Assembly (NCBI GenBank): GCA_016186945.1
Contig: JACPKR010000003.1
Span: forward strand, 25,113 to 89,112
Direction: 5' to 3'
DNA from: Deltaproteobacteria bacterium
GTDB lineage: Bacteria; Bdellovibrionota_B; Oligoflexia; Oligoflexales; Bog-1112
Length of the DNA: 64,000 nucleotides
This document shows positions 1-64,000 of this stretch, in pieces. The notes below the pieces were generated by a model. It was not told where the DNA came from and did no database searches. It worked only from the letters and a program-made list of their open reading frames with translations. A program made the translations under genes and the position numbers. Numbering within the stretch: position 1 is the first letter of the stretch; the number at the start of each line of letters is the position of its first letter.

Positions 1-1251
1 GGGTGACTTCGCCCAACCCTCATCAAAAAAGATCGTCTTTCCAAAGGCACCGCTGAGCGTGTTTGCCATGATCGCGGCCAACTGCAGAAGCGTTGCGTTC
101 TGATCGAAATTGGCACCACTGCCCGCCATTACGATAGAAGGTTTTTCGATCAGTTCTTGCGCAATCCCGTCGAAGACGTCTCGCCCTACACCGATCGTTT
201 CATAGGCATTGAGTAGGACGGCTTCCTGCGCTTGCAAAGTTGCGGCTACATCGCTACGAAATTTCTGAGTACCCTTTGACGCAGGATTTTCATAAAGCGC
301 TTTGACAAGAAGAAGAGCAACGACACTTTCGTTGCCGGCGGGGATGACATGACGCTCATCTGCGGTTGAACCTGTCAAAGTCAAGTTGGATTCAAACTGC
401 ACGAATTTGTTGCGTCGCCCCCTTCTTACGGAACGGCCCTGAGAGAATCCTTTCGAATGCGAGACAGGAGAAAGTCCGGATACCTGAAAGTCGGTCCCAA
501 CTCCTACGATGAAAGCCGCCTCGCTAAGTTCCATCCTTGGCAAGTCAGCATGTCCAAAGCTAAGGCGATACGCTTCAGAAACAGAACTATAAAGAGAGTT
601 CGCCTCCCAAGTGTAAAGCTCCTTCTCGGAAGAACCTAGACGCTTGAGAACCTCCTCGAAGAACTCATGACGATGGCCTGTCGCTCCTCCTGTGAAGATA
701 CCCACTTTTTTAGCATTCTTCACCCCCGCTATAACTTTCGCCAAGGCCTCGTCCCATGTGACATCGCCCCACTTATCCCCATCTCGGAACTGAGGAGACT
801 GCAAGCGTTCAGGATGATAAAGCCCCTGTATTTCCGCCTGGCCTAAAGCACAGAGACCTCCCTGGTTGAGGGGATGTTCGGAGTTCCCTTCTAACTTTAC
901 AGGACGACCTTCTCTGGTTTTGACAGAGATGCCACAACCTGCCGGACAACTTCCACACGTCGAAGCGTAGTGTGTCGCCACCCCAGGGACCTGGTCGATC
1001 GGCTGCTTGACGTAGGCGATAGCCTTTTCCGCAGGTCGACGTACGCAGGATGCCGCACCAGCAACCGCACTTAAACTAAACAAGCGCATAAAGTCACGCC
1101 TGTCGACGGGAAGGATTTCCCCCTCTTTTTTCCCACTGGAGGAATCTTTTCCTTCCGCAATTTCGGGAAGGACTTCCTCGGCAGCCATATAATGGGGGGA
1201 TCGGGAAGATTGAGACACTTGGTTTACGTTTGTTTCTAATCTCTCGGTCAT
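1..1251 (-). CDS. actB: ActB, alternative complex III molybdopterin-oxidoreductase-like/Fe-S subunit (partial)
   Basis: The frame is open for 417 codons from ATG at 1251 and runs off the left edge, so only the N-terminal part is present. Residues 51-52 are a twin arginine (DRRDFMRLF) followed by a short hydrophobic stretch ending AASC at 69. This fits the TAT-variant signal of the molybdopterin-oxidoreductase-like subunit of alternative complex III. Cysteines C99, C102 and C106 form CxxCxxxC, the N-terminal pattern of the complex iron-sulfur molybdoenzyme superfamily. In the family, ActB passes electrons from quinol towards cytochrome c at the periplasmic face. The pentaheme gene actA lies directly upstream on the same strand and supports this call over an ordinary formate dehydrogenase or nitrate reductase. 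A family-B repeat separates the two genes. The C-terminal Fe-S domain and the rest of the act operon are outside the window. Confidence 0.82.
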   Translation of the reverse strand, partial: MTERLETNVNQVSQSSRSPHYMAAEEVLPEIAEGKDSSSGKKEGEILPVDRRDFMRLFSLSAVAGAASCVRRPAEKAIAYVKQPIDQVPGVATHYASTCGSCPAGCGISVKTREGRPVKLEGNSEHPLNQGGLCALGQAEIQGLYHPERLQSPQFRDGDKWGDVTWDEALAKVIAGVKNAKKVGIFTGGATGHRHEFFEEVLKRLGSSEKELYTWEANSLYSSVSEAYRLSFGHADLPRMELSEAAFIVGVGTDFQVSGLSPVSHSKGFSQGRSVRRGRRNKFVQFESNLTLTGSTADERHVIPAGNESVVALLLVKALYENPASKGTQKFRSDVAATLQAQEAVLLNAYETIGVGRDVFDGIAQELIEKPSIVMAGSGANFDQNATLLQLAAIMANTLSGAFGKTIFFDEGWAKSP

Positions 1252-1277
1252 GGTTAACTATCAAACTCCCAGGTTTG

Positions 1278-1390
1278 AAGCCCCTTTTCAAAAAACTTCA
1301 ATATCTAAAGTTTTTTGGGGGGAGGCGTGGAGGGGAACTTTTTTTCAAAAAAGGTCCTCTCCACAAATTCTTTTTCTCAAATACTATAGC
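1278..1390. repeat. Family B repeat, copy B1 (left-truncated)
   Basis: This matches the right two thirds of the B copies at 4278 and 6299: the stretch after the CCCCTTTTC stem, the GGAGGGGAAC...GGTCCTCTCC stem, then the end ATACTATAG. The left CTATAG end is missing. It lies in the gap between actA and actB, so it is probably transcribed within that operon. Confidence 0.85.
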
Positions 1391-1419
1391 TGCGCAAAAG
1401 ACCTTGCTTTTCGCAGACG

Positions 1420-2010
1420 TTAGAAATGACAAGTATTACAAGTCACCGGAGCGGTGGTCAAAGCAGGCTTCCCCTCTTTCGCCGGTTCCTTTACATTATT
1501 ATGACAGTCGACACACCAGCCCATCTGGAGGGGCGCCCACTGTTCTGCTGTAAACATGCCCTGGACTTGCCCATGGCAGGATTGACACTCCAACACTGCT
1601 TTGCCATCTTTGTCCTTTGCCAAAACATGCACCCTGTGGCTGAACCTTACAAAGTCAGGAAGGTCGTGGACCTTCACCCACTTGATGGGTTCATTGTTGT
1701 CGAACATTTCTTTCATCTTTTTGATAGGCTCAGCACTCGTGTTAACAATCTTGTGGCACCCCATGCAGGTGTTGAGAGGAGGCAGCCCAGCTGTCTTCGA
1801 CCTGCGTGCGGCCGAGTGACAATACTCGCAAGGAATCTTGCGGTCCGTCGCATGCATACGATGGTTGAAGTCAATGGGTTGCTTAGGATGGTATCCTGTA
1901 CCAAAAAGGCTTTGAGTCGAATTGTCAACCGAGTCTCCGGGAGTATAGCCCCACCAAGAGTAGGCCGATGAACTTAGAAAACAACTTAAGACAAGAATGC
2001 GCAGGAACAA
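1420..2010 (-). CDS. actA: ActA, pentaheme cytochrome c subunit of alternative complex III
   Basis: I place the start at TTG 2010, seven bases after a perfect AAGGAGG (2018-2024). It gives a 196-residue protein with a classic signal peptide (FLRILVLSCFLSSSAYS). The longer open frame to 2256 only reads into a family-A repeat. Five CxxCH heme-binding motifs lie at residues 61-65, 82-86, 142-146, 166-170 and 191-195, the last almost at the C-terminus. Five c-type hemes in about 200 residues next to an ActB-like gene is the signature of ActA, the periplasmic electron-relay subunit of the quinol:cytochrome c oxidoreductase called alternative complex III. A stand-alone cytochrome c3 or c7 is less likely given the neighbour. 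Its stop is followed by repeat B1 and then actB. Confidence 0.85.
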   Translation of the reverse strand: MFLRILVLSCFLSSSAYSWWGYTPGDSVDNSTQSLFGTGYHPKQPIDFNHRMHATDRKIPCEYCHSAARRSKTAGLPPLNTCMGCHKIVNTSAEPIKKMKEMFDNNEPIKWVKVHDLPDFVRFSHRVHVLAKDKDGKAVLECQSCHGQVQGMFTAEQWAPLQMGWCVDCHNNVKEPAKEGKPALTTAPVTCNTCHF

Positions 2011-2127
2011 ATGTAAGCCTCCTTGCTGATTTCCACCACTTACTTGAAAATAAAATACGAGGCATAAAATCAAAGAATGAATTATCACAATTGTTTTGCG
2101 TGAGCCAATCATTTTCATCATATGTTC

Positions 2128-2250
2128 GTGAGGCGTAAGCCGCATGTTGTGAAAAGGGAGAGGTGGGTTTGGGGGGGCAAGTGAAGCGTCGCCTCCCCCG
2201 GATTTCTGGGAGGAACCAGCTGCGCAGTTTCCTCCAAACCACCTCCTTGC
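2128..2250 (-). repeat. Family A repeat, copy A1 (degenerate ends)
   Basis: The left end (GTGAGGCGTAAGCC) is a diverged form of GTAATGCGTAAGCC. The core hairpin (GGAGGAACC...TTTCCTCC) and the CCACCTCCTTGC segment are intact, and the distal end is lost. It fills the divergent intergenic space between actA and uvrB and ends within 20 bases of the uvrB start. Confidence 0.85.
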
Positions 2251-2262
2251 AACCAAGGAAGG
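2242..2262 (+). promoter_or_regulatory. Possible hairpin occluding the uvrB ribosome binding site
   Basis: CCT-CCTTG (2242-2249), from the end of repeat A1, can pair with CAAGG-A-AGG (2254-2262). The loop is CAAC and one A is bulged. The 3' arm is the uvrB Shine-Dalgarno, seven bases before ATG 2270. The pairing is visible in the sequence; a regulatory effect is inferred. Confidence 0.4.
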
Positions 2263-2269
2263 ATCACCG

Positions 2270-4276
2270 ATGACCGAGATTTATAGAATAGAGTCCCCTT
2301 TTCAACCTGCTGGCGACCAACCACAGGCGATCGAAAACATAGTGAATTCGTTTTCTCGCGGAGACAAGCATCACGTCTTACTCGGCGTCACAGGGTCAGG
2401 AAAAACATTTTCCGTGGCCCATATCATCGCCCGACTGAATCGCTCCGCACTCGTGATCGCACCGAACAAAACTTTAGCCGCTCAACTTTACATCGAACTG
2501 AAGGGTTTGTTTCCCGATAATGCTGTAGGCTTTTTCATTAGCTACTACGATTATTTCCAGCCTGAAGCTTATGTCCCTTCCACAGACACTTACATTGCCA
2601 AAGACAGTGCCATCAACGACGACATCGACAAAATGCGCCACAATGCGACGCAGCTTCTCTTTGAGGAGCCTGCCGCCATCATCGTCGCAAGTGTTAGCTG
2701 CATCTACGGCCTTGGTTCTCCAGACACTTACGCTAGCAAGGTAGTCAATGTTGCCAAGGGTGATACCTTGAGCAGAAACGATTTGCTCCGCTCACTTCTT
2801 GCCATCAACTACCAGCGTAACGACCACAACCTCCTACGTGGTCACCTACGCGTGAGAGGAGATATCGTCGATATCTTGCCGTCAAACCAGACAGACCGAG
2901 CTGTCCGTGTCTCCTTCCTGGAGACATCCGTAGAAAGCATCTCCCTCGTCGACCCGCTCACGGGCGAATGGCGAGAAGATCTTGAGGAAGTTTCGCTCTA
3001 CCCGAACAGCCACTATGTAACGGACCGAAAAGATATGAAATCGGTCATAAACGAAATCCTCACCGATCTGGGAACCAAGCTGCGAGAGCTGAAGGATCAA
3101 AACAGACTGGTGGAAGCGCAACGGCTCGAACAACGAACCATGCAAGACGTGGAAGCCATGGAGCAGCTTGGCTTCTGTCCTGGGATTGAAAATTACTCTC
3201 GCTATCTTTCCGGAAAAAAACCAGGGGAAGCTCCCCCTTGCCTTTTAGATTACTTCCCCCCCGACTTCCTGGTTATCATCGACGAAAGCCACATCACCGT
3301 CCCGCAATTGAAAGGTATGTACCGGGGCGATCAGGCCAGAAAACAAACCCTCGTCCACTATGGTTTCCGCCTACCGTCCGCACTCGACAACCGACCCCTG
3401 AACTTCAATGAATTCTTGGAACGCTGTCACCAGGTCCTTTTTGTTTCTGCCACACCCGGGCCTCTGGAATTAGCGATGGCCGATGGGCACATTTCTGAGC
3501 AAATCATCCGCCCCACCGGCCTTGTCGATCCGAATATCATCGTGAAGCCTGCGAAATACCAAGTCGACGACCTACACACGGAGATCAAACGCGCGGTGGA
3601 TTTGAAAGGACGCGTGCTCGTCACCACACTTACAAAAAGAATGGCGGAAGATCTTACAGAGTACTACGCCGACCTCGGGGTTCGCGTGAAATACCTCCAT
3701 GCTGATATCGACGCGTTGGAACGAGCATCACTTTTACGATCCCTTCGCCTGGGTGAATTCGACGTCCTCATCGGCATCAACCTTCTTCGCGAAGGTCTCG
3801 ACCTTCCCGAAGTCCTCCTAGTCGCCGTCATGGACGCTGACAAGGAAGGCTTCCTGCGTTCGCACCGCTCCCTCATTCAAATTGTGGGACGAGCTGCTCG
3901 CAATAGCCAGTCACAAGTGATCTTTTATGCAGACACCGAGACTGAGTCGATGAGGGAAGCCCTCCACGAAACAGAACGACGCCGACAGAAACAACTCGCC
4001 TACAACGAAGCTCATAACATTACCCCAAAAACCGTGGTCAAGGACATTCCCAAAGACTTACGAGCCATGTACGGGCTTTCTGAATCCCTCGAGGAAACTC
4101 CGGAAGACATCCTCGATACATTGAGGCTACAATTTAACTCAGCAAGCGACATAGAAACCGCTATCCGCAGAAAGACGAAAATTATGAAAGCCCATGCCGC
4201 ACGAATGGAATTCGAACAGGCAGCGGAACTTCGAAACGAAGTCAGGAAACTGAAAGCCTTGCTCCTTGTTTTTTGA
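2270..4276 (+). CDS. uvrB: UvrB, excinuclease ABC subunit B
   Basis: The 668-residue length is typical of UvrB, the damage-verifying helicase-like subunit of nucleotide excision repair. Walker A (GVTGSGKT) is at residues 39-46. The beta-hairpin that clamps DNA, with its run of tyrosines (YYDYFQPEAY), begins near 91. The Walker B-type DESH motif is at 338-341, and helicase motifs V/VI include GINLLREGLDLPEV. A C-terminal UVR domain (about 632-667, MEFEQAAELRNEVRKLK) contacts UvrC. The start ATG 2270 follows AAGGAAGG by seven bases, and that ribosome site abuts repeat A1. uvrC follows on the same strand, separated by a family-B repeat, so the two may be co-transcribed. UvrA is not in the window. 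Confidence 0.97.
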   Translation: MTEIYRIESPFQPAGDQPQAIENIVNSFSRGDKHHVLLGVTGSGKTFSVAHIIARLNRSALVIAPNKTLAAQLYIELKGLFPDNAVGFFISYYDYFQPEAYVPSTDTYIAKDSAINDDIDKMRHNATQLLFEEPAAIIVASVSCIYGLGSPDTYASKVVNVAKGDTLSRNDLLRSLLAINYQRNDHNLLRGHLRVRGDIVDILPSNQTDRAVRVSFLETSVESISLVDPLTGEWREDLEEVSLYPNSHYVTDRKDMKSVINEILTDLGTKLRELKDQNRLVEAQRLEQRTMQDVEAMEQLGFCPGIENYSRYLSGKKPGEAPPCLLDYFPPDFLVIIDESHITVPQLKGMYRGDQARKQTLVHYGFRLPSALDNRPLNFNEFLERCHQVLFVSATPGPLELAMADGHISEQIIRPTGLVDPNIIVKPAKYQVDDLHTEIKRAVDLKGRVLVTTLTKRMAEDLTEYYADLGVRVKYLHADIDALERASLLRSLRLGEFDVLIGINLLREGLDLPEVLLVAVMDADKEGFLRSHRSLIQIVGRAARNSQSQVIFYADTETESMREALHETERRRQKQLAYNEAHNITPKTVVKDIPKDLRAMYGLSESLEETPEDILDTLRLQFNSASDIETAIRRKTKIMKAHAARMEFEQAAELRNEVRKLKALLLVF

Positions 4277-4277
4277 C

Positions 4278-4475
4278 ACTATAGTGTTTAAGGAAATCAA
4301 TTTGGGGAAAAACTTTTTGGAAAAAGTTCTTTCCCCAAGCCCCTTTTCAAAAACTTCAATAGTTAAAGTTTTTTGGGGGGAGGTGTGGAGGGGAACTTTG
4401 TCATCCCGCGGCTTGACCGCGGGATCCATTTTTCAAAAAAGGTCCTCTCCACAAATTCTTTTTCCCAATTACTAT
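4278..4475. repeat. Family B repeat, copy B2, carrying a family C palindrome
   Basis: The copy is complete, from ACTATAGTGTTTAAGG (4278) to CCCAATTACTAT (4475). It has three successive T/A-rich stems and encodes an open frame (INLGKNFLEKVLSPSPFSKT...) also found at 6306. It directly follows the uvrB stop, and its right end supplies the bases just before the uvrC ATG. A GC-rich palindrome is inserted at 4400-4428. Confidence 0.88.
4400..4428. repeat. Family C GC-rich palindrome nested in B2
   Basis: TCATCCCGCGG-CTTGA-CCGCGGGAT is a near-perfect inverted repeat. The same palindrome occurs twice, in opposite orientations, in B6 at 39345-39427. Similar palindromes are common in several alphaproteobacterial genomes (family knowledge). 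Here it interrupts a stem of the B element. Confidence 0.8.
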
Positions 4476-6306
4476 GAAAAAACTTCGTGAAAAACTAAAA
4501 CGAGTCCCCTCCTCCCCAGGCAGCTACCTTATGAAAGATAAGGAGGGAGACATCATCTACGTTGGGAAAGCAAAGAATCTGAAGCACCGCCTGAGTTCCT
4601 ATTTCGCCCGCACTTCGATCGAAGAGCCGAAGACACACGCCCTGGTGCAGGAGATCACGGACTTCGATATCATCCTCGTGAACAACGAAGTCGAAGCCCT
4701 GCTCCTCGAGCGGAGCCTTATCAAGGAGCACAAACCCCGCTTCAACGTCATCCTGCGCGATGATAAGGAATACCCTTACCTGCGTGTCGACTTGCAGAAC
4801 CAATGGCCCCGCATCAAGAAAGTACGTCGGCGTAAAAACGATGGGGCCACCTACCTCGGCCCTTTTAGCCACGTCAGTCAATTGAACGCGATCCTTGACC
4901 TCACCTTCCGTATTTTCCCCCTTATCCGCTGTTCCGAACACTACTTTGCAAACACAACGCGGCCTTGCAACTATTACCATATGAAACGCTGCCTCGGCCC
5001 ATGCACGCTTCCTGTAAAGGAGGACTTGTACAAGGGGATGGTGCGGGACGCGATCGCCTTCCTTCAGGGGAAGAACAAGGGGGTCATGAAAGCTCTCAAA
5101 GAAAAGCTGCTAGCTGCCTCCGAAAGTGAGGAATACGAATTGGCAGGGCGTTATCGCGACCAGCTCCATGCCCTGAGAACGATCACTCAGGAGCAAAACG
5201 TCGTCATTAAAAGTATCAAAGACTGCGACGCCTTTGGGATCGCCCACGACCAGGACACCTTGTCCCTTCATGTGTTGAAAATTCGCGAGGGAAAAATTAC
5301 CGGCAAGGATCGCTTCATCGTTCCCATGCCCCTTCCCCATCTGGCAGAAGCTGTAAGTGATTTCCTGCTTCAATACTACGAAGCCCGGTTTATCCCGCAA
5401 GAAATCATCCTGCCTTATGACTTCGCAGATAGGGAAATTCTTGAACGCGCCCTGACCGAATGGTCCGAAAACAGGAAAGTTTCGCTGACTGTCCCCTCGA
5501 AGGGGCAGAAAATGCGCTTGGTGGAACTTTCCCACAAGAACGCTCTCTACCACCTTGAGGAGTCGCTTAATAAAAGAGCAAAGGAGAAAATTCGTCTGCA
5601 AGCCTTGCAAGACAAATTTCAACTGGACGAATTTCCCCTCCGCATCGACTGCATCGACATTTCGAATATACAGGGGACAGCCATCGTTGCCTCGCAGGTC
5701 TGTTTTCTGGGCGGTCGACCGGCGAAGGACAAATACCGACTCTTCAATATCGAAGACTCACGAACAAGCCCCGACGACTACTGGGCCATAGGGGAAGTGA
5801 CCAAGCGATATTTCGCTAGGCTCCTGCATGAAAAGGAATGCCCCCAACTTCTCGTTATAGACGGAGGGAAAGGCCAGATGGCAGCCGCATTGGCTACGCT
5901 CAATCATTTTCCCGATCTCAAAATTCCCATCGTAGGACTGGCAAAAAATCGAATACGCTACTCAGATGATGAAGAAGTAAGGACGGAGGAACGTGTTTTC
6001 TTCCCCGGGCAGCGAGACCCCTACATCCTGAAAGAAGGGTCTCCGGTCTACCAAATCCTTACACAAATCCGTGACGAAGCCCACCGCTTCGCCATCACCC
6101 ACCACCGCAAACGACGAAAAGGTGTCCTCCAGAAATCCGTGCTGGACGAAATTCCCGGCATCGGCCCGTCGCTGAGAAAAAAATTGCTGGCTTACGCCGG
6201 AGATATAGAACAACTTAGAAATATGTCGTGGGAAGACCTTAGCAAAATCCCCGGCCTGCGAAAAAGCGTTGCGGAAGCCCTTTTCAAAAAATTATCTTCC
6301 TATTAG
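4474..6306 (+). CDS. uvrC: UvrC, excinuclease ABC subunit C
   Basis: At 610 residues the protein has the full UvrC length and domain order. The GIY-YIG endonuclease (about 12-95) has the signature SSPGSYLMKDKEGDIIYVGKA and makes the 3' incision. A cysteine-containing segment follows (CNYYHMKRCLGPC). A UVR motif near 205-240 pairs with UvrB. The RNase H-like endonuclease (RIDCIDISNIQGT near 388, VIDGGKGQ near 463) makes the 5' incision. A helix-hairpin-helix pair sits at the C-terminus (IPGIGPSLRKKLL). The ATG at 4474 overlaps the end of repeat B2 and has no convincing Shine-Dalgarno, so translation may depend on coupling or on unusual leader structure. The stop TAG is itself inside the left end of the next repeat (B3). 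Confidence 0.97.
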   Translation: MKKLREKLKRVPSSPGSYLMKDKEGDIIYVGKAKNLKHRLSSYFARTSIEEPKTHALVQEITDFDIILVNNEVEALLLERSLIKEHKPRFNVILRDDKEYPYLRVDLQNQWPRIKKVRRRKNDGATYLGPFSHVSQLNAILDLTFRIFPLIRCSEHYFANTTRPCNYYHMKRCLGPCTLPVKEDLYKGMVRDAIAFLQGKNKGVMKALKEKLLAASESEEYELAGRYRDQLHALRTITQEQNVVIKSIKDCDAFGIAHDQDTLSLHVLKIREGKITGKDRFIVPMPLPHLAEAVSDFLLQYYEARFIPQEIILPYDFADREILERALTEWSENRKVSLTVPSKGQKMRLVELSHKNALYHLEESLNKRAKEKIRLQALQDKFQLDEFPLRIDCIDISNIQGTAIVASQVCFLGGRPAKDKYRLFNIEDSRTSPDDYWAIGEVTKRYFARLLHEKECPQLLVIDGGKGQMAAALATLNHFPDLKIPIVGLAKNRIRYSDDEEVRTEERVFFPGQRDPYILKEGSPVYQILTQIRDEAHRFAITHHRKRRKGVLQKSVLDEIPGIGPSLRKKLLAYAGDIEQLRNMSWEDLSKIPGLRKSVAEALFKKLSSY

Positions 6307-6470
6307 TGTTCAAGATAATCAATTTGGGGACAAACTTTTTGAAAAAAGTTATTTCCCCAACCCCCTTTTCAAAAACTTCAGTATTTAAAGTTTTTTGGGG
6401 GGAGGCGTGGAGGGGAACTTTTTTTCAAAAAAGGTCCTCTCCACAAATTCTTTTTCCCAAATACTATAGT
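6299..6470. repeat. Family B repeat, copy B3 (complete)
   Basis: It runs from CTATTAGTGTTCAAG, which contains the uvrC stop codon, to CCCAAATACTATAGT. Stems present are AACTTTTT/AAAAAAGTT, CCCCTTTTC...GTTTTTTGGGG and GGAGGGGAAC...GGTCCTCTCC. It separates the convergent genes uvrC and 6474-6911. Confidence 0.88.
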
Positions 6471-6473
6471 TCT

Positions 6474-6911
6474 TCAGAGATCCTTGATGTCCATAACGAT
6501 GATGGCCTTTCTTTCCTTTATTTCGACCCCCGTTAAGGTCGTCACATACCCAGTCACGGAAACGTTCTTCCCGTCAAGTGCTTTGACGCTCTTCCTTTCC
6601 TTCCTGCTTAGGATGAGGTCGAACGTTCCGCTGTCTGTAGTCAGGGTGGTCCCCGACGTTTCCCCTCCGATCGCCATCACATGAGTTCGAAGGACACCGA
6701 CGAGCGAAACTTGCTTTTCGTTTTGGTCGTCCTTATGCACGCAAAGGCCGATCCTCTGGTTGTAACGATAGTTTTGCTCGGGACACGAGCACTTGGAAGG
6801 GTGTCCCCACGGATTAATATCGCGTGTACAAATCTTTGGATGCTGGTGGCGTAAAGAAAAGGCGTTTTGAGAAACAAAGAGGAAGAGCAGGGCGAATTTC
6901 ACGATATTCAT
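6474..6911 (-). CDS. Small secreted protein of unknown function
   Basis: I use ATG 6911 rather than the longer open frame. It has AGAAAGG upstream and gives a clean signal peptide (MNIVKFALLFLFVSQNAFS). The mature protein is about 126 residues. Its first part is cysteine-rich (CTRDINPWG..KCSCPEQ..GLCVHKD). Its second part resembles a small beta-barrel (VSLVGVLRTHVMAIGGETSGTTL...VSVTGYVTTLTGVEIKERKAIIV), like the OB-fold decorations of secreted proteins. It is divergent from leuS, whose start lies 86 bases away, and convergent with uvrC. I do not recognise a named family. Confidence 0.7.
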   Translation of the reverse strand: MNIVKFALLFLFVSQNAFSLRHQHPKICTRDINPWGHPSKCSCPEQNYRYNQRIGLCVHKDDQNEKQVSLVGVLRTHVMAIGGETSGTTLTTDSGTFDLILSRKERKSVKALDGKNVSVTGYVTTLTGVEIKERKAIIVMDIKDL

Positions 6912-6996
6912 GGGAAGCCTTTCTCTTGGTTTAAACTTGCACCAACCTGCGTTTACTGTCAGTCTATCGCTTTTAGTAACCGCGGGAGTTTTTCTC

Positions 6997-9441
6997 ATGA
7001 ACGACAAGGGTGCGGCTCTTGGCTATGACTATAAAATCATTGAAAAAAAATGGCAACAATATTGGGCCGAGACAAAATCTTTCAAGGCGAACGATTTCGA
7101 CAAACGTCCAAAGTTTTATGTACTCGACATGTTTCCCTACCCCTCCGGCGATGGTCTACACGTAGGACATATCGAAGGATATACGGCCAGTGATATCGTT
7201 GCGCGTTACAAACGGATGCAGGGTTTCAACGTCCTTCACCCGATGGGTTGGGATGCCTTCGGGCTTCCTGCCGAGCAGTATGCGATCAAGACGAACACCC
7301 ATCCACGCCTGACCACGGAACGCAACATAGGGGTCTTTCGTTCGCAGATGAATCGCATGGGCTTCTCCTTCGATTGGGATCGCGAAGTCAACACAACAGA
7401 CCCTCGCTATTATCGCTGGACACAATGGATCTTCCTCAAGCTTTTCGAACGCGGCCTCGCCTACCAGTCTTTTGAACCGGTCAACTGGTGCCCGGGTCTG
7501 GGGACTGTCCTTGCGGATGAGGAAGTGATCAACGGGCGCTCCGAAGTGGGAGACTTCCCCGTCGAGAAACGGACCATCAAACAGTGGGTGCTCAAGATCA
7601 CCGCCTATGCGGAACGCCTTCTGGAAGACCTTGACGAACTCGACTGGCCAGAGTCTACGAAAGAAATGCAGCGAAACTGGATCGGAAAAAGTGAGGGGTG
7701 CTACATAGACTTCCTCATTGCGGGACCTTCCAACAAGAAATTTCGTGTCTTCACCACACGTCACGATACCTTGTTTGGATGCACGTTCTGCGTCCTTGCA
7801 CCCGAGCATCCTTTGATCCGAGAAATCGTAACCCATGAACACAAAAACAATGTCGATGCGTATATAGAAAAGACACGCAACAAGTCAGATTTGGAACGTA
7901 TCTCCGACGGGAAAATCAAAACGGGTGTTTTCACAGGTGCCTATGCCGTCAATCCTGCGAACAACAAGAAGATCCCCATTTTCACCGCTGACTATGTGCT
8001 TTTCTCATACGGGACAGGTGCCGTGATGGGAGTTCCCGGCCACGACGAGCGTGACCATGCCTTCGCGTTGAAATATGGCTTGGAAATTGTTCGCGTTGTC
8101 GCAGGAGGAGACGGTGACATAAGCAACACTGCCCACACAGGTGATGGTCACATTATCAACTCAGACTTCCTTGACGGTCTCTCGGTGCCCGATGCCTGCG
8201 AGAAAATGGGGGAATGGTTGGAGCATAAAAATCTAGGGAAACGCGGGACGACTTTCCGCCTCCGTGACTGGATTTTCTCCCGACAACGCTACTGGGGGGA
8301 ACCTTTCCCGCTAGCCTTTGACAAGGATGGGAGCGTTATCCCCCTTTCAGAAGATGACTTGCCAGTTCTCCTTCCTGAAATGGACAACTACCAACCCACG
8401 GGTGGATTCGAACCCCCCTTAGCATCCGCACACGAATGGACACAGGTGACGAAAGACGGCGTCCCCTTTACCCGTGAAACTAACATCATGCCTCAGTGGG
8501 CAGGCTCCTGCTGGTACTATCTACGCTTCCTAGATCCTTTGAACGATAAGGAACCATGGAACAAAGAGAAGGAAAAATATTGGATGCCCGTTGATCTTTA
8601 CGTGGGAGGGGTCGAACACGCAAACCTTCACCTTCTCTACGCACGCTTCTGGCACAAGGTTCTCTACGACATCGGGGTGGTTTCCACCAAGGAACCGTTT
8701 AAAAAACTCGTCCACCAAGGCATCATCCTGGGGGAGAACGGAGAAAAGATGTCGAAGAGCAGGGGCAACGTCGTGAACCCAACTCAAGTCGTAGACGAAT
8801 GGGGTGCCGACTCCCTGCGACTTTACGAAATGTTCCTGGGTCCCCTTGAACAGGTAAAACCCTGGCAAACCCAGGGCATTGCCGGCATAAGCCGTTTCCT
8901 GAACCGAGTCTGGCGCCTGATCATTAACGAAAATGGGCATATCGCAGCAACCGCATCCCGTAAAACGTCCTCCCAGGAAATGGAAGCGGCACTCGCCCAT
9001 ACGGTGAAAAAAGTAAGCGATGACACGGAACATTACCGTTTCAACACTGCCATTTCCGCAATGATGGAATTCGTCAACCTGGCTTACAAAGAGGGTGGCT
9101 TAACCCATCAACAGGCAGAGACCTTGGTTCTTCTTTTGTCCCCTTTCGCTCCTCACTTAGCTGAAGAATGCTGGCAAAGGCTCGGCTTTCAGGAATCTCT
9201 CGCTTGCGAATCCTGGCCGCGAGTCGATGAATCCCTCCTTCTAAGGGAAAACATCGTCCTTCCTGTCATGATCAACGGAAAAACTCGGGGGACTATCACT
9301 GTGGCCAAAGATGCCGGGCAAGCAGAAGTCATCAGCGCTGCGCGAGAACAAGACTTCGTCAAACGTAATCTGGCAGGTAAAACTGTCAAAAAAGAAATCG
9401 TTGTCCCTGGACGCGTGATTAACTTCGTGATTGGAGAATAA
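6997..9441 (+). CDS. leuS: Leucyl-tRNA synthetase
   Basis: This 814-residue class Ia synthetase charges tRNA-Leu. The HIGH-type motif HVGH is at residues 55-58 within FPYPSGDGLHVGH. The CP1 editing domain occupies roughly 225-420 (TRHDTLFGCTF, GTGAVMGVPGHDERD). KMSKS is at 584-588, and the anticodon-binding and C-terminal domains follow. The frame extends upstream to 6910, but ATG 6997 has GGGAG at the right distance and begins at the usual family N-terminus. The upstream bases also encode the signal peptide of the divergent gene. The stop TAA is one base before the hemJ ATG, so the two genes are translationally coupled. Confidence 0.97.
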   Translation: MNDKGAALGYDYKIIEKKWQQYWAETKSFKANDFDKRPKFYVLDMFPYPSGDGLHVGHIEGYTASDIVARYKRMQGFNVLHPMGWDAFGLPAEQYAIKTNTHPRLTTERNIGVFRSQMNRMGFSFDWDREVNTTDPRYYRWTQWIFLKLFERGLAYQSFEPVNWCPGLGTVLADEEVINGRSEVGDFPVEKRTIKQWVLKITAYAERLLEDLDELDWPESTKEMQRNWIGKSEGCYIDFLIAGPSNKKFRVFTTRHDTLFGCTFCVLAPEHPLIREIVTHEHKNNVDAYIEKTRNKSDLERISDGKIKTGVFTGAYAVNPANNKKIPIFTADYVLFSYGTGAVMGVPGHDERDHAFALKYGLEIVRVVAGGDGDISNTAHTGDGHIINSDFLDGLSVPDACEKMGEWLEHKNLGKRGTTFRLRDWIFSRQRYWGEPFPLAFDKDGSVIPLSEDDLPVLLPEMDNYQPTGGFEPPLASAHEWTQVTKDGVPFTRETNIMPQWAGSCWYYLRFLDPLNDKEPWNKEKEKYWMPVDLYVGGVEHANLHLLYARFWHKVLYDIGVVSTKEPFKKLVHQGIILGENGEKMSKSRGNVVNPTQVVDEWGADSLRLYEMFLGPLEQVKPWQTQGIAGISRFLNRVWRLIINENGHIAATASRKTSSQEMEAALAHTVKKVSDDTEHYRFNTAISAMMEFVNLAYKEGGLTHQQAETLVLLLSPFAPHLAEECWQRLGFQESLACESWPRVDESLLLRENIVLPVMINGKTRGTITVAKDAGQAEVISAAREQDFVKRNLAGKTVKKEIVVPGRVINFVIGE

Positions 9442-9442
9442 A

Positions 9443-9874
9443 ATGGCTTACCTTACCTATAAATGGCTGCACATTGTGTCTGTCATAAGTTGGATGGCAG
9501 GGCTTCTCTATCTCTATAGACTTTTCGTCTACCATTCTGACTGGGGCAAGAAAAGCAGTGACAACCATGACATGCTTCTTGTGATGGAAAAGCGACTCCT
9601 GCACTTCATCACCCTTCCGGCCATGTTAGTCGCATGGGTGGCGGGTATAAGCTTGATTGTTCTCAATCCTGACCTGATGAAGGCTGGATGGATGCACTCC
9701 AAACTTCTCCTCGTTGTGATCCTAACGGGAGTGACCCACTGGGGCATTCGCCTACATAAGAATTACAAGAACGGTAAAGCGTCTTACTCTTCTAAGACTC
9801 TACGCTTTGTCAACGAAATCCCTACCATTCTGATGCTCGTCATCGTCGCACTGGTGATTTTCAGACCGTTTTAG
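9443..9874 (+). CDS. hemJ: HemJ, protoporphyrinogen IX oxidase (membrane)
   Basis: The 143-residue membrane protein has about four transmembrane helices and opens with WLHIVSVISWMAGLLYLYRLFVYH, the hallmark N-terminus of the HemJ family. HemJ oxidises protoporphyrinogen IX to protoporphyrin IX in heme synthesis in bacteria lacking HemG and HemY. The conserved histidine and lysine environments (LHIVSVISW; MHSKLLLVV) are present. GGAG within the last leuS codons serves as its ribosome site. Its stop interleaves with the stop of the convergent gene at 9871. Confidence 0.88.
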   Translation: MAYLTYKWLHIVSVISWMAGLLYLYRLFVYHSDWGKKSSDNHDMLLVMEKRLLHFITLPAMLVAWVAGISLIVLNPDLMKAGWMHSKLLLVVILTGVTHWGIRLHKNYKNGKASYSSKTLRFVNEIPTILMLVIVALVIFRPF

Positions 9875-10488
9875 ACAGTCGAGACCGCTCTCAACTCAGT
9901 TGCGGGACCTGGCGCCACCCTTCTAAAGCTAGGGAAGGTCGGGCATCGAGAAGGCCATTTGCATTTCGCTATGGCCAGTTTCGTGATGCCATACATAACC
10001 AAAGCACCCAACCCCAGGCTAGCGCCCCCTAACATGAGGTAAAACGGGTTTGTGGCAACCGCAAGGTACTGGTTGGTCCGTACCCATTCTTCGTTTATCT
10101 GGTCAGCAGCACCCCGAATGGAATCTAATTTTTCGTTGGACAATTTCCATTCCCTCAACATACGCGGGACTGTTTCGTTCAAAAAAATGCCGAAGTAATT
10201 GTTGCTTTCCCGCCACTCTTCCAAAAAAGCCGGGGCTGTCTGATTGTATAGTTGATTGCTTTGATCCCATCTCTCTAAAAGAGCCTCAGTTGTGTTCTCG
10301 GTTCTTTTAAGAGTATTCGCCATGTCCTTTAGAATCGTGTTGGTCTCATTGAGGGAGCGGTCAATCTCATCGACTGATTTAGTCCCATCGCCTTCCTTCC
10401 GCCGGGTTTCAGGAGCATCATAAGCATACAAGGTGCTTATATTTAAGGCAAAGAAGACGACCAGGCGAACGGCGATAGGCTGTCTCAT
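9871..10488 (-). CDS. Secreted/membrane protein with coiled coil, unknown function
   Basis: The 205-residue protein has an N-terminal signal peptide (RLVVFFALNISTLYA). A mostly helical, polar region follows, rich in N, E and T with heptad-like spacing (about 40-140). One transmembrane segment lies near 155-177 (FYLMLGGASLGLGALVMYGI), followed by a basic tail. The topology suggests a periplasmic coiled coil anchored in the inner membrane. It overlaps the end of hemJ by four bases on the opposite strand. Upstream lies a partial family-A repeat. No family is recognised. Confidence 0.65.
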   Translation of the reverse strand: MRQPIAVRLVVFFALNISTLYAYDAPETRRKEGDGTKSVDEIDRSLNETNTILKDMANTLKRTENTTEALLERWDQSNQLYNQTAPAFLEEWRESNNYFGIFLNETVPRMLREWKLSNEKLDSIRGAADQINEEWVRTNQYLAVATNPFYLMLGGASLGLGALVMYGITKLAIAKCKWPSRCPTFPSFRRVAPGPATELRAVSTV

Positions 10489-10576
10489 TTAACCCCCTGT
10501 TTTTGCTCCCATTTCGTACGTTGCAAATTCACTATGTTTGACAAGTGGCCAATCGGTCAAGTCTTTTCCTGCTGGG

Positions 10577-10646
10577 GTAATGGGTAAGCCCACTTGGGGC
10601 AAGGAGGTGGTTTGGAGGAAACTGAGCAGCTGGTTCCTCCAGAAAT
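10577..10646 (+). repeat. Family A repeat, copy A2 (right half missing)
   Basis: It begins GTAATGGGTAAGCCCACTT, continues through AAGGAGGTGGTTTGGAGG and the core hairpin, and stops after TTCCTCC. It lies between the gene at 9871-10488 and the DUF4143 ATPase, in the same orientation as A3 on the other side of that ATPase. Confidence 0.85.
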
Positions 10647-10672
10647 GATACGACCAGGTTCCAAGGGTAGCT

Positions 10673-11827
10673 TTAAATGAAAAGAGGATTATAGATTGAG
10701 TAATCCTTGAAGGAGATCAGTCCTTTTTCTTTTATCCGACAAGCGACTTGGCATTCAACGGGTTCGCTAAATAGTCTCGTTACTTTAGCAAAATTGAGCT
10801 TTCGATCATCGATGCGTTCGGTGTTCTTGGCTTCGATAAGCTCAATCTTGTTCTGATGATCCACGAGGAAGTCGATTTCAACCCCGTTTTGGTCGCGATA
10901 AAAGAACAAATCTCGTCCCGGCTTTAACTGACGTGACTTAACCAATTCCGTGAACACAAAATTTTCGAAAATCTGATCTTCGCGAATGTGGCCTTTTAGT
11001 TCTGACCCACTCTTAACGTTTAGGAAGTAACAAAGTAAGCCCTGATCGGAAAAATACAGTTTTGGGGATTTGACCAGCCTCTTGCCTAAGTTTTTAAAGA
11101 AGGGCTGCAACAGGACGATTAAACCGCTGGCCTCAAGTGCGGAGAGCCAGGCTTTTACAGTAACAGCGGTGACACCGATCTCCTTGGCAAGTTCGCTGAA
11201 ATTGACAAGCTGCCCCACGCGAAAAGCACACGCAGCCACGAAGCGCTGATACTCGCGCAGATTCACTACATTTATCAGGACACGCAAATCCCTCTCCAAG
11301 TAAGTATTCACATAGTCTTCGAAAAATTGCGTGGGTGCAATGCGGGGATGGGCCCATAACTCGGGAAATCCCCCACGCCAGAGAATATCACCGAGATGAG
11401 GCGCCGTTGCTTCACAGTGTCTAAGCTCAGTAACCGAACAGGTTTCGAGATGAAGGATCCCGATTCGGCCCGCCAGGCTTTCACTGACATCCTTCATTAG
11501 ATGAAATCTCTGGCTTCCCGTAAGAATCCATTGGCCCACAACATCGCGTTCTTGATCGACAAGGATTTTCAGCTCACGGAAAAGCGAGGGAGCATACTGA
11601 ACTTCGTCAAGGATGACAGGCCTCTTTATAGAAGCGAGAAACTGCTCAGGCCGTTCCTCCGCCTCCCTGGCCCGAACCACCCTGTCTAAAGTTATGTAAC
11701 TCGCTTCGGTGAAGCATCGCTGAAGTAAGGAACTCTTTCCCGCCTGCCGACACCCTGTCAAAAGAATGATAGGGCGAGTTTTTGCCAATTGTAATAGGTC
11801 GTTAGAAATCGTTCGCTCAATCCACAT
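10673..11827 (-). CDS. AAA+ ATPase with C-terminal DUF4143 domain
   Basis: The 384-residue protein has Walker A GCRQAGKS near residues 25-32 and Walker B PVILDEVQ near 70-77. Sensor-type motif ILTGSQRF follows, then the DUF4143 nuclease-like region (FVFTELVKSRQ, LFFYRDQNGVEIDFLVDHQNKIELIEAK). The D/E-x-K core DFLVD..ELIEAK resembles the PD-(D/E)XK fold seen in this family. Such genes are abundant and horizontally mobile, and their role is unknown. The gene is bracketed by two family-A repeats in the same orientation, and a near-perfect palindrome lies just before its start. Transfer into this locus is plausible. Confidence 0.88.
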   Translation of the reverse strand: MWIERTISNDLLQLAKTRPIILLTGCRQAGKSSLLQRCFTEASYITLDRVVRAREAEERPEQFLASIKRPVILDEVQYAPSLFRELKILVDQERDVVGQWILTGSQRFHLMKDVSESLAGRIGILHLETCSVTELRHCEATAPHLGDILWRGGFPELWAHPRIAPTQFFEDYVNTYLERDLRVLINVVNLREYQRFVAACAFRVGQLVNFSELAKEIGVTAVTVKAWLSALEASGLIVLLQPFFKNLGKRLVKSPKLYFSDQGLLCYFLNVKSGSELKGHIREDQIFENFVFTELVKSRQLKPGRDLFFYRDQNGVEIDFLVDHQNKIELIEAKNTERIDDRKLNFAKVTRLFSEPVECQVACRIKEKGLISFKDYSIYNPLFI

Positions 11828-11841
11828 GGAAGGCCCTTTTT

Positions 11842-11874
11842 AAGATAATCTAAAATCAGAGTTTAGACTATCTT
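11842..11874 (-). promoter_or_regulatory. Inverted repeat, possible operator of the DUF4143 ATPase
   Basis: AAGATAATCTAAA (11842-11854) and TTTAGACTATCTT (11862-11874) are 13-base arms with one mismatch and a 7-base centre. The site ends 15 bases before the ATPase start codon and has no T-run, so it fits a dimeric repressor site better than a terminator. A hairpin attenuator is an alternative. Confidence 0.45.
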
Positions 11875-11889
11875 AACAGATGATGGCAA

Positions 11890-12035
11890 GTAATGCGTAA
11901 GCCACTTGGGGCAAGGAGGTGGTTTGGAGGAAACTGCGCAGCTGGTTCCTCCAAGAAATCACTTGGGGGAGCGACGGTTCCCTCGCCCCCCCAAACCCCC
12001 CTCTCCCTATTTGCCCCAAGTGGCTTACGCATTAC
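11890..12035 (+). mobile_element. Family A MITE-like element, copy A3 (complete, with target duplication)
   Basis: This 146 bp copy has perfect 25-base terminal inverted repeats (11890-11914 and 12011-12035; outer bases GTAATGCGTAAGCCACTTGG). The flanking direct repeat GATGGCAA occurs at 11882-11889 and 12036-12043. It has no transposase, so it is non-autonomous. It sits upstream of both the ATPase (minus) and the lipoprotein gene (plus). Confidence 0.92.
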
Positions 12036-12139
12036 GATGGCAAGGAGGGGTTCAGGGGAAACTTCGCAGATGGTTCCCCCGAAGAAAGCCTTTCGCAGAA
12101 AGCACTGAATCTTTCTTCCCTGCCCCAAATGGCTTACAC
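12036..12139 (+). repeat. Diverged family A copy A3b, target of the A3 insertion
   Basis: GGCAAGGAGG..TTCAGGGGAAACTT and GATGGTTCCCCC align with the A core at many mismatches. The end TGCCCCAAATGGCTTAC matches the right terminus. A3 inserted at its left edge, giving a nested pair. Together with A3 and the operator it accounts for nearly all of the gene-free stretch 11828-12202. Confidence 0.7.
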
Positions 12140-12202
12140 TTTTTATAGGGGATCGTCGTGTCACCACAGGACCGCTATTCTAATTTAAGAAGAGGTTTCG
12201 TC

Positions 12203-13966
12203 GTGAGAACAAAATTTTATTTGTTTTTACTTTGTATTATCACGGACATAGTCATCTTGTCCTGTAAAACCAGAACAGCCAGAAAACCATCGGCCGCCGC
12301 AAAAGAAGCCGCGTTGGCGGAAAAAGGAGCTTGTCCCGAACCTGACGTGGGACTCTTCGGCCCACGAGAACCTATGAGCCTTGCTGGGCTACAACTCGCC
12401 TCTGGTGATGTCAAGGTTAGCTCAACCGATTATAAACCTAACGCATTTACCACCCGCATCACTGTCGATCCCTTCGCTCTTGGCCGTAAAAACAATGAAG
12501 GATTGGGCCTAAGCTTGGTCGAGGGAGGCGCTGGCATTGAAGTTCCTCCCGTCTTTGTCATGTGGAAAGCCTGTCAGAAAACAGGGCAACAGTGTTCCAA
12601 TAACGGCAATTGGGCAAAATCTTACGACTTCACGATAAACGACCTCAGCAAGCTTCCCACAGGTGTTCTGACTGTCAGCATCAGAGCATGTGTGGAAGAT
12701 CTTGCGTTGGTGGTTCCCCAAGAACAAAGTGCGCTAACCAATTCGTGCACATCCGAAGATCCTTGCTACTGCGGAAAAGAAGTCAAAGTTCCTTACCTGC
12801 AAAAAGACTTCGCTTCTTCCGATGCAGACCTGAACAAACTTGCACAAGATATCCAAAATGCCAAAGCAGTCATTTTCCAGAGAGCTAACGCCTATATCCA
12901 AAGTGCCAAATCTTACCTGCGAAGTTGCTCTCAAGATGCCGGGACGACCCCGTATGAGTATGCGAGAAATATAGCGTCTTATACTTCTGACGAACTTGCA
13001 TATCTTACGGATAGCCTCGGCTACGCGATGATCGATTTCACTAATTCTCTTATAAAGGAGGCTAGCACAGGTGGAGAACTTGGACTTGCTGAAGGAACGC
13101 CCTCTGCCTGCTTCAAAGGACTTCCTCCTCCGACGCCGGTCGCGGAACGAGGGGACTATTCCACCCCGAGCGGTGAAGCGGAACCGTTTTCTCCCGGAGA
13201 AACACCTGGAGAAACAGAAGTAACAGACATAACGAAACCCATCCCCGAGCCGCGAGAACCCAGCGGGGAAGAGAAAGAGCTCGTAACAGGTCAAACACCC
13301 GCACCAGTCGCTTCAAGCACTCAGCAGGCCCTCCAGCAAGTCTCCCAAGTCCTCTTCGGCTTCGGCGCCACAGCGATCGTCCTTGGAGCTGTGGTTTTGG
13401 TCACCTCTGTGGTAGTCGCAGGGACGGGAGTGGCGTTAGATGTAGCAGTAGCGGTTGAGGACATTGCGGCTGCGAGGTCGGCGGCGGTGGAGGCGGATGC
13501 GAGGGCGAGATCGGCGCCGATGGTGGCAGCACCGGCGGGTACGTCAGGAGGTAGGTCGGTGGAGGCGGATGCGAGGGCGAGATCGGCGCCGATGGTGGCA
13601 GCACCGGCGGGTACGTCAGGAGGTAGGTCGGTGGACAGGATAAGGGCGGAGCCAGCGGGGACGAAGGTGGTGGCAGGTGGAACGGCGTGGGAGCCGAGAA
13701 AGGCTGCACTGGAATCAAGCATGATTCTGGAAAAAGCAGGAATAAAGGGTGCGTTAGTGTCGCTTGCAATGATATTGAGCGGTGTGGCGGCGGTAGCTGT
13801 TGGTAGTATTGGTTATTCTGGTTTTGCTGCTGGTCTTGCAGAGGGGACGGTTTGTGGGAATTTTGCCAGTGTTGCTGTGCAGAACGAAACGTCGCTCAAG
13901 CAGGCTGTGGACGTTTTGGTCGATATCGAGAATCAGTTTGACGCGCGTTTAGCGGTTCTTCGTTAA
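12203..13966 (+). CDS. Large predicted lipoprotein of unknown function
   Basis: GTG 12203 is preceded by AAGAGGT and gives a lipoprotein signal ending VILSC (Cys 21), which is better than the longer frame from 12158. The mature part (about 567 residues) has an N-terminal beta-rich region with paired cysteines (CQKTGQQC, CTSEDPCYCG). A proline/glutamate-rich linker follows near 300-365. Two hydrophobic glycine/alanine-rich segments (about 395-425 and 525-560) could be membrane-embedded. Between them a 24-residue unit (VEADARARSAPM...) is repeated twice in tandem from an exact 72 bp duplication. It follows the A3/A3b repeats and has a terminator-like hairpin downstream. No family is recognised. 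Confidence 0.68.
   Translation: MRTKFYLFLLCIITDIVILSCKTRTARKPSAAAKEAALAEKGACPEPDVGLFGPREPMSLAGLQLASGDVKVSSTDYKPNAFTTRITVDPFALGRKNNEGLGLSLVEGGAGIEVPPVFVMWKACQKTGQQCSNNGNWAKSYDFTINDLSKLPTGVLTVSIRACVEDLALVVPQEQSALTNSCTSEDPCYCGKEVKVPYLQKDFASSDADLNKLAQDIQNAKAVIFQRANAYIQSAKSYLRSCSQDAGTTPYEYARNIASYTSDELAYLTDSLGYAMIDFTNSLIKEASTGGELGLAEGTPSACFKGLPPPTPVAERGDYSTPSGEAEPFSPGETPGETEVTDITKPIPEPREPSGEEKELVTGQTPAPVASSTQQALQQVSQVLFGFGATAIVLGAVVLVTSVVVAGTGVALDVAVAVEDIAAARSAAVEADARARSAPMVAAPAGTSGGRSVEADARARSAPMVAAPAGTSGGRSVDRIRAEPAGTKVVAGGTAWEPRKAALESSMILEKAGIKGALVSLAMILSGVAAVAVGSIGYSGFAAGLAEGTVCGNFASVAVQNETSLKQAVDVLVDIENQFDARLAVLR
13487..13630 (+). repeat. Two 72 bp tandem repeats inside the lipoprotein gene
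   Basis: The unit beginning GTGGAGGCGGATGCGAGG at 13487 recurs at 13559 with no visible change. It encodes two copies of a 24-residue Ala/Arg/Gly-rich segment. The exact identity points to a recent slip duplication and likely copy-number variation. Confidence 0.9.
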
Positions 13967-14000
13967 TGGCGCGACTTATTGGGGACAATGAGTCCAAGCT

Positions 14001-14022
14001 AAGACGAGGTAGACGTCTTTTT
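14001..14022 (+). terminator. Probable Rho-independent terminator after the lipoprotein gene
   Basis: AAGACG (14001-14006) pairs with CGTCTT (14014-14019) around a 7-base loop and runs into TTT. It lies about 35 bases after the stop at 13966. The stem is short, so strength is uncertain. Confidence 0.4.
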
Positions 14023-14112
14023 CATGACACTATCCGGAAAATCCGTCACTATTAGCTCAACGGCTTGTGAAAGCTAACGAGAAGCTTTTTATGGGCAAAT
14101 GGGATGAGTAAC

Positions 14113-15060
14113 TCAGTTCAACCCAGGTTCTTCTTGTATCATGGCCTCATGTCGTAGAAGCCCATCCGTATCCCAGAATCGCATCTGCATAGCATCCTTG
14201 GAAACTTCCAGTTCCAGGAAGCCGTGCTGAGGTGAGGAGAATCGAACGGTACCGTCCGTTCGCGAATCGGGGTCCAGGTCTCCTCCTCCTCCGCCGCTGA
14301 TGAGTTGGTGCCCACAGGATGCTGCCTTGAGATGCTCCATGCGATGGCTATGCCCAGAAAGCCAGACGTCGAACTTATCGCAGAACAGCCAACGCATAAG
14401 CACCCCATAGGGCGTGTTACCCGTGTAGGAATACCCTCGCGCGTCCGAACTGAAAAGCGGGTGATGTGCGGTCACTATCTGCCAGCGAGTCGAACCGTCA
14501 AGTTGTTCCTGCAAGAAATCTACAGCACAGTGCTTACTGGAGAAACACCAGTCCGGAACGCTGGAATCGAAAGCGACCACTTTTAAGAGGTCTCCAAACT
14601 TTACAGAATAGAAGCGATGAGGGACGCTCCAGCGCTGGTTTTTCCGACTGTACTCTATGAACGCATTGACGTTTCCGCGATAGTCGTGGTTTCCAAACAC
14701 GGGGAATATCTTTGCTTTTCCCAGACAAGGAAGACTATATGGCTTTTCAAGCTTCTCCTCCCATTGAGGATCTTCTGTGGAACTGACACCCTCAAAGTAG
14801 AAATGATCTCCAAGGAACAGCAGACCGTCCAGCTTGTCCAGCTCCTTACAGCGCTTCTCCATTGCTTGCGCAACTTCGTACTGCCTCGCATCTCCACTTC
14901 CTGTATCCCCAATTGCAAAGAAGTGCAGCACGTCCTGCGCGGCTTGCTCCCTCACAATCGGATCAAAGCGGACCGACGGGACCATACGCTGACGTTTTAC
15001 GAAGAGAAACGTCACGGTGCCCAGCAAAAGCAGAAAAATCAGGACGACGAATTTCTTCAT
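14113..15060 (-). CDS. Exported metallophosphoesterase (purple acid phosphatase-like)
   Basis: The 315-residue protein has an N-terminal signal/anchor (VVLIFLLLLGTVTFLFV) and all calcineurin-like metal-binding blocks. These are GDTG (near 51), GDHFYF (near 83), GNHDY (near 121), AHHPLF (near 201) and SGHSHRMEH (near 237). The GDxxY form of block two (tyrosine in FYFEGV) is typical of purple acid phosphatases, which hydrolyse phosphomonoesters with a dinuclear metal centre. It probably acts in the periplasm. The ATG follows the argS stop by three bases, and AGGA in the last argS codons serves as its ribosome site, so it is the second gene of an argS operon. The substrate is unknown. Confidence 0.85.
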   Translation of the reverse strand: MKKFVVLIFLLLLGTVTFLFVKRQRMVPSVRFDPIVREQAAQDVLHFFAIGDTGSGDARQYEVAQAMEKRCKELDKLDGLLFLGDHFYFEGVSSTEDPQWEEKLEKPYSLPCLGKAKIFPVFGNHDYRGNVNAFIEYSRKNQRWSVPHRFYSVKFGDLLKVVAFDSSVPDWCFSSKHCAVDFLQEQLDGSTRWQIVTAHHPLFSSDARGYSYTGNTPYGVLMRWLFCDKFDVWLSGHSHRMEHLKAASCGHQLISGGGGGDLDPDSRTDGTVRFSSPQHGFLELEVSKDAMQMRFWDTDGLLRHEAMIQEEPGLN

Positions 15061-15063
15061 GTG

Positions 15064-16854
15064 TTACATCCTTTCCGGTGGGTCAATTCCCAAAAGGAGC
15101 AATCCCTGCTTCAGAACCTTCGCAAACGTTTCCAGAAGGGCTATGAGCGCAGAGCGTTCTTCACTTGTAGGAGCTTTCAAGATCGGCACATCAGCATAGA
15201 AACGATTATAAGCCTTACACATGTTGTAAAGGTGATTGGCAATGGTGGAAGGTTTATAGTTCTCGCATGCCTGCTTGACCATGTCGTTGAAGTCATAGAG
15301 GTAGCGCAGCAACTCTCGTGCTGAGGCTTGCTCCAAACAATCGCAGTGGTTAAGACTTGCCGTAAACCCTTTCTCTGCACATTTGGCAAGGATGGACTTC
15401 GTACGAGCATAGCTATACATAAGATAGGGTCCTGTGTTGCCTTCAAAGGAGGTCCAAGCTTGAAGATCAAAGATGATCTCTTTAACTGGGTCTGAACTCA
15501 ACATACCGTACTTAATTGCTCCGACCGCTAGTCTGTCAGCTGTCATGTTCCTTTCACTTTCTCCCCACTGATCCTGATATTTTTCGAGATAAGGAGAAAG
15601 TTCCTTGAGAAGGTTGTCGCGAAGAAAAGCGAAGGGCAGCATGGTTCCTGAACGTGAGGACATTTTACCTTCCGGAAGGCGAACGTGTGCATAGCTGAGG
15701 TGAAAGCAGTCCTTTGCCTGAGGGAAGCCCATCAGTTCCAAGGCTTTGAAAAGTTGCTCGAAGTGAAAGTTCTGTTCGCTCCCCACGACATAGAGGGAAC
15801 GGTCGACCTTGAAGTCATCGAATTTGCGTCGGGCCAAAACCAAGTCTTTTGTAATGTAGGGTGTAGTCCCATCTGATTTTCTAGCCATAAAGAAGCCAAG
15901 TTTGTAGGGACTGAGGTCGACACCGATCGCACCATCTGATTCCGAGAAAAGACCTTTCGCAATGAATTCATCGACAATCTTCTGGGCTTCCTCCGTCAAT
16001 TCGGACTCGAAGAAGTAGTGGTCGAAATGAACGTCAAGCCACTTGTAAATGTTCTTGAAGTCTGCCAGGCATTCTTCCCTGCTTTGTTTCCAAACTTCAT
16101 AATAGGGGCCGTTCTTGCTTTCCAGTTGGGAGAGGATTGAGGAAATTTTCTGCATGGCAGTTTTTTTTCCCTCATGGTCGGCGCTTTCCAAAACCTTCGA
16201 GGCTCTGACATAATTTTGTCCGTACCAGTGTGCCTTGTTCACGTTTAGGTCGCTGGGCGGTCCTCCCTGTTCGACCACCTGCCATAGGCACTTGGCAACG
16301 TGTGTTCCCTCATCTCCGATGTAGTTGGCTGCGATGACGTCGTAACCGAGGTAGCCAAAGATACGGCACAGGGAATCTCCAAGGCAGACGTTCCTCGCGT
16401 GTCCGACGTGAAATTCCTTATGTGTATTGGGTTGAGAGAACTCGATCATAACGCGGGTTTTAGAAAAGGCTGCATGAGTCTGAGGTAGTTTGAAGTAGCT
16501 GCCATCCTGCACCTTAGCGAGAAGGTGTGAGGCCAGGAGTGTCTTTTCAATGAAGAAGTTGAGAAAGGCACCCTTTGATTCGATTCTTTCTACCCAAGGG
16601 TTTAGATTTTCCCTTGCAAATTCGTCGCGAAAGTCGTCGGCGATCTGTTGAGGGTTTCGTTTCATCACCTTTGCAAAACGAAAACAGGGTAACGCATAGT
16701 CCCCCAAGTGTGTTTCCGGTGGTTTTTCCAACATTTGAAAGATACTGGCTTCATCGAAAGCTCCCGACAGGTTTTTCTTCGCCAGAAGCGCGATCATACT
16801 TTCCGCAAGCTCACCTCGAATGGGGTCAGTTTCTTTCAAGATTTCAAGCTTCAT
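15064..16854 (-). CDS. argS: Arginyl-tRNA synthetase
   Basis: The 596-residue class I synthetase charges tRNA-Arg. An N-terminal Add-1-like domain precedes the HIGH-type motif HVGH at 149-152 (PNTHKEFHVGHARN). A KMSSRSG segment takes the place of KMSKS, as is usual in ArgRS. A DALR-type anticodon-binding domain ends at LLLGIDPPERM. I start at ATG 16854, which has GAAGG upstream; the open frame continuing to 17004 only reads through family-A repeat A4. The repeat's 8 bp target duplication ends at 16868, within the ribosome-site region. The metallophosphoesterase gene follows three bases after the stop. Confidence 0.97.
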   Translation of the reverse strand: MKLEILKETDPIRGELAESMIALLAKKNLSGAFDEASIFQMLEKPPETHLGDYALPCFRFAKVMKRNPQQIADDFRDEFARENLNPWVERIESKGAFLNFFIEKTLLASHLLAKVQDGSYFKLPQTHAAFSKTRVMIEFSQPNTHKEFHVGHARNVCLGDSLCRIFGYLGYDVIAANYIGDEGTHVAKCLWQVVEQGGPPSDLNVNKAHWYGQNYVRASKVLESADHEGKKTAMQKISSILSQLESKNGPYYEVWKQSREECLADFKNIYKWLDVHFDHYFFESELTEEAQKIVDEFIAKGLFSESDGAIGVDLSPYKLGFFMARKSDGTTPYITKDLVLARRKFDDFKVDRSLYVVGSEQNFHFEQLFKALELMGFPQAKDCFHLSYAHVRLPEGKMSSRSGTMLPFAFLRDNLLKELSPYLEKYQDQWGESERNMTADRLAVGAIKYGMLSSDPVKEIIFDLQAWTSFEGNTGPYLMYSYARTKSILAKCAEKGFTASLNHCDCLEQASARELLRYLYDFNDMVKQACENYKPSTIANHLYNMCKAYNRFYADVPILKAPTSEERSALIALLETFAKVLKQGLLLLGIDPPERM

Positions 16855-16875
16855 CAAAACACATTCCTTCAAATG

Positions 16876-17020
16876 GTCATGAGTAAGCCGCTTGGGGCAA
16901 GGAGGTGGTTTGGAGGAAACTGCGCAGCTGGTTCCTCCATGAATTCCTTGGGGAAGCGACGGTTCCCTCGCCCCCCCAAACCCCCCTCTCCCTTTTTTCC
17001 ACAAGCAGCTTACAGGTTAC
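16876..17020 (+). mobile_element. Family A element, copy A4 (target duplication present)
   Basis: It begins GTCATGAGTAAGCCGCTTGG and ends GCAGCTTACAGGTTAC. The ends are diverged from the consensus. The 8-base direct repeat TTCAAATG occurs at 16868-16875 and 17021-17028. It lies between the divergent genes argS and comM and touches the argS ribosome site, so argS mRNA starting upstream would carry the CCACCTCCTT strand. Confidence 0.9.
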
Positions 17021-17113
17021 TTCAAATGTCATTGGCGGACATTCCTCATAGTGACTATTCGTATGCTAGGAAGTGAATTCCGTTTCAACGATGGGAAGCA
17101 ATGAGGTTGGCCC

Positions 17114-18724
17114 ATGAGCGTTACCGTTCATACCGCCCTATATGATGCGATGGAAAGTTCGATTCTACAAGTGGAATGTAGTTATACGCGGGGGTTTAGT
17201 GGTCTTCAATTAATAGGTAGCAATACGGATGTTTGCAAGGGGGGACTGGAGCGTGCGCGAGCGGTTCTGGAGGACTTAGGGGTAGCGGTTCCTCAGAAGC
17301 GGATTGTTCTCAACATTTCGCCTGCGCATACACGCAAGGACGGCAGTCACTTCGATTTGCCTTTTGCTGCTGGTTTGGCTGCCTTAATAACGGGGCGGAC
17401 GCCTGGGATTGATTTGGGCAAATGGATTTTCGCCGCTGAATTAGGTTTGGATGGCAGACTACGTCCGGTCAAGGGTGTGATTTCGTTTGCCCTTGCTGCC
17501 GTATCGAGTCAGTTCACGGGCGTTGTCGTGGCAGAGGAGAACCTTGAGGAAATTTCCGTGCTCAATCAATTGAAGGTGGTGAATACGAAGGATCTCTCGG
17601 CCTTGGCATTTCGACACTTCAAGGATGTGGTCGAGTGGATTTTCAGCGGTGAGGAAAAGGGAGCACTTTTTTCCTCGACTCACACCCGTCCTCAAGAGGC
17701 GAAATCTTCTGGCGAACCGAACTTCTGCGAACCGAACTTCGATGACATGATCCTCAGTCCAAGCACTCAGTCCGTCGCTTTGGTCGCAGCAACCGGCTTA
17801 CACAGCATCCTTCTGCATGGTGCGCCAGGGACGGGGAAGTCGATGTTTTCCGCGCGCCTTACGAGCATCATGCCACCCATGAGCCGCGAGGATCATTTGG
17901 AGTCCCTGAAGATTCACAGTTCGGTACTGCAAAAGATGCCCGAGAGCCTTCTGGGGGGACGGCCCCCTTTTCGCTCCCCACACCATCAATCTTCTGCTTC
18001 CGCGATTATGGGAATACCTGAGCAGCCTGGGGAAATTTCCCTCGCTCACGGAGGCATCCTCTTTCTCGACGAGTTCCCAGAGTTCAGACGTGACATCATT
18101 GAAGCCTTAAGGGAACCGCTTGAGACGGGCTACGTGCGGGTCTCCCGAGCTAAAAAAAAGGTGGTCTGGAATTCGAAGATCACCCTTGTAGCTGCCTGCA
18201 ACGCTTGCCCTTGCGGCTGGCTGGGAAGTTCGCTACGCCGCTGCACGTGTCCAACATCAAGAATACTCGCCTACAGGAGAAAACTGTCAGGCCCCATCCT
18301 TGATCGTATCGACCTGCACGTAAACATGCTCGACCAGTCCCTGGGCAAGGCAGAAATCTTCCTCCAACTTCAAGAAAAGAGTACTGAGTCCCTTACACAA
18401 AAACTAACAGAGAAAGTCATACACGCCCGCCATTTCGGCGCCAAAAGGAATGAAAAACTGGGGGTTCTCTACAACCGCGACTTGAAAGCAGATCATATGA
18501 TCATTGCTTCGGGTCTGGACACACGCCAATTCAAGACACTCGTAGATTCCTGCACGCCTAAATATGCGACCCGACGTTCCCTTATCCGTTCCCTTCGTGT
18601 TGCTCGCACCTTAGCTGACCTCAGCAACAAGGACGAAATCGACCGAGGCCACCTTCTACAAGCGTGGAGTTGGCTCCCTAGCAGTGCCACTGAGGATGGG
18701 ATAAGCAGTTCCTATGGGACGTAA
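17114..18724 (+). CDS. comM: ComM/YifB family Mg-chelatase-like AAA ATPase
   Basis: The 536-residue protein matches ComM/YifB in length and order. An N-terminal Lon-like/ChlI fold comes first (TRGFSGLQLIG, NISPAHTRKDGSHFDLP). The AAA domain follows with Walker A GAPGTGKS at about 236-243 and Walker B ILFLDEFPEF near 315. A cysteine cluster (CNACPCGW...CTC) and a C-terminal Mg-chelatase domain complete it. In naturally transformable bacteria ComM is a hexameric helicase that promotes branch migration during uptake-linked recombination. A prepilin-like gene follows 117 bases downstream; natural transformation is inference only. Confidence 0.92.
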   Translation: MSVTVHTALYDAMESSILQVECSYTRGFSGLQLIGSNTDVCKGGLERARAVLEDLGVAVPQKRIVLNISPAHTRKDGSHFDLPFAAGLAALITGRTPGIDLGKWIFAAELGLDGRLRPVKGVISFALAAVSSQFTGVVVAEENLEEISVLNQLKVVNTKDLSALAFRHFKDVVEWIFSGEEKGALFSSTHTRPQEAKSSGEPNFCEPNFDDMILSPSTQSVALVAATGLHSILLHGAPGTGKSMFSARLTSIMPPMSREDHLESLKIHSSVLQKMPESLLGGRPPFRSPHHQSSASAIMGIPEQPGEISLAHGGILFLDEFPEFRRDIIEALREPLETGYVRVSRAKKKVVWNSKITLVAACNACPCGWLGSSLRRCTCPTSRILAYRRKLSGPILDRIDLHVNMLDQSLGKAEIFLQLQEKSTESLTQKLTEKVIHARHFGAKRNEKLGVLYNRDLKADHMIIASGLDTRQFKTLVDSCTPKYATRRSLIRSLRVARTLADLSNKDEIDRGHLLQAWSWLPSSATEDGISSSYGT

Positions 18725-18841
18725 GGCATTCATTTAGAAGGATTATCTCGACACCCCCCTGGTATTTCCCGCTGGAATTGGTAAAGTTTTCCCATAGCCT
18801 GACGATACGAGAAGAGACGTCGGACTAAGGGAGAACGTTTC

Positions 18842-19315
18842 ATGCTTCTCAGGATTCCCAAAGGCTTTAGCTTAGTCGAGCTGATGGTGGTCGTTGCCAT
18901 CATTTCCGTGCTCGCTGCGATTGCCATTCCACGCTTTCAAACCTTCCAAGCTAAAGCTCGCCAGGCAGAGGCGAAAATGAATCTGTCTCATATCTTTACT
19001 CTCGAGGAATCTTATCAAGCAGAAAATGATCAATACACCAACCTTGCGGAAGATGCTGCTTGCGGCGATTCCAATGAACTCGGCTTCTACATTTCAAACT
19101 GTGCAAAGGCCCGCTACCATTATTCAGTGACCGATGCTTCCACTGTCGCCTTTTCGGGCCATGCGAAATCTGGCGAAGGCCCTGCTAACAAAGTTACTCC
19201 CGGCTGCCAAATGGACTACTGGACGATAGACCAGGACAAAGTTCTAAGAGCTGTCTCCGACTCCGTCACCCGCTGTGGACAAGCCGGTGGCCGTGCTCCT
19301 GCTCCTGCCGAATAG
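18842..19315 (+). CDS. Type IV pilin-like protein (prepilin)
   Basis: The 157-residue protein starts with an 8-residue leader ending in Lys-Gly, followed by FSLVELMVVVAIISVLAAIAIP. That is the N-methylation and assembly helix with Glu at +5. A globular domain with two C-terminal cysteines (CQMDYW...CGQ) resembles a D-region disulfide loop. AGGGAG precedes the ATG. It could be a major pilin (PilA) or a T2SS-independent pseudopilin; no pilus assembly genes adjoin it. A family-A hairpin core begins nine bases after the stop. Confidence 0.88.
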   Translation: MLLRIPKGFSLVELMVVVAIISVLAAIAIPRFQTFQAKARQAEAKMNLSHIFTLEESYQAENDQYTNLAEDAACGDSNELGFYISNCAKARYHYSVTDASTVAFSGHAKSGEGPANKVTPGCQMDYWTIDQDKVLRAVSDSVTRCGQAGGRAPAPAE

Positions 19316-19323
19316 ATAATTTC

Positions 19324-19369
19324 CTTGGAGGAACCAGCTGCGCAGTTTCCTCCAAACCACCTCCTTGCC
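19324..19369 (-). repeat. Family A core hairpin fragment, copy A6
   Basis: Only the core remains: CTTGGAGGAACCAGCTGCGC, the partner arm TTTCCTCCAA, then ACCACCTCCTTGCC. It directly follows the pilin gene and precedes the aldolase gene, where it could fold as an intergenic hairpin. Confidence 0.85.
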
Positions 19370-19466
19370 GTGGCGCCTCTCTGCCGCCGAGTTTAAGGTG
19401 GGTGTCTTGTAAATTCCCTGCTAAAGTTTTCCTGTGAAACAAACTTCATAAATTGGGAGTGTAGCT

Positions 19467-20507
19467 ATGGCTTTGATTCCTCTTCGCGTACTTCTTGATC
19501 ATGCAGCGGAAAACAACTACGGCGTAGGTGCTTTTAACGTCAATAATATGGAGCAAATCCAGGCCATCATGGAGGCAGCACGGGAGACGGAAAGTCCGGT
19601 GATCGTTCAAGCTTCCCGAGGCGCACGGACTTACTCGCAAGACAATTATTTACGGCATCTCATGCTGGCGGCTGTCGAACTCTATCCAGAAATTCCTGTC
19701 GTCATGCATCAGGATCACGGGAACAGTCCCGACACTTGCTTTTCAGCCATCAAGCAGGGTTTCACCTCGGTCATGATGGACGGGTCACTTCATGAGGACG
19801 CTAAAACACCTGCCGACTTTACATACAACTGTAAGGTGACAAGGCAGGTCGTAGATGCCGCCCATAAACAAGGCGTTTCTGTAGAAGGCGAATTGGGTTG
19901 CCTCGGTTCCCTCGAAACAGGCAAGGGTGACAAAGAAGACGGCCATGGTGCGGAGGGGACACTATCCCGCCATCAACTTCTCACCGACCCTGAGGAAGCA
20001 AGGGAATTCGTAACCCGCACTAAGGTTGATGCCCTGGCAGTCGCCGTGGGAACCTCACACGGGGCGTACAAATTTTCCCGTAAACCAGATGGTGCCATAC
20101 TTTCCATCGAGACGATCATGGACATCCACAGGAAATTACCAGACACCCACCTTGTGATGCACGGTTCTTCATCTGTGCCCCAACACTTACAGGACTTGGT
20201 GAATGAGTATGGCGGGAAAATCAAGCAGACCTACGGGGTCCCTGTAGAAGAAATACAGAAGGCCATTCGGCATGGCGTGCGAAAAATTAATGTGGATACA
20301 GACAATCGCCTAGCTATGACAGGCATGATTCGCAAAATGCTATGGTCCAAACCTGAGGAGTTCGACCCACGCTATTACATGAAACCAGCCAGAGATGCGA
20401 TGAAGGAAGTGGTAAAAGAAAGGATGTTGGCGTTTGGCCAGGCAGGTCACGCGCCGCAAATCCGACAGGTGACCTTATCCGAAATGGCCAAACGTTACCA
20501 TTATTGA
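19467..20507 (+). CDS. fba: Fructose-bisphosphate aldolase, class II
   Basis: The 346-residue protein matches class II, zinc-dependent aldolases of the Calvin-cycle/CbbA subtype, which interconvert fructose-1,6-bisphosphate with DHAP and glyceraldehyde-3-phosphate. Signature segments are [27 protein letters not shown] (first zinc-site histidine near 83), [29 protein letters not shown] and [18 protein letters not shown] precedes ATG 19467. It stands alone in the plus direction, and its stop overlaps the convergent small gene by seven bases. Confidence 0.95.
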
Positions 20508-20875
20508 GCTACTGGTTCCTCGGGACCACTCATGGGTTCCGTAGGAGCTGCTGGTGCTGCGGCAGCGTCAGCAGGAGCTGCATCTACCAACGCGCTTACT
20601 TTCTGACATTGGTAGCCAGATTGGCTCAGTTTATCGACCAAACCCTGAGCTTTCTGCTCACAATAGCCAGCCTCGCCGTTAGCCCAATACGTCTTTTGGG
20701 GACCTGCGGCATCCCTCTCGTACATGACCTGGCATGGAACATCCGTCATCTGCGGATACTGAACTTCAACAGTACGTGTGTAGTCCGCTCCTTTACATTG
20801 ATATTTGACCGCATCGACGGCGAACGCTTGTCCAAAACCGACGCTCACCATTCCTAGTAAAAGCAACCTTTTCAT
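20501..20875 (-). CDS. Small secreted cysteine-containing protein, unknown function
   Basis: The 124-residue protein has a signal peptide ([19 protein letters not shown]). Its domain has four cysteines spaced as two likely disulfides ([28 protein letters not shown]), followed by an alanine/proline-rich tail. TAATTGGGATGAAAAG-type upstream sequence gives a modest ribosome site. It lies downstream of maf on the same strand. A readthrough form of maf (stop at 20793) overlaps its start in another frame. Family unknown. Confidence 0.68.
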
Positions 20876-21719
20876 CCCAATTACTCCTAAAAAAATTTTT
20901 TTTATTATACATTGAATTTCTGTCGTACTCTATAGTGTTCAAGATAATCAATGTAATGCGTAAGCCACTTGGGGCAAATAGGGAGAGGGGGGTTTGGGGG
21001 GGCGAGGGAACCGTCGCTCCCCCAAGGGATTTCTTGGAGGAACCAGCTGCGCAGTTTCCTCCAAACCACCTCCTTGCCCCAAGTGGCTTACCACGGAAAA
21101 TTTCAGAGGCATTCTGCAACCATTCTACGGCATCGGAAAGTGGTAGGCCAATGACATTTGTGAAGGATCCGCGAATGCTCTTTATGAAGCATGTTCCCTT
21201 TCCTTGCAAGGCGTAAGCACCTGCCTTATCCATAGGCTCACCCGATTTCACATAGGAGCTGATTTCCTCATCCCCAAGGATTCTAAACTGTACATCGGTT
21301 TCAAACAGCGCGCTAACGACTTTCCTCTTGAAAGGCTTTGCTTTAACGAAGTGAAAACACATAGCAGTCAGCACCTTATGCCACTTGCCGGAAAGTGCTT
21401 GCAACATTTGCACGGCTTCGTCCTGATCCCGCGGTTTTTCAAGAACCGAGGAACCGAGCAGCACAATAGTATCCGCGCTTATGATAATGGTATTTTGCTT
21501 CAATCTCTTGCAAAAAGCCTTGTCGTCCAACAAGCATGCCCCCTTTAGGCGCGCATGCTGTTCAGCATAACGGCGTGGATCATTCAAAAGCCCGCGGTTG
21601 TTAGTTTCATCATAGCTGCTTGAGATGGTTTCAAAGACGATTCCTGCCTGGATTAGAAGTTCCTTGCGCCGCGGAGATGCGCTGGCGAGAAAAATTTGGG
21701 ATGTGGCCGCCTGATTCAC
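20793..21719 (-). CDS. maf: Maf family nucleoside-triphosphate pyrophosphatase with repeat-derived C-terminal extension
   Basis: Residues 1-209 are a complete Maf protein. SASPRRKELL is near 13, SADTIVLLG near 85, and the conserved EPMDKAGAYALQGKG near 160; the end is GLPLSDAVEWLQNASEIF. Maf proteins hydrolyse non-canonical dTTP/UTP-type nucleotides. The frame then runs without a stop through family-A element A5, adding about 100 residues (GKPLGARRWFGGNCAAG...), then through a family-B scrap, stopping at 20793 inside the next gene. The natural stop was apparently lost on insertion. Its start overlaps the end of the tsaC-like gene by four bases. Whether the extension is tolerated or degraded is unknown. 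Confidence 0.85.
   Translation of the reverse strand: MNQAATSQIFLASASPRRKELLIQAGIVFETISSSYDETNNRGLLNDPRRYAEQHARLKGACLLDDKAFCKRLKQNTIIISADTIVLLGSSVLEKPRDQDEAVQMLQALSGKWHKVLTAMCFHFVKAKPFKRKVVSALFETDVQFRILGDEEISSYVKSGEPMDKAGAYALQGKGTCFIKSIRGSFTNVIGLPLSDAVEWLQNASEIFRGKPLGARRWFGGNCAAGSSKKSLGGATVPSPPQTPLSLFAPSGLRITLIILNTIEYDRNSMYNKKNFFRSNWDEKVAFTRNGERRFWTSVRRRCGQISM
20931..20952. repeat. Family B terminal fragment, copy B4
   Basis: CTATAGTGTTCAAGATAATC is the exact left end of family B. It is cut off where element A5 begins at 20953, so A5 lies at a junction between a B remnant and maf. Confidence 0.8.
20953..21091 (-). mobile_element. Family A element, copy A5, at the maf 3' end
   Basis: The left terminus is intact (GTAATGCGTAAGCCACTTGG). 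The right terminus stops at TGGCTTAC, lacking the outer GCATTAC. No target duplication is visible: the left flank is a B fragment and the right flank is maf coding sequence. A deletion or recombination after insertion is the simplest explanation. Confidence 0.88.
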
Positions 21720-22354
21720 GCTGACCTCTTCAGTTGGTGTTCGATGCGGGCCTGGCTAAGCGCGCCTTTACGGATCCATGTGGCGACTCCTCCTGGCTTG
21801 ATACGGATGATTGTGGAGGAGCGGCCTTCTTTCGCAGAGAAGAGGTCAAGTGGGGGTGTCCAAACGTCCTGGGCACCGCAGAATCGGGCTAAGTCATCTC
21901 CCCTAACGATAGGTTCTTCGCCTGCCTTGTTGACGCTCGTCGAAGGAAGGGGGAACGTGAGCGTCTTCAAAACTTCCGCAAGCCAAGCCTTCTCCTTCCC
22001 CAAAGAGGGACACCGCAGCGCCATCTCACCCGTCGTGGACACAAGACATGGCGGAGTGCCAGCCTTCGCTTTCCACACTACGGTTAGCGACCCTGGCCAT
22101 AATTCCGCGAGGACTTCGTTCCAAGGAGCGGGAAGGGCTTGCCAAAATGTTATCGCGTTCGCCAACGACGAGACCAGGCCAAGCATAGGCCGTCGCTCGG
22201 CCCACCCTTTGACGTTTCCCAGTTTCTCAACAGCCTTTTCCTGAAACGGGTGGCAGGTCAAGCCTGGGATCGTATCAGTCGGGTGCAGGCAAATTTCACC
22301 GGCCTCCAAGTGCTGGATAAAAATGGATGAACGATCATTTATTGCGCTTGCCAA
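21716..22354 (-). CDS. Sua5/YciO/YrdC family protein (threonylcarbamoyl-AMP synthase, TsaC-like)
   Basis: The protein contains the YrdC-fold blocks HPTDTIPGL (lysine/threonine-binding loop), GWAERRPMLGL, ELWPGSLTVVW and LPSTSVNKAGEEP, plus SSTIIRI near the end. The family makes threonylcarbamoyl-AMP for the t6A modification of ANN-decoding tRNAs. I prefer TTG 22354 because AGAGGA lies eight bases upstream. TTG 22378 in the same frame is an alternative and adds eight residues. Its stop overlaps the maf start (ATGA). YciO-like paralogues cannot be excluded. Confidence 0.8.
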   Translation of the reverse strand: MASAINDRSSIFIQHLEAGEICLHPTDTIPGLTCHPFQEKAVEKLGNVKGWAERRPMLGLVSSLANAITFWQALPAPWNEVLAELWPGSLTVVWKAKAGTPPCLVSTTGEMALRCPSLGKEKAWLAEVLKTLTFPLPSTSVNKAGEEPIVRGDDLARFCGAQDVWTPPLDLFSAKEGRSSTIIRIKPGGVATWIRKGALSQARIEHQLKRSA

Positions 22355-22540
22355 AAAAAAGATCCTCTCACAATGCAAAAATTTCAGGGTTCAGGCCTTG
22401 CTAAACCTTCTCCAAGGAGCCTTGCAAGGCCCTGTATTTACGAAGGATTACCAGTTCAATGAAATGACAAAAAATTTAATAATGCTCGTGATTTATAATA
22501 TAAGAGCAATCAAAAAACAATAATGTAGCAGTAACCCGTT

Positions 22541-22586
22541 CTTGGAGGAACCAGCTGCGCAGTTTCCTCCAAACCACCTCCTTGCC
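22541..22586 (-). repeat. Family A core hairpin fragment, copy A7
   Basis: It holds the core hairpin and CCACCTCCTTGCC. The bases just before it, GTAACCCG (22531-22538), match the outer end of copy A8, so the fragment looks like an element with an internal deletion. It lies 26 bases before the GTG of the gene at 22613. The rest of 22379-22612 is A/T-rich with no feature I can support. Confidence 0.8.
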
Positions 22587-22612
22587 GTACGTGCAACAAG
22601 CGAAGGGTCGTT

Positions 22613-23587
22613 GTGGAAATTCGAAAGCCTCTTTGGCCTAACCAGCATTGTATTCTAATCAGCCACAATACTGAGACCTTTTATCTCATAAGAAAAATTG
22701 CTCTTACGACTCGATGGGAACTCGTGAAAATGACTCCTTTTGTTGAGGAGGCCATCACCGAGGTTTACGAGAATCGCGCCTTCTTGGTGATTGTTGATGA
22801 TGAAGAGGCCTATCCTGCCCCCTTAACCATTCGACGCTTGTCACGAGAACCAAAACTCCTTGCCACGCCCATCCTTTGCACTCTTAATCCCGCTCACCGC
22901 GGCGAGCAGAATATCCTCTCCGAGCTTGGCAACGTCGATGTCGTTCTCAAACCGGTCACACCCACGATTTTCCTTCCCCGACTCACCCATCTCATCAAAT
23001 TCTGGCAAGCGAGTCCCTACTACAATCTCAGGGTCGCTGCTAACAGTCTGGGACGCGACCCTTCGCGAGACGATTTCGACCGCTTGCTCACGCTGCTTCC
23101 CATTCACGAAACCCATCCTTTGCTCGTCTCTATCACTGCCTTACTACTGGCTAGCAAGCAATTCATAAGCCAGGCTGAAAAGCTTCTGCTGAGAGCGATC
23201 GAGAAAGATCCTTCTCGACCTTTGCCCATTATAAGCTTGGCACATATATATCTTCACCACGCAATGCCAGCAGAGGCGCTGAAATTGCTCAATGCGCTCT
23301 CCCGCAAATACGACGACACACTCTTTGCTTTTTGCGACCTGATTCAGGCGAATCTTATGGAAGGCGACATCTCAAATATATTGAAAGTCTTAATGCATGG
23401 ACTCAAGCGTGAGTTTAGCATCCCCGTCCTCCCCTCACTGTTCGCAAGCTACGCAATCGCCGGTCGGCAAGATGAAACCCTGAAAAAGTATTTAAAACCC
23501 TACTGGGATCTGTATAAAAAAATGAAAGCGAGTTGGCTTCCTTGGGACAAGCCCGAAGGTCCCGGACTCGTCCAAACCAAAACATGA
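22613..23587 (+). CDS. Receiver-like domain plus TPR-like repeats, unknown function
   Basis: The 324-residue protein starts at GTG 22613 with AAGGG six bases upstream. Residues 10-125 resemble a pseudo-receiver fold (HCILISHNTETF; FLVIVDDEE at the usual phospho-acceptor strand; VVLKPVTP matching the conserved Lys-Pro). Residues about 150-310 form helical pairs of TPR type (AEKLLLRAIEKDPSRPLPIISLAHIYLHHAMPAEALKLL). The same order, receiver then TPR, occurs in some deltaproteobacterial regulatory proteins. Its stop overlaps the tamB start (ATGA), so it is translated in one operon with the outer-membrane assembly genes. A regulatory or scaffold role there is inferred from position only. Confidence 0.7.
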   Translation: MEIRKPLWPNQHCILISHNTETFYLIRKIALTTRWELVKMTPFVEEAITEVYENRAFLVIVDDEEAYPAPLTIRRLSREPKLLATPILCTLNPAHRGEQNILSELGNVDVVLKPVTPTIFLPRLTHLIKFWQASPYYNLRVAANSLGRDPSRDDFDRLLTLLPIHETHPLLVSITALLLASKQFISQAEKLLLRAIEKDPSRPLPIISLAHIYLHHAMPAEALKLLNALSRKYDDTLFAFCDLIQANLMEGDISNILKVLMHGLKREFSIPVLPSLFASYAIAGRQDETLKKYLKPYWDLYKKMKASWLPWDKPEGPGLVQTKT

Positions 23588-26500
23588 TTTCTGTTTTCAA
23601 GAACATTTTTATCATTCTCATCTCCCTCTTTCTCATTTTAGTGGGCCTCGATTTTGTAATTGACAATCCTTACACTCAAAAATTCTTCAGGGCCTATATT
23701 TCTGATATCGTGGAAAAGGAGTCTAACTTAGCACTCGACTTTGAGGGTTTGGAAATTGGTTTAGTCCCGCTCCAACTCGATTTTTTTGGGCTTACCCTAT
23801 CCGTGAAAACAGAACAACCTGCGCCTCCCCTTGCGACAGCTACACAATTGAAGGTGACCGTCTCGCTGATTTCTTTGTTCTTCGCACGTCCAAACTTCCT
23901 TGACATTGACATTGACGGGCTAAATCTGAAATGGCCTCCAGGGGCACCCCTTTCTCCTTTGCGAGGACCTGACGAAACTTCAGAACTGGCCCCGCTCATT
24001 CCGATCGGACAGGTTCATATTTCCAACTCACAGTTCCTTTTCGATTTTGCTCCCGGAGAAACAAGCGTCTCCAGCGTGAATCTGTCGGGAGTTAACATAG
24101 TGGGGTCTTTCGAGAGATGGGATGATTTTCAAGCATCACTCTCCGCCATGTCCGTCAATTTAACAGTCGATGATAAGGAAATTCTCTCCGGGACCAGGCT
24201 TCTCATCTCTCAACTTACATTTACCGGACATGAATTTGATCTGCGACACCTCCTTGTGAAGGACAATTCCTTCTCGCTTCAAGGAGGGATCAACGGCTTC
24301 CTTGGCTTCGAACACGACAAGCTGAGAAGCGTCAAGCTCGACGCTAACCTTGACGCTGACGCTGATCTTAGGATTCTCGACCATTGGTTCGACATGAAAA
24401 AAACTTCTGGTGGCGCCAAGGCGAAGGTGCATTTTTATGCGCACGTTCCTGTGGATTATCCCGGCGACACAAGTTTCGTAGCGGAAGGTGAAGCAGAGGC
24501 TATTGACGCATATTTGGCAGGCAACCGTATCTACAACGCGCGCTCTTTTTTCAAATTGGATAACGAGAAAGTAGCGTTTGATAATCTAGAGTTAAAGGTC
24601 GGTGACAAAAATCACGCGAATTTAGTGGGAGAGATTGTCTTTAGCAAGCAGGTCGATTTCGAATTTCACGGCAAAGCATGGGACCTTCCCCTAACCCAGA
24701 TTGTGTCATCCTTCGATGAAGACCTGACCGTTATTGACTTTATCGCGAATACGGACACGGTTCATTTCAAGGGGACTGGCTCCCCCTTTTCCATGGAGCT
24801 TTGGGCAGACGGTGAGTTAACTGATCTGCATTTCCCCGAACTTCCGATCAAACCTGACATCTATAGACGCCGGCCTTCATGTCGGGTTCAAGCCCATCTT
24901 TTTTTCACGGAGTACCTGCTCGACTTCAAGGACACGGAAGGCGTCTGTTACATTCCTCCCGAGAAACTTCACCCGCAAGCCAAGCCTGATCGAATGCGTG
25001 CTCCTGAGGGAGCATTGTTTGCCAGCTCGGTCAGTGTGCGCGATATCATCCATTTTCGCGATGGTCCGAATATGAAGATTTTCGGGGTCAATGCCGACCT
25101 TGGTTTGAGCCAGAGCTTTTTTCAGGTCGATCTTAACGGAGTCGGTGATGTCGAGACGCATATTGTAGAAGAGAACAAAGAAGTTCGCGTCATTAATTCG
25201 TTCGATGTTCATTCACTTGCATTTCAAAAGGTCTTTCTTGGCGATGCAAAGGGAACTTTGACCGTCGTCAAGGACCATATGTTCTGGGACGATGTTTCCA
25301 TAGAGAAGGGGGACCGAACATTCTATGGGGAACATGGTCGCTATCTTTGGAAGGAGGATAGGCTCCAATTCTCGGTCGAGGGTGCCCATCTTAGTGCGGC
25401 AGACATCGAACTGTTTTCCGCCATTGCTCGTGAGGAGGGCATTCAACCGTATTCCTTTGCCATCGACTCATTCCGTGGGACCTTCGACATACCGGTTAAG
25501 GATCCCTGGCATTCTCGAAACAGCCTAGAAATGAAACTGAGCGACGTCTTCTTCAAAGAGAATTTGTTGGCTACAGGTATCAATGCAACGGTCCTCCATA
25601 ACGGGAATGAATTTCGCATCCCCAAGTGGACTGTGAATTTTGGCTCTCTCTCCCTGACCGGTCAGGCCATTCTAAAGAAAGCCCGATTCGACTCCTTTTT
25701 GGCCGGAGATGACTTCCTTAACCTAACGTTTACCACAGCTAAAGTTGATGACCCCCGTGCCACAAACGGTTTGACTCAACTGGAGAAGATTCAGCCAATA
25801 AAGACATACCTTGACCCGCTGAAAATTGCCGGAATGGTTGACGTGACAGGGGAGCTAAGAGGCGAGATTGCCTCACTGAGCGGCCACTGGGAGGGAAGAT
25901 TCTCAAGTTTAAAAATCAATCGCTTTCCCGTTTACCCTGTCAACTTTCAGGGTTTTCTGAACACGTCCCACCTGCAAGTCTATCTTAGCCAAAGCGGGAA
26001 CAATCTGGTGGGTCGAATGGACGTTGATATTTCCACGCCTGGTCAACCCTTTTCCTGGTACTTCAAACTGAAGCAATTCGACATGCGACCTTTCACCAAG
26101 GACTTCTTTTACCAGGACGCGCGCAATTTTGCATACCTGACAGCGAGCTGGGCTTTGGAGGGAAAGCTAGATCAATGGTGGCAAGCCAACGGGAAATTGA
26201 TGATCGACGATCTGCGCATGAATATAGTCCCCCATGGTAGGGACCCTACCGTCAACCCTCTGGTGATTAGGAACACTGCCCCTGCTGTTTTGCTTTCATC
26301 ATCGCGCGGGTGGGTGTTTGAAAATCCGGACGGTCTTGAAATCGAAGGAGACGGCGTAACAGCGAATTTGCAACTCTCCGAGATGAATCGTCCTCCGGAA
26401 TCCCTCGATATGCGTATCCATTCCGACCTCGACCTCCGTTTGTTGACACAGTTCTTTCCTGGCATACAATCAGCGACAGGCACCGTCAACGCCCGCACAA

Positions 26501-27768
26501 GGATCAGTGGAAGCGTCATAAACCCTAACGTTGCAAGTAGCATTCGCAATGTTCCAGCGAAGGAAACAACGGGCACCCTACCCCTTTCACTCAACATCCC
26601 CACAATAAGCCCAGCAATCCAGGATATCGAAATTGATGCCAACTACTTAAATGGCATTCTTACAGTTAAAAAAGTGAGTGGGAAAAAAGGAAAGGGAATG
26701 TTCAAGATTGAGGGCCTTGTCAATTTGTCCTCGGAGCAGCAAAAACCAATGACGCTTGTGAATATAAAACTGGACAAACTCTCCCTCAATTATCCGCTTC
26801 CCTACCTGCGAATGATCCAGACTGTTCTTGACGGAGAGCTGACGGTCTCTGGTCTTGGAAAGCCCTTTGATGTTGCGGGAAACATCAACATAGTGTCGGC
26901 GCAGACAGAGCGGACCCTTGACACCAAAGCGGAAAACATCCGAGAGATCCCTATTGGCGATATGGTTCGGGGATTTCGGGAAGACGAAACGTCTTTTTTC
27001 AACTACAATATAGCTGTTGAGGGGACGCGAAGCATCCGCGTTCAGAACCCAGCAATGAATTTGATCATGTCGTCAGACATTGTCCTTAAGGGTACTAACG
27101 AGAAACCGATCATCGAAGGAATCTTTAAGGTAGATGAGGGAAAATTTAGATATCAGAGAGACTTCGTCATTTCCCGCGCCGAGCTTGTATTTGACAATCC
27201 CTTGCAAAACGACCCCAAATTGGACATCCTGGCAAGATCTGAATTCAATCCTTACACCATCACGGTTTATATTTCTGGCGAAGGAACCAAACCTCTGATC
27301 GACATCCATGTCGACCCACCGACAAAGGAAGACGGTAGCATCATCACCCGCCTGGATGCCATCATCCTCCTGTCGCAGGGGAAGCTTCCCGCAGCAGAGA
27401 GTCGTACCCAAGACACTCGCAACGTCGGCGTCATGACAGCCTTCAATTTGTATGCCAGCCAACTGCCCTTTCACAAGTTCAACGAACTGACAGGCCAACG
27501 GTACATTTCGCCCTATGTAAATTACACAACAGACGAGCAGGGGAATCTTGTGCCTCAGCTCAACGTCCCCATTCACATTACAAATGTCATAGAAGCGGTG
27601 GTTCGGCAGATTCCCAACACTACCCTTTTGACTGTGGAATTTCCAATTCACCACAATATTTCAGTATCTGGCAATGCTTCGTCTACACAGAGACGAACTG
27701 ACGTTATACAAGAGGAAAGTCAGTTTCAAAGTGGGATAGACATGCGATTCGCCTTCCCCTTCAAGTAG
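23584..27768 (+). CDS. tamB: TamB/AsmA-like translocation and assembly module protein
   Basis: The 1394-residue protein has one N-terminal transmembrane helix (FKNIFIILISLFLILVGLDFVI) and then a very long periplasmic beta-rich region. Near the end lies the DUF490/TamB domain: IAVEGTRSIRVQNPAMNLIMSSDIVLKG, GIFKVDEGKFRYQRDFVI, FNPYTITVYISGEGTKP and the LSQGK motif. TamB-type proteins bridge inner and outer membrane as lipid-conducting grooves and partner with an Omp85 protein, and such a gene follows immediately. I choose ATG 23584, which overlaps the preceding stop; the longer frame runs back into the upstream gene. A final pair of beta strands ending RFAFPFK is consistent with docking to the Omp85 partner. 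Confidence 0.88.
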   Translation: MISVFKNIFIILISLFLILVGLDFVIDNPYTQKFFRAYISDIVEKESNLALDFEGLEIGLVPLQLDFFGLTLSVKTEQPAPPLATATQLKVTVSLISLFFARPNFLDIDIDGLNLKWPPGAPLSPLRGPDETSELAPLIPIGQVHISNSQFLFDFAPGETSVSSVNLSGVNIVGSFERWDDFQASLSAMSVNLTVDDKEILSGTRLLISQLTFTGHEFDLRHLLVKDNSFSLQGGINGFLGFEHDKLRSVKLDANLDADADLRILDHWFDMKKTSGGAKAKVHFYAHVPVDYPGDTSFVAEGEAEAIDAYLAGNRIYNARSFFKLDNEKVAFDNLELKVGDKNHANLVGEIVFSKQVDFEFHGKAWDLPLTQIVSSFDEDLTVIDFIANTDTVHFKGTGSPFSMELWADGELTDLHFPELPIKPDIYRRRPSCRVQAHLFFTEYLLDFKDTEGVCYIPPEKLHPQAKPDRMRAPEGALFASSVSVRDIIHFRDGPNMKIFGVNADLGLSQSFFQVDLNGVGDVETHIVEENKEVRVINSFDVHSLAFQKVFLGDAKGTLTVVKDHMFWDDVSIEKGDRTFYGEHGRYLWKEDRLQFSVEGAHLSAADIELFSAIAREEGIQPYSFAIDSFRGTFDIPVKDPWHSRNSLEMKLSDVFFKENLLATGINATVLHNGNEFRIPKWTVNFGSLSLTGQAILKKARFDSFLAGDDFLNLTFTTAKVDDPRATNGLTQLEKIQPIKTYLDPLKIAGMVDVTGELRGEIASLSGHWEGRFSSLKINRFPVYPVNFQGFLNTSHLQVYLSQSGNNLVGRMDVDISTPGQPFSWYFKLKQFDMRPFTKDFFYQDARNFAYLTASWALEGKLDQWWQANGKLMIDDLRMNIVPHGRDPTVNPLVIRNTAPAVLLSSSRGWVFENPDGLEIEGDGVTANLQLSEMNRPPESLDMRIHSDLDLRLLTQFFPGIQSATGTVNARTRISGSVINPNVASSIRNVPAKETTGTLPLSLNIPTISPAIQDIEIDANYLNGILTVKKVSGKKGKGMFKIEGLVNLSSEQQKPMTLVNIKLDKLSLNYPLPYLRMIQTVLDGELTVSGLGKPFDVAGNINIVSAQTERTLDTKAENIREIPIGDMVRGFREDETSFFNYNIAVEGTRSIRVQNPAMNLIMSSDIVLKGTNEKPIIEGIFKVDEGKFRYQRDFVISRAELVFDNPLQNDPKLDILARSEFNPYTITVYISGEGTKPLIDIHVDPPTKEDGSIITRLDAIILLSQGKLPAAESRTQDTRNVGVMTAFNLYASQLPFHKFNELTGQRYISPYVNYTTDEQGNLVPQLNVPIHITNVIEAVVRQIPNTTLLTVEFPIHHNISVSGNASSTQRRTDVIQEESQFQSGIDMRFAFPFK

Positions 27769-27774
27769 GGCTTG

Positions 27775-30700
27775 ATGAAACATATTGTATCTATAGTGTT
27801 CAAGACAATCAATTTGGGGACAAACTTTTTGAAAAAAGTTATTTCCCCAAACCCCTTTTCAAAAACTTCAATATCTAAAGTTTTTTGGGTGCTCATGTTC
27901 GCAAACAACGCGATCGGAAGCGATCTCGTCAAATCGTTCCCCCTGGATGATTATAAGAACAAGAGCATTCTGGAACAGCGTTACAAATCTGTCGCGACCC
28001 TTTCTGATCTGAGCCGACTATTCAAAGATATCGAAAAATCGAGCAACATTTCCAAACTCGAACTGCACCGTGAAGGTGATCAATTCCACTGGGTTCACAC
28101 ACTCGCACATCCTATCCGCGACATAAAAATCAAAACAAGCATCCGATTTAGAGAATTCACTCAAATCATCCGTAACAAATATGTGGGACGGATGAATTCG
28201 CTCCACCTCCAAGGCGTGCTCGTCTCGGAAATTTTGGAAAATTTTGAACGCATCGGATACCCCCATGCGCAGGCGAACTTATCCATCCTGGATGAAGATG
28301 GCTTTGCGGAATATGTTGTCGAAGTATGGCCAGGACTATCCTGCATCATTGCGGATGTTCAAGCTCCCGAGTCGCCCCATGCTGAAGTCTCCCTGGAGAT
28401 CGGTCCCGGCGACCGTTGCGACATTAATCAAATCAAGGCTGCTGTCGAAAACTATGAACGCAAACTTATAGAGGAAGGATTTCAACAGGCTTCCCTTGAA
28501 CTTGAGCCCCTCCAGTATTCCCGAAACAGAACCGTTCTCAACGTTCATATCCGAGGAGTCATCGGAAAAAAAATCGATTACCTGTTCATCGACGAGTCGA
28601 AAATCTTTTTCGGCAGCGCTATAGAAGAAGATATGATCCAATATTTTCGAGAAAATTTTTCCGATCCCAGGCAGGTGCGGGTCACATTGATAGACTATTT
28701 CAAACGCAAAGGCTACGACTTTGTAAGTGTCAAAGGCCCGTACCTTCAAAAGGAAAGTGATGACTTTCTAACCTATATATTTCTTGTAAACCCAGGCATA
28801 GCGTTCAAAGTTTCCGACATGCAGATAGAAGGTAACAGCCACCTCTCGACGGAAGACATCAAGGCCGCCATTGATTTTCAGAGCTTCTGGGAAAGCCTAC
28901 CGATCATCGGTAAGGAAAAGTCCTATGAGGACATTTCCAAAGACATCCAACATTTCTACCATTCGAAAGGCTTCTGGAAAGCGACTGTCCAGCATTCACA
29001 CACATCCTTTGACAGAGTTTCCAAATCCGCAAGAATGAATATTCTGATAGACGAAGGACTGCCCCACATGTTCCGTTCCCTCACGATTACGGGCAATCAA
29101 AATATTGATGAGGGTGATATCAGAAAACTGTTCCCTGCCCACGAGGGCGACCCACTCTTACAAAATCAATTGATCGACTTCGAATACTCTGTCCAGTCAA
29201 AATATTTCGAGCAAGGTTTCATTGAAAGTAAAGTTGCGACAAAGGTCGATACGTTCATTCAAAAAGAGACCGTCGCGACAGATGTAACCCTGCTCATAAC
29301 GGAAGGCCCCCTCGTCCGCATCGGCACGATCACTATCAAGGGATTGGTTGACACGAGGGAACCCGTCGTGCGAAGGGAGCTTCTCTTCAGTTCAGGTGAC
29401 ACTTTCAACCAAGAATTGATTAACCAAAGCAGAACAGCTTTAGTAAACCTAGGCATATTTTCTTCGGTTGCGATCGAGCGTTCCGAAATCAAACAGCACG
29501 ATTCAACTCATGAAATCGACATCGTCATTCGTGTCAAAGAAGGAGACCCTGGCCGTGTCAAATTCGGCCCCGGCTTCAATCTGACCCGAGGGCTTCAATA
29601 CGTGGGGGAAATCTCCTATAACAATCTTGGAGGAACAGGACGAAGGGTTAACGTGCGCGCAGCCGTCAGCGAAGAAAGGCAGCAGCAGTCCATCAGCGAT
29701 CTTACGGATAAAGAAGGCAAGACACTCTTGGGACGTAAAGTCGGGCTTGGTTTTACAGAACCATACCTTCTCAATCTTCCCGTGCATGGTAATATCTCAC
29801 TCTACCACCAGGCTATCGCTGATGACGTCTGGAAGTTGAGCAACTCAATTGAATTGTCCCTTTCCCATCATTTTTCACCTGATATTTTTATCGGTTCAGT
29901 CACACCGTTTTATCGTTTCAGCAGATTGCGGGATGAAGGGACAAGGGAGCAAAGGGACAGCTTGATTACCACCGGCAGTTCCGACATTGGAGCGTTGGGG
30001 GTTCGCTACAGACTGGACCGTCGAGACAGCTTGCTGTGGCCTACAAAAGGTTTCCTTTTCAACATCGAGGCCAGTTGGGCCCGTTACAACTTTTTCGGTC
30101 AGTACCGCTACTTCAAATGGCATCTCAGCTCAAGCCAGTATTTTGAACTCATGAATGACCTTGTCTTTGCATTCGGCATTGGCATTACCTCTTACGAAAG
30201 GGTACTGAGAAGGGGAGCCAATGCGGAAACAGTCGACGTCTTGCCTGCAAACAATCGTTTGCTCGCAGGAGGCAGTAACGAAGTCAGGGGCTTCGACCAC
30301 CAACTGGGACCTTATGTCCTAACCAAACGGACCGACCCTAGCAGCCAGACAGTCACGTATGATCGGGAGCCGCCCTTAGGTGGCTCAAAACGTCTCATTT
30401 TGAAATCGGAGTTACGACGTCAAGTCGTGCCGAACCTACTCGCGTTGTCCACCTTTCTCGACATTGGCAACAGCTTTTTCTCTCTTGATGAGGAAGATAA
30501 ATTTAATAAGCGTTTCAGCGAATCTAAAACTGCACAGACGGAACGAAGCATGGAAGACAATTTCAGCTACGACTTCTCCGAGCTTGTCACGCACCCCGAA
30601 TACATACTGCTCAAGAATTATCAGTCATACGGCCTCGCGCTTAACCTTCTCACCCCACTAGGTTCTTTCAATGCAGCCGTAGCACTTCCGCTGCGAGAAC

Positions 30701-30810
30701 CTTCTAGCGATAGATGTCGTGGCGAAGGTATCTGCTTTCAGAGAGCGAAAGATAAAGAGCTGTGGTTTCAAAAATTCAAAGTTGAGTTGAACATAGGAGC
30801 AGAGTTTTAG
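27775..30810 (+). CDS. Omp85 family outer-membrane assembly protein (TamA/BamA-like) with repeat inserted in its N-terminus
   Basis: This is a protein of about 1011 residues. Several POTRA-like domains cover about 60-600 (MQIEGNSHLSTEDIKAAI, LTITGNQNIDEGDIRKLF, ITIKGLVDTREPVVRRELL). A C-terminal 16-stranded barrel follows, with YNNLGGTGRR and the VRGF motif (AGGSNEVRGFDHQLG), ending in Phe. Omp85 proteins insert beta-barrels or export substrates, and tamB upstream suggests a TamA-like partner. The N-terminal 40 residues are unusual: after MKHIVSI the frame reads a truncated family-B element (27791-27889), then resumes with VLMFANNAIGS. Without the insert the two parts would form an ordinary short signal peptide. 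The stop TAG lies in the target duplication of element A8. Confidence 0.88.
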   Translation: MKHIVSIVFKTINLGTNFLKKVISPNPFSKTSISKVFWVLMFANNAIGSDLVKSFPLDDYKNKSILEQRYKSVATLSDLSRLFKDIEKSSNISKLELHREGDQFHWVHTLAHPIRDIKIKTSIRFREFTQIIRNKYVGRMNSLHLQGVLVSEILENFERIGYPHAQANLSILDEDGFAEYVVEVWPGLSCIIADVQAPESPHAEVSLEIGPGDRCDINQIKAAVENYERKLIEEGFQQASLELEPLQYSRNRTVLNVHIRGVIGKKIDYLFIDESKIFFGSAIEEDMIQYFRENFSDPRQVRVTLIDYFKRKGYDFVSVKGPYLQKESDDFLTYIFLVNPGIAFKVSDMQIEGNSHLSTEDIKAAIDFQSFWESLPIIGKEKSYEDISKDIQHFYHSKGFWKATVQHSHTSFDRVSKSARMNILIDEGLPHMFRSLTITGNQNIDEGDIRKLFPAHEGDPLLQNQLIDFEYSVQSKYFEQGFIESKVATKVDTFIQKETVATDVTLLITEGPLVRIGTITIKGLVDTREPVVRRELLFSSGDTFNQELINQSRTALVNLGIFSSVAIERSEIKQHDSTHEIDIVIRVKEGDPGRVKFGPGFNLTRGLQYVGEISYNNLGGTGRRVNVRAAVSEERQQQSISDLTDKEGKTLLGRKVGLGFTEPYLLNLPVHGNISLYHQAIADDVWKLSNSIELSLSHHFSPDIFIGSVTPFYRFSRLRDEGTREQRDSLITTGSSDIGALGVRYRLDRRDSLLWPTKGFLFNIEASWARYNFFGQYRYFKWHLSSSQYFELMNDLVFAFGIGITSYERVLRRGANAETVDVLPANNRLLAGGSNEVRGFDHQLGPYVLTKRTDPSSQTVTYDREPPLGGSKRLILKSELRRQVVPNLLALSTFLDIGNSFFSLDEEDKFNKRFSESKTAQTERSMEDNFSYDFSELVTHPEYILLKNYQSYGLALNLLTPLGSFNAAVALPLREPSSDRCRGEGICFQRAKDKELWFQKFKVELNIGAEF
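27791..27889. repeat. Family B repeat, copy B5, in frame inside the Omp85 gene
   Basis: It runs from CTATAGTGTTCAAGACAATC through the two T/A-rich stems to AAAGTTTTTTGGG. The right third of the element is absent. The frame stays open across it and encodes VFKTINLGTNFLKKVISPNP, near-identical to the frames of B2 and B3. Confidence 0.9.
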
Positions 30811-30812
30811 AC

Positions 30813-30956
30813 GTAATGCGTAAGCCACCTGGGGCAAATAGGGAGGGGGGGGTTTGGGGGGGCGAGGGAAGCGTCGCCTCCCCCGGATTTCTTGGAGGAA
30901 CCAGCTGCGCAGTTTCCTCCAAACCACCTCCTTGCCCCAAATGCCTTACGGGTTAC
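30813..30956 (-). mobile_element. Family A element, copy A8 (target duplication present)
   Basis: The copy is 144 bp, from GTAATGCGTAAGCCACCTGG to TGCCTTACGGGTTAC. The direct repeat TTTTAGAC occurs at 30805-30812 and 30957-30964. The left copy contains the Omp85 stop codon, and the right copy adjoins the stop of the convergent gene. It acts as an intergenic spacer between two converging genes. Confidence 0.93.
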
Positions 30957-30964
30957 TTTTAGAC

Positions 30965-31915
30965 TCAGCGTCCCCACCAATCCTTCGCATCCCAAACAAA
31001 CACGGACGCGTTGTTGTAATCGTCTGGTTGCAGTGTGCTGACCCACAATCTGTTTTTCTCATCTACAAAAATGTCAGTCATTTTTTTAAGTTGTGACGGT
31101 AGGCTGATCTTTCCAACGGTCATCGAATCGAAGCAGCTATTAAACTTCACGACGCTGATCACATTGTTGACTTCGTTCCCCAGTAGGATCAGCCGCAGAT
31201 CTTCCCTGACGGCAAGTCCGCGAACATTCCCAGCACTACCCAACCCATCTACGAAACAGGCATGTTCGAGAGAGCACTGAGTGGGGTAGTCTTTATCACA
31301 GAGCAGTGAAAAAAGGGGGAACGAGTCCCAACGACCCGCGAGGAAGACGCGCAGTCCCTCCGCTTTCCACCATGTCTCCGGAACACGGGCGGCCCCTCCA
31401 AATTTTAGACCCCCACTTTTGAGGAAGACAGTCAAAAAACGTTTGCGAAGTTGGACGGTCTCGGTCCACGGGGCGGCCCCTCCTCGGTCTTTGGGGGGTG
31501 TTAGCAAATCCACAACGATCGAGCGTCGGGCAACAAGTTGGAACGTCTCATTGACTCCTGTCATTTCAACGGCATCGCCATCGAACAGCAAAAAACTGTG
31601 ACCATTGGGAATGGGAAAGCTGTTCCCTAGGAGATAAGCTTCGAGAGGACCGGGTACCCTCTTCTGTTGTACAAGGGTTCCAAATCGCGCCTCTCTCGTC
31701 GTTCCCACCTCACGGACAGGGACCGTCACAAAATAGTCCCGATCTGGAAACGCAAAGAGGCGATCATCCAGCAGCATAAGGCTTCGAATCGACTGTTCAA
31801 TAGTTTCTATGGAATTTGCGCGATCCGGGAAAGGAATTAGCCTGCTCACCATCTTGGCAAAAGCACCTGATTCCCACAAGATGAATGATAGGAAAAGGAA
31901 AAAACGGATGCTCAT
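30965..31915 (-). CDS. Secreted protein of unknown function, possibly beta-propeller
   Basis: The 316-residue protein has a signal peptide (FFLFLSFILWESGAFA). Repeated short beta-rich blocks resemble propeller blades (LLDDRLFAFPDRDYFVTV, VRGLAVREDLRLILLGNEVNNVISVVKF, DIFVDEKNRLWVSTLQPDDYNNASVFVWD). A cysteine pair (CDKDYPTQCSLEHAC) may form disulfides. It is convergent with the Omp85 gene and divergent from the HEAT-like gene. No catalytic motif or named family is recognised. Confidence 0.65.
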   Translation of the reverse strand: MSIRFFLFLSFILWESGAFAKMVSRLIPFPDRANSIETIEQSIRSLMLLDDRLFAFPDRDYFVTVPVREVGTTREARFGTLVQQKRVPGPLEAYLLGNSFPIPNGHSFLLFDGDAVEMTGVNETFQLVARRSIVVDLLTPPKDRGGAAPWTETVQLRKRFLTVFLKSGGLKFGGAARVPETWWKAEGLRVFLAGRWDSFPLFSLLCDKDYPTQCSLEHACFVDGLGSAGNVRGLAVREDLRLILLGNEVNNVISVVKFNSCFDSMTVGKISLPSQLKKMTDIFVDEKNRLWVSTLQPDDYNNASVFVWDAKDWWGR

Positions 31916-32011
31916 GAATCGGTGCCCCCCCTCCCTAACGTCCTCACCCGATCATTACTGATATAATATCGGAGTTCCCTTAATAAATCTGAGTAGGAAA
32001 GGGGAAACAAG

Positions 32012-34408
32012 TTGGGCAATCTCAAAATCGCGACAAATTTGTCTCCTGTCAGCTCTGCTTACGAGGCAATAGCACTCTACTTGAATACGAGCGAAAGCTT
32101 TGAAAGGCAGGGTAAACTTATCAGCATGCAGAAGAAAGGGGAGCGCCTGCCCTTCCTTCTTAGTCGTGACCTGATATGCCTCGAACTTGGACATTACGAA
32201 CTGTCTTTGATTCTCAACTCATGCGATGTAGTCGACAAGTTAGCGTTTGAAATCTTCTTGATGGAGGGGATTCAGAATTGGGGACAGAACCTTGCTTCCT
32301 CGGCATTGCGCACCTGGGTGGCTGCTACTGACCGTCTTTTATGGTTCGCAACTCTACCGCTCTTTAAGTCACCGTTAGCGACCCAACGAATGCAATACAC
32401 ACTCGTGGACATCAGTCTGAGTGTGGGAGGACGTTTCTTCGTTGAAAAGGTCCTCGTAGGTGATGGATGGGAGGAGTACTCTCCCGCTTTCCATGGCCTC
32501 TTACTGAACCGGGCTCAGCAGTTTCATGTGAACAGCCCGCGACTGGACACTCTCGCGCGAAGACGTTTGACTGAAATTTTGAAAAGCCCCGCATCGGACA
32601 ACAAAGCCTTCCTGGCCTCGCTAAGTTGGCTTGCCGAAAAGGATACCGATTTCCTGACAAAACTTATAGTGGAGAAAGAACTAACCGAAATATGGAAAGA
32701 CTTGATCAAACTTACTTTAGGACAAATTCGTGACGCAAAGTCCAGACTCACCCTAGTCCAAAAATCTCTCGAAGATAACGGTGTCAGCCTTGAAGACTTG
32801 AAATCAATATGGCCTCCCTTATGGCTTAAGCACAGGTTATCTTCCGCGAACACGTATTTGCTTCTGAAGCGTCTCACCCATTCCGCTCTGACTCATGAGG
32901 ACGCAAGGGAGTTCCTGACGGGTATTCCGGCGGAAACTCTGATACGCGCCTCTCTCAAGCTTTCCGAAGAAGAGTTCACCACCATACTCCCTCTCCTTCA
33001 ACCTTTTATACCCCCGTCGACAGCTCCTGAATTTGAAAAGAAGTTGCGCTCGCTCGCCACAGCGGAGCCAAGTGAGTTGTCCTCCCAGATCGAAGCCGAA
33101 AGAAAGGCTTTTCTCGAACACGATGCCCAACACCTTTCTACAGCTTTTATACGACAGTATTTCGAAAAATCCCCTATGTTGACTCCCCTTAGTGAGGAAA
33201 CATCTGCACGGTCGAGATTCTTTGATTTAGCCTGCAGGAACAAGAAAACATCACCGGACCGAGGGGATAACTTCTGGTCTCTCCTTACCCAAAGTTGGCA
33301 TTCCCGTGACAAGGAGCTTCTCGACCGACTTAGCAAGGAAGCCCGACAAATGCCCCTTCTTTTCGTTCCCTGTTATATAAAAGCACTCGGGCACTATAAA
33401 GGAGACGATGCGGCAGTTCTGAAAATCTTGGACTACGTCCGATCAGAAAACTCGCTCGTTATGTCCGAAATCATCAGCGCCTTGGCATCAATAGGAACAC
33501 AACGTGCCCTGTCTGAGTTGGTTCAGTGCCTCTCCCGTCCTAATTCCACCCCCCAATTGAAACTGGATATTTGCGCGCATCTGTCCAAGGCTGACGTCGG
33601 CCTTCTCCAACCGGAAATAAGAAATGCGATCAAGGACCTGGAAACCCCCGAAAACGAAGGATCAATCTGGGAATTGAAAGAGAGCCTTTACAATTTACTG
33701 AGACTTAGCCCCCCCGATCCCCAAGGGGAATGGAAGGGGAAGTCCAAACTTCAACTGGACGAACAACTGAAAAAGAAATTCTCTGCTTACCCAAACTTGT
33801 CTGGTGAAATCAAGCGCTCCCTTCGTACCGCAGTGTTTTTTCATTCACAATCAGTCGCTCAAACAGGCATCGACTTAACGCCTGTGATTGACATGCAATA
33901 CAAATCGTTAGAACTACTCTTTCGCGAAAATTTTGAGGAATTCTGCGGGAAAGTGATCAAGCAGGGCCTTATCCAGAGAAAGCTCGATATCATCGGATAT
34001 GCACGCCCTGTTCCCGAAGCCATGCAAGAGTTTGAGAATTACATCGCCTCTCTCCCCAATGTTCGCAATATCCCCTTTTTTAGTAGATTCAAAATGAGAA
34101 AGTTGCTCCGTTCTCTCTGCCTTTTCCGCCCCGGCCGACGTTTCACATTGGATGGGATCAAGGCCTTTGCCATCTTTTTCTTATGTTTTTCGCGCAAACA
34201 GTGCCGTTACGGTTTGGCCAACCTTGCTCCTCTCAATTTCACGACTGACGAGGAGCTGACAAGCTTTTGTAAAAAACTTCATATATTCCAGGACATCCGC
34301 AATCGAGCTGCCCACGAAGGATTTCGCGCCGACCAAGAGAATGATATCGAAAGCATCTGGGAAAACACAACGTCCATCTTCGAAACGGTCCAGAAGCTCC
34401 GTTCCTGA
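32012..34408 (+). CDS. Large HEAT-like repeat protein with HEPN-like C-terminal domain
   Basis: The 798-residue protein starts at TTG 32012 after AAAGGGG. It has no signal peptide or membrane segment, so it is probably cytoplasmic. Residues about 60-610 are helical, with short degenerate repeats resembling HEAT units (for example AVLKILDYVRSENSLVMSEIISALASIGTQRALSELVQCL). The last 190 residues begin VAQTGIDLTPVIDMQYKSLELLFRENF and contain RNRAAH at 763-768. That is an R-x4-H motif in the sequence setting seen in HEPN-fold domains. HEPN domains are often RNases in defence or toxin systems, but many are only structural. No toxin, antitoxin or phage gene adjoins it; fabG follows 93 bases later. 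Function unknown. Confidence 0.65.
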   Translation: MGNLKIATNLSPVSSAYEAIALYLNTSESFERQGKLISMQKKGERLPFLLSRDLICLELGHYELSLILNSCDVVDKLAFEIFLMEGIQNWGQNLASSALRTWVAATDRLLWFATLPLFKSPLATQRMQYTLVDISLSVGGRFFVEKVLVGDGWEEYSPAFHGLLLNRAQQFHVNSPRLDTLARRRLTEILKSPASDNKAFLASLSWLAEKDTDFLTKLIVEKELTEIWKDLIKLTLGQIRDAKSRLTLVQKSLEDNGVSLEDLKSIWPPLWLKHRLSSANTYLLLKRLTHSALTHEDAREFLTGIPAETLIRASLKLSEEEFTTILPLLQPFIPPSTAPEFEKKLRSLATAEPSELSSQIEAERKAFLEHDAQHLSTAFIRQYFEKSPMLTPLSEETSARSRFFDLACRNKKTSPDRGDNFWSLLTQSWHSRDKELLDRLSKEARQMPLLFVPCYIKALGHYKGDDAAVLKILDYVRSENSLVMSEIISALASIGTQRALSELVQCLSRPNSTPQLKLDICAHLSKADVGLLQPEIRNAIKDLETPENEGSIWELKESLYNLLRLSPPDPQGEWKGKSKLQLDEQLKKKFSAYPNLSGEIKRSLRTAVFFHSQSVAQTGIDLTPVIDMQYKSLELLFRENFEEFCGKVIKQGLIQRKLDIIGYARPVPEAMQEFENYIASLPNVRNIPFFSRFKMRKLLRSLCLFRPGRRFTLDGIKAFAIFFLCFSRKQCRYGLANLAPLNFTTDEELTSFCKKLHIFQDIRNRAAHEGFRADQENDIESIWENTTSIFETVQKLRS

Positions 34409-34413
34409 GACAC

Positions 34414-34441
34414 GTTCCTCCAAACCACCTCCTTGCCCCAA
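34414..34441 (-). repeat. Family A fragment, copy A9
   Basis: GTTCCTCCAAACCACCTCC and the following TTGCCCCAA match the right end of the A core and its inner terminal repeat. It sits six bases after the stop of the HEAT-like gene and upstream of fabG. Confidence 0.75.
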
Positions 34442-34501
34442 ACGCGGAATTTTGTTACACCGAAAGTCATAGTGCTACGGATTCTCAAAGAGGGGCCATT
34501 T

Positions 34502-35227
34502 ATGCAAAGAGTAGCCTTAGTAACGGGCGCGTCTCGTGGTATAGGGGCGGCATGTGCTCAACTGTTGGGGGCAGAGGGATTTCGCGTTGCTCTTCATTTC
34601 GGACGCAATGAGGAGCAGGCTCGCAAGGTCAGTGAAACTATTGGTGACGCTCACCTCTTCCCTTGCGACCTTGCTTCTGAAGAAGCGTGTCAAAAACTGG
34701 TCACAGATGTTAAAAATCATTTCGGTCGTATTGACCTACTTGTAAATAATGCGGGAATTAGCGTCGATCAGTTGGTTACCTTTGCAAAACCGGAGGACTT
34801 CGACCACATGATTCATGTGAATTTGAAGTCCGTTTTCCTTCTTAGCAAATTTGCCTCCCGCCATATGATCAAGCAAAAATCCGGGTCCATCATTAACATA
34901 ACGTCGGTTGTAGGGTTCACCGGCAACGCGGGGCAATCTATCTATGCGGCAACAAAAGCGGCAATTGCTGGCTTCACAAAATCGATCGCCTGTGACTTGG
35001 CGTCCTTCGGTATCAGATGTAACTGTGTCGCTCCCGGGTTTATCGAGACCGACATGACTGCTGCACTGCCCCCGGATGTTCGAGAAGAGATTTTGCGAAA
35101 AGTCCCCTTGAAACGCCTGGGCACGACGCAGGAAGTCGCGCAGGTCGTTGCGTTCCTGGCGTCTGATAAAGCCTCCTACATTACGGGTTCGACCGTGCAT
35201 GTAAACGGCGGACTCTATACCACTTAA
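34502..35227 (+). CDS. fabG: 3-oxoacyl-ACP reductase (FabG-type SDR)
   Basis: This 241-residue short-chain dehydrogenase has the nucleotide-binding motif TGASRGIG at 8-15, the NAG motif LLVNNAGIS near 81-89, catalytic serine in ITSVVG near 137, and Tyr148/Lys152 in YAATK. The C-terminal VAPGFIETDM...GSTVHVNGG matches FabG, which reduces 3-oxoacyl-ACP with NADPH. ATG 34502 has GAGGGG upstream; the earlier ATG at 34433 lies in an A fragment. A ketoacyl-ACP synthase III gene follows 11 bases later, so the two probably act in one fatty-acid or acyl-derived pathway. No acyl carrier protein is adjacent. Confidence 0.9.
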   Translation: MQRVALVTGASRGIGAACAQLLGAEGFRVALHFGRNEEQARKVSETIGDAHLFPCDLASEEACQKLVTDVKNHFGRIDLLVNNAGISVDQLVTFAKPEDFDHMIHVNLKSVFLLSKFASRHMIKQKSGSIINITSVVGFTGNAGQSIYAATKAAIAGFTKSIACDLASFGIRCNCVAPGFIETDMTAALPPDVREEILRKVPLKRLGTTQEVAQVVAFLASDKASYITGSTVHVNGGLYTT

Positions 35228-35238
35228 AGGACTCTTGT

Positions 35239-36246
35239 ATGGCAAAGATAGTCCTGACAGGAATCGGTCACAGCGTCCCACCGCACCTGATTTCCAACGA
35301 GTTTTTTGAAACACTTGACATCGAGTCCTCCTCCGAGTGGGTGAAAGAACGAACGGGCATAGAAAGCCGATATAGTGTTCTTCCAGAGGAAATTATCAGA
35401 CGTCTGCGCTCAGGTGACTTGGAAAAGTCTGACTTATGGAAAGAAAAGCTCGCAACTCCTCTCGCAGAAATGACAGACGGAGCATGGGAACAGGCTTGCA
35501 ATATGACAGGCAACGCAGCGTTTTCCCCCGACTTTCTGATTTGCGGAACATCCGTCCCTGACTTTTTCATCCCTGCAAACGCTTCGAAGATTGCCCAGAA
35601 ACTTTGCTTATCTTCTCTTTCCTTCGACGTTAACACTGCTTGCAGCTCTTTTGTGACCAACCTTGCGGTTGCACGTGGGATGCTCTCGCAAGGGGAATAC
35701 AGGAGCGCCGCGATTTTCAACGTTGAGCGTTATACGACGCAATTGGATTTTCGAGACAAGAAAACTTGTGTCCTTTTCGGTGACGGTGCAAGCTGTGCCC
35801 TTCTTCAGCAAACAGACGGAAGCCACGGCCTGGAACTCGTTGATGTAGTGTTGCACTCCGACCCGGCCGGGAGTGATCACGTGCAGATCCCGATCCACGA
35901 CACGTTTTCGCAGAACGGAGCTGCGGTTCAGAAGTTTGCTATTGGCAAAACTGTGCAGGTAGTTTCTGAAATCATGGACCGCAATAGGTTATCTTCTGGG
36001 GATCTAAGATTTTTTATTGGCCATCAAGCAAACTTACGCATGTTGCAGGCTACCATTAAAAAACTTGGCTTGAGTCCCGAGCAGCACCTATATAACGTCA
36101 CCACCCATGGGAATCAAGGAGCTGCGGGAGCGCCTTCCGTCCTCGCTCAGAATTGGAAGCGTTATGTGCCTGGTGATTACATTGTTGTGGCGGTTGTAGG
36201 AAGTGGACTCACCTGGGGCGCTGCTCTCTTTCGTCGGGGGGTATGA
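35239..36246 (+). CDS. 3-oxoacyl-ACP synthase III (FabH-like)
   Basis: The 335-residue thiolase-fold enzyme has the Cys-His-Asn triad at C135 (DVNTACSSF), H262 (GHQANLRML) and N292 (THGNQGAAG). FabH condenses an acyl-CoA with malonyl-ACP to start chain elongation. The active-site context (NTACSSF, GHQAN) fits the FabH family broadly. The length and insertions (PEEIIRRLRSGDLEKSDLWKEK) differ from housekeeping FabH, so a specialised starter-unit enzyme is possible. It forms a two-gene unit with fabG. A family-A core hairpin follows the stop. Confidence 0.85.
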   Translation: MAKIVLTGIGHSVPPHLISNEFFETLDIESSSEWVKERTGIESRYSVLPEEIIRRLRSGDLEKSDLWKEKLATPLAEMTDGAWEQACNMTGNAAFSPDFLICGTSVPDFFIPANASKIAQKLCLSSLSFDVNTACSSFVTNLAVARGMLSQGEYRSAAIFNVERYTTQLDFRDKKTCVLFGDGASCALLQQTDGSHGLELVDVVLHSDPAGSDHVQIPIHDTFSQNGAAVQKFAIGKTVQVVSEIMDRNRLSSGDLRFFIGHQANLRMLQATIKKLGLSPEQHLYNVTTHGNQGAAGAPSVLAQNWKRYVPGDYIVVAVVGSGLTWGAALFRRGV

Positions 36247-36262
36247 GCAGGAAAGCTGGTGA

Positions 36263-36308
36263 GCAAGGAGGTGGTTTGGAGGAAACTGCGCAGCTGGTTC
36301 CTCCAAGA
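36263..36308 (+). repeat. Family A core hairpin fragment, copy A10
   Basis: GCAAGGAGGTGGTTTGGAGG and the partner CTGGTTCCTCC form the core hairpin between the converging genes at 36246 and 36324. Confidence 0.85.
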
Positions 36309-36323
36309 AGTCCCTTTAGCGTT

Positions 36324-36959
36324 TCATCCCACTTCCTCTAGCGCATTCTCGTTAGTGAGAACCGTCATCTGAAGGGCTGTGCTCTCTTTCGCGAGTTCCC
36401 GCAGGTAAGGCTCCAGTCGGGTGACGAGGACACGTGCTAGTTCCTGCCAATGAAGTGCGCTCATCTTTTCATGAAAAGCTTCATGGGCGGAGCGGATCAA
36501 GTGGGCGAGTCCGTTCACTGGCGCTAAATATGCATGGCTGTAGTCCAGAATGCCATTCATATGTTCGATCAGTTCCAAGAGGAGACTGATGTCACTAGAG
36601 ATCTCCTCAAGTTCACCACGCGGCTTGATGCTTCCGTCTTGCCAACAATGAACTGCCAGTCCTTTCAAGCGATTGCTAATCGCGCTGGCAAGGTCTCCGA
36701 CAACGTCGAGCGTTTGTAACGATAGATCCTTAGGACTTTCGATCCTGATGTGTAGAGAAGAGTTTGCATTCAAGGGAATATTTCTGACCTTCGTTTTTTT
36801 GAGTCCATCAACCATTTCCCGATCATCAAGGACCACGCTTGTCAGAATCGTGTCATGCTTGGCGAACAGCTTTTCCACCCAGCTTAGGGCTTCCCCGAGT
36901 GTTTTTATGGGGACGGGAACTGGGATTTCTTTGTGTTTAAGCTTGATCTTTTTCAGCAT
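36324..36959 (-). CDS. Unknown cytoplasmic protein, last gene of a three-gene operon
   Basis: The 211-residue protein has no signal peptide or membrane segment. The N-terminal part (MLKKIKLKHKEIPVPVPIKTLGEALSWVEKLF) is followed by strand-rich and then helical segments (LLLELIEHMNGILDYSHAYL). It lies 24 bases downstream of the glycosyltransferase-TPR gene and is likely co-transcribed with it. No family is recognised. Three clustered genes with a glycosyltransferase raise the possibility of a role in surface or flagellar glycosylation, which is inference from position. Confidence 0.6.
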   Translation of the reverse strand: MLKKIKLKHKEIPVPVPIKTLGEALSWVEKLFAKHDTILTSVVLDDREMVDGLKKTKVRNIPLNANSSLHIRIESPKDLSLQTLDVVGDLASAISNRLKGLAVHCWQDGSIKPRGELEEISSDISLLLELIEHMNGILDYSHAYLAPVNGLAHLIRSAHEAFHEKMSALHWQELARVLVTRLEPYLRELAKESTALQMTVLTNENALEEVG

Positions 36960-36983
36960 GGGCTTTCTCTTTTCAAGGGGGCG

Positions 36984-38825
36984 TTAAGCCAGCGAAGCCT
37001 CACTATTCCTCCCAAGCTCTGCCTGCGTCATACTCAAGAGGCGGTGGGCCCGATGATCGTTTTCGTCGTCATCCAGGATCCTGCGCATACTTTGCGCTGC
37101 TTCATCGAATTTTCCTTGCCGGTACAGGACGCCACCCAAGGAGTACAGGATCTCATGATTTTGAGGGTGCAAAGCAAGGTAGCGACGTAGGCAGGTTTCC
37201 ACTCGTTCGTAATCGTCGGTTTCGTACCCGATCCTGACAAAACTATAGAGGGCTGACAAATTTTCAGCGTTAAGTTTCAAAGCTTCATGTACCCATTTCG
37301 CGGCTTCTTTCAGCTGACCCAACGCTTGAAAAGCAAGTCCAAGGCCAAGATTAGCCATCTCGTCGTTAGGAGAGAGGGTGAGCGCTTTCTGGAAGTGCAG
37401 CACGGCAATTTCGTATTTCTTAGTCAGCAACGTGATTGTTCCCAAGCCTATGTATGGTTTGGCTGACAATTCATCAGCCTCCGTTGCTTTAATATAGGCA
37501 TTTTTGCTTTCCTCGAAATTTCCAAGCTTTGCAAAACAGTCGCCCATAATTCTATAAAGACTCGAAAGGTGATAATGGGGAACCTCCTCTCCACCGAGCG
37601 CTGATTCAATGATTTCCACAGCATCGAGGTACTGCTTGGTGGCAAGTTTCTTCTCAGCCTCAGCGACTAGCTTGTCAATGTCACGCGCTTCGACGAGGAC
37701 GTCTTTGGATGTGGTCTTGATTAGCAACGTCTTCAACGTTTTCAGCTCATTTTCCAAGGGGTAGAATCGGGTCACTTTCTCTTTATTCTTAGCCGCTATA
37801 TCTTTTGCCAAAGCGGGGGAATGTGCCAGCTTCGTGATAGCCTTCGCAAGGCTGCTTGGTGATCCCATGCAAAAATCAATTCTATGTTTTCCCACAAACT
37901 CCTCAATTACAGGCAGACGACAGGCAAGGATGGGGATTTGGTAAACCATCGTCATCAGAACAAGGGACGGGTTGACGTAAAACGAATCGTGTGCGAATTT
38001 CGGTGCGCAATAGAGAGCCGAGCTAGCTTCAAGAGCTGTCGTCAGAGACACTTTGTTAGGAGGCGCAAAGACAACGTCGTTGTCGATCCCGATTTTGACC
38101 GCAAATTTCTTGATTTCCCCAACATAAGCACCTTTTCCATATACGAGGAGTTTGCCGCGACGATGGAGATAGGAATCACTATCTTTTGCAAACCGTATAG
38201 CATGAAGAAGGTCTACAAGGTTTTTTTCCCAGGCAATGTTTCCCACAGCAGCAATGACAAAATCACCGTCACATAGACCGAGGGACTCGCAAGCTTCTGC
38301 CTTTCGCCTACTGCTGATCGCTTTTCTGTCCGGAACAAGGGGAGGGACGTAAAGGATTTTTTCCTCCTTTTCCCCCTCCAGACGGAGAAGTTTCCTTGCC
38401 GCATCGGACTGTACGAGAAAATAGTCCGCAAGTCCTCCCACTTCATCGCGGATGACCCGGACGTTGGGAAGTTCCTCACCAGGAAAAGACACCAGATTGT
38501 CGATCCATACGATCAAACGAAATAGATGCTTCGATTTCGCTTTGACGGCCTGATACGAGCAAAGGTTGGTTCGGTCTTTGACGATAACAACGTCAAAACC
38601 TTTCAGTATATTCTCAAGGCCAGGAAGAAAGGTTGGGCTTGACTCATAGTATGGCAGGGTAAGCAGAGCAAGCTTTGAATCCCTGAGGCAAGGGACCACC
38701 GATTCTCCAATTTTTGAAGACGTGATGACACTGAGTTCGCACGTCTCCGCGAGCGGTATGAACTGCTCAATATCGAAGACATTGGGATGGCACCCGAAAA
38801 CAAGGGCTATTTTTGTCTTGTCCAC
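36984..38825 (-). CDS. Glycosyltransferase (GT4-like) fused to C-terminal TPR array
   Basis: The 613-residue protein starts at GTG 38825, overlapping the previous stop (TAGTG). Residues 1-370 resemble a two-domain GT-B glycosyltransferase: an N-terminal Rossmann-like part (ALVFGCHPNVFDIEQF), then the donor-binding half with VIAAVGNIAWEKNLVDLLHAI, LLVYGKGAY and ASSALYCAPKFAHDSFYVNPSLVLMTM. Residues about 385-600 are at least five TPR units (SAKPYIGLGTITLLTKKYEIAVLHFQKALTLSPND). Fusion of a glycosyltransferase and TPRs suggests protein-directed glycosylation, but no acceptor can be named. It is the middle gene of a probable three-gene operon. Confidence 0.75.
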   Translation of the reverse strand: MDKTKIALVFGCHPNVFDIEQFIPLAETCELSVITSSKIGESVVPCLRDSKLALLTLPYYESSPTFLPGLENILKGFDVVIVKDRTNLCSYQAVKAKSKHLFRLIVWIDNLVSFPGEELPNVRVIRDEVGGLADYFLVQSDAARKLLRLEGEKEEKILYVPPLVPDRKAISSRRKAEACESLGLCDGDFVIAAVGNIAWEKNLVDLLHAIRFAKDSDSYLHRRGKLLVYGKGAYVGEIKKFAVKIGIDNDVVFAPPNKVSLTTALEASSALYCAPKFAHDSFYVNPSLVLMTMVYQIPILACRLPVIEEFVGKHRIDFCMGSPSSLAKAITKLAHSPALAKDIAAKNKEKVTRFYPLENELKTLKTLLIKTTSKDVLVEARDIDKLVAEAEKKLATKQYLDAVEIIESALGGEEVPHYHLSSLYRIMGDCFAKLGNFEESKNAYIKATEADELSAKPYIGLGTITLLTKKYEIAVLHFQKALTLSPNDEMANLGLGLAFQALGQLKEAAKWVHEALKLNAENLSALYSFVRIGYETDDYERVETCLRRYLALHPQNHEILYSLGGVLYRQGKFDEAAQSMRRILDDDENDHRAHRLLSMTQAELGRNSEASLA

Positions 38826-39199
38826 TATATCGTCCTAGTAAAGGAGTGAGCCTTTGCTTTTGCAGACTGATATTTCTTGTTTCGTGATTTTTCCTTTTGC
38901 AATTTTGCAAGTTGCGAAAAGAGGTCCATCCGGACACCTTCAAGGGAGCTGCCTAGCCTTAGATTCACGGCTGCAATTTTTTCTATGAGTTCTTTGAACG
39001 GATCATCTGCATCAAGTGCTTTCAATTGATCGTAGTAACGATAGTTGTGATAAGCAGCGTTGCGCCATTTTAAAAGTTCGAGAGCCTGAGCCAATTTTTT
39101 CTTGTGAATAAGTTGCAAGACTCTCTCACCACGATCGAGGTAGACCTGGAGGGCTGCGATGGCACGCGCCAAACTTTTTTCCGACATAGGTCGTTTCAA
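38825..39199 (-). CDS. Small helical protein, first gene of the glycosyltransferase operon
   Basis: I use TTG 39199, five bases after AGGAGG; the in-frame ATG 39187 would be 17 bases away. The 124 residues are almost entirely helical and basic (ALQVYLDRGERVLQLIHKKKLAQALELLKWRNAAYHNY). The size and composition recall small flagellar chaperones such as FliT, but I see no decisive motif. Its stop overlaps the next gene's GTG. Confidence 0.6.
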   Translation of the reverse strand: MKRPMSEKSLARAIAALQVYLDRGERVLQLIHKKKLAQALELLKWRNAAYHNYRYYDQLKALDADDPFKELIEKIAAVNLRLGSSLEGVRMDLFSQLAKLQKEKSRNKKYQSAKAKAHSFTRTI

Positions 39200-39280
39200 G
39201 GCCGCCTCCTTCGTTTATTATAAACCAAGACGGGCATCTTGCGGTAATCTGCGCTATTTCGGTTGGTACAATTTGCCTAG

Positions 39281-39496
39281 CTATAGTATTTGAGAAAAAG
39301 AATTTGTGGAGAGGACCTTTTTTGAAAAAAAGTTCCCCTCCGCTGTCATCCCGCGGCTTGACCGCGGGATCCAACGGCAGCCTTCCTCGAATAAGTTGGG
39401 TCCCGCGGTCAAGCCGCGGGATGACAGACCCGTAAAAATTCTTCCCGAAAACTCGTAAAAGTTTTTCCCAAAATTGATTGTCTTGAATACTATAGT
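39281..39496. repeat. Family B repeat, copy B6, with two family C palindromes
   Basis: This full-length copy is in reverse orientation, from CTATAGTATTTGAGAAAAAG to TTGTCTTGAATACTATAGT. Its centre is replaced by two GC palindromes facing each other. The gspN stop codon lies directly at its right edge. It fills most of the gene-free stretch 39200-39495. Confidence 0.88.
39345..39427. repeat. Pair of family C palindromes in inverted orientation
   Basis: GTCATCCCGCGGCTTGACC (39345 onward) and its reverse complement (39400-39427) flank a 27-base spacer. Each arm is itself palindromic. The pair could form one long stem or two local hairpins. Confidence 0.8.
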
Positions 39497-40431
39497 CATA
39501 GCAGATCAATTTTAGGAGCTGGGGAGATCGGCCCGCTTATCTTTATCAGCAGTTTGCCCTCGGTTTCCTTCCCCGAGATGGCGTTTAGAGCGAAACCGAA
39601 TTGTTTCCTCAGTTCCTGGAATAGTTGCAAATTGACGGAGATATCGAGGACGGATTGCTCAATCTTTGTTTTCTGCAAGACTTTCCCTTCAAACGCAATA
39701 TCGAGGTCTTTTGTGCGAAAGCGAGAATTTTTGTCTATGGTCGCAGTTCCATTTTGCAAGCTCGCCTTCAGAATCGCCGTTTCAAACTTTTGCGAAGGGA
39801 TTTGCATGGATTCGTCAAATTGGACTACGGTATCTTTCAAATCAAAGGATACTGTTCCCGTCGAAAGGGAGAAATCGGAAACATTCAAACTCAAATCCAC
39901 CTCTGCCTTAAGTTTTCCGTCTATCCCCATTTTCTCAAGGATTGGTTTTAAAAAAAGACTGGTACCCGGACTAGCGGCAAACATTTTCACTCCAAACTCT
40001 GCTAAATCACCGAATAGAAACTTGTCAGCCTCGATCTCGACCGAGGACGGGAGTATCATACGAGATCCTTTGAGAAGGTCGAACAGACTCAGCCCAAGGG
40101 ACAGATCCAGAGTTCCCTGCGACCTATCCTCGATCTCGACATCCACATCAATATGCGCCCAGAGAAGGGGAAGCACACTGACCTGCACGCTAGCATAGGG
40201 AATCTGAATCTCGTTACCTTCGGATGTGCCCAATTTTGTATTTTCGATCTCGATCCCTAAAGGGAAGCTCGGGCCTAAGTCTCCAATGCTTACTGCCATG
40301 CCCGTAGCATTGGTCGTTTCCACAGCGATTGACTCCTTCAGCACATCGTAGGGGAAGGAGAAGTAGAGAAAAGTGATGAATCCAACAAGACCGACAATTA
40401 TATATATAGCCCAACGCGTAAAATTTTTCAT
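39496..40431 (-). CDS. gspN: GspN, type II secretion system protein N (delta type)
   Basis: The 311-residue protein has one N-terminal transmembrane helix (WAIYIIVGLVGFITFLYF) and a periplasmic beta-rich domain (GLGPSFPLGIEIENTKLG-like strands, VDLSLNVSDFSLSTGTVSFDL, GKLLIKISGPISPAPKI). This matches the GspN form found after gspL-gspM in deltaproteobacterial T2SS operons, which resembles AsmA-type folds. It starts 11 bases after the gspM stop and is the last gene of the secretion operon. Its stop abuts repeat B6. Confidence 0.75.
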   Translation of the reverse strand: MKNFTRWAIYIIVGLVGFITFLYFSFPYDVLKESIAVETTNATGMAVSIGDLGPSFPLGIEIENTKLGTSEGNEIQIPYASVQVSVLPLLWAHIDVDVEIEDRSQGTLDLSLGLSLFDLLKGSRMILPSSVEIEADKFLFGDLAEFGVKMFAASPGTSLFLKPILEKMGIDGKLKAEVDLSLNVSDFSLSTGTVSFDLKDTVVQFDESMQIPSQKFETAILKASLQNGTATIDKNSRFRTKDLDIAFEGKVLQKTKIEQSVLDISVNLQLFQELRKQFGFALNAISGKETEGKLLIKISGPISPAPKIDLL

Positions 40432-40442
40432 AGGGACCTCGA

Positions 40443-41090
40443 CTATTTTTTGCCTTGATAACCTCGGAACATCAATGTCGTATCGAAAAACAATTTATTG
40501 CCATATTGGCCTGTGATTTTAATTTCCTTCAGACGGATATAATGTTCAGACTTTTCGACATCGGACACCAGGCTCAGGATGCGTGGGATGGAAATCTGGG
40601 GAAAGCGCATTTCTATATCGACTTCGTTAAATGTCTCAGAAAGGGGATTGGCAGAGTCAATGGGATTCACTTTTTCGCTCAGGTCCTTCATCTCGATATT
40701 CTTTTCCTTACTCAACTTCTCGAAGAAAGGCTTGAATGCCAATCCCCTCGTTTTTGCGGAAATGGTACTCACAAGTTTGGAGAAACGTTGTTCTTCATTG
40801 GTATCGAAAGATTTGACTTTTTTCAGTTCCTGCAGGGCTGAGACGCTTTCGCTCAACTCAAGCTCAAGCTCTCGCACTTGCCCGAAGTATAAAACAAGGG
40901 CAATTCCTATAACAAAAACGATAGCTCCCACACCAACTGCGACTACCCCGTTCCTTTGTGTGGGTGACAGTTTGTAGAAACTGTCCATCACAAAATCCAG
41001 ACGTTCGTTGTTGGGACCCAGAAGTCGGACTCTAATTTCCTTCAGATATTTCTCAAGGAACGGATCGAGCAATTTTTTCAAAGCTCCCAT
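40443..41090 (-). CDS. gspM: GspM-like type II secretion inner-membrane protein
   Basis: The 215-residue protein has a cytoplasmic N-terminal segment, one transmembrane helix near 49-70 (VVAVGVGAIVFVIGIALVLYF), a coiled-coil stretch and a small periplasmic ferredoxin-like domain. That is the layout of GspM/PilO-type proteins that pair with GspL on the secretion platform. It sits between gspL (15 bases upstream) and gspN. Sequence identity to classical GspM is weak, so the call rests on topology and position. Confidence 0.72.
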   Translation of the reverse strand: MGALKKLLDPFLEKYLKEIRVRLLGPNNERLDFVMDSFYKLSPTQRNGVVAVGVGAIVFVIGIALVLYFGQVRELELELSESVSALQELKKVKSFDTNEEQRFSKLVSTISAKTRGLAFKPFFEKLSKEKNIEMKDLSEKVNPIDSANPLSETFNEVDIEMRFPQISIPRILSLVSDVEKSEHYIRLKEIKITGQYGNKLFFDTTLMFRGYQGKK

Positions 41091-41105
41091 TACATCACCT
41101 TCAAG

Positions 41106-42746
41106 TTACCTGGGGATATAGTTCGTTTCAATCACCGCTATTTTAATGTCTGTACCTGGCTTAGTATCTGATGACTTTTCAACGATAGCATCAAAGACTT
41201 TCACCTCACCCATTGCGTTTTTTAATTTTGCCAAGGTATCGAACGAGTCTGCTTCGATGCGCAGCCTAAGCGAGCCTGACCCGTCGGGGCGAGCAGAGTA
41301 GCGATACTCCACAACTTCCACCGCAACTTCTTTGGGAAGGGCCTGGCTCATTTCCTGCAAAACTACCATAGCACCACTGTCGCTGTTCGATTTAATGAAG
41401 CCCTGGAAGGCTTCTTTTTTGCTTTCAATCCGTCCGTTCAGCATGGCTACAGCATCGCGATGAATTTTTGAAAACGAAGTTCCTGCTGATTTTGCAAGGC
41501 GTTTGAATTCAGGGAAGCTTGCAATTTCCTTTTTGTAGACTTCCTGAATGCTCACGATTTCCCGATTATAGAGGTAGAACTTAATACCATAACCCAATCC
41601 CATGAGGAGCAATGCTATGGCAATGACTTTTGCAACAGCCCCCGCTGTGTTTAACACGGACGCATAGTCCTGGATGTAGGCGAAAGGTCCTTTCCTCAGA
41701 TTGATTTGGGAGTGCCGTTTGACGGACGTCACTGCCCTTATCCCAATGGAGATTCCTTGAGACATGATAGGGACATGGGAAGCAAGTTCTGGACTAATTT
41801 GCAATTTTGAGTTTACCAGCCCGTTACTAACGGTTTCTATCCCGATCTCTTGCGTCAGGAAGCTGTCCATATTTTTGATCAACGAGGTGCCGCCGGAAAT
41901 GAAAATTTTGTCGATCGGTGCTTTTTCCCAAGTTTTGAAAGCATAGAGACTACGGCCCAATTCACGGGCGATGGGCTTTGACGCAAGGGCGATTCGCTCT
42001 GCTACGTTACGATCTTCCTTGCTGAGACCTTCTCCCGAGTCGTCTCTTACAATGACGTTGACCCTGTGTTTGATCCGTTGGGCCTCGTTAAAGGACACTT
42101 CCAGGTCTCTTGCAAGAAAATCAGTGACATAACGACCCCCAAGATTGATAGACCGGAACATGCGTAGCACACCGTCCTGTACAAGGCAGACCGAGGTTTT
42201 CTCATGACCCAGATCGACGATACCGTAGCACTTCCCCTTCTCCATGGGGAGATAGGGGCTGAGGTTATAAAACGACAGACTATCTACATCCACAAGTTTG
42301 GGGTCGATGCCGATGATTTTCAAATTTTCGAGAAAGGTTCCCAGGAAATTGCTTTTCGTCATCACGACCAGGGTAAAGGTCTTCCCCCCAATCGTGCCGA
42401 GAATCTGATGGTCGATAATCATCTCTTCAAGGTGGAAAGGAACCACATCTTCGACTTCAGCAAGAACTGACGACTCGATCTTATTGGGATCCGAAAAATT
42501 GAACGTCATGATGCGACTTGATATATACTGGCCGGGCATGGCTGTAATGATACGATCGGCTTGAAGGGCGTTTTCTGAGAAAATCTGCCCCAGGCAAGCG
42601 GGCAGTATGGTGGAGGGGTCGATTTCCTCGATTTGTGGAATGACCTTCTCGTAGAAATTCGTGATTTCATAGGACTTGAACTTGTTTAAAATTTCAACTG
42701 CCTTTACCGAGTAACTGCCAATGTCTAATGCTATGATTTTCTGCAT
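41106..42746 (-). CDS. gspL: GspL, PilM-like type II secretion platform protein
   Basis: The 546-residue protein has a complete actin-like (ASKHA) cytoplasmic domain with phosphate-1 motif LDIGSYSVKAVEI, phosphate-2 GIVDLGHEKTSVCLV and adenosine motif FISGGTSLIKN. A transmembrane helix follows near 372-392 (VIAIALLLMGLGYGIKFYLY), then a periplasmic domain. It thus joins PilM-like and PilN-like parts, as in GspL of delta-type T2SS. GspL links the GspE ATPase to the inner-membrane platform. It is separated from gspK by mobile element A11, and a promoter-like sequence lies in the remaining gap. Confidence 0.85.
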   Translation of the reverse strand: MQKIIALDIGSYSVKAVEILNKFKSYEITNFYEKVIPQIEEIDPSTILPACLGQIFSENALQADRIITAMPGQYISSRIMTFNFSDPNKIESSVLAEVEDVVPFHLEEMIIDHQILGTIGGKTFTLVVMTKSNFLGTFLENLKIIGIDPKLVDVDSLSFYNLSPYLPMEKGKCYGIVDLGHEKTSVCLVQDGVLRMFRSINLGGRYVTDFLARDLEVSFNEAQRIKHRVNVIVRDDSGEGLSKEDRNVAERIALASKPIARELGRSLYAFKTWEKAPIDKIFISGGTSLIKNMDSFLTQEIGIETVSNGLVNSKLQISPELASHVPIMSQGISIGIRAVTSVKRHSQINLRKGPFAYIQDYASVLNTAGAVAKVIAIALLLMGLGYGIKFYLYNREIVSIQEVYKKEIASFPEFKRLAKSAGTSFSKIHRDAVAMLNGRIESKKEAFQGFIKSNSDSGAMVVLQEMSQALPKEVAVEVVEYRYSARPDGSGSLRLRIEADSFDTLAKLKNAMGEVKVFDAIVEKSSDTKPGTDIKIAVIETNYIPR

Positions 42747-42781
42747 ATGGTGCCCTTTTGAGGAACGTCAGCTCTCTTTAT

Positions 42782-42810
42782 ATTCTGACTTGCCCACGAT
42801 TCCCTGTCAA
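42782..42810 (-). promoter_or_regulatory. Candidate sigma70 promoter for gspLMN
   Basis: On the minus strand TTGACA (42805-42810) is followed after 17 bases by CAGAAT (42782-42787), 36 bases before gspL ATG 42746. The -35 is perfect and the -10 matches four of six. It could restore transcription downstream of the inserted element A11. Confidence 0.4.
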
Positions 42811-42830
42811 ATTGACGAGGTCGCAAATCA

Positions 42831-42973
42831 GTAATGCGTAAGCCACTTGGGGCAAGGAGGTGGTTTGGAGGAAACTGCGCAGCTGGTTCCTCCAAACAAT
42901 CCCGGGGGAGGCGACGCTTCACTCGCCCCCCCACCCCCCCCTCCCTATTTGCCCCAAGTGGCTTACGCATTAC
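42831..42973 (+). mobile_element. Family A element, copy A11 (complete, with target duplication)
   Basis: The element is 143 bp with perfect 25-base inverted ends (42831-42855 and the matching end at 42973). The direct repeat CGCAAATCA occurs at 42822-42830 and 42974-42982; the second copy contains the gspK stop codon. It splits the T2SS operon between gspK and gspL. Confidence 0.93.
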
Positions 42974-42979
42974 CGCAAA

Positions 42980-44275
42980 TCAAATCAGTTTCCATTGCAA
43001 AATCTGGTAAGAGCGCTTCACTTGTTGCTTGTCGCGGTTGTAGCTTTTATCTTGGGGCATAATGCGCCTAACGACGGCAACGATTTTTCGCTCCTGATCT
43101 CCCGTCGAGGCATCTATTTCAATGCGGAATACGGAAGACTTCACGTCAAACCACTTCTCCGGATTTTTAGAAACAGTGGGATCTTCTGAAGTTCCCGTAT
43201 AGCAGGCTAGAGAAGAAAGAGTCTGCTTGACGTCATTTTCAACCACGGCTTTTTTTTCTTCCTTAAGCCTGGCCATCTTAATCGCGAAACTCTCGGCACA
43301 GGCCTGCGAACGAGCTTCCGGGACCAGGCAACTCAGAAGCTCCGGACTGATGGTATTGAGATTGATACGGGGGTCGTACTGAATATCCGCAGCTGGGTAT
43401 GGATACACCGTGAGGTAAGGAGCAAATACGGTGTGAATATCATCGTCCCATCCTTCCACCAGCCGAAGTTCATTCACAGTGTCGAACGGGAATTCCTTTG
43501 CCTTATAGGGAGGAGTCTTGTTCTCGTAGGGAGCATTCTTTTCGCCAAAACCGCTTTCCGGAGACGCACCTTTGGCTTCAGTGATGAAGTCTTTCACTCG
43601 ATACGCCAGTTCCAGGGGGTCAATGTTCTTCGACTGAAGAAATTCTTTTTCCGTAGGGCAAGAGAAAAAGGCAATAAGGCGACTCAAAGTTTCTGTACAA
43701 CGGCCTTTGAAGCATTCGTTGACATTAATCTTGGAAGCCTCGTCAGAAACTTTCATCGAAAAGCTGTCGGTGAAAAGCTCCATCTGTTCAGAGACACGTT
43801 CAGAAAACACACTCCTAAGTTTGAAGGGGTCGTCGTCCTCCTCATCATCCGCCTTTGGTTTGGACGTTTTCACGAAGGCTACAAGTGTGGAGCCGATGGG
43901 AGGCAGCCGGTTTATCATGTTCCACAGACTGGAAGCGTCATCGGCCAGCGGTTTTTTCAAAAACTCAGGCGTCGTGCCTTGCGCACGGAAGAGGTCGAAC
44001 CCCCAGCTCATGCTGAGTAGAAACACTGCGAAGTTGAACCCCGACTTTGCGAGATACTCTGCCTTCACCCGATCACGGGAGGCAACGGCAAGTTCGATAT
44101 TCACAGAAGACGTGACGATCATGTCGGAGACAACCCCCAACATCAGCATGATGGTCATCATCGCGATGAGGAGCGCTATGCCTCTTCTTTTCTTCCCGAC
44201 GGCCCCTCTTTCTACAGCGACAGGGAAGCCGTAGGAGATTTGCATATTTCGCAATGTCTTCAAGAATTGTTTCAT
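42980..44275 (-). CDS. gspK: GspK, type II secretion minor pseudopilin
   Basis: The 431-residue protein has a leader ending KKRRG followed by IALLIAMMTIMLMLGVV, the prepilin helix lacking Glu at +5, as is usual for GspK at the pseudopilus tip. The large globular part contains SAM-like helical regions (VNELRLVEGWDDDIHTVF) and acidic Asp/Glu clusters. The ATG at 44275 overlaps the gspJ stop (TGATG). The leader of about 32 residues is longer than typical, and an internal start is possible. Its stop codon lies inside the target duplication of element A11. Confidence 0.86.
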   Translation of the reverse strand: MKQFLKTLRNMQISYGFPVAVERGAVGKKRRGIALLIAMMTIMLMLGVVSDMIVTSSVNIELAVASRDRVKAEYLAKSGFNFAVFLLSMSWGFDLFRAQGTTPEFLKKPLADDASSLWNMINRLPPIGSTLVAFVKTSKPKADDEEDDDPFKLRSVFSERVSEQMELFTDSFSMKVSDEASKINVNECFKGRCTETLSRLIAFFSCPTEKEFLQSKNIDPLELAYRVKDFITEAKGASPESGFGEKNAPYENKTPPYKAKEFPFDTVNELRLVEGWDDDIHTVFAPYLTVYPYPAADIQYDPRINLNTISPELLSCLVPEARSQACAESFAIKMARLKEEKKAVVENDVKQTLSSLACYTGTSEDPTVSKNPEKWFDVKSSVFRIEIDASTGDQERKIVAVVRRIMPQDKSYNRDKQQVKRSYQILQWKLI

Positions 44276-45039
44276 CAGTCCAACTTGTAAGAACTTGTGT
44301 GTTGTTTCAACTCGTCAAAATCCAAGGCTGTCGGCAAATATATGACGCTCGTATACTGCACGTCAGGTTTGCTGTCCTCGGTGCGGTCGCTCGCGTTTTG
44401 TGTCCAAGCCTGCACGATGACTCGCACCATTTGCGGAAGACGGTCCTTTGTGTCGCTGCTTGTGGAATCCCACTTATCCCTCATCCAGGAATCCCCATTC
44501 CATGCTTCAAATTGAAGGGAAGCAATATCTTCTGCAAGAACCGCCATGGGAGGATCGTCGCGGAAATCCTCCGGCATACGCATTGTCTCACCTCGGTACA
44601 GGTTTTTCCGGCTTGGGTCTTTTTTCGATGCACGCACCTGATAAACAACGTAGGCCAGGTCTGCCTCTTTGGCATGGGCGCGAATGGCTTGATGGGCAGA
44701 GTATGTTAAAGCAAGGCTGTCAGAATCCATGCTTTTCGTAATTTTGAAAACGGTCCGAGCTTTACCACCTGCACGGACCGTATCTTTCGAGGGAACGATG
44801 AAAGCATGGCCTATATCCCTTGAAAAGGCCTCCATGATTGTGTTGAATCGATGAGTAACCATAGCTTCCTGCCCGAGTGCGTATCGCACGTCAAAACTAG
44901 CGCGGATCATCTGTGTGATGGCATAGACCATACTAACAAGGATCGTGAGCGTGATGATCACTTCCAGGAGGGTGAATCCTCTCTGCTGTAATTCAGGGCA
45001 GGATCTCCGCTTTTCAATCTTTGGGCACACACTGGCCAT
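44275..45039 (-). CDS. gspJ: GspJ, type II secretion minor pseudopilin
   Basis: The 254-residue protein has a leader ending QQRG, then FTLLEVIITLTILVSMVYAIT, a standard prepilin peptidase site with Glu at +5. The rest is a GspJ-like beta domain (SRDIGHAFIVPSKDTV, VVYQVRASKKDPSRKNLYRGE, RVIVQAWTQNASDRTEDS). It overlaps gspI by 26 bases and gspK by one, so translation is coupled across the three pseudopilin genes. Confidence 0.85.
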   Translation of the reverse strand: MASVCPKIEKRRSCPELQQRGFTLLEVIITLTILVSMVYAITQMIRASFDVRYALGQEAMVTHRFNTIMEAFSRDIGHAFIVPSKDTVRAGGKARTVFKITKSMDSDSLALTYSAHQAIRAHAKEADLAYVVYQVRASKKDPSRKNLYRGETMRMPEDFRDDPPMAVLAEDIASLQFEAWNGDSWMRDKWDSTSSDTKDRLPQMVRVIVQAWTQNASDRTEDSKPDVQYTSVIYLPTALDFDELKQHTSSYKLD

Positions 45040-45724
45040 CGACTAGCTCTTCCTCTGGTTTACATTTTTTCTCACCTTCATCTTTTATTTGCTTTTCATC
45101 CTTCTTTACTTCCTCTTTTTTGACTCCCACCGGCTGTAGGGTTTCGATAAACGTGTCAAGCTTCTGCTGCGCGGTGATAAGATAGGCGAGGTCCACACTG
45201 TTCCGCTTAGCCCCTTCAGGCCAGAAGACTTCGATGTGGGCAATTTTCAGAACCTCGTCGCCAAGAATATCTTTCAACTGACCTTTGATCATGTCAGTCA
45301 TCGACTTATCACCAAGGCTTCCTGCCGCAAGTTCAATGAGAGGAAGTTTCCACTCTTCCACTGTTAGGTCGTATGTGAAATCGCAATCAAAGCCATCTCG
45401 GGGACAAAGCTTTTCGTCAAAACGTTCTCCTCTTCGCTCTTCTTTGATTTCCTTAACTTCGTAGAACTTCCATTTGTACTCAATTTGCCCGAGGATCGCT
45501 TTCCCCAACCAGACGGCTTGGGTAACTTTGCGCTCGTACTGGGAAAGATTGATGGCACTTCCTTGAACGGTACTGACTTCAAGAATCATAACGACCATCA
45601 GTCCCAGGGCGATGATGGTTTCCAAGAGGGTAAAACTCGATTCGCCACTTTTTCGCGCGCGGTCCCCCAAGGGCGGAGGGGTAGCGTCCTTGCGTTCTCG
45701 ATTTGACCATTGGGCTTGACGCAT
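45014..45724 (-). CDS. gspI: GspI-like type II secretion minor pseudopilin
   Basis: The 236-residue protein has a pilin helix FTLLETIIALGLMVVMILEV with Glu at +5. The residue before the cleavage site is Ser (GESS-FTLLE) instead of Gly, and the leader is about 30 residues long. GspI is the likely identity from gene order (between gspH and gspJ). The C-terminal 40 residues are a lysine/glutamate-rich tail with cysteines (EKKCKPEEELVDGQC), longer than classical GspI. The start begins TAATGCG, as in family-A termini; whether an old element contributed this leader cannot be settled by eye. Confidence 0.75.
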   Translation of the reverse strand: MRQAQWSNRERKDATPPPLGDRARKSGESSFTLLETIIALGLMVVMILEVSTVQGSAINLSQYERKVTQAVWLGKAILGQIEYKWKFYEVKEIKEERRGERFDEKLCPRDGFDCDFTYDLTVEEWKLPLIELAAGSLGDKSMTDMIKGQLKDILGDEVLKIAHIEVFWPEGAKRNSVDLAYLITAQQKLDTFIETLQPVGVKKEEVKKDEKQIKDEGEKKCKPEEELVDGQCVPKD

Positions 45725-45732
45725 TACGGTTT

Positions 45733-46488
45733 CTAGTCCTCTTCTTCGATCGTAGTCAGATCAACTGTTTCGTAACCGTTATTGAGCACAGCTTCTCCTT
45801 GGTAGGACAGGGTAAGGAGGGTGTACGGTTGCTTCTCTTCATCCACTTCGTCCCCTCGCTTGTAGAATATGTGCATGTACGCGCGCTCTACGTATCCTAC
45901 TGGGAAAAAGTAAATATGTCCGAACGCTTCATCAGGCTCAAGATTTTCAATCGCAATCTGGGTGTTGTGGTGCTCCGCCCTCATGTCTTTAATGATAAGT
46001 TCAGGCCCGAGCGACCGATCGCCCCATTCCATCGACTCCACCTTTGTCCAAAGAGGCTTTTTAAGTTTCGCCTTTGCATTCAGCACGGCAGACAGGGGGG
46101 CTAGCTCTCTGTCCTTTTCTTGATCGAAAACGGGATCGCCTGCCGTTTCCTCAAACTTCGCGAACATTGTATCAAACTCTTCCCGTTCTTCCTGTTCCTG
46201 CGCTTGCGACGGGTCTGATTCTTTTTCCGTGGTATGCAGGTAGACGTTCTGGCTTTCTGTCGACTCCAGCCAGTACTTGCCAGAGTAGAGGTGGAAAACC
46301 AGTCGGTAAGGCTTGCGGTTCAATACGGCCATGTCGAACGCTGAACGCACATCTCCTGAAAGGCGGGAAAGTTTGTTGGCTATTTCCGTCTCGGTTTGAA
46401 CCGTGAGGTTAGGCGCAGCAATTGAGTACGCAACTGCCACCAAAGCTATGACAATCATAAGTTCGACAAGGGTGAATGCCGCTCTCAT
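45733..46488 (-). CDS. gspH: GspH-like type II secretion minor pseudopilin
   Basis: The 251-residue protein has a very short leader (MRAA), then FTLVELMIVIALVAVAYSIAAP. Ala replaces Gly at -1, and Glu is present at +5. The globular part includes LVFHLYSGKYWLESTE, as expected for GspH, and an acidic insertion (about 85-125, EQEEREEFDTMF). The ATG overlaps the gspG stop (TAATG). Confidence 0.78.
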   Translation of the reverse strand: MRAAFTLVELMIVIALVAVAYSIAAPNLTVQTETEIANKLSRLSGDVRSAFDMAVLNRKPYRLVFHLYSGKYWLESTESQNVYLHTTEKESDPSQAQEQEEREEFDTMFAKFEETAGDPVFDQEKDRELAPLSAVLNAKAKLKKPLWTKVESMEWGDRSLGPELIIKDMRAEHHNTQIAIENLEPDEAFGHIYFFPVGYVERAYMHIFYKRGDEVDEEKQPYTLLTLSYQGEAVLNNGYETVDLTTIEEED

Positions 46489-46961
46489 TACTCCCCGGTT
46501 TCTTCCGTTTCTCTCTCGGGGTAATGGATGTCTTTGCCTGTGCCTATCTGCCCATCAGTACCCCCGGAAGTGATTCGGAATACGGTTCCATCGGACTCAT
46601 ATTCGTAGCGATTTTGCCATGGATCCAAAAGTTTCTGTTCGCTTTCAACATAAGGTCCGCGCCACCGTTTGGTCGATCCAGGGTCACGAACAAGGGCGTT
46701 AAGACCTTGCTCAGTTGTTGGATATTTATAGTTGTGGACCCTATACATTTGAAGAGCTTGAGCCAGAGTTTGCATGGATATTTTAGCCTGGTCTTCTTTG
46801 GCAGTCTCCGCTGTCTGCATGACGTTTGTAGCTATAATCGTCATTAAGGTTGCCAGCAAAGCGATTACGATGATGATCTCGATGAGAGTCATCCCTTTCG
46901 TGTTCGTTGCATGAGTCCTGTACATCATCTTTTTCCAAAACCTTGCGAGAGTCTTTTTCAT
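46488..46961 (-). CDS. gspG: GspG, type II secretion major pseudopilin
   Basis: The 157-residue protein has a 23-residue basic leader ending TKG, then MTLIEIIIVIALLATLMTII with Glu at +5. The conserved GspG core follows: YPTTEQGLNALV, WRGPYV, DPWQNRYEY and the calcium-binding loop region SGGTDGQIGTGKDI. GspG polymerises into the pseudopilus that pushes substrates through the secretin. It is 18 bases downstream of gspF. Confidence 0.95.
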   Translation of the reverse strand: MKKTLARFWKKMMYRTHATNTKGMTLIEIIIVIALLATLMTIIATNVMQTAETAKEDQAKISMQTLAQALQMYRVHNYKYPTTEQGLNALVRDPGSTKRWRGPYVESEQKLLDPWQNRYEYESDGTVFRITSGGTDGQIGTGKDIHYPERETEETGE

Positions 46962-46979
46962 CTTTGTTCTCCTAATTGA

Positions 46980-48200
46980 TTATCGGCGAATTTGATTCAT
47001 GATGGATAACATGGGGACCAACATTGCGATTACGACAACGACAACAATCCCCCCCATTAGAATTATCATGAGTGGCTCGATCAACGAAAGGAGTGATTCA
47101 ATTTTCCTTTCCACCTCAGAATCATAAGCAGCAGCCACATGCTTGAGCATTTCCTCAAGTTCTCCCGTCTTTTCCCCTGTGCGAATCATATGAGTGACCA
47201 GTGACGGAAACACCTTTGTCTTTTCTATCGTAGCAGCAAGGCTCTCGCCTTCCTGAACCGCCTGCCTTGCCTCTCCCACAGCGTTTGAGATGGGTTTGTT
47301 ACCGATTATGTTTTTGGTAATTTCCAACGCCATGATAATAGGAACACCAGAACCGAGCAACGTCGAAAGCGTTTTTGTGAATTTGGAAACGTTGACCCGC
47401 AGGACAATGCCCCCAAACAGCGGAGCTTTCAAAGCCATCCGGTCGAAACTCTCACGCCCCGCCTCAGAAGCGTACCAAACTTTGAAAAGATAATAAACAG
47501 CACCAACTACAGCAACGACTATGTACCATTTTGCCTGTAGGAACTCAGAAATATTGATCAGCCATTGCGTATACCAAGGAAGCGCCACCTTCAAACTAAT
47601 GAACACTTTTTGCAACTTGGGGACTACGCTGACAAACAAATAGATGATGATGCCAAACGAAGCAAGGATCATGAGAGAAGGGTAGGCCAAGGCGCTGAAA
47701 ATTTTCCCCCTCACTGCCACCTGGTATTCCTGGAAATCTGCGAGTCGCTCCAAGACTATCCCCAAACTTCCCGAGGATTCACCCGCCTTCACCATATTGA
47801 CATAGAGGCGATCGAATATGTTGGGAAAGCTCCCCATAGCTTCGCCGAGGGACTTGCCTTCCGATACCATGTCCTTGACTGCGGCAAGAGCATTGCGCAG
47901 GACGGTGTTTTCCACCTGGTCGGTGAGCGCTTTCAAGCTCTCATCGAGTGGTACATGGGCACTCTGAAGTGTGGAGAACTGGCGTGTCATGATGGAAAGG
48001 TCTTGTAGTTTGACCTTTCCTTTAACTTTGATCACACCTTTTTCTTTGGTTATGGCTACTTCTTCTCGAATTTCAGAAGCGATGATATTGTCTTTCGAGC
48101 GCAATTTCTGTCGGGCAGCCTTTGGGCTATCCGCTTCAACCTTGCCTTTCCTGGCGGCTCCAGTGGCGAAATCGTATCCTTTGTAAATGTAAAGCGGCAA
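46980..48200 (-). CDS. gspF: GspF, type II secretion inner-membrane platform protein
   Basis: The 406-residue protein has two tandem T2SSF domains (about 70-190 and 270-395) with the usual three membrane segments (LMILASFGIIIYLFVSVV, WYIVVAVVGAVYYLF, PLMIILMGGIVVVVVIAMLVP). The conserved GESSGSL and TGEKTGEL signatures lie in the two copies. It forms the platform that couples the GspE ATPase to pseudopilus assembly. It starts 12 bases after gspE. Confidence 0.95.
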   Translation of the reverse strand: MPLYIYKGYDFATGAARKGKVEADSPKAARQKLRSKDNIIASEIREEVAITKEKGVIKVKGKVKLQDLSIMTRQFSTLQSAHVPLDESLKALTDQVENTVLRNALAAVKDMVSEGKSLGEAMGSFPNIFDRLYVNMVKAGESSGSLGIVLERLADFQEYQVAVRGKIFSALAYPSLMILASFGIIIYLFVSVVPKLQKVFISLKVALPWYTQWLINISEFLQAKWYIVVAVVGAVYYLFKVWYASEAGRESFDRMALKAPLFGGIVLRVNVSKFTKTLSTLLGSGVPIIMALEITKNIIGNKPISNAVGEARQAVQEGESLAATIEKTKVFPSLVTHMIRTGEKTGELEEMLKHVAAAYDSEVERKIESLLSLIEPLMIILMGGIVVVVVIAMLVPMLSIMNQIRR

Positions 48201-48212
48201 AGCGGTGCCTTT

Positions 48213-49931
48213 CTAAGTCACTTCCAATTCTTCCGTCTGTGTCTTTTGGATAGCTTCTTCTATGGAGGTCAGACCTTGTAAAACTTTGAGAACTGCCGAG
48301 CGCCGCAAAGTGGTCAGACCTTCCTCTATGGCAAGTTTTTTAATTTCGTTGGAATCTTGTGTCTTGTTGATGAGGATTCTTAGCTTATCAGTCATGATGA
48401 GAAGTTCATGCACTGCCATCCGCCCCACGTAGCCTATTCCATGACATTTTTCACATCCTTTCCCTTGCTTATAGATGGTTTTACCTTGTAGGTCGTTGCG
48501 GGTTAGCTCCATAACTTTCAAGTCGCGGTCTGTCGGCTCATACTTTTCCCGACAGTTGGTGCACAAGCGCCTGATGAGTCGCGTAGCCATGACCCCGATC
48601 AATGCCGATGCGATCTGGAAAGGTTGCACGCCCAAGTCATTGAGGCGGGTGACCGCTGATGCCGCGTCGTTCGTGTGGAGCGTGGAAAACACAAGGTGAC
48701 CTGTCAAGGAAGCCTGTATCGCAATGTTTGCAGTCTCATGGTCGCGGATCTCCCCGACCATGATGACATCAGGATCCTGCCGGAGAATGGCGCGCAATCC
48801 TTCGCTAAAGGTTAACCCGATCTTCGATTTCACATCGATCTGCCCCACTCCTGGGAGTCGATATTCCACAGGATCCTCGATCGTCAGAACATTAATCTCC
48901 CCGGAAACGACGTGCATGACCGAGGCATATAGGAGAGTCGTTTTACCAGATCCGGTCGGCCCCGTTACAAGAATAATGCCGTGTCGTCTTGTAACCGCAC
49001 TTTTCCAGGGATGCAGGACATTGTCATCTATGCCCATTTCCTCCAGTCGTCTCACGCCAGCGGTTTTATCCAGAAGACGCATCACAACACGCTCACCATG
49101 GGCTGTTGGCAATACAGAAAGGCGGATGTCGATATCCTTGCCAGCAACTTTGATTCCAATGCGTCCGTCTTGCGGGACTCTCTTTTCAGCAATGTTCAAT
49201 TTTCCGATAATTTTTATCCGCGAAACGATGGAATTCAGATGCCGTTTAGGAATTTGCATCGTATCTCTAAGCGCACCGTCTATCCTGCAACGGACTACAA
49301 TCTCGTTCTCGTAAGCTTCGATATGGATGTCTGATGCCTTTTCCTTCACAGCGCGAGCCAGAAGACCATTCACAAGGCGGATGATGGGTTTTTCGTCATC
49401 CGTGGATTCGAGCAAATCCTTGGTTTCCTCAAGGTCCTCACCCTCTTCTATGTCTGTCAACTCCCCAAGCACTCTCTGCGAGGTGTCCTGCGAACGTTCA
49501 TACACCCGGTTGATAGCGTTGCTGATGACCGCTGGAGGGCATACCACCATGTTGATGTTGGTCGACAGGATAAGGCGCAAATCGTCCATGGGAAAGATGT
49601 TGAGAGGATCGGCTACGGCAACAGTCACGTTAAAGACATCCCGCGCTATGGGAAGAATGAGGTTGTCCCTACAAAACTGAATAGGAATGTTCATGATCAG
49701 TTCGGGGTCGATATCATTGATCGGAAGTTTGTCATAGTAAGGAAGATCGAGTTGCATCGCCAGTGCTTTTAGCATTTGCTCTTCGCTGATCACTTCACGC
49801 TCGATGAGGATTTCGCCGAGCTTTTTCTTTTCAGCTTCCTGAGCGGACAGAGCTTCCCTAAGCTGCTCTTCTGTGATCGCTGCAGCTTCTACAAGAATCT
49901 CCCCGAGTGATTTCCTGTGCAAACTATCCAT
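48213..49931 (-). CDS. gspE: GspE, type II secretion traffic ATPase
   Basis: The 572-residue protein has an N-terminal N1E/MshEN-type domain (about 1-145, with the repeat LGEILIE). The ATPase core has Walker A GPTGSGKTT near 323-331, an Asp box (LTIEDPVEY), Walker B (RQDPDVIMVGEIRD) and a His box (TGHLVFSTLHTND). A tetracysteine zinc site (CTNCREKY...CEKCHGIGY) is near the C-terminus. The ATG is directly adjacent to the gspD1 stop. Confidence 0.97.
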   Translation of the reverse strand: MDSLHRKSLGEILVEAAAITEEQLREALSAQEAEKKKLGEILIEREVISEEQMLKALAMQLDLPYYDKLPINDIDPELIMNIPIQFCRDNLILPIARDVFNVTVAVADPLNIFPMDDLRLILSTNINMVVCPPAVISNAINRVYERSQDTSQRVLGELTDIEEGEDLEETKDLLESTDDEKPIIRLVNGLLARAVKEKASDIHIEAYENEIVVRCRIDGALRDTMQIPKRHLNSIVSRIKIIGKLNIAEKRVPQDGRIGIKVAGKDIDIRLSVLPTAHGERVVMRLLDKTAGVRRLEEMGIDDNVLHPWKSAVTRRHGIILVTGPTGSGKTTLLYASVMHVVSGEINVLTIEDPVEYRLPGVGQIDVKSKIGLTFSEGLRAILRQDPDVIMVGEIRDHETANIAIQASLTGHLVFSTLHTNDAASAVTRLNDLGVQPFQIASALIGVMATRLIRRLCTNCREKYEPTDRDLKVMELTRNDLQGKTIYKQGKGCEKCHGIGYVGRMAVHELLIMTDKLRILINKTQDSNEIKKLAIEEGLTTLRRSAVLKVLQGLTSIEEAIQKTQTEELEVT

Positions 49932-52337
49932 CTATTCAATATCCTCTTCATCGAGGGGAGGAAGCGGGGGCTCCTCGATCACCGGAGGTTCCGGACTTAT
50001 AGAAGGCTCTGGAGGTGGGGGCACTCCTGTTTCAAACCCTCCCCCACCACTGCTGCTCTCATCTAAGGGAACAGGTACTGTGACTCCTTCTTCCAGTGAA
50101 CGGTCCTTAACCTCGGGAGTAGGAACTTCCGCCGGAACACCTGCCTCATCAAGGCCCATGGCTTTGTACAGTTCCTCTTGCTGTAATTGCATGTGCTTGT
50201 CTTCGGACTCGTCCGCCTTCGTCGGTCGATACTCCCCGTCTTCCTGTTTCGGAAGCCTTTTATAGAAAGCTGTGTCGGTGTAGCCAGACCCGAAGATTTC
50301 CTCAAAATATTCATCCCTTTCCTTGACCTTGGCTTTGTAAATTGCCGCCAGATCGTTTGCCCCATGAACGATATGCGGGGTCAGGAATATGACCAGATTA
50401 TTGCGTTCATTTGAAACTTCCGAATTGCGGAAGAGCCAACCTAAGACGGGAATATCTCCCAAGAGGGGAATCTTTCTATAAGTCTCACGCTCTTCGTTGC
50501 TTACAAGACCAGAAATGACGATCGTCTGCCCGTTTTTCACCGTAACAATTTGGCTCGTTTTCCGCCGCGCAGTCTCGGGAAGGCCAGCAGGGGAAATAGT
50601 GAGAATCTTACTCGACTCAAGCTTCACATTGAGCGTCACATAGTTTGAGTAACTGATGTTAGGCTTAATGGTAAGAGTCAAGTCAACGTCTTCTTTTTCT
50701 GGCTTTTGGTTGACCACACCGGTAGCTGTCGTGACAGCAGAGAGGTAGACCACTCTCTGACCTACCGTCATGGAGGCTTCCTCATTGTTGGAAGTGAGAA
50801 TATGAGGCGAACCCAGGATTTTGGAATTTGCATCTGTCTTGATCATGTTGATGAGAAAGCCAGGCTTGACTGTTCCCAAGCCGGGAATGTCAATACTCCC
50901 GCCAGAGAGAATACCTACGTTCATTTCTGTACTGAACGTATCCGCAACACCTTTCAAACTTTGAGACGCTGAACCAATAATTGGTTTATCGTTGGCATCC
51001 ACTGCCGTTGCTGAAATCAAAGGCGCCACTTTCGCCGATTCCCACCCCACAGGCAGTTTCCCGCCCACCGCTGCAAAAATCGACGTACCAAACTTGAACC
51101 CACCTTTTTCGCTGATATCGAGTATATCTGCCTCGACGAAAACCTGGCTCCTCCGCACGTCAAGTTTGCGGATGATCGTATTCAGTGCGTTATAAGCAGC
51201 TTTGCTCCCCGTAATCAGAAGGGCATTCGTCGCTTCATCGGCCGTGATCTTAACCCCTTCACTCAATTCAGCAACACCGCCCTCCTCCTGTCCCTTGCGA
51301 GGAGGCGTCCTCCTTCCTCCTGCCTGCGTTCCTGCTGCTAGGGAAGACAAGGTCGCGGAAAGCTTCTTCGCATCTGCATACTGCAAGGGGCGGACGTGGA
51401 TAGCCGCCTGCGCGGAAGGGTCGTCAAGAGGAATGTCGAATTTTTTCACCAGCTCCTTGACGTCCTTGATCGTGCGGGGAGGTCCGAAGATAATAACGGA
51501 ATTCGTCCGCTCATCAGTGAGGATTTTGAAGGACTGATATCCACTTGCCCCTTTCCCCTTACCCGAAGAGGCGATGATCTGATTCACTTTGTCAGCAACG
51601 CCCTTGGCGTCGGAATACCTGATGGGCACCATCCATACTTTCGGCTGCTGAGTCTGGACGTCGAGAAGCTCGATAATTTCAAGTATGCGCTTCACCTTGT
51701 AACCGCTGTCACTCACGATGAGTGTGTTGGTGGGATCATAGGAAATCATCGAGTTCGAAGAGACAATCCGCGACAAGGTAGACTGAATCTGTTTCGCGTC
51801 AATATACTTGAGCGGAATGATCTGCGTTATAATCTTGTCCGTACTCGGCGCCCAACTTGCCCCCTGGTAGGTGGTTAAGTTGTCACGTACGGCGTTACGA
51901 ACCTTCATGATCTTGATCACTTTGCCAGTCTCTACAGTTGTCAAGTCAAGAAGATTAAGGGCCGACAGGAAGGTTTGATAAGCTTCTTCCTTCGTAACCT
52001 TGCGGGGAGAGATGATCTGCACTTTTCCCGTGACGTTTCGATCGAGAATAACGTTTTTCCCCGTCCAAACAGCAACCGCCTTGATGATGTCCTGTATATC
52101 GGTCGGTTCGGGAAAGTCCAGATTGACCAGTTCCTGACCTGCAGGAACCTGCGACGCCCCCCTCTCTTCAACTACAGGTGCCGCCTCTTCAACTACAGGT
52201 GCCGCCTCTTCAACTACAGGTGCGAGTTGTTCCGGCGCTGCTGCCTCTGGGTCCGGATCCTGTCCCCACAATGCTGTCGATAGCAGCACCACTAGTCCCC
52301 CGATAAGGGATTTGGAACGTGTTGCCATGCCTCTCAT
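49932..52337 (-). CDS. gspD: GspD secretin, copy D1
   Basis: I start at ATG 52337, five bases after GGGAGG; the TTG before it is also in frame. The 801-residue protein has a signal peptide (KSLIGGLVVLLSTALWG), then a Pro/Glu/Val linker with a 7-residue unit (APVVEEA) repeated three times from 21 bp repeats at 52167-52223. N0 to N3 domains follow (about 65-400; LVNLDFPEPTDIQDIIKAVAVWTGKN, VIPLKYIDAKQIQSTL-like segments), then the secretin barrel (VDLTLTIKPNISYSNYVTL, VKNGQTIVISGLVSNEE, PLLGDIPVLGWLFR). A long Pro/Gly/Glu-rich C-terminal tail may bind a pilotin. It forms the outer-membrane pore. Confidence 0.95.
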   Translation of the reverse strand: MRGMATRSKSLIGGLVVLLSTALWGQDPDPEAAAPEQLAPVVEEAAPVVEEAAPVVEERGASQVPAGQELVNLDFPEPTDIQDIIKAVAVWTGKNVILDRNVTGKVQIISPRKVTKEEAYQTFLSALNLLDLTTVETGKVIKIMKVRNAVRDNLTTYQGASWAPSTDKIITQIIPLKYIDAKQIQSTLSRIVSSNSMISYDPTNTLIVSDSGYKVKRILEIIELLDVQTQQPKVWMVPIRYSDAKGVADKVNQIIASSGKGKGASGYQSFKILTDERTNSVIIFGPPRTIKDVKELVKKFDIPLDDPSAQAAIHVRPLQYADAKKLSATLSSLAAGTQAGGRRTPPRKGQEEGGVAELSEGVKITADEATNALLITGSKAAYNALNTIIRKLDVRRSQVFVEADILDISEKGGFKFGTSIFAAVGGKLPVGWESAKVAPLISATAVDANDKPIIGSASQSLKGVADTFSTEMNVGILSGGSIDIPGLGTVKPGFLINMIKTDANSKILGSPHILTSNNEEASMTVGQRVVYLSAVTTATGVVNQKPEKEDVDLTLTIKPNISYSNYVTLNVKLESSKILTISPAGLPETARRKTSQIVTVKNGQTIVISGLVSNEERETYRKIPLLGDIPVLGWLFRNSEVSNERNNLVIFLTPHIVHGANDLAAIYKAKVKERDEYFEEIFGSGYTDTAFYKRLPKQEDGEYRPTKADESEDKHMQLQQEELYKAMGLDEAGVPAEVPTPEVKDRSLEEGVTVPVPLDESSSGGGGFETGVPPPPEPSISPEPPVIEEPPLPPLDEEDIE

Positions 52338-52379
52338 CAAAGCCTCCCTGCTCTGTCAAGCCAGCTTCACTGGCCCCCG

Positions 52380-54224
52380 CTATTGCAGACCCATCTTAAC
52401 CTGGGTCTCTTCTGGGATAACTCCGCTCTCCAGTTTCGATCTGAATATCTCCTTGAGGTCTTCCGAACCAACCACAACGTAGGGGGTAGCAAAGATCATC
52501 GTGTGTGTTGTCGTCAATTCGGTGCTACGTCTTGTGAACAACAAACCTAACAAGGGAATATCTCCTAAAAGCGGAGCCTTCTTCATGTTTTCTAATCGGC
52601 TCGTATTTTGAATTCCTGAGATTAGAATTGTTTGCCCATTTTTTAAATGAACAATTTGTCGCGCTTTCCTCTTTCCCACCAAAGGGATCCCCTCTGCCGT
52701 CACATTAGTGACCGTATTGGCATCAATTGAGATGTCGAGCCTGACATCACTGCCCGCTGCGTTAACTTTTGGAGTTAAAGTGACAGCGAGTTCAACTTTC
52801 TCTTTCTCAACTGTCTTATTGATAAGGCCTGCTTCGTCTGCATCGAAACGATTGTATATAAACTGGCGTCCGACAGAGAAACTAGCTTCTTCGTTTTCAG
52901 CAGTGAGTAAGGTCGGAGTCGAGATAACGGTCGCGCTTGTGTCAGCCTTCACGAGGTTCAAAATAGCGCCCGGGGAGAACGCGCCCACCCCCGGAAACGT
53001 CACCTGCTTATTCGCAAAAACTCCCACAGAAAGGTCGTCCTTAAAACTGGATAGGCTCGATAACTTCTGCTGAGAGGTCGCTCCCTCCGCTCCCGCTAGA
53101 ACGACCGGTGCCATCTTCTGGGATTCGAAGCCCAGAATTGTCTTTGCCCCCTGTCCCTCTCCTACTCCAGCCAGAAGGGAGGGGAGGAAGTCCAGGTTGT
53201 GACCCTCTGCTACGTCCACAACATCTATCTTGAAAAAAACTTGCTTCCTCTGGATATCCAGGCGGCGGATAATTCCATTCATCCGCCGGTAAGCATGGTC
53301 AGTTCCCGAAATCAAAAGAGAGTTGGTGCTTTCATCAGCAGTGATTTTAAGATCCGCTGACCCTTGCTTGTCCCCCCGCTGGGTCGAAGGAGAAAGTGCG
53401 TTGAGAACTGAAGACATCTTCTTCGCATCACTAAAAGCCAAGGGCCTGACAAAAATTCCTCTCCGAGCTACTTTCTTAATCTGGCTGGGTTTGTCCGTAG
53501 CTACGATAAATTCTTTAATACGTCTCGTCTCTTCCTGTTTTCCAGCAAGAATCACCTCATTCCTCTGACCTTCTGTCAATAAACGAAGGTTGGTTAATAT
53601 CTTGTCTCCCTTGAACGCCTCCTTGATAAAGGTTTCCATCTCCGATGCAGAGAAGTTAACAATGCGCACAAAGTCGACCTTGAATCCGGACCCCTTTTGA
53701 TCGAGCAAAGAAAGGATGTCTACAACTTTCCACAGGTTATACCCCGTATCTGTGACGATCAGAACGTTGCTGGGGGCGTAGGGGTTAATCGAGACAGCTG
53801 ATACCAGGTTGGAGATAACAATTCGCATTTGGTCCGCAGACGCGTATTTCAACGGAAAAACTTGGGTCACCACTTTATCGCTAAAAGGCAAGGCTCGCTT
53901 CACATCGGGGATGTTTTGAAGAACCTCACGTTTGGCGAGGACCTTGATGACTTGCCCTGTTTCCAGCACTGAAAATCCTAGCAAATCCAAAGCGGAGAGA
54001 AACGCTTGGTAAGCCTCTACTTTTGTCAGTTTCCGAGGAGCAATGAACTGTACCTTCCCCTTAACGGCAGGGCCAAGGATCACGTTCTTGTCAGTCCAAC
54101 TTGATACCTGTTTGACGAGTGTTTCAAGCTCGACGGGATCGGGAAAATCGAAGCTGATTTCCTCCTGCCCCCAGGCTCGCCAGAATCCGATGAAAAATAA
54201 AAACACCAATACCGCTCTTAGCAC
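52380..54224 (-). CDS. GspD secretin paralogue, copy D2
   Basis: GTG 54224 follows AAGGAG by five bases and gives a signal peptide (LRAVLVFLFFIGFWRAWG). The frame continues to 54362 only through family-A repeats. The 614-residue protein aligns along its length with D1: FDFPDPVELETLVKQVSSWTDKNVILGP, VEAYQAFLSALDLLGFSVLETGQVIKVL, VTQVFPLKYASADQM, LKITADESTNSLLISG, VHLKNGQTILISGIQN and PLLGDIPLLGLLFTRR. The Pro-rich linker and long C-terminal tail of D1 are absent. It lies between gspC2 and gspD1, suggesting an ancestral C-D module duplication. Whether it forms a separate pore or a mixed one is unknown. Confidence 0.92.
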   Translation of the reverse strand: MLRAVLVFLFFIGFWRAWGQEEISFDFPDPVELETLVKQVSSWTDKNVILGPAVKGKVQFIAPRKLTKVEAYQAFLSALDLLGFSVLETGQVIKVLAKREVLQNIPDVKRALPFSDKVVTQVFPLKYASADQMRIVISNLVSAVSINPYAPSNVLIVTDTGYNLWKVVDILSLLDQKGSGFKVDFVRIVNFSASEMETFIKEAFKGDKILTNLRLLTEGQRNEVILAGKQEETRRIKEFIVATDKPSQIKKVARRGIFVRPLAFSDAKKMSSVLNALSPSTQRGDKQGSADLKITADESTNSLLISGTDHAYRRMNGIIRRLDIQRKQVFFKIDVVDVAEGHNLDFLPSLLAGVGEGQGAKTILGFESQKMAPVVLAGAEGATSQQKLSSLSSFKDDLSVGVFANKQVTFPGVGAFSPGAILNLVKADTSATVISTPTLLTAENEEASFSVGRQFIYNRFDADEAGLINKTVEKEKVELAVTLTPKVNAAGSDVRLDISIDANTVTNVTAEGIPLVGKRKARQIVHLKNGQTILISGIQNTSRLENMKKAPLLGDIPLLGLLFTRRSTELTTTHTMIFATPYVVVGSEDLKEIFRSKLESGVIPEETQVKMGLQ

Positions 54225-54229
54225 AATGG

Positions 54230-54246
54230 CTCCTTGTGGCAAGGAG
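54230..54246 (-). promoter_or_regulatory. Perfect hairpin over the gspD2 ribosome binding site
   Basis: On the minus strand CTCCTTG (54246-54240), from repeat A12, pairs with CAAGGAG (54236-54230) over loop CCA. The 3' arm is the AAGGAG Shine-Dalgarno, five bases before GTG 54224. All seven pairs are Watson-Crick. The occlusion is visible in the sequence; its effect is inferred. Confidence 0.5.
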
Positions 54247-54285
54247 GTGGTTCGGAGACCCTGCGCAGCTGCTTCCTCCAAGAAT
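54233..54285 (+). repeat. Family A core fragment, copy A12
   Basis: TTGTGGCAAGGAGGTGGTT, the hairpin (CTGCGCAGCTG with an altered left arm CGGAGACC) and CTTCCTCCAAGAA. It is adjacent to the start of gspD2 and upstream of it on the minus strand. Confidence 0.8.
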
Positions 54286-54289
54286 CCAT

Positions 54290-54353
54290 GCCGTAAGCCG
54301 CTTGTGGCAAGGAGGTGGTTTGGAGGAAACTGCGCAGCTGGTTCCTCCAAGAA
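54290..54353 (+). repeat. Family A fragment, copy A13, tandem to A12
   Basis: CCGTAAGCCGCTTGTGGCAA, the intact core hairpin and TTCCTCCAAGAAC. Same orientation as A12, directly behind the gspC2 stop. It may be a tandem duplicate or a second insertion. Confidence 0.85.
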
Positions 54354-54363
54354 CATGTCCAAC

Positions 54364-55311
54364 CTACTTAATCTTGATCAGGATCGTCCTGGGAGTCTTG
54401 CCCTCGCTCAACACATTCACCCGGATATCTCGCTCATCCAAGAGGGCTTGATAAAGAGCAAATCCTTGTTCCGCTTCCATAACAACGTCATTCACCTGAG
54501 TAATAACGTCGCCATCCTTGAATCCTGCCTTATCAAAAAGCGAATCCTTATTGATCGCAAAAATCTTAAATCCGTTGACTCTGTTGTTTTCAGTATTAGG
54601 AACAAGGCGGGCCGCCTGAATGATTTTTCCGAATCCGTCCCCCAACTGCTCCTCGACCCAGGCAGACTCAAACTCAACCGTTTTGATCTCGTCTCCCGCC
54701 TTCGGAGCCTTAACCATGCCAACGCGTTTCGCTTCGCCTACTGCCAATTCCAAACATTCCTTGCGCCCCAAGTTGTTGATGATCACTTCATTTCTACGAA
54801 TTTCCACGACCTGTGCCGATTCGCCACCGATGATAAAATCACCGATCGTATAAATGTCAGCAGTTTCGTAACCATCCTCCTTGATGGTTGCAAGTGAAGG
54901 AGTTTCACCGCCTAGAAATATGGTCCCGAGCAACTTGACTTTCAACAACGTTTTTTCGCAGGGTGCTTCGATATTGAATTTTGCAAGGGAGGAATCTTCT
55001 TTTTGCAGATCGCTTTCTTCAGGAAGTTCCCCAGTCTTATTAAAAAAGTTACGTTCCAGCACAACTTTGCGTACTTCATGATAGTTGACTCGACTTCTTG
55101 CTTCGGCGACTGAAAACTCAACCTTGTCAATGGCCGGTTTAGCCTTCAAGACGGAATTCAAGAGGGTGGGAAGCACCGACGACGATACGGTCTCGGCTGC
55201 CAGATAAGAGATCAAAAAGATAATCAGTAGATTAAAAAAAAAGGTTTGCTTTTGTGCGAACCAGTTCTTTTCTCTGAGGGAGCGAAACAACTCTTTAAGT
55301 TTGTCTAACAT
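54364..55311 (-). CDS. GspC-like type II secretion protein, copy C2
   Basis: The 315-residue protein has an N-terminal transmembrane helix (FFFNLLIIFLISYLAAETV). A homology region follows (VVLERNFFNKTGELPEES; LLKVKLLGTIFLGGETPSLATI). A C-terminal PDZ domain (about 230-312) contains GFKDGDVITQVNDVVMEAEQGFALYQALLDERDIRVNV. GspC connects the inner-membrane platform with the secretin N0 domain. It starts one base after the gspC1 stop and is followed by D2, so C2 and D2 may be partners. Confidence 0.85.
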   Translation of the reverse strand: MLDKLKELFRSLREKNWFAQKQTFFFNLLIIFLISYLAAETVSSSVLPTLLNSVLKAKPAIDKVEFSVAEARSRVNYHEVRKVVLERNFFNKTGELPEESDLQKEDSSLAKFNIEAPCEKTLLKVKLLGTIFLGGETPSLATIKEDGYETADIYTIGDFIIGGESAQVVEIRRNEVIINNLGRKECLELAVGEAKRVGMVKAPKAGDEIKTVEFESAWVEEQLGDGFGKIIQAARLVPNTENNRVNGFKIFAINKDSLFDKAGFKDGDVITQVNDVVMEAEQGFALYQALLDERDIRVNVLSEGKTPRTILIKIK

Positions 55312-55312
55312 G

Positions 55313-56284
55313 CTATTTCACCTGAAGCTGAATGGTCATTTTTTTCCCTCCGCGCACCAGGCTAAACTCCATCTCGTTCGCCCCTCGCAGGGAATTCAAC
55401 AGCTTGATGGTCTGTGCGGTATCGACCAATGAGACACCATTGATTTCCTTGATGATGTCTCCGTCTATAAGTCCTGCTTTCATATAAATGGAATCTGGCT
55501 TGATCCTTCGCAGCTGAAAGCCGCTTAATTCACCGCCTTCCAGAAACGGTTCTGCTTTGGCATCCTGCAGGATCTTTGCAAAATCGCTACTGAGCAACTT
55601 TTGCCGATAATCCGATGACATAGTGATGGCCGCACCATCCCGTTCAAACCCTTCCTCTGAGAATTTTTCCGCACCAGGCTGTAACATTCCACTTAGAGCA
55701 GCCACCTTTCCCTTCTTGTCCTTTGCCCGTTTCCCGCGTTCGATAATCTTTTCTTCTAGCTCTATGTATTCCTTATGGTCAGCGACTTGCAGGATGACTT
55801 TGTATCTGTGGATTTCAGCAACTGTGACTTTGTCCATGACCCGATCTCCGACCAAAAAACTGTTCTGTTTTTTCGCCTCGGTGTTCTCGATCACGGCCAA
55901 ACCTGCCTGGGGGTTCCCACCGTAAATTGTCCCCGTTAGCTTCAGGGGCAAATCCGACTTAATCGCCTCAACGCCCGCAGGCCCCTTTTCTTTGGAAACA
56001 AGAGCATCCTCCTTGGGGACTTTTCCCTCCTTGTTGAATATATTTCGGTCAACGATCTCTTTTATGGAGTTTGGATTTAGGGTCGAGGCTTCCCTTTCGA
56101 TGACGACCATTGCAGGTCGCTCGAAAATCCCCCTCGTGCTGACTTGGGGCAAGAAGATGCGGGAAAGAAATAGGGAAGCGATGAGCGCCAGGACAAAGCT
56201 GAAAGCAAGGACAAACAAGAGTCCCTTGACAGGAATTCTAATCCTTGAAATGAAGTCCAGAACGATCTCATGGACGGGAATCAT
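55313..56284 (-). CDS. GspC-like type II secretion protein, copy C1
   Basis: The 323-residue protein has the same layout as C2: a transmembrane helix (GLLFVLAFSFVLALIASLFL), the linker motif EIVDRNIFNKEGKVPKED (compare RNFFNKTGELPEES in C2), a homology region (LPLKLTGTIYGGNPQAGLAVIEN) and a C-terminal PDZ domain (AGLIDGDIIKEINGVSLVDTAQTIKLLNSL). C1 and C2 are tandem paralogues. It is the first secretion gene, 15 bases after the aroK stop, so the operon may be read from the aroK promoter. Confidence 0.85.
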   Translation of the reverse strand: MIPVHEIVLDFISRIRIPVKGLLFVLAFSFVLALIASLFLSRIFLPQVSTRGIFERPAMVVIEREASTLNPNSIKEIVDRNIFNKEGKVPKEDALVSKEKGPAGVEAIKSDLPLKLTGTIYGGNPQAGLAVIENTEAKKQNSFLVGDRVMDKVTVAEIHRYKVILQVADHKEYIELEEKIIERGKRAKDKKGKVAALSGMLQPGAEKFSEEGFERDGAAITMSSDYRQKLLSSDFAKILQDAKAEPFLEGGELSGFQLRRIKPDSIYMKAGLIDGDIIKEINGVSLVDTAQTIKLLNSLRGANEMEFSLVRGGKKMTIQLQVK

Positions 56285-56299
56285 AACAAGACCCCACTT

Positions 56300-56911
56300 T
56301 TATTGGCGGCTGTTTTTCGCGCAATGCCTGTTTATCAGATAGAGAACCCTTCGGGCACAATCCTCTGGCGCCGAACTTGAGTCCCGTAAGACAAGGGTGG
56401 ACATATTATACCGAACGTTCCTCTGCCCTTGCAGAGCCTCTAAGCGCGCGCGCAACCTATCGAAACGCCTGTCCTTCTCTTGTTCCTCTATTAGATCGGC
56501 AAGGGGAAGGCGATTCTTCAGAAGAGATCGGTCGGCACGCAGGCGTTGGGCTATTACATTAGGCGGAACATCAAGCCAGACCAGAAGACCCAGCGCCTTG
56601 ATAACACTTAAATTTTCATCATTTTGTAGCGCCCCACCACCTACTGCTAAAACATGGTTTCGCAACCCGCTGAGGGCGGCTACGCTCCGTGACTCAAGGT
56701 CACGGAAATAAGACTCTCCTTTTTCTTCCCAAACTTCGAATAATTTTTTTTTTTCAAATTTCTCAATAGCCTGATCAAGGTCCAGAAACCCCATCCCCAT
56801 CCGTTGGGCCAAACACTTCCCAAGCGTCGTTTTTCCACTCCCTGGCAGTCCCACCAAAACCGCATTCTGGTCTTTTGGGAAATTATGAATTTTTTTAGAA
56901 TACAAATACAT
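56300..56911 (-). CDS. aroK: Shikimate kinase
   Basis: The protein is about 203 residues. ATG 56911 is four bases after GAGGA, and GTG 56914 precedes it in frame. Walker A GLPGSGKTT is near 22-30, the shikimate-binding Asp/Arg residues lie in FLDLD and YFRDLESR, and GGGA (VLAVGGGAL) is near 90. The lid segment (RADRSLLKNRLPLAD) follows. The enzyme phosphorylates shikimate at the 3-position in chorismate biosynthesis. It leads the T2SS gene cluster; no other aro gene adjoins it. Confidence 0.88.
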   Translation of the reverse strand: MYLYSKKIHNFPKDQNAVLVGLPGSGKTTLGKCLAQRMGMGFLDLDQAIEKFEKKKLFEVWEEKGESYFRDLESRSVAALSGLRNHVLAVGGGALQNDENLSVIKALGLLVWLDVPPNVIAQRLRADRSLLKNRLPLADLIEEQEKDRRFDRLRARLEALQGQRNVRYNMSTLVLRDSSSAPEDCARRVLYLINRHCAKNSRQ

Positions 56912-56978
56912 CACTTCCTCGTTTACACTTTCATTTTAACCCAAGCGACTTTCCTTTAAAAGGGAAGTCCAGAAACGA

Positions 56979-57066
56979 ACTTGTGGCAAGGAGGTGGTTT
57001 GGAGGAAACTGCGCAGCTGGTTCCTCCAAGAAATCCCCTCTTTGCCACAAGCGGGTTACGCATTAC
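56979..57066 (+). repeat. Family A element, copy A14 (internal deletion)
   Basis: CTTGTGGCAAGGAGGTGG, the core hairpin, then directly CTTTGCCACAAGCGGGTTAC and GCATTAC. The middle GC-rich hairpin is missing. AAACGAA occurs just before and just after it (56973-56979 and 57067-57073), a possible 7-base target duplication. It separates divergent aroK and the gene at 57093. Confidence 0.8.
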
Positions 57067-57092
57067 AAACGAAGGGGCCGTTGGAGACAACT

Positions 57093-57956
57093 ATGCGCAT
57101 AACTTTAGAAAAAAGCTTTTTCCCGTTACAAGGAGGCGCGAAGTCGGAACTGCATATTATCTCCTCAACCTCACCTTCACCACTTGGTTTCACTGACGAT
57201 GCAAGTATCTTCCTTTTATGGCAAGGCAAGCCCCCAAGTTGTCAGGCGAGTTTGCACATTGCGGGAACCTCAACTCCCCTTAAAAGCAGTCCTGCCATCG
57301 ACTTCCCTGGGGTTTTCATCGAAGTTCCCACGCAATTCAGCTTGCCCACCCTGCACGCACATTGTGTGGAATACGACACGGCCCCATTCTGGAAAGGCTG
57401 CACGTTTTCCCAATCCCTCGTCTCCATCCCCACGATGGGGATGCTCGATGGTCGTTGGTGTGATGGCTGGATCGCCCACCTCTCGGAAAAAGGGCGCGTG
57501 CATTCCCTCATAGCACCGGGAAGTGCCGCTCGCTTGACGATTAAGTTGCCTGTCGTTCAGGAAGAGGCCATAGAATGGGATGAAGCAATGACAGCATTCC
57601 CTTCTCTGGAGGAGCTGCAACGCCAAAGCCTTGTGACAATGTTGATATCCCAGTATAAAGCGGAAGAATTAAGAAGGCTCTCACTCACTAGTTTTGGTTT
57701 GCGGGAAGCAGTTTACCTGCTCATCCTGCGCCAAGCTTTTCCCTTTGCTCCTATGACCGCTTATCACGTCCAAGAGCCTAAACAGTGGCCAGCGAGGTTC
57801 AAGAACTTTTTAGAATCTATCCAGACCGATTGGTATAAAGGCACGGAAGGAAGACCGGCCAGTTCTTTTTTCGGCAAAGTATCGGAGGAGAAAATTCTAA
57901 AACTAGTCCCTGAACTGAATGAAAAGACCCGCATCCTAGCCGGGATCAAACGTTAA
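57093..57956 (+). CDS. Unknown protein, no recognised family
   Basis: I use ATG 57093 (GGAGA upstream); the longer frame only reads repeat A14. The 287 residues have no signal peptide or transmembrane helix. The first half is beta-rich and proline-containing (LHIISSTSPSPLGFTDDASIFLLWQG, PGVFIEVPTQFSLPTLHAHCVEY). The second half is helical (EEAIEWDEAMTAFPSLEELQRQSLVTMLI). Its end overlaps the convergent ychF stop by 11 bases. No function can be assigned. Confidence 0.62.
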   Translation: MRITLEKSFFPLQGGAKSELHIISSTSPSPLGFTDDASIFLLWQGKPPSCQASLHIAGTSTPLKSSPAIDFPGVFIEVPTQFSLPTLHAHCVEYDTAPFWKGCTFSQSLVSIPTMGMLDGRWCDGWIAHLSEKGRVHSLIAPGSAARLTIKLPVVQEEAIEWDEAMTAFPSLEELQRQSLVTMLISQYKAEELRRLSLTSFGLREAVYLLILRQAFPFAPMTAYHVQEPKQWPARFKNFLESIQTDWYKGTEGRPASSFFGKVSEEKILKLVPELNEKTRILAGIKR

Positions 57957-59067
57957 AACGGAATTCCATGACGTCGCCGTCTCTGACCACGTAGTCTTTC
58001 CCTTCTATACGTAGCAGTCCCATGTCCCGCAGCTGATTTTTGTTCCCAGCTTTTTTCAAATCGTCCACGCTATAAACTTCTGCGCAGATAAATCCTTTTT
58101 CAAAATCGGAGTGGATAACACCTGCCGCCTCTGGTGCTTTCGTCCCCTTATGGATCGTCCAGGCCCGGATTTCTTTTTCTCCCGCGGTGAAGTAATTCAT
58201 AAGCCCGAGGACGTTGTAACCTTCTCTCGCGAGTCGGTCTAACCCGCTTTCTTTCATTCCCAGGGCTTCCAACATTTCTGTTCGTTCACTGCCTTCCAGA
58301 CGACTCAGTTCCTCTTCAATCTTTCCGGAGATAACGACCACCCCGGAAGCTTCCTTCGCAGCTTTGTCCTTCACTTGACGGGTGAGTGCATTGTCATGTT
58401 CCCCGTCTGCCAGGCGTTCTTCAACGTTACAAACGTAGAGCACTTTTTTTGCGGTAAGGAGGTGCATGTCTCGATAAGCTAGGGCAGTGGGAGACTCTAC
58501 CTGTGCATATTCCGAAAGGGGAAATTTGCGGGCCGCTTGCAGGCCTTGCAGGTGCTTCACTAGCGATTCAAGCATAGCTATGGTAGCCTGAATCTCCTTG
58601 CTAGCTGGGCCTTTGGCTTGTTTACGGACTCGTTGTAACGTTCGTTCCACAGTCTCGTTGTCGGCAAAGATAAGTTCCGTGTCGACCGTTTCGATATCTC
58701 GCAAAGGGTCGATGCCGCCTTCGACGTGCGTCACGTGCGAGTCTTCAAAACACCTTACGACGTGAGCCAATGCGTGAGTTTCTCGAATATGGCCCAGGAA
58801 TTTATTCCCCAGACCTTCCCCCCGGGATGCGCCCTTGACAAGGCCAGCAATGTCAACGAATTCAACGACTGCGGGCACAATTTTTTTTGTTTTGACATAC
58901 TTCGAGATCTCCCACAGGCGAGGATCGTTGACCTCCACAATCCCGATATTGGGGTCGATAGTGCAGAAGGGATAATTTTCGGAAGGTGCCCCCTTTGCTG
59001 TAAGGCCGTTGAATATAGTAGACTTCCCGACATTGGGAAGGCCGATAATGCCACATTTGAAACCCAT
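57946..59067 (-). CDS. ychF: YchF/OLA1 family ribosome-associated ATPase
   Basis: The 373-residue protein has G1 GLPNVGKST at 9-17, G3 DIAGLVKGASRGEGLGNKF near 73 and the non-canonical G4 NVEE, which explains ATP preference over GTP in this family. A coiled-coil insert and a C-terminal TGS domain (IRAWTIHKGTKAPEAAGVIHSDFEKGF) follow. YchF binds ribosomes and is linked to stress and translation control. yajQ lies one base upstream on the same strand. Confidence 0.96.
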   Translation of the reverse strand: MGFKCGIIGLPNVGKSTIFNGLTAKGAPSENYPFCTIDPNIGIVEVNDPRLWEISKYVKTKKIVPAVVEFVDIAGLVKGASRGEGLGNKFLGHIRETHALAHVVRCFEDSHVTHVEGGIDPLRDIETVDTELIFADNETVERTLQRVRKQAKGPASKEIQATIAMLESLVKHLQGLQAARKFPLSEYAQVESPTALAYRDMHLLTAKKVLYVCNVEERLADGEHDNALTRQVKDKAAKEASGVVVISGKIEEELSRLEGSERTEMLEALGMKESGLDRLAREGYNVLGLMNYFTAGEKEIRAWTIHKGTKAPEAAGVIHSDFEKGFICAEVYSVDDLKKAGNKNQLRDMGLLRIEGKDYVVRDGDVMEFRFNV

Positions 59068-59068
59068 C

Positions 59069-59560
59069 CTAGCGCCTCATATTTACATATTGAAGGGGCA
59101 AACCAAGATCCCCGGCTTTGAGTGAAGCAATGATTTCCTGAAGGTCATCGATTTGTTTCCCCGTCACCCGCACTTGGTTGTCCTGAATCTGGGACTGAAC
59201 TTTCAGTCCTGAATCTTTGATGTATTTCGTAATCTTCTTAGCTTCTTCTTTGTTAAGCCCGGAGCGAAGCGTCACATTTTGTTTCAACAATTTCCCAGAA
59301 GCCTCCTGCGTATCCTGATATTGCAAAACCCGGCAATCGATGTCACGTTTTGCTAAGCGCGTTTCCAACATCTGGTGGATAGAACGCAGTTTCATTTCAT
59401 CGTCTGCATTGATTTTTATCATTTTACCATTACGATCGAAGTCTATACTTGATTTGCCACCGCGAAAATCAAAGCGGGTCACCATTTCCTTAGCAACCTG
59501 GTTCACGGCGTTGTCTACTTCCTGTAAATCCACTTCGCACACAATGTCAAACGACGGCAT
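59069..59560 (-). CDS. yajQ: YajQ family nucleotide-binding protein
   Basis: The 163-residue protein begins MPSFDIVCEVDLQEVDNAV and contains RFDFRGGKSSIDF and QIQDNQVRVTGKQIDDLQEIIA, the two ferredoxin-like halves of YajQ. Family members bind nucleotides, and some bind cyclic di-GMP. It is transcribed away from dnaG, with 80 bases between their starts, and is followed after one base by ychF. Confidence 0.95.
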   Translation of the reverse strand: MPSFDIVCEVDLQEVDNAVNQVAKEMVTRFDFRGGKSSIDFDRNGKMIKINADDEMKLRSIHQMLETRLAKRDIDCRVLQYQDTQEASGKLLKQNVTLRSGLNKEEAKKITKYIKDSGLKVQSQIQDNQVRVTGKQIDDLQEIIASLKAGDLGLPLQYVNMRR

Positions 59561-59640
59561 ATGCCCTCCGTGATTGGGAAAAAGGGAATGATAGCAATAG
59601 CCACTTGCCTACGTCCAGCACAAAGGGCACCATCCTTTCC

Positions 59641-61422
59641 ATGAGCGACCTGAAACAACGCATCCGAACAGCTATACCCCTCACCACTCTCATTGGAGAG
59701 AGCGTTTCTCTTCAAAACAGGAGTGGCCATGCTGCCGGACTTTGTCCTTTTCACGAGGAAAAAACTCCCAGCTTTTATGTTTACGACGACCACTACCACT
59801 GTTTCGGCTGCGGTGCGCACGGCGATGCTATCTCTTATGTTCGCAAAATTCAGGGTCTATCCTTTGTAGACGCCCTGCGCTTCCTAGCGAACAAAGCGGG
59901 CATCCCCTGTGACGAACTGGATCGCGACGGCTTCCAGACACGTAAAAGACAGGGGGAACATCGGAAACAGCAAATCCTTCAGGCCGCAAAAACTTTCTTT
60001 ATCGCTCAACTTACTGGTCCTCATGGGCAATATGCTAGAACCTATCTCCAGGAGCGCGGCCTTGCCGAGCAGCTTGAAGGCGGGGTCGGTTTTGGACTTG
60101 CCTTGAACGAAGCAGACTCGCTGTGCAGACACCTTCTTTCTCTAGGCTTTCAAATTCCCGAACTCGATGAGTGCTCGCTTATCCACAGTGGCAAGTCCCG
60201 CAACTACGATTTCTTCCAAAACCGCCTAATCATCCCCGTACATGACGAACAAGGACGCCTCATTGCTTTTGGTGGACGGGCCTTGGGCGAGGAACAACCC
60301 AAGTATAAGAATAGTCGCTACGATAAGAGTTTCTACCTCTTCGGCCTTGACCGTGCCCGGCAGGCAATCAGGAAGAAAAATCGCGCCATCGTGGTCGAAG
60401 GTTACCTCGATGCGATTCGGATGTGGCTGCACGGATTCGATGAGACAGTTGCTTGCCAAGGAACAGCTCTAACCTTCGAACATATTAGGAAGTTGGACGC
60501 ACTGACGAACCACACCATCCTCCTCTTTGACGGAGACACAGCAGGTCACAACGCCGCTTTGAAGGCCCTCGATCACGCTTTTTCCTTCGCTAAAATGTTT
60601 TTCAGGGTCGTGCAACTCCCGGACGGAGAAGATCCCGACAGCTTTCTAAAAAAGAACGGACGGGAGGGATTGGATGCACCCCTGCAGAATGCGGAGGAAC
60701 TCCTCTCCTTCGCTATCAACGCTAAACTACGGAACGCCCCCGAAACCGGACAGCCAGAACTTATCCAGAGCACCATACTCCCGTGGCTTGGACAGATCAA
60801 AGACCCCCTTCGTCGTGCTTTTTTCATGCAAAAACTCTCTAACCAAACCGGTATCCCCCGGAACCTGCTCGCAAAAGACCTTCGGCCCCCTCCTCCTGCA
60901 AAGGTTAGAGGCACCACTATAAAGGAGGAGACTCCGGCATCCCTGACACCACTCCCTCCCCTGGAGAAGGAGTTTCTCGCACATCTATATTTTGCACCGC
61001 CTCAGACGTTTTCACCGGAGGAAGCAAAGGGGCTTATAGCCGAACACCTTGAATTGCAAGGCATTTGGCATTCCCTGGCTCTGGAATTCCTTTGCTGCCT
61101 GGAAAGAAAGGAGGAACCTTCCCAACGAGCGCCCGGAACCTGGCAGTGTGGCTTTGACCCGCAAGTCATCGAATTTATGGAAACCCTGCATGCAAAAGAA
61201 AAAGCTTACGAGCAGGGCAAAGGCAGTCCCTTCACACGCATTCGTCTGGAAGGAGAAAAACGGAGCCTGAAACTAAGCCTGGAAAACCTGAAAAAAGAGA
61301 TCATGCAATCCCAGTGGGAAAAGGAAAAAAACCCCGAAATGTGGAGCTTGCTCACTCATTCCCTCCTGAAAACCACAAAAGAACTGGCTGTTATCGAATC
61401 CCTTCTTCGAGGAAACAGTTGA
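59641..61422 (+). CDS. dnaG: DNA primase DnaG
   Basis: From ATG 59641 the protein has 593 residues; a TTG at 59605 is also in frame. The CHC2 zinc site is C35-H38...C54-C57 (CPFHEEKTPSF, HCFGCG). The Toprim core has VVEGYLDAIRM near 265 and LLFDGDTAGHNAA near 305. The C-terminal third is a variable helicase-binding region. DnaG makes RNA primers for replication. rpoD follows in the same direction, the classic macromolecular-synthesis pairing, but rpsU is missing upstream. Confidence 0.95.
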   Translation: MSDLKQRIRTAIPLTTLIGESVSLQNRSGHAAGLCPFHEEKTPSFYVYDDHYHCFGCGAHGDAISYVRKIQGLSFVDALRFLANKAGIPCDELDRDGFQTRKRQGEHRKQQILQAAKTFFIAQLTGPHGQYARTYLQERGLAEQLEGGVGFGLALNEADSLCRHLLSLGFQIPELDECSLIHSGKSRNYDFFQNRLIIPVHDEQGRLIAFGGRALGEEQPKYKNSRYDKSFYLFGLDRARQAIRKKNRAIVVEGYLDAIRMWLHGFDETVACQGTALTFEHIRKLDALTNHTILLFDGDTAGHNAALKALDHAFSFAKMFFRVVQLPDGEDPDSFLKKNGREGLDAPLQNAEELLSFAINAKLRNAPETGQPELIQSTILPWLGQIKDPLRRAFFMQKLSNQTGIPRNLLAKDLRPPPPAKVRGTTIKEETPASLTPLPPLEKEFLAHLYFAPPQTFSPEEAKGLIAEHLELQGIWHSLALEFLCCLERKEEPSQRAPGTWQCGFDPQVIEFMETLHAKEKAYEQGKGSPFTRIRLEGEKRSLKLSLENLKKEIMQSQWEKEKNPEMWSLLTHSLLKTTKELAVIESLLRGNS

Positions 61423-61560
61423 TTTCAACGAAAAAATGAGCTATAAAAACCTTTTAGCGCGGCGTTACGCGCCGTTGATCTTTTATAAGATTCGTAGCCT
61501 AAAAAGGCACTCTCGCTTTACCCAACACAAACTAACTAACTTTGAGGAACTTTTTGAATC

Positions 61561-63756
61561 ATGGCTAAATCAAAGAAAGTTTCCCCGCAAAAGCATCGTC
61601 AGGCCCCCTCGAAAAAGAAAGCTATAAAGCAAGATGCTGCCAAAAAGCAAGATGCTGCCAAAAAGCAAGATGCTGCCAAATCCAAAAGTAGCAAGAAAAC
61701 CATCACGAAGACGGCAAAAGGCGTCGCACAACGAGCTGCCGCGATTATTATGGGCAAGCGAGAGCAAAAAGAAAAAGCTTCCCCTAAGCAAGCACCAGCT
61801 AAAAATCTGACCAAAGTCGATCTCGATGCGGTCGTTGAAAATTTGAAGAACACAGCAAAAAAGCAGGAGGGAGTCATCTCTTTCCGCGACATCAACAACG
61901 CTATCCCGGGCGAAAAGAAAGTGAATCCCGAAATTATCGACGAAATTATGAGCAGCCTCGGGGAGCTTAGCATTGAAGTCGCCAACGCTCCCGGTTCGAA
62001 AGACGAGTTCACCATTTTGGATGACGAGATCGACGATTTTGAAGGCTTAGAAGATATCGCGGAAAGCGATGAGGAAGTCGAACTCGTCGAAGACACATCG
62101 GATGAAGAAATAGTCGGCAAGGACAAGAAAGTTAAAAAGACCTTAGCTGATGAAGAAGTGGATGAAGAAGAGATCGACGAAGAAGCAGAAGAGACCGACG
62201 AAGAAGCAGAAGAGACCGACGAAGAAGAAGAGAAGGCTAGGAAAAAACGGAAGGCGGAGGAAGAAGAAGAAGACCTGCGCCTAAAAAATCAAAAGATCGC
62301 TGACACTTCGATTGGTCGTTCCAACGATCCAGTCCGTATTTACCTTCGCAAAATGGGAAGCGTCGCTCTTCTTTCCCGTGAAGGGGAAGTCGTCATCGCG
62401 AAGAAAATCGAAGCAGCAGAAAACAGGATCCTCGAGCGCCTCCTCGATATAAAGGTTGGGAGAACACTCGTATCCCGAACAGCAAACCGATTCGTCGCTG
62501 GCGAAATTCGAATGAAAAGCTGGATCAAAGGATTCGACGATGACGAGGCATCAAACAATGAGGAAGTTCATGAAGAGAAAGTCAGGGAATTAACAAAGAA
62601 CTTTCTGATTATTTTCGTAAGGTACGAATCTCTCTTAGAGAAAAAATCAGCCGCAAAGAGCCACGAAACCAAACTGAATCAAAGTAAGCAGGAAGTGTTT
62701 AACGCCTTACGGGATTTGAACATCAACCGAAAACTCATGACAAATGCCGTCAATATCCTGGCAGAATATGCAAACTCCCTGCGAGAGAGTCGACACGATC
62801 TTAAAATCTATGCAAAACGCGTGAGTATGTCCATTGAAGACCTGGCTAAACACATAGCCCATAAGCCTAATGTGCCCGCCGGTAGTCTGAACGAACGGGA
62901 ATGGTTAAGGATTTCCCGCAATTTCAAAAACAGTCTGGAGACCGTAGAACGCTGTCTGAACGATAGCAATCTGGAAGAAAACGATCTGATCAATATCTAC
63001 AACGAACTTCTCAGGATGCAAGAAGAAGCGGAATTTGCAAAACGTGAACTTGTGGAAGCAAACCTCCGCCTTGTGGTTTCCATAGCAAAAAAATATACGA
63101 ATCGCGGATTACAATTCCTTGATCTGATCCAGGAAGGCAACATCGGGCTAATGAAGGCCGTTGAGAAATTTGAATACCGACGAGGTTACAAATTTTCCAC
63201 TTACGCCACATGGTGGATCCGACAGGCGATCACACGAGCCATCGCAGATCAGGCCCGCACCATCCGCATCCCCGTACACATGATCGAGACGATTAACAAA
63301 CTAATACGTACCAGCCGCTACCTTGTGCAAGAAATGGGTCGCGAGCCGACACCGGAAGAAATTGCAGCACGAATGGATATGTCGCTCGACAAAGTACGCA
63401 AGGTTCTGAAAATCGCAATCGAGCCAATTTCTCTCGAAACGCCCATCGGTGAGGAGGAAGATAACCACATTGGAGACTTCCTTGAAGACAAGTCAACCAC
63501 TACACCTTCGGAAGACGTAGTGATGGGATCTCTCTCCGAGCAAACACAAAAAGCCCTGGCAACTCTCACTCCGCGTGAGGAAAAAGTCCTGCGCATGCGT
63601 TTCGGAATCAGCGAGCGCAGTGACCACACGCTTGAAGAAGTTGGGCAAAATTTTGATGTCACACGCGAACGCATTCGCCAAATCGAGGCAAAAGCGCTGC
63701 GTAAACTTCGCCATCCTTCGCGAAGTAAAAAGCTGCGCGCCTTCATCGAATCCTAA
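61561..63756 (+). CDS. rpoD: Principal sigma factor RpoD (sigma70) with lysine-rich N-terminal extension
   Basis: The 731-residue protein carries region 1.1 (about 83-140, [15 protein letters not shown]), an acidic segment (about 150-240), region 1.2 ([18 protein letters not shown]), a non-conserved region and region 2 ([44 protein letters not shown]). Region 3 and region 4 ([35 protein letters not shown]) complete it. It is the housekeeping sigma factor that directs RNA polymerase to -35/-10 promoters. Before region 1.1 lies an unusual Lys/Ala-rich tail of about 80 residues with KQDAAK repeated three times (23-40). The Shine-Dalgarno (GAGGA) is about 12 bases from ATG, which is long. Confidence 0.95.
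61627..61680 (+). repeat. Three 18 bp tandem repeats in rpoD
   Basis: AAGCAAGATGCTGCCAAA occurs three times in a row and encodes KQDAAK. The exact identity suggests recent slippage in the N-terminal extension. Confidence 0.92.
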
Positions 63757-63794
63757 TTGTTTCGCACAAGGTGATGTGCTATCTCTAAAAACCT

Positions 63795-63871
63795 GGGTCC
63801 ATAGCTCAGTTGGTCAGAGCAGGGTGCTCATAACTCCAAGGTCCCTGGTTCAAATCCAGGTGGGCCCACCA
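63795..63871 (+). tRNA. tRNA with CAU anticodon, probably tRNA-Ile2 (lysidine type), else tRNA-Met
   Basis: This 77-base tRNA folds with acceptor GGGTCCA/TGGGCCC, D-arm GCTC...GAGC, T-stem CCTGG/CCAGG and encoded CCA. The anticodon loop is CTCATAA. The acceptor and T-arm sequences resemble tRNA-Ile(CAU), which is read as isoleucine after lysidine modification, more than elongator Met. The anticodon stem (GGGTG/CTCCA) has two mismatches, at 27-43 and 30-40, which is unusual. It follows rpoD by 38 bases on the same strand. Confidence 0.85.
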
Positions 63872-63928
63872 CTTCTAAATTTTCCTGAGCACCACTTCTA
63901 AAATTTCTCGAGCACCACTTCCTTTTTT
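63867..63928 (+). repeat. 23 bp direct repeats starting at the tRNA 3' end
   Basis: CACCACTTCTAAA starts at 63867, recurs at 63890, and its first part recurs at 63913, giving an exact 23-base period. The repeat unit begins in the tRNA tail (CACCA). I see no gene after it to the window end. Confidence 0.8.
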
Positions 63929-64000
63929 TCAAGGTCAAAAACAATTTAAAATCAGAAGCTTAACCCCTTTTTGAGGGGTATGTGCGAAATGTGCGATTTA

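Follow-up and report, generated by a model that had tools for sequence, protein, structure and literature searches.

A copy of a miniature repeat element lies in frame within the signal peptide of a TamA-like protein in an Oligoflexales genome

A copy of a short, high-copy repeat, referred to as element B hereafter, lies in frame within the signal peptide of a TamA-like Omp85 protein, and the reading frame of the gene is unbroken. Such a placement had been proposed by the first-pass annotation, and its coordinates, frame and repeat match were all confirmed. The locus lies in a 64,000-nt stretch of DNA (the window, to which positions refer unless another locus or contig is named), which is part of contig C54 of the source assembly, G000, a 2.66-Mb draft that is 91% complete. 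It is very likely that a non-autonomous, TA-targeting miniature element (MITE) was inserted in frame into tamA, that its right part was lost, and that the native ATG is used. The features are listed in Table 1.

Table 1. Positions of the tamA locus features, of element B copies in the window, and of element fusions elsewhere in G000
Feature	Position	Strand	Remarks
tamB-like gene (TamB/DUF490 domain)	23533-27768	+	Pfam TamB, E 2.4e-17; start as listed for the ORF, the real one perhaps further in
tamA-like Omp85 gene	27775-30810	+	1,011 codons plus stop codon
Native start and n-region, MKHIVSI	27775-27795	+	AGGG upstream; 6 nt after the tamB stop
Element B copy (MITE) in tamA	27792-27889	+	98 nt, matching element positions 1-98 (full length 167 nt); right 69 nt absent
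Hairpin 1 of the element, TTGGGGACAAACTTTTTGAAAAAAGTTATTTCCCCAA	27814-27850	+	
Possible in-element start, TTG-AAA-AAA (MKKVISP...)	27829-27831	+	GGGG upstream, within the hairpin
Hairpin 2 of the element	27861-27885	+	
Remaining native signal peptide, VLMFANNAIGS	27889-27921	+	aligned to G001
Mature TamA from DLV, POTRA domains and Omp85 barrel	27922-30807	+	putative cleavage after AIGS, placed by alignment
Element B copy, left-truncated	1278-1388	+	q58-167
Element B copy, nearly full	4280-4475	+	q1-166; ~30-nt REP TCATCCCGCGGCTTGACCGCGGGATC in right arm
Element B copy, nearly full	6304-6468	+	q3-167
Element B remnant	39282-39494	-	left end 39457-39494, right end 39282-39341, other sequence between
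AroA (EPSP synthase): right part of the element, internal, in frame	L101:2749-2854; G000 C59:43242 onward		
SBP5-like protein: full copy in signal peptide	L103:2984-3150; G000 C60:11983-12149	-	MPLYS-(55 aa)-IIFLFILAGSASA
DnaJ: C-terminal tail and stop from the element	L104:2401-2554; G000 C8	-	
Two adjoining OMP genes fused	L098:4203-4343; G000 C18	-	886-codon frame; left-truncated element
GMP synthase guaA, read in frame from the element	L100:3079-3227; G000 C12:82579 onward		

The product of the gene carrying the insert has POTRA (E 1.5e-28) and Omp85 (E 7.8e-28) matches in Pfam, and the gene lies directly 3′ of the tamB-like gene, its ATG at 27775 being 6 nt past the tamB stop codon (TAG, 27766-27768). 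Omp85 matches were present in all of the 38 searched genomes. The second such match of G000, at C17, is BamA-like and merely 24% identical; thus, of the two genes, that of the window is TamA-like: it combines POTRA and Omp85 domains with an adjoining tamB, and it is distinct from BamA. No second TamA-like gene was found in G000. The gene had also been described as otherwise intact, and this holds: the frame stays open to the stop codon at 30808-30810, and the 972 codons past the insert are intact, with full POTRA and Omp85 domains and a conserved C-terminus.

When the window was compared with itself, 27794-27911 paired with 4282-4399 and 6304-6421. In blastn, the insert matched 6304-6399 with 95.8% identity over 96 nt (E 1e-40) and 4279-4377 with 90.9% identity over 99 nt (E 3e-35); these matches far exceed chance. 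The encoded N-terminus reads MKHIVSI-VFKTINLGTNFLKKVISPNPFSKTSISKVFW-VLMFANNAIGS-DLV. A comparison with relatives, which had been suggested as a check, is provided by the same-genus genome G001, in which tamB ends with ...FSFPFK and tamA starts 9 nt past the tamB stop. At the same place after tamB, the G001 TamA begins with MKSLILIAVVLCSSLLYA followed by DLV, that is, with an uninterrupted signal peptide of 18 residues without the repeat. If 31 residues are taken out of the window TamA, MKHIVSIVLMFANNAIGS followed by DLV is left, again with 18 residues and with DLV aligned to that of G001, so that an ordinary short signal peptide is recovered, as had been predicted. The gap was placed in the same stretch by a MAFFT alignment with the G001 TamA. 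The net gain over the 18-residue form is 31 residues (residues 8-38; 93 nt), or 32 residues (96 nt) if one target TA is retained; the repeat had therefore been rightly located, and only the extension is shorter than the 33 residues ascribed to it. A few native residues could have been lost as well, given that the length of signal peptides is variable; the decisive point is the frame. These sequence comparisons support the reading as an in-frame insertion.

Translation from a start that avoids the insert, which had been named as counter-evidence to this reading, yields no signal peptide. From GTG 27889 and ATG 27895, the best 9-residue Kyte-Doolittle (KD) hydropathies are 1.28 and 0.66, respectively, and neither start is followed by a hydrophobic stretch; TamA would then have no signal peptide and no export. 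The corresponding value is 3.68 for G001 and 2.99 for the window protein with the insert left out. As found, the core consists of two separate parts, IVSIVF and VFWVLMFA, with values of 2.14 and 1.90. The modified TamA would be exported via its extended signal peptide, but since the hydrophobic core is split and weaker, the insert may weaken this export, and it is mainly for this reason that we do not call the insertion harmless.

Full copies of element B are mostly 167 nt long, end in TATAG...CTATA, and have hairpins at 23-59 and 105-144. More than 100 copies exist in G000; in the surveyed stretches of this genome, 121 copies with a length of at least about 60 nt were counted. Among the 58 complete copies, the TATAG...CTATA ends are conserved, TA is nearly invariant at both ends with no longer duplication beyond it, and the flanking position is C at -1 in 34 copies and G at +1 in 29, which gives a C-TA-G site. 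The terminal inverted repeats, with ends TATAGT(G/A)TT..., are imperfect, and the whole element is 64% self-complementary over 171 columns. By its size, ends and copy number, element B is a MITE, with a putative target duplication and a putative parent transposon. The title of Tenzen and Ohtsubo (1991), as cited in PMC2170065, states a preference of IS630 for TA in CTAG, and the target preference of element B fits an IS630-like element. With duplication of TA, the gain from a full copy would be 165 nt, which corresponds to 55 codons. Of the 42 ungapped copies, 39 have an open frame +1, and the other five frames are closed in all 42; thus, a single orientation and phase gives in-frame fusions. 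The mean divergence of the copies from the consensus is 3.7%, and no copy was detected in seven same-family genomes (one 27-nt match in G003 was chance-like) or in plasmid records, a combination that looks like a young, lineage-specific expansion. A search limited to DDE_3 found no such transposase in the 91%-complete G000 assembly. Rfam gave nothing above chance in 27600-28100, where a sub-threshold SNORA35 match is attributable to chance, and the search for an empty site with the element nested in another repeat returned a sole flank match, inside the same locus (L136). In the literature, no MITE described for an Oligoflexales genome was found.

Several other features of the repeats were also observed. 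The ~30-nt REP occupies the same place of the right arm in the window copy 4280-4475 and in L092, L102, L122, L025 and L004, so the REP-bearing form of the element itself seems to have multiplied. About nine copies, including those in tamA (at 27889) and in the C27 gene, end near positions 98-111, at a T6G6 tract; breakage may be favoured there, or these copies may represent a shorter version of the element. Another repeat family of high copy number, GCAAGGAGGTGGTTTGGAGGAAACTGCGCAGCTGGTTCCTCC, occurs on both strands (11896-11957, 16882-16943, 42837-42898, 30889-30943 and others), with one copy just past tamA, and a perfect 72-nt tandem duplication is present at 13485-13628.

The proposed origin of the tamA insert is as follows. 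Element B is a MITE, a DNA element that is non-autonomous, targets TA and has an IS630-like target preference. A trans-acting transposase would have put one copy into a TA among the first tamA codons, in the sole orientation and phase in which the frame of the element is open. The right 69 nt would have been lost after the insertion, or, alternatively, the element would have been inserted already truncated; its ...SKVFW would thereby have come to adjoin the native VLMFANNAIGS. If translated from its native ATG, tamA would give a TamA precursor with about 31 extra signal-peptide residues, and, with cleavage after AIGS, the mature protein, for which TamA function is predicted, would stay unchanged. 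The site could accept the insert because signal peptidase removes the part containing the extension.

Another reading is that the element sits effectively in the tamB-tamA junction and that translation starts inside it, at TTG 27829 (giving MKKVISPNPFSKTSISKVFWVLMFANNAIGS), or just after it. This TTG is followed by AAA-AAA and has GGGG 9 nt upstream, and the resulting peptide, with an n-region charge of +4 and the core VFWVLMFAN (KD 1.90), is a plausible signal peptide; moreover, the native start is seemingly lost or out of frame in guaA, a membrane glycosyltransferase-like gene and the second OMP gene described below. However, the native ATG holds its position after the tamB stop and has AGGG upstream, while the TTG is in the loop of a stable hairpin in which its GGGG is paired, and the signal peptide is gone with the starts at 27889 and 27895. 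A start at TTG 27829 is therefore less likely than one at the native ATG, and a location of the element in the junction, though conceivable, is unlikely. The split and weaker hydrophobic core would also suit a recent, incipient pseudogene whose frame is still open and whose signal peptide is dead, but the intact downstream codons with their full domains and conserved C-terminus argue against this, as does the lack of another TamA-like gene in G000, the C17 Omp85 protein being BamA-like. We consider loss of tamA function in this manner quite unlikely.

In-frame insertion with use of the native ATG, which remains the preferred reading for tamA, can be set beside the other fusions in G000. About 20 of the 121 copies have a long frame through them, and fewer than 10 alter a recognisable protein; most copies sit at gene borders rather than in genes. 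In AroA, the insert follows PGSKSITNRALLIASLASG and precedes the next conserved segment; at this place there are 48 residues, as compared with 5 in the best-matching solved EPSP synthase, and the insert is absent from the AroA proteins of the relatives G005 (same family), G006 and G003. The SBP5-like protein has an ordinary signal peptide once the 165 nt of the element are left out. Element sequence is N-terminal in the TolC-like (C29), membrane glycosyltransferase-like (C27) and GMP synthase (C12) proteins, whose native starts are unclear; for guaA, a native start is not evident, and AGGAG lies 5 nt before a GTG of the element. The 886-codon frame at C18 was rejected as a single gene with an internal insertion, because the G001 locus consists of two adjacent, separate OMP genes (...VGFDLRYRF and a stop, then MKSLSFL...); at C18, the element replaces the end of the first gene and the start of the second. 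The frames through the element in kdsB-like, peptidase-like lipoprotein, TPR-type and Fic-like genes were dropped, a normal start being found after the element. There are two clean signal-peptide cases, TamA and SBP5. Since signal peptides make up little of the coding DNA, these two cases, although few and from a partial survey, hint that signal peptides tolerate insertion of the element.

It is improbable that element B acts as a portable N-terminal module, providing several genes with start codons and with n-regions of positive charge; if it did, tamA, the SBP5 protein, the TolC-like protein, the second OMP gene and cytosolic guaA would depend on a MITE for initiation or targeting. We regard it as very improbable that the frame of the repeat is a selected protein module donated to genes and not a chance-open MITE. 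The one open frame in nearly all ungapped copies would agree with such selection, as would the scarcity of stop-making changes (3 vs 13 expected), although the copies share ancestry and the stop count is not independent. However, the greatest variability is at codon position 2 (0.057 vs 0.028 and 0.025), fewer synonymous changes are observed (43) than the substitution spectrum predicts (64), and the copies lie mostly at gene borders. Coding selection on the repeat was rejected, since the codon-position rates give it no support. The frame is probably open through the youth of the element and a permissive sequence, and the element would be seen in proteins because insertions in other phases destroy genes. 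Finally, near-identical high-copy repeats are a classic cause of mis-joins and more than 100 copies exist here, but an assembly artefact within tamA is hardly credible, because the 98-nt copy has unique flanks, lies 7 codons from the start and runs in frame into the expected protein, both flanks agree with the tamB-tamA order of G001, and it would be rare for a wrong join to continue, in frame, with the remainder of this very signal peptide.

In-frame insertion of small repeats has precedents, and the analogy to the Rickettsia palindromic elements (RPEs), drawn in the first-pass annotation, is strengthened by the further in-frame insertions in G000, above all that inside AroA. According to the summaries in PMC10969869 and PMC2229807, RPEs (Ogata et al. 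2000/2002) are inserted in frame in conserved proteins. Element B is likewise small, high-copy and palindromic, has an open frame, and occurs in frame in conserved proteins, the remainder of which is kept; TamA, AroA, SBP5 and the DnaJ tail are the examples. Unlike RPEs, which are found in Rickettsiales and have a high share of copies inside genes, element B comes from a genome whose relatives are Oligoflexales, and its copies are mostly at gene borders. We do not file it as an RPE on account of this low in-gene share, the two being set apart by the descriptions of RPEs and not by sequences.

The Yersinia element YPAL/RU-2 (168 bp, with a 56-codon open frame) is nearly the same size as element B and also has an open frame and signal-peptide fusions, some fusions forming part of a signal peptide, as in YPO1552 (PMC2229807). 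However, its termini are given without TA in the table of PMC2229807, and the protein in question, YPO1552, is a putative new one; in tamA, by contrast, the existing signal peptide of a conserved gene was interrupted. The Coxiella elements QMITE1/2 (PMC5896051) resemble element B in their fusions at gene ends, in supplying stops and C-terminal tails, and in their occasional internal in-frame insertions; by their description, they differ in host, and signal peptides are absent from the text of PMC5896051. The Correia/NEMIS and RUP elements are TA-flanked MITEs, for which, in the case of RUP, IS630-type mobilisation was proposed (PMC2229807). They share the TA termini, the hairpins and a size of about 100-170 bp with element B, but, as described, RUP has stops in all frames and the 155-bp form of NEMIS has no open frame, while element B has one.

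By analogy, then, element B appears to act like the RPE, QMITE and YPAL fusions. Compared by description, it is a new family, and the kind of event is known from RPEs and other bacterial MITEs. It adds an unrelated lineage, whose nearest named relative is an Oligoflexales bacterium, in which a small mobile repeat of more than 100 copies enters conserved proteins. It also suggests a rule: a cleaved signal peptide may be a tolerant landing place, because the mature protein need not contain the residues that were added.
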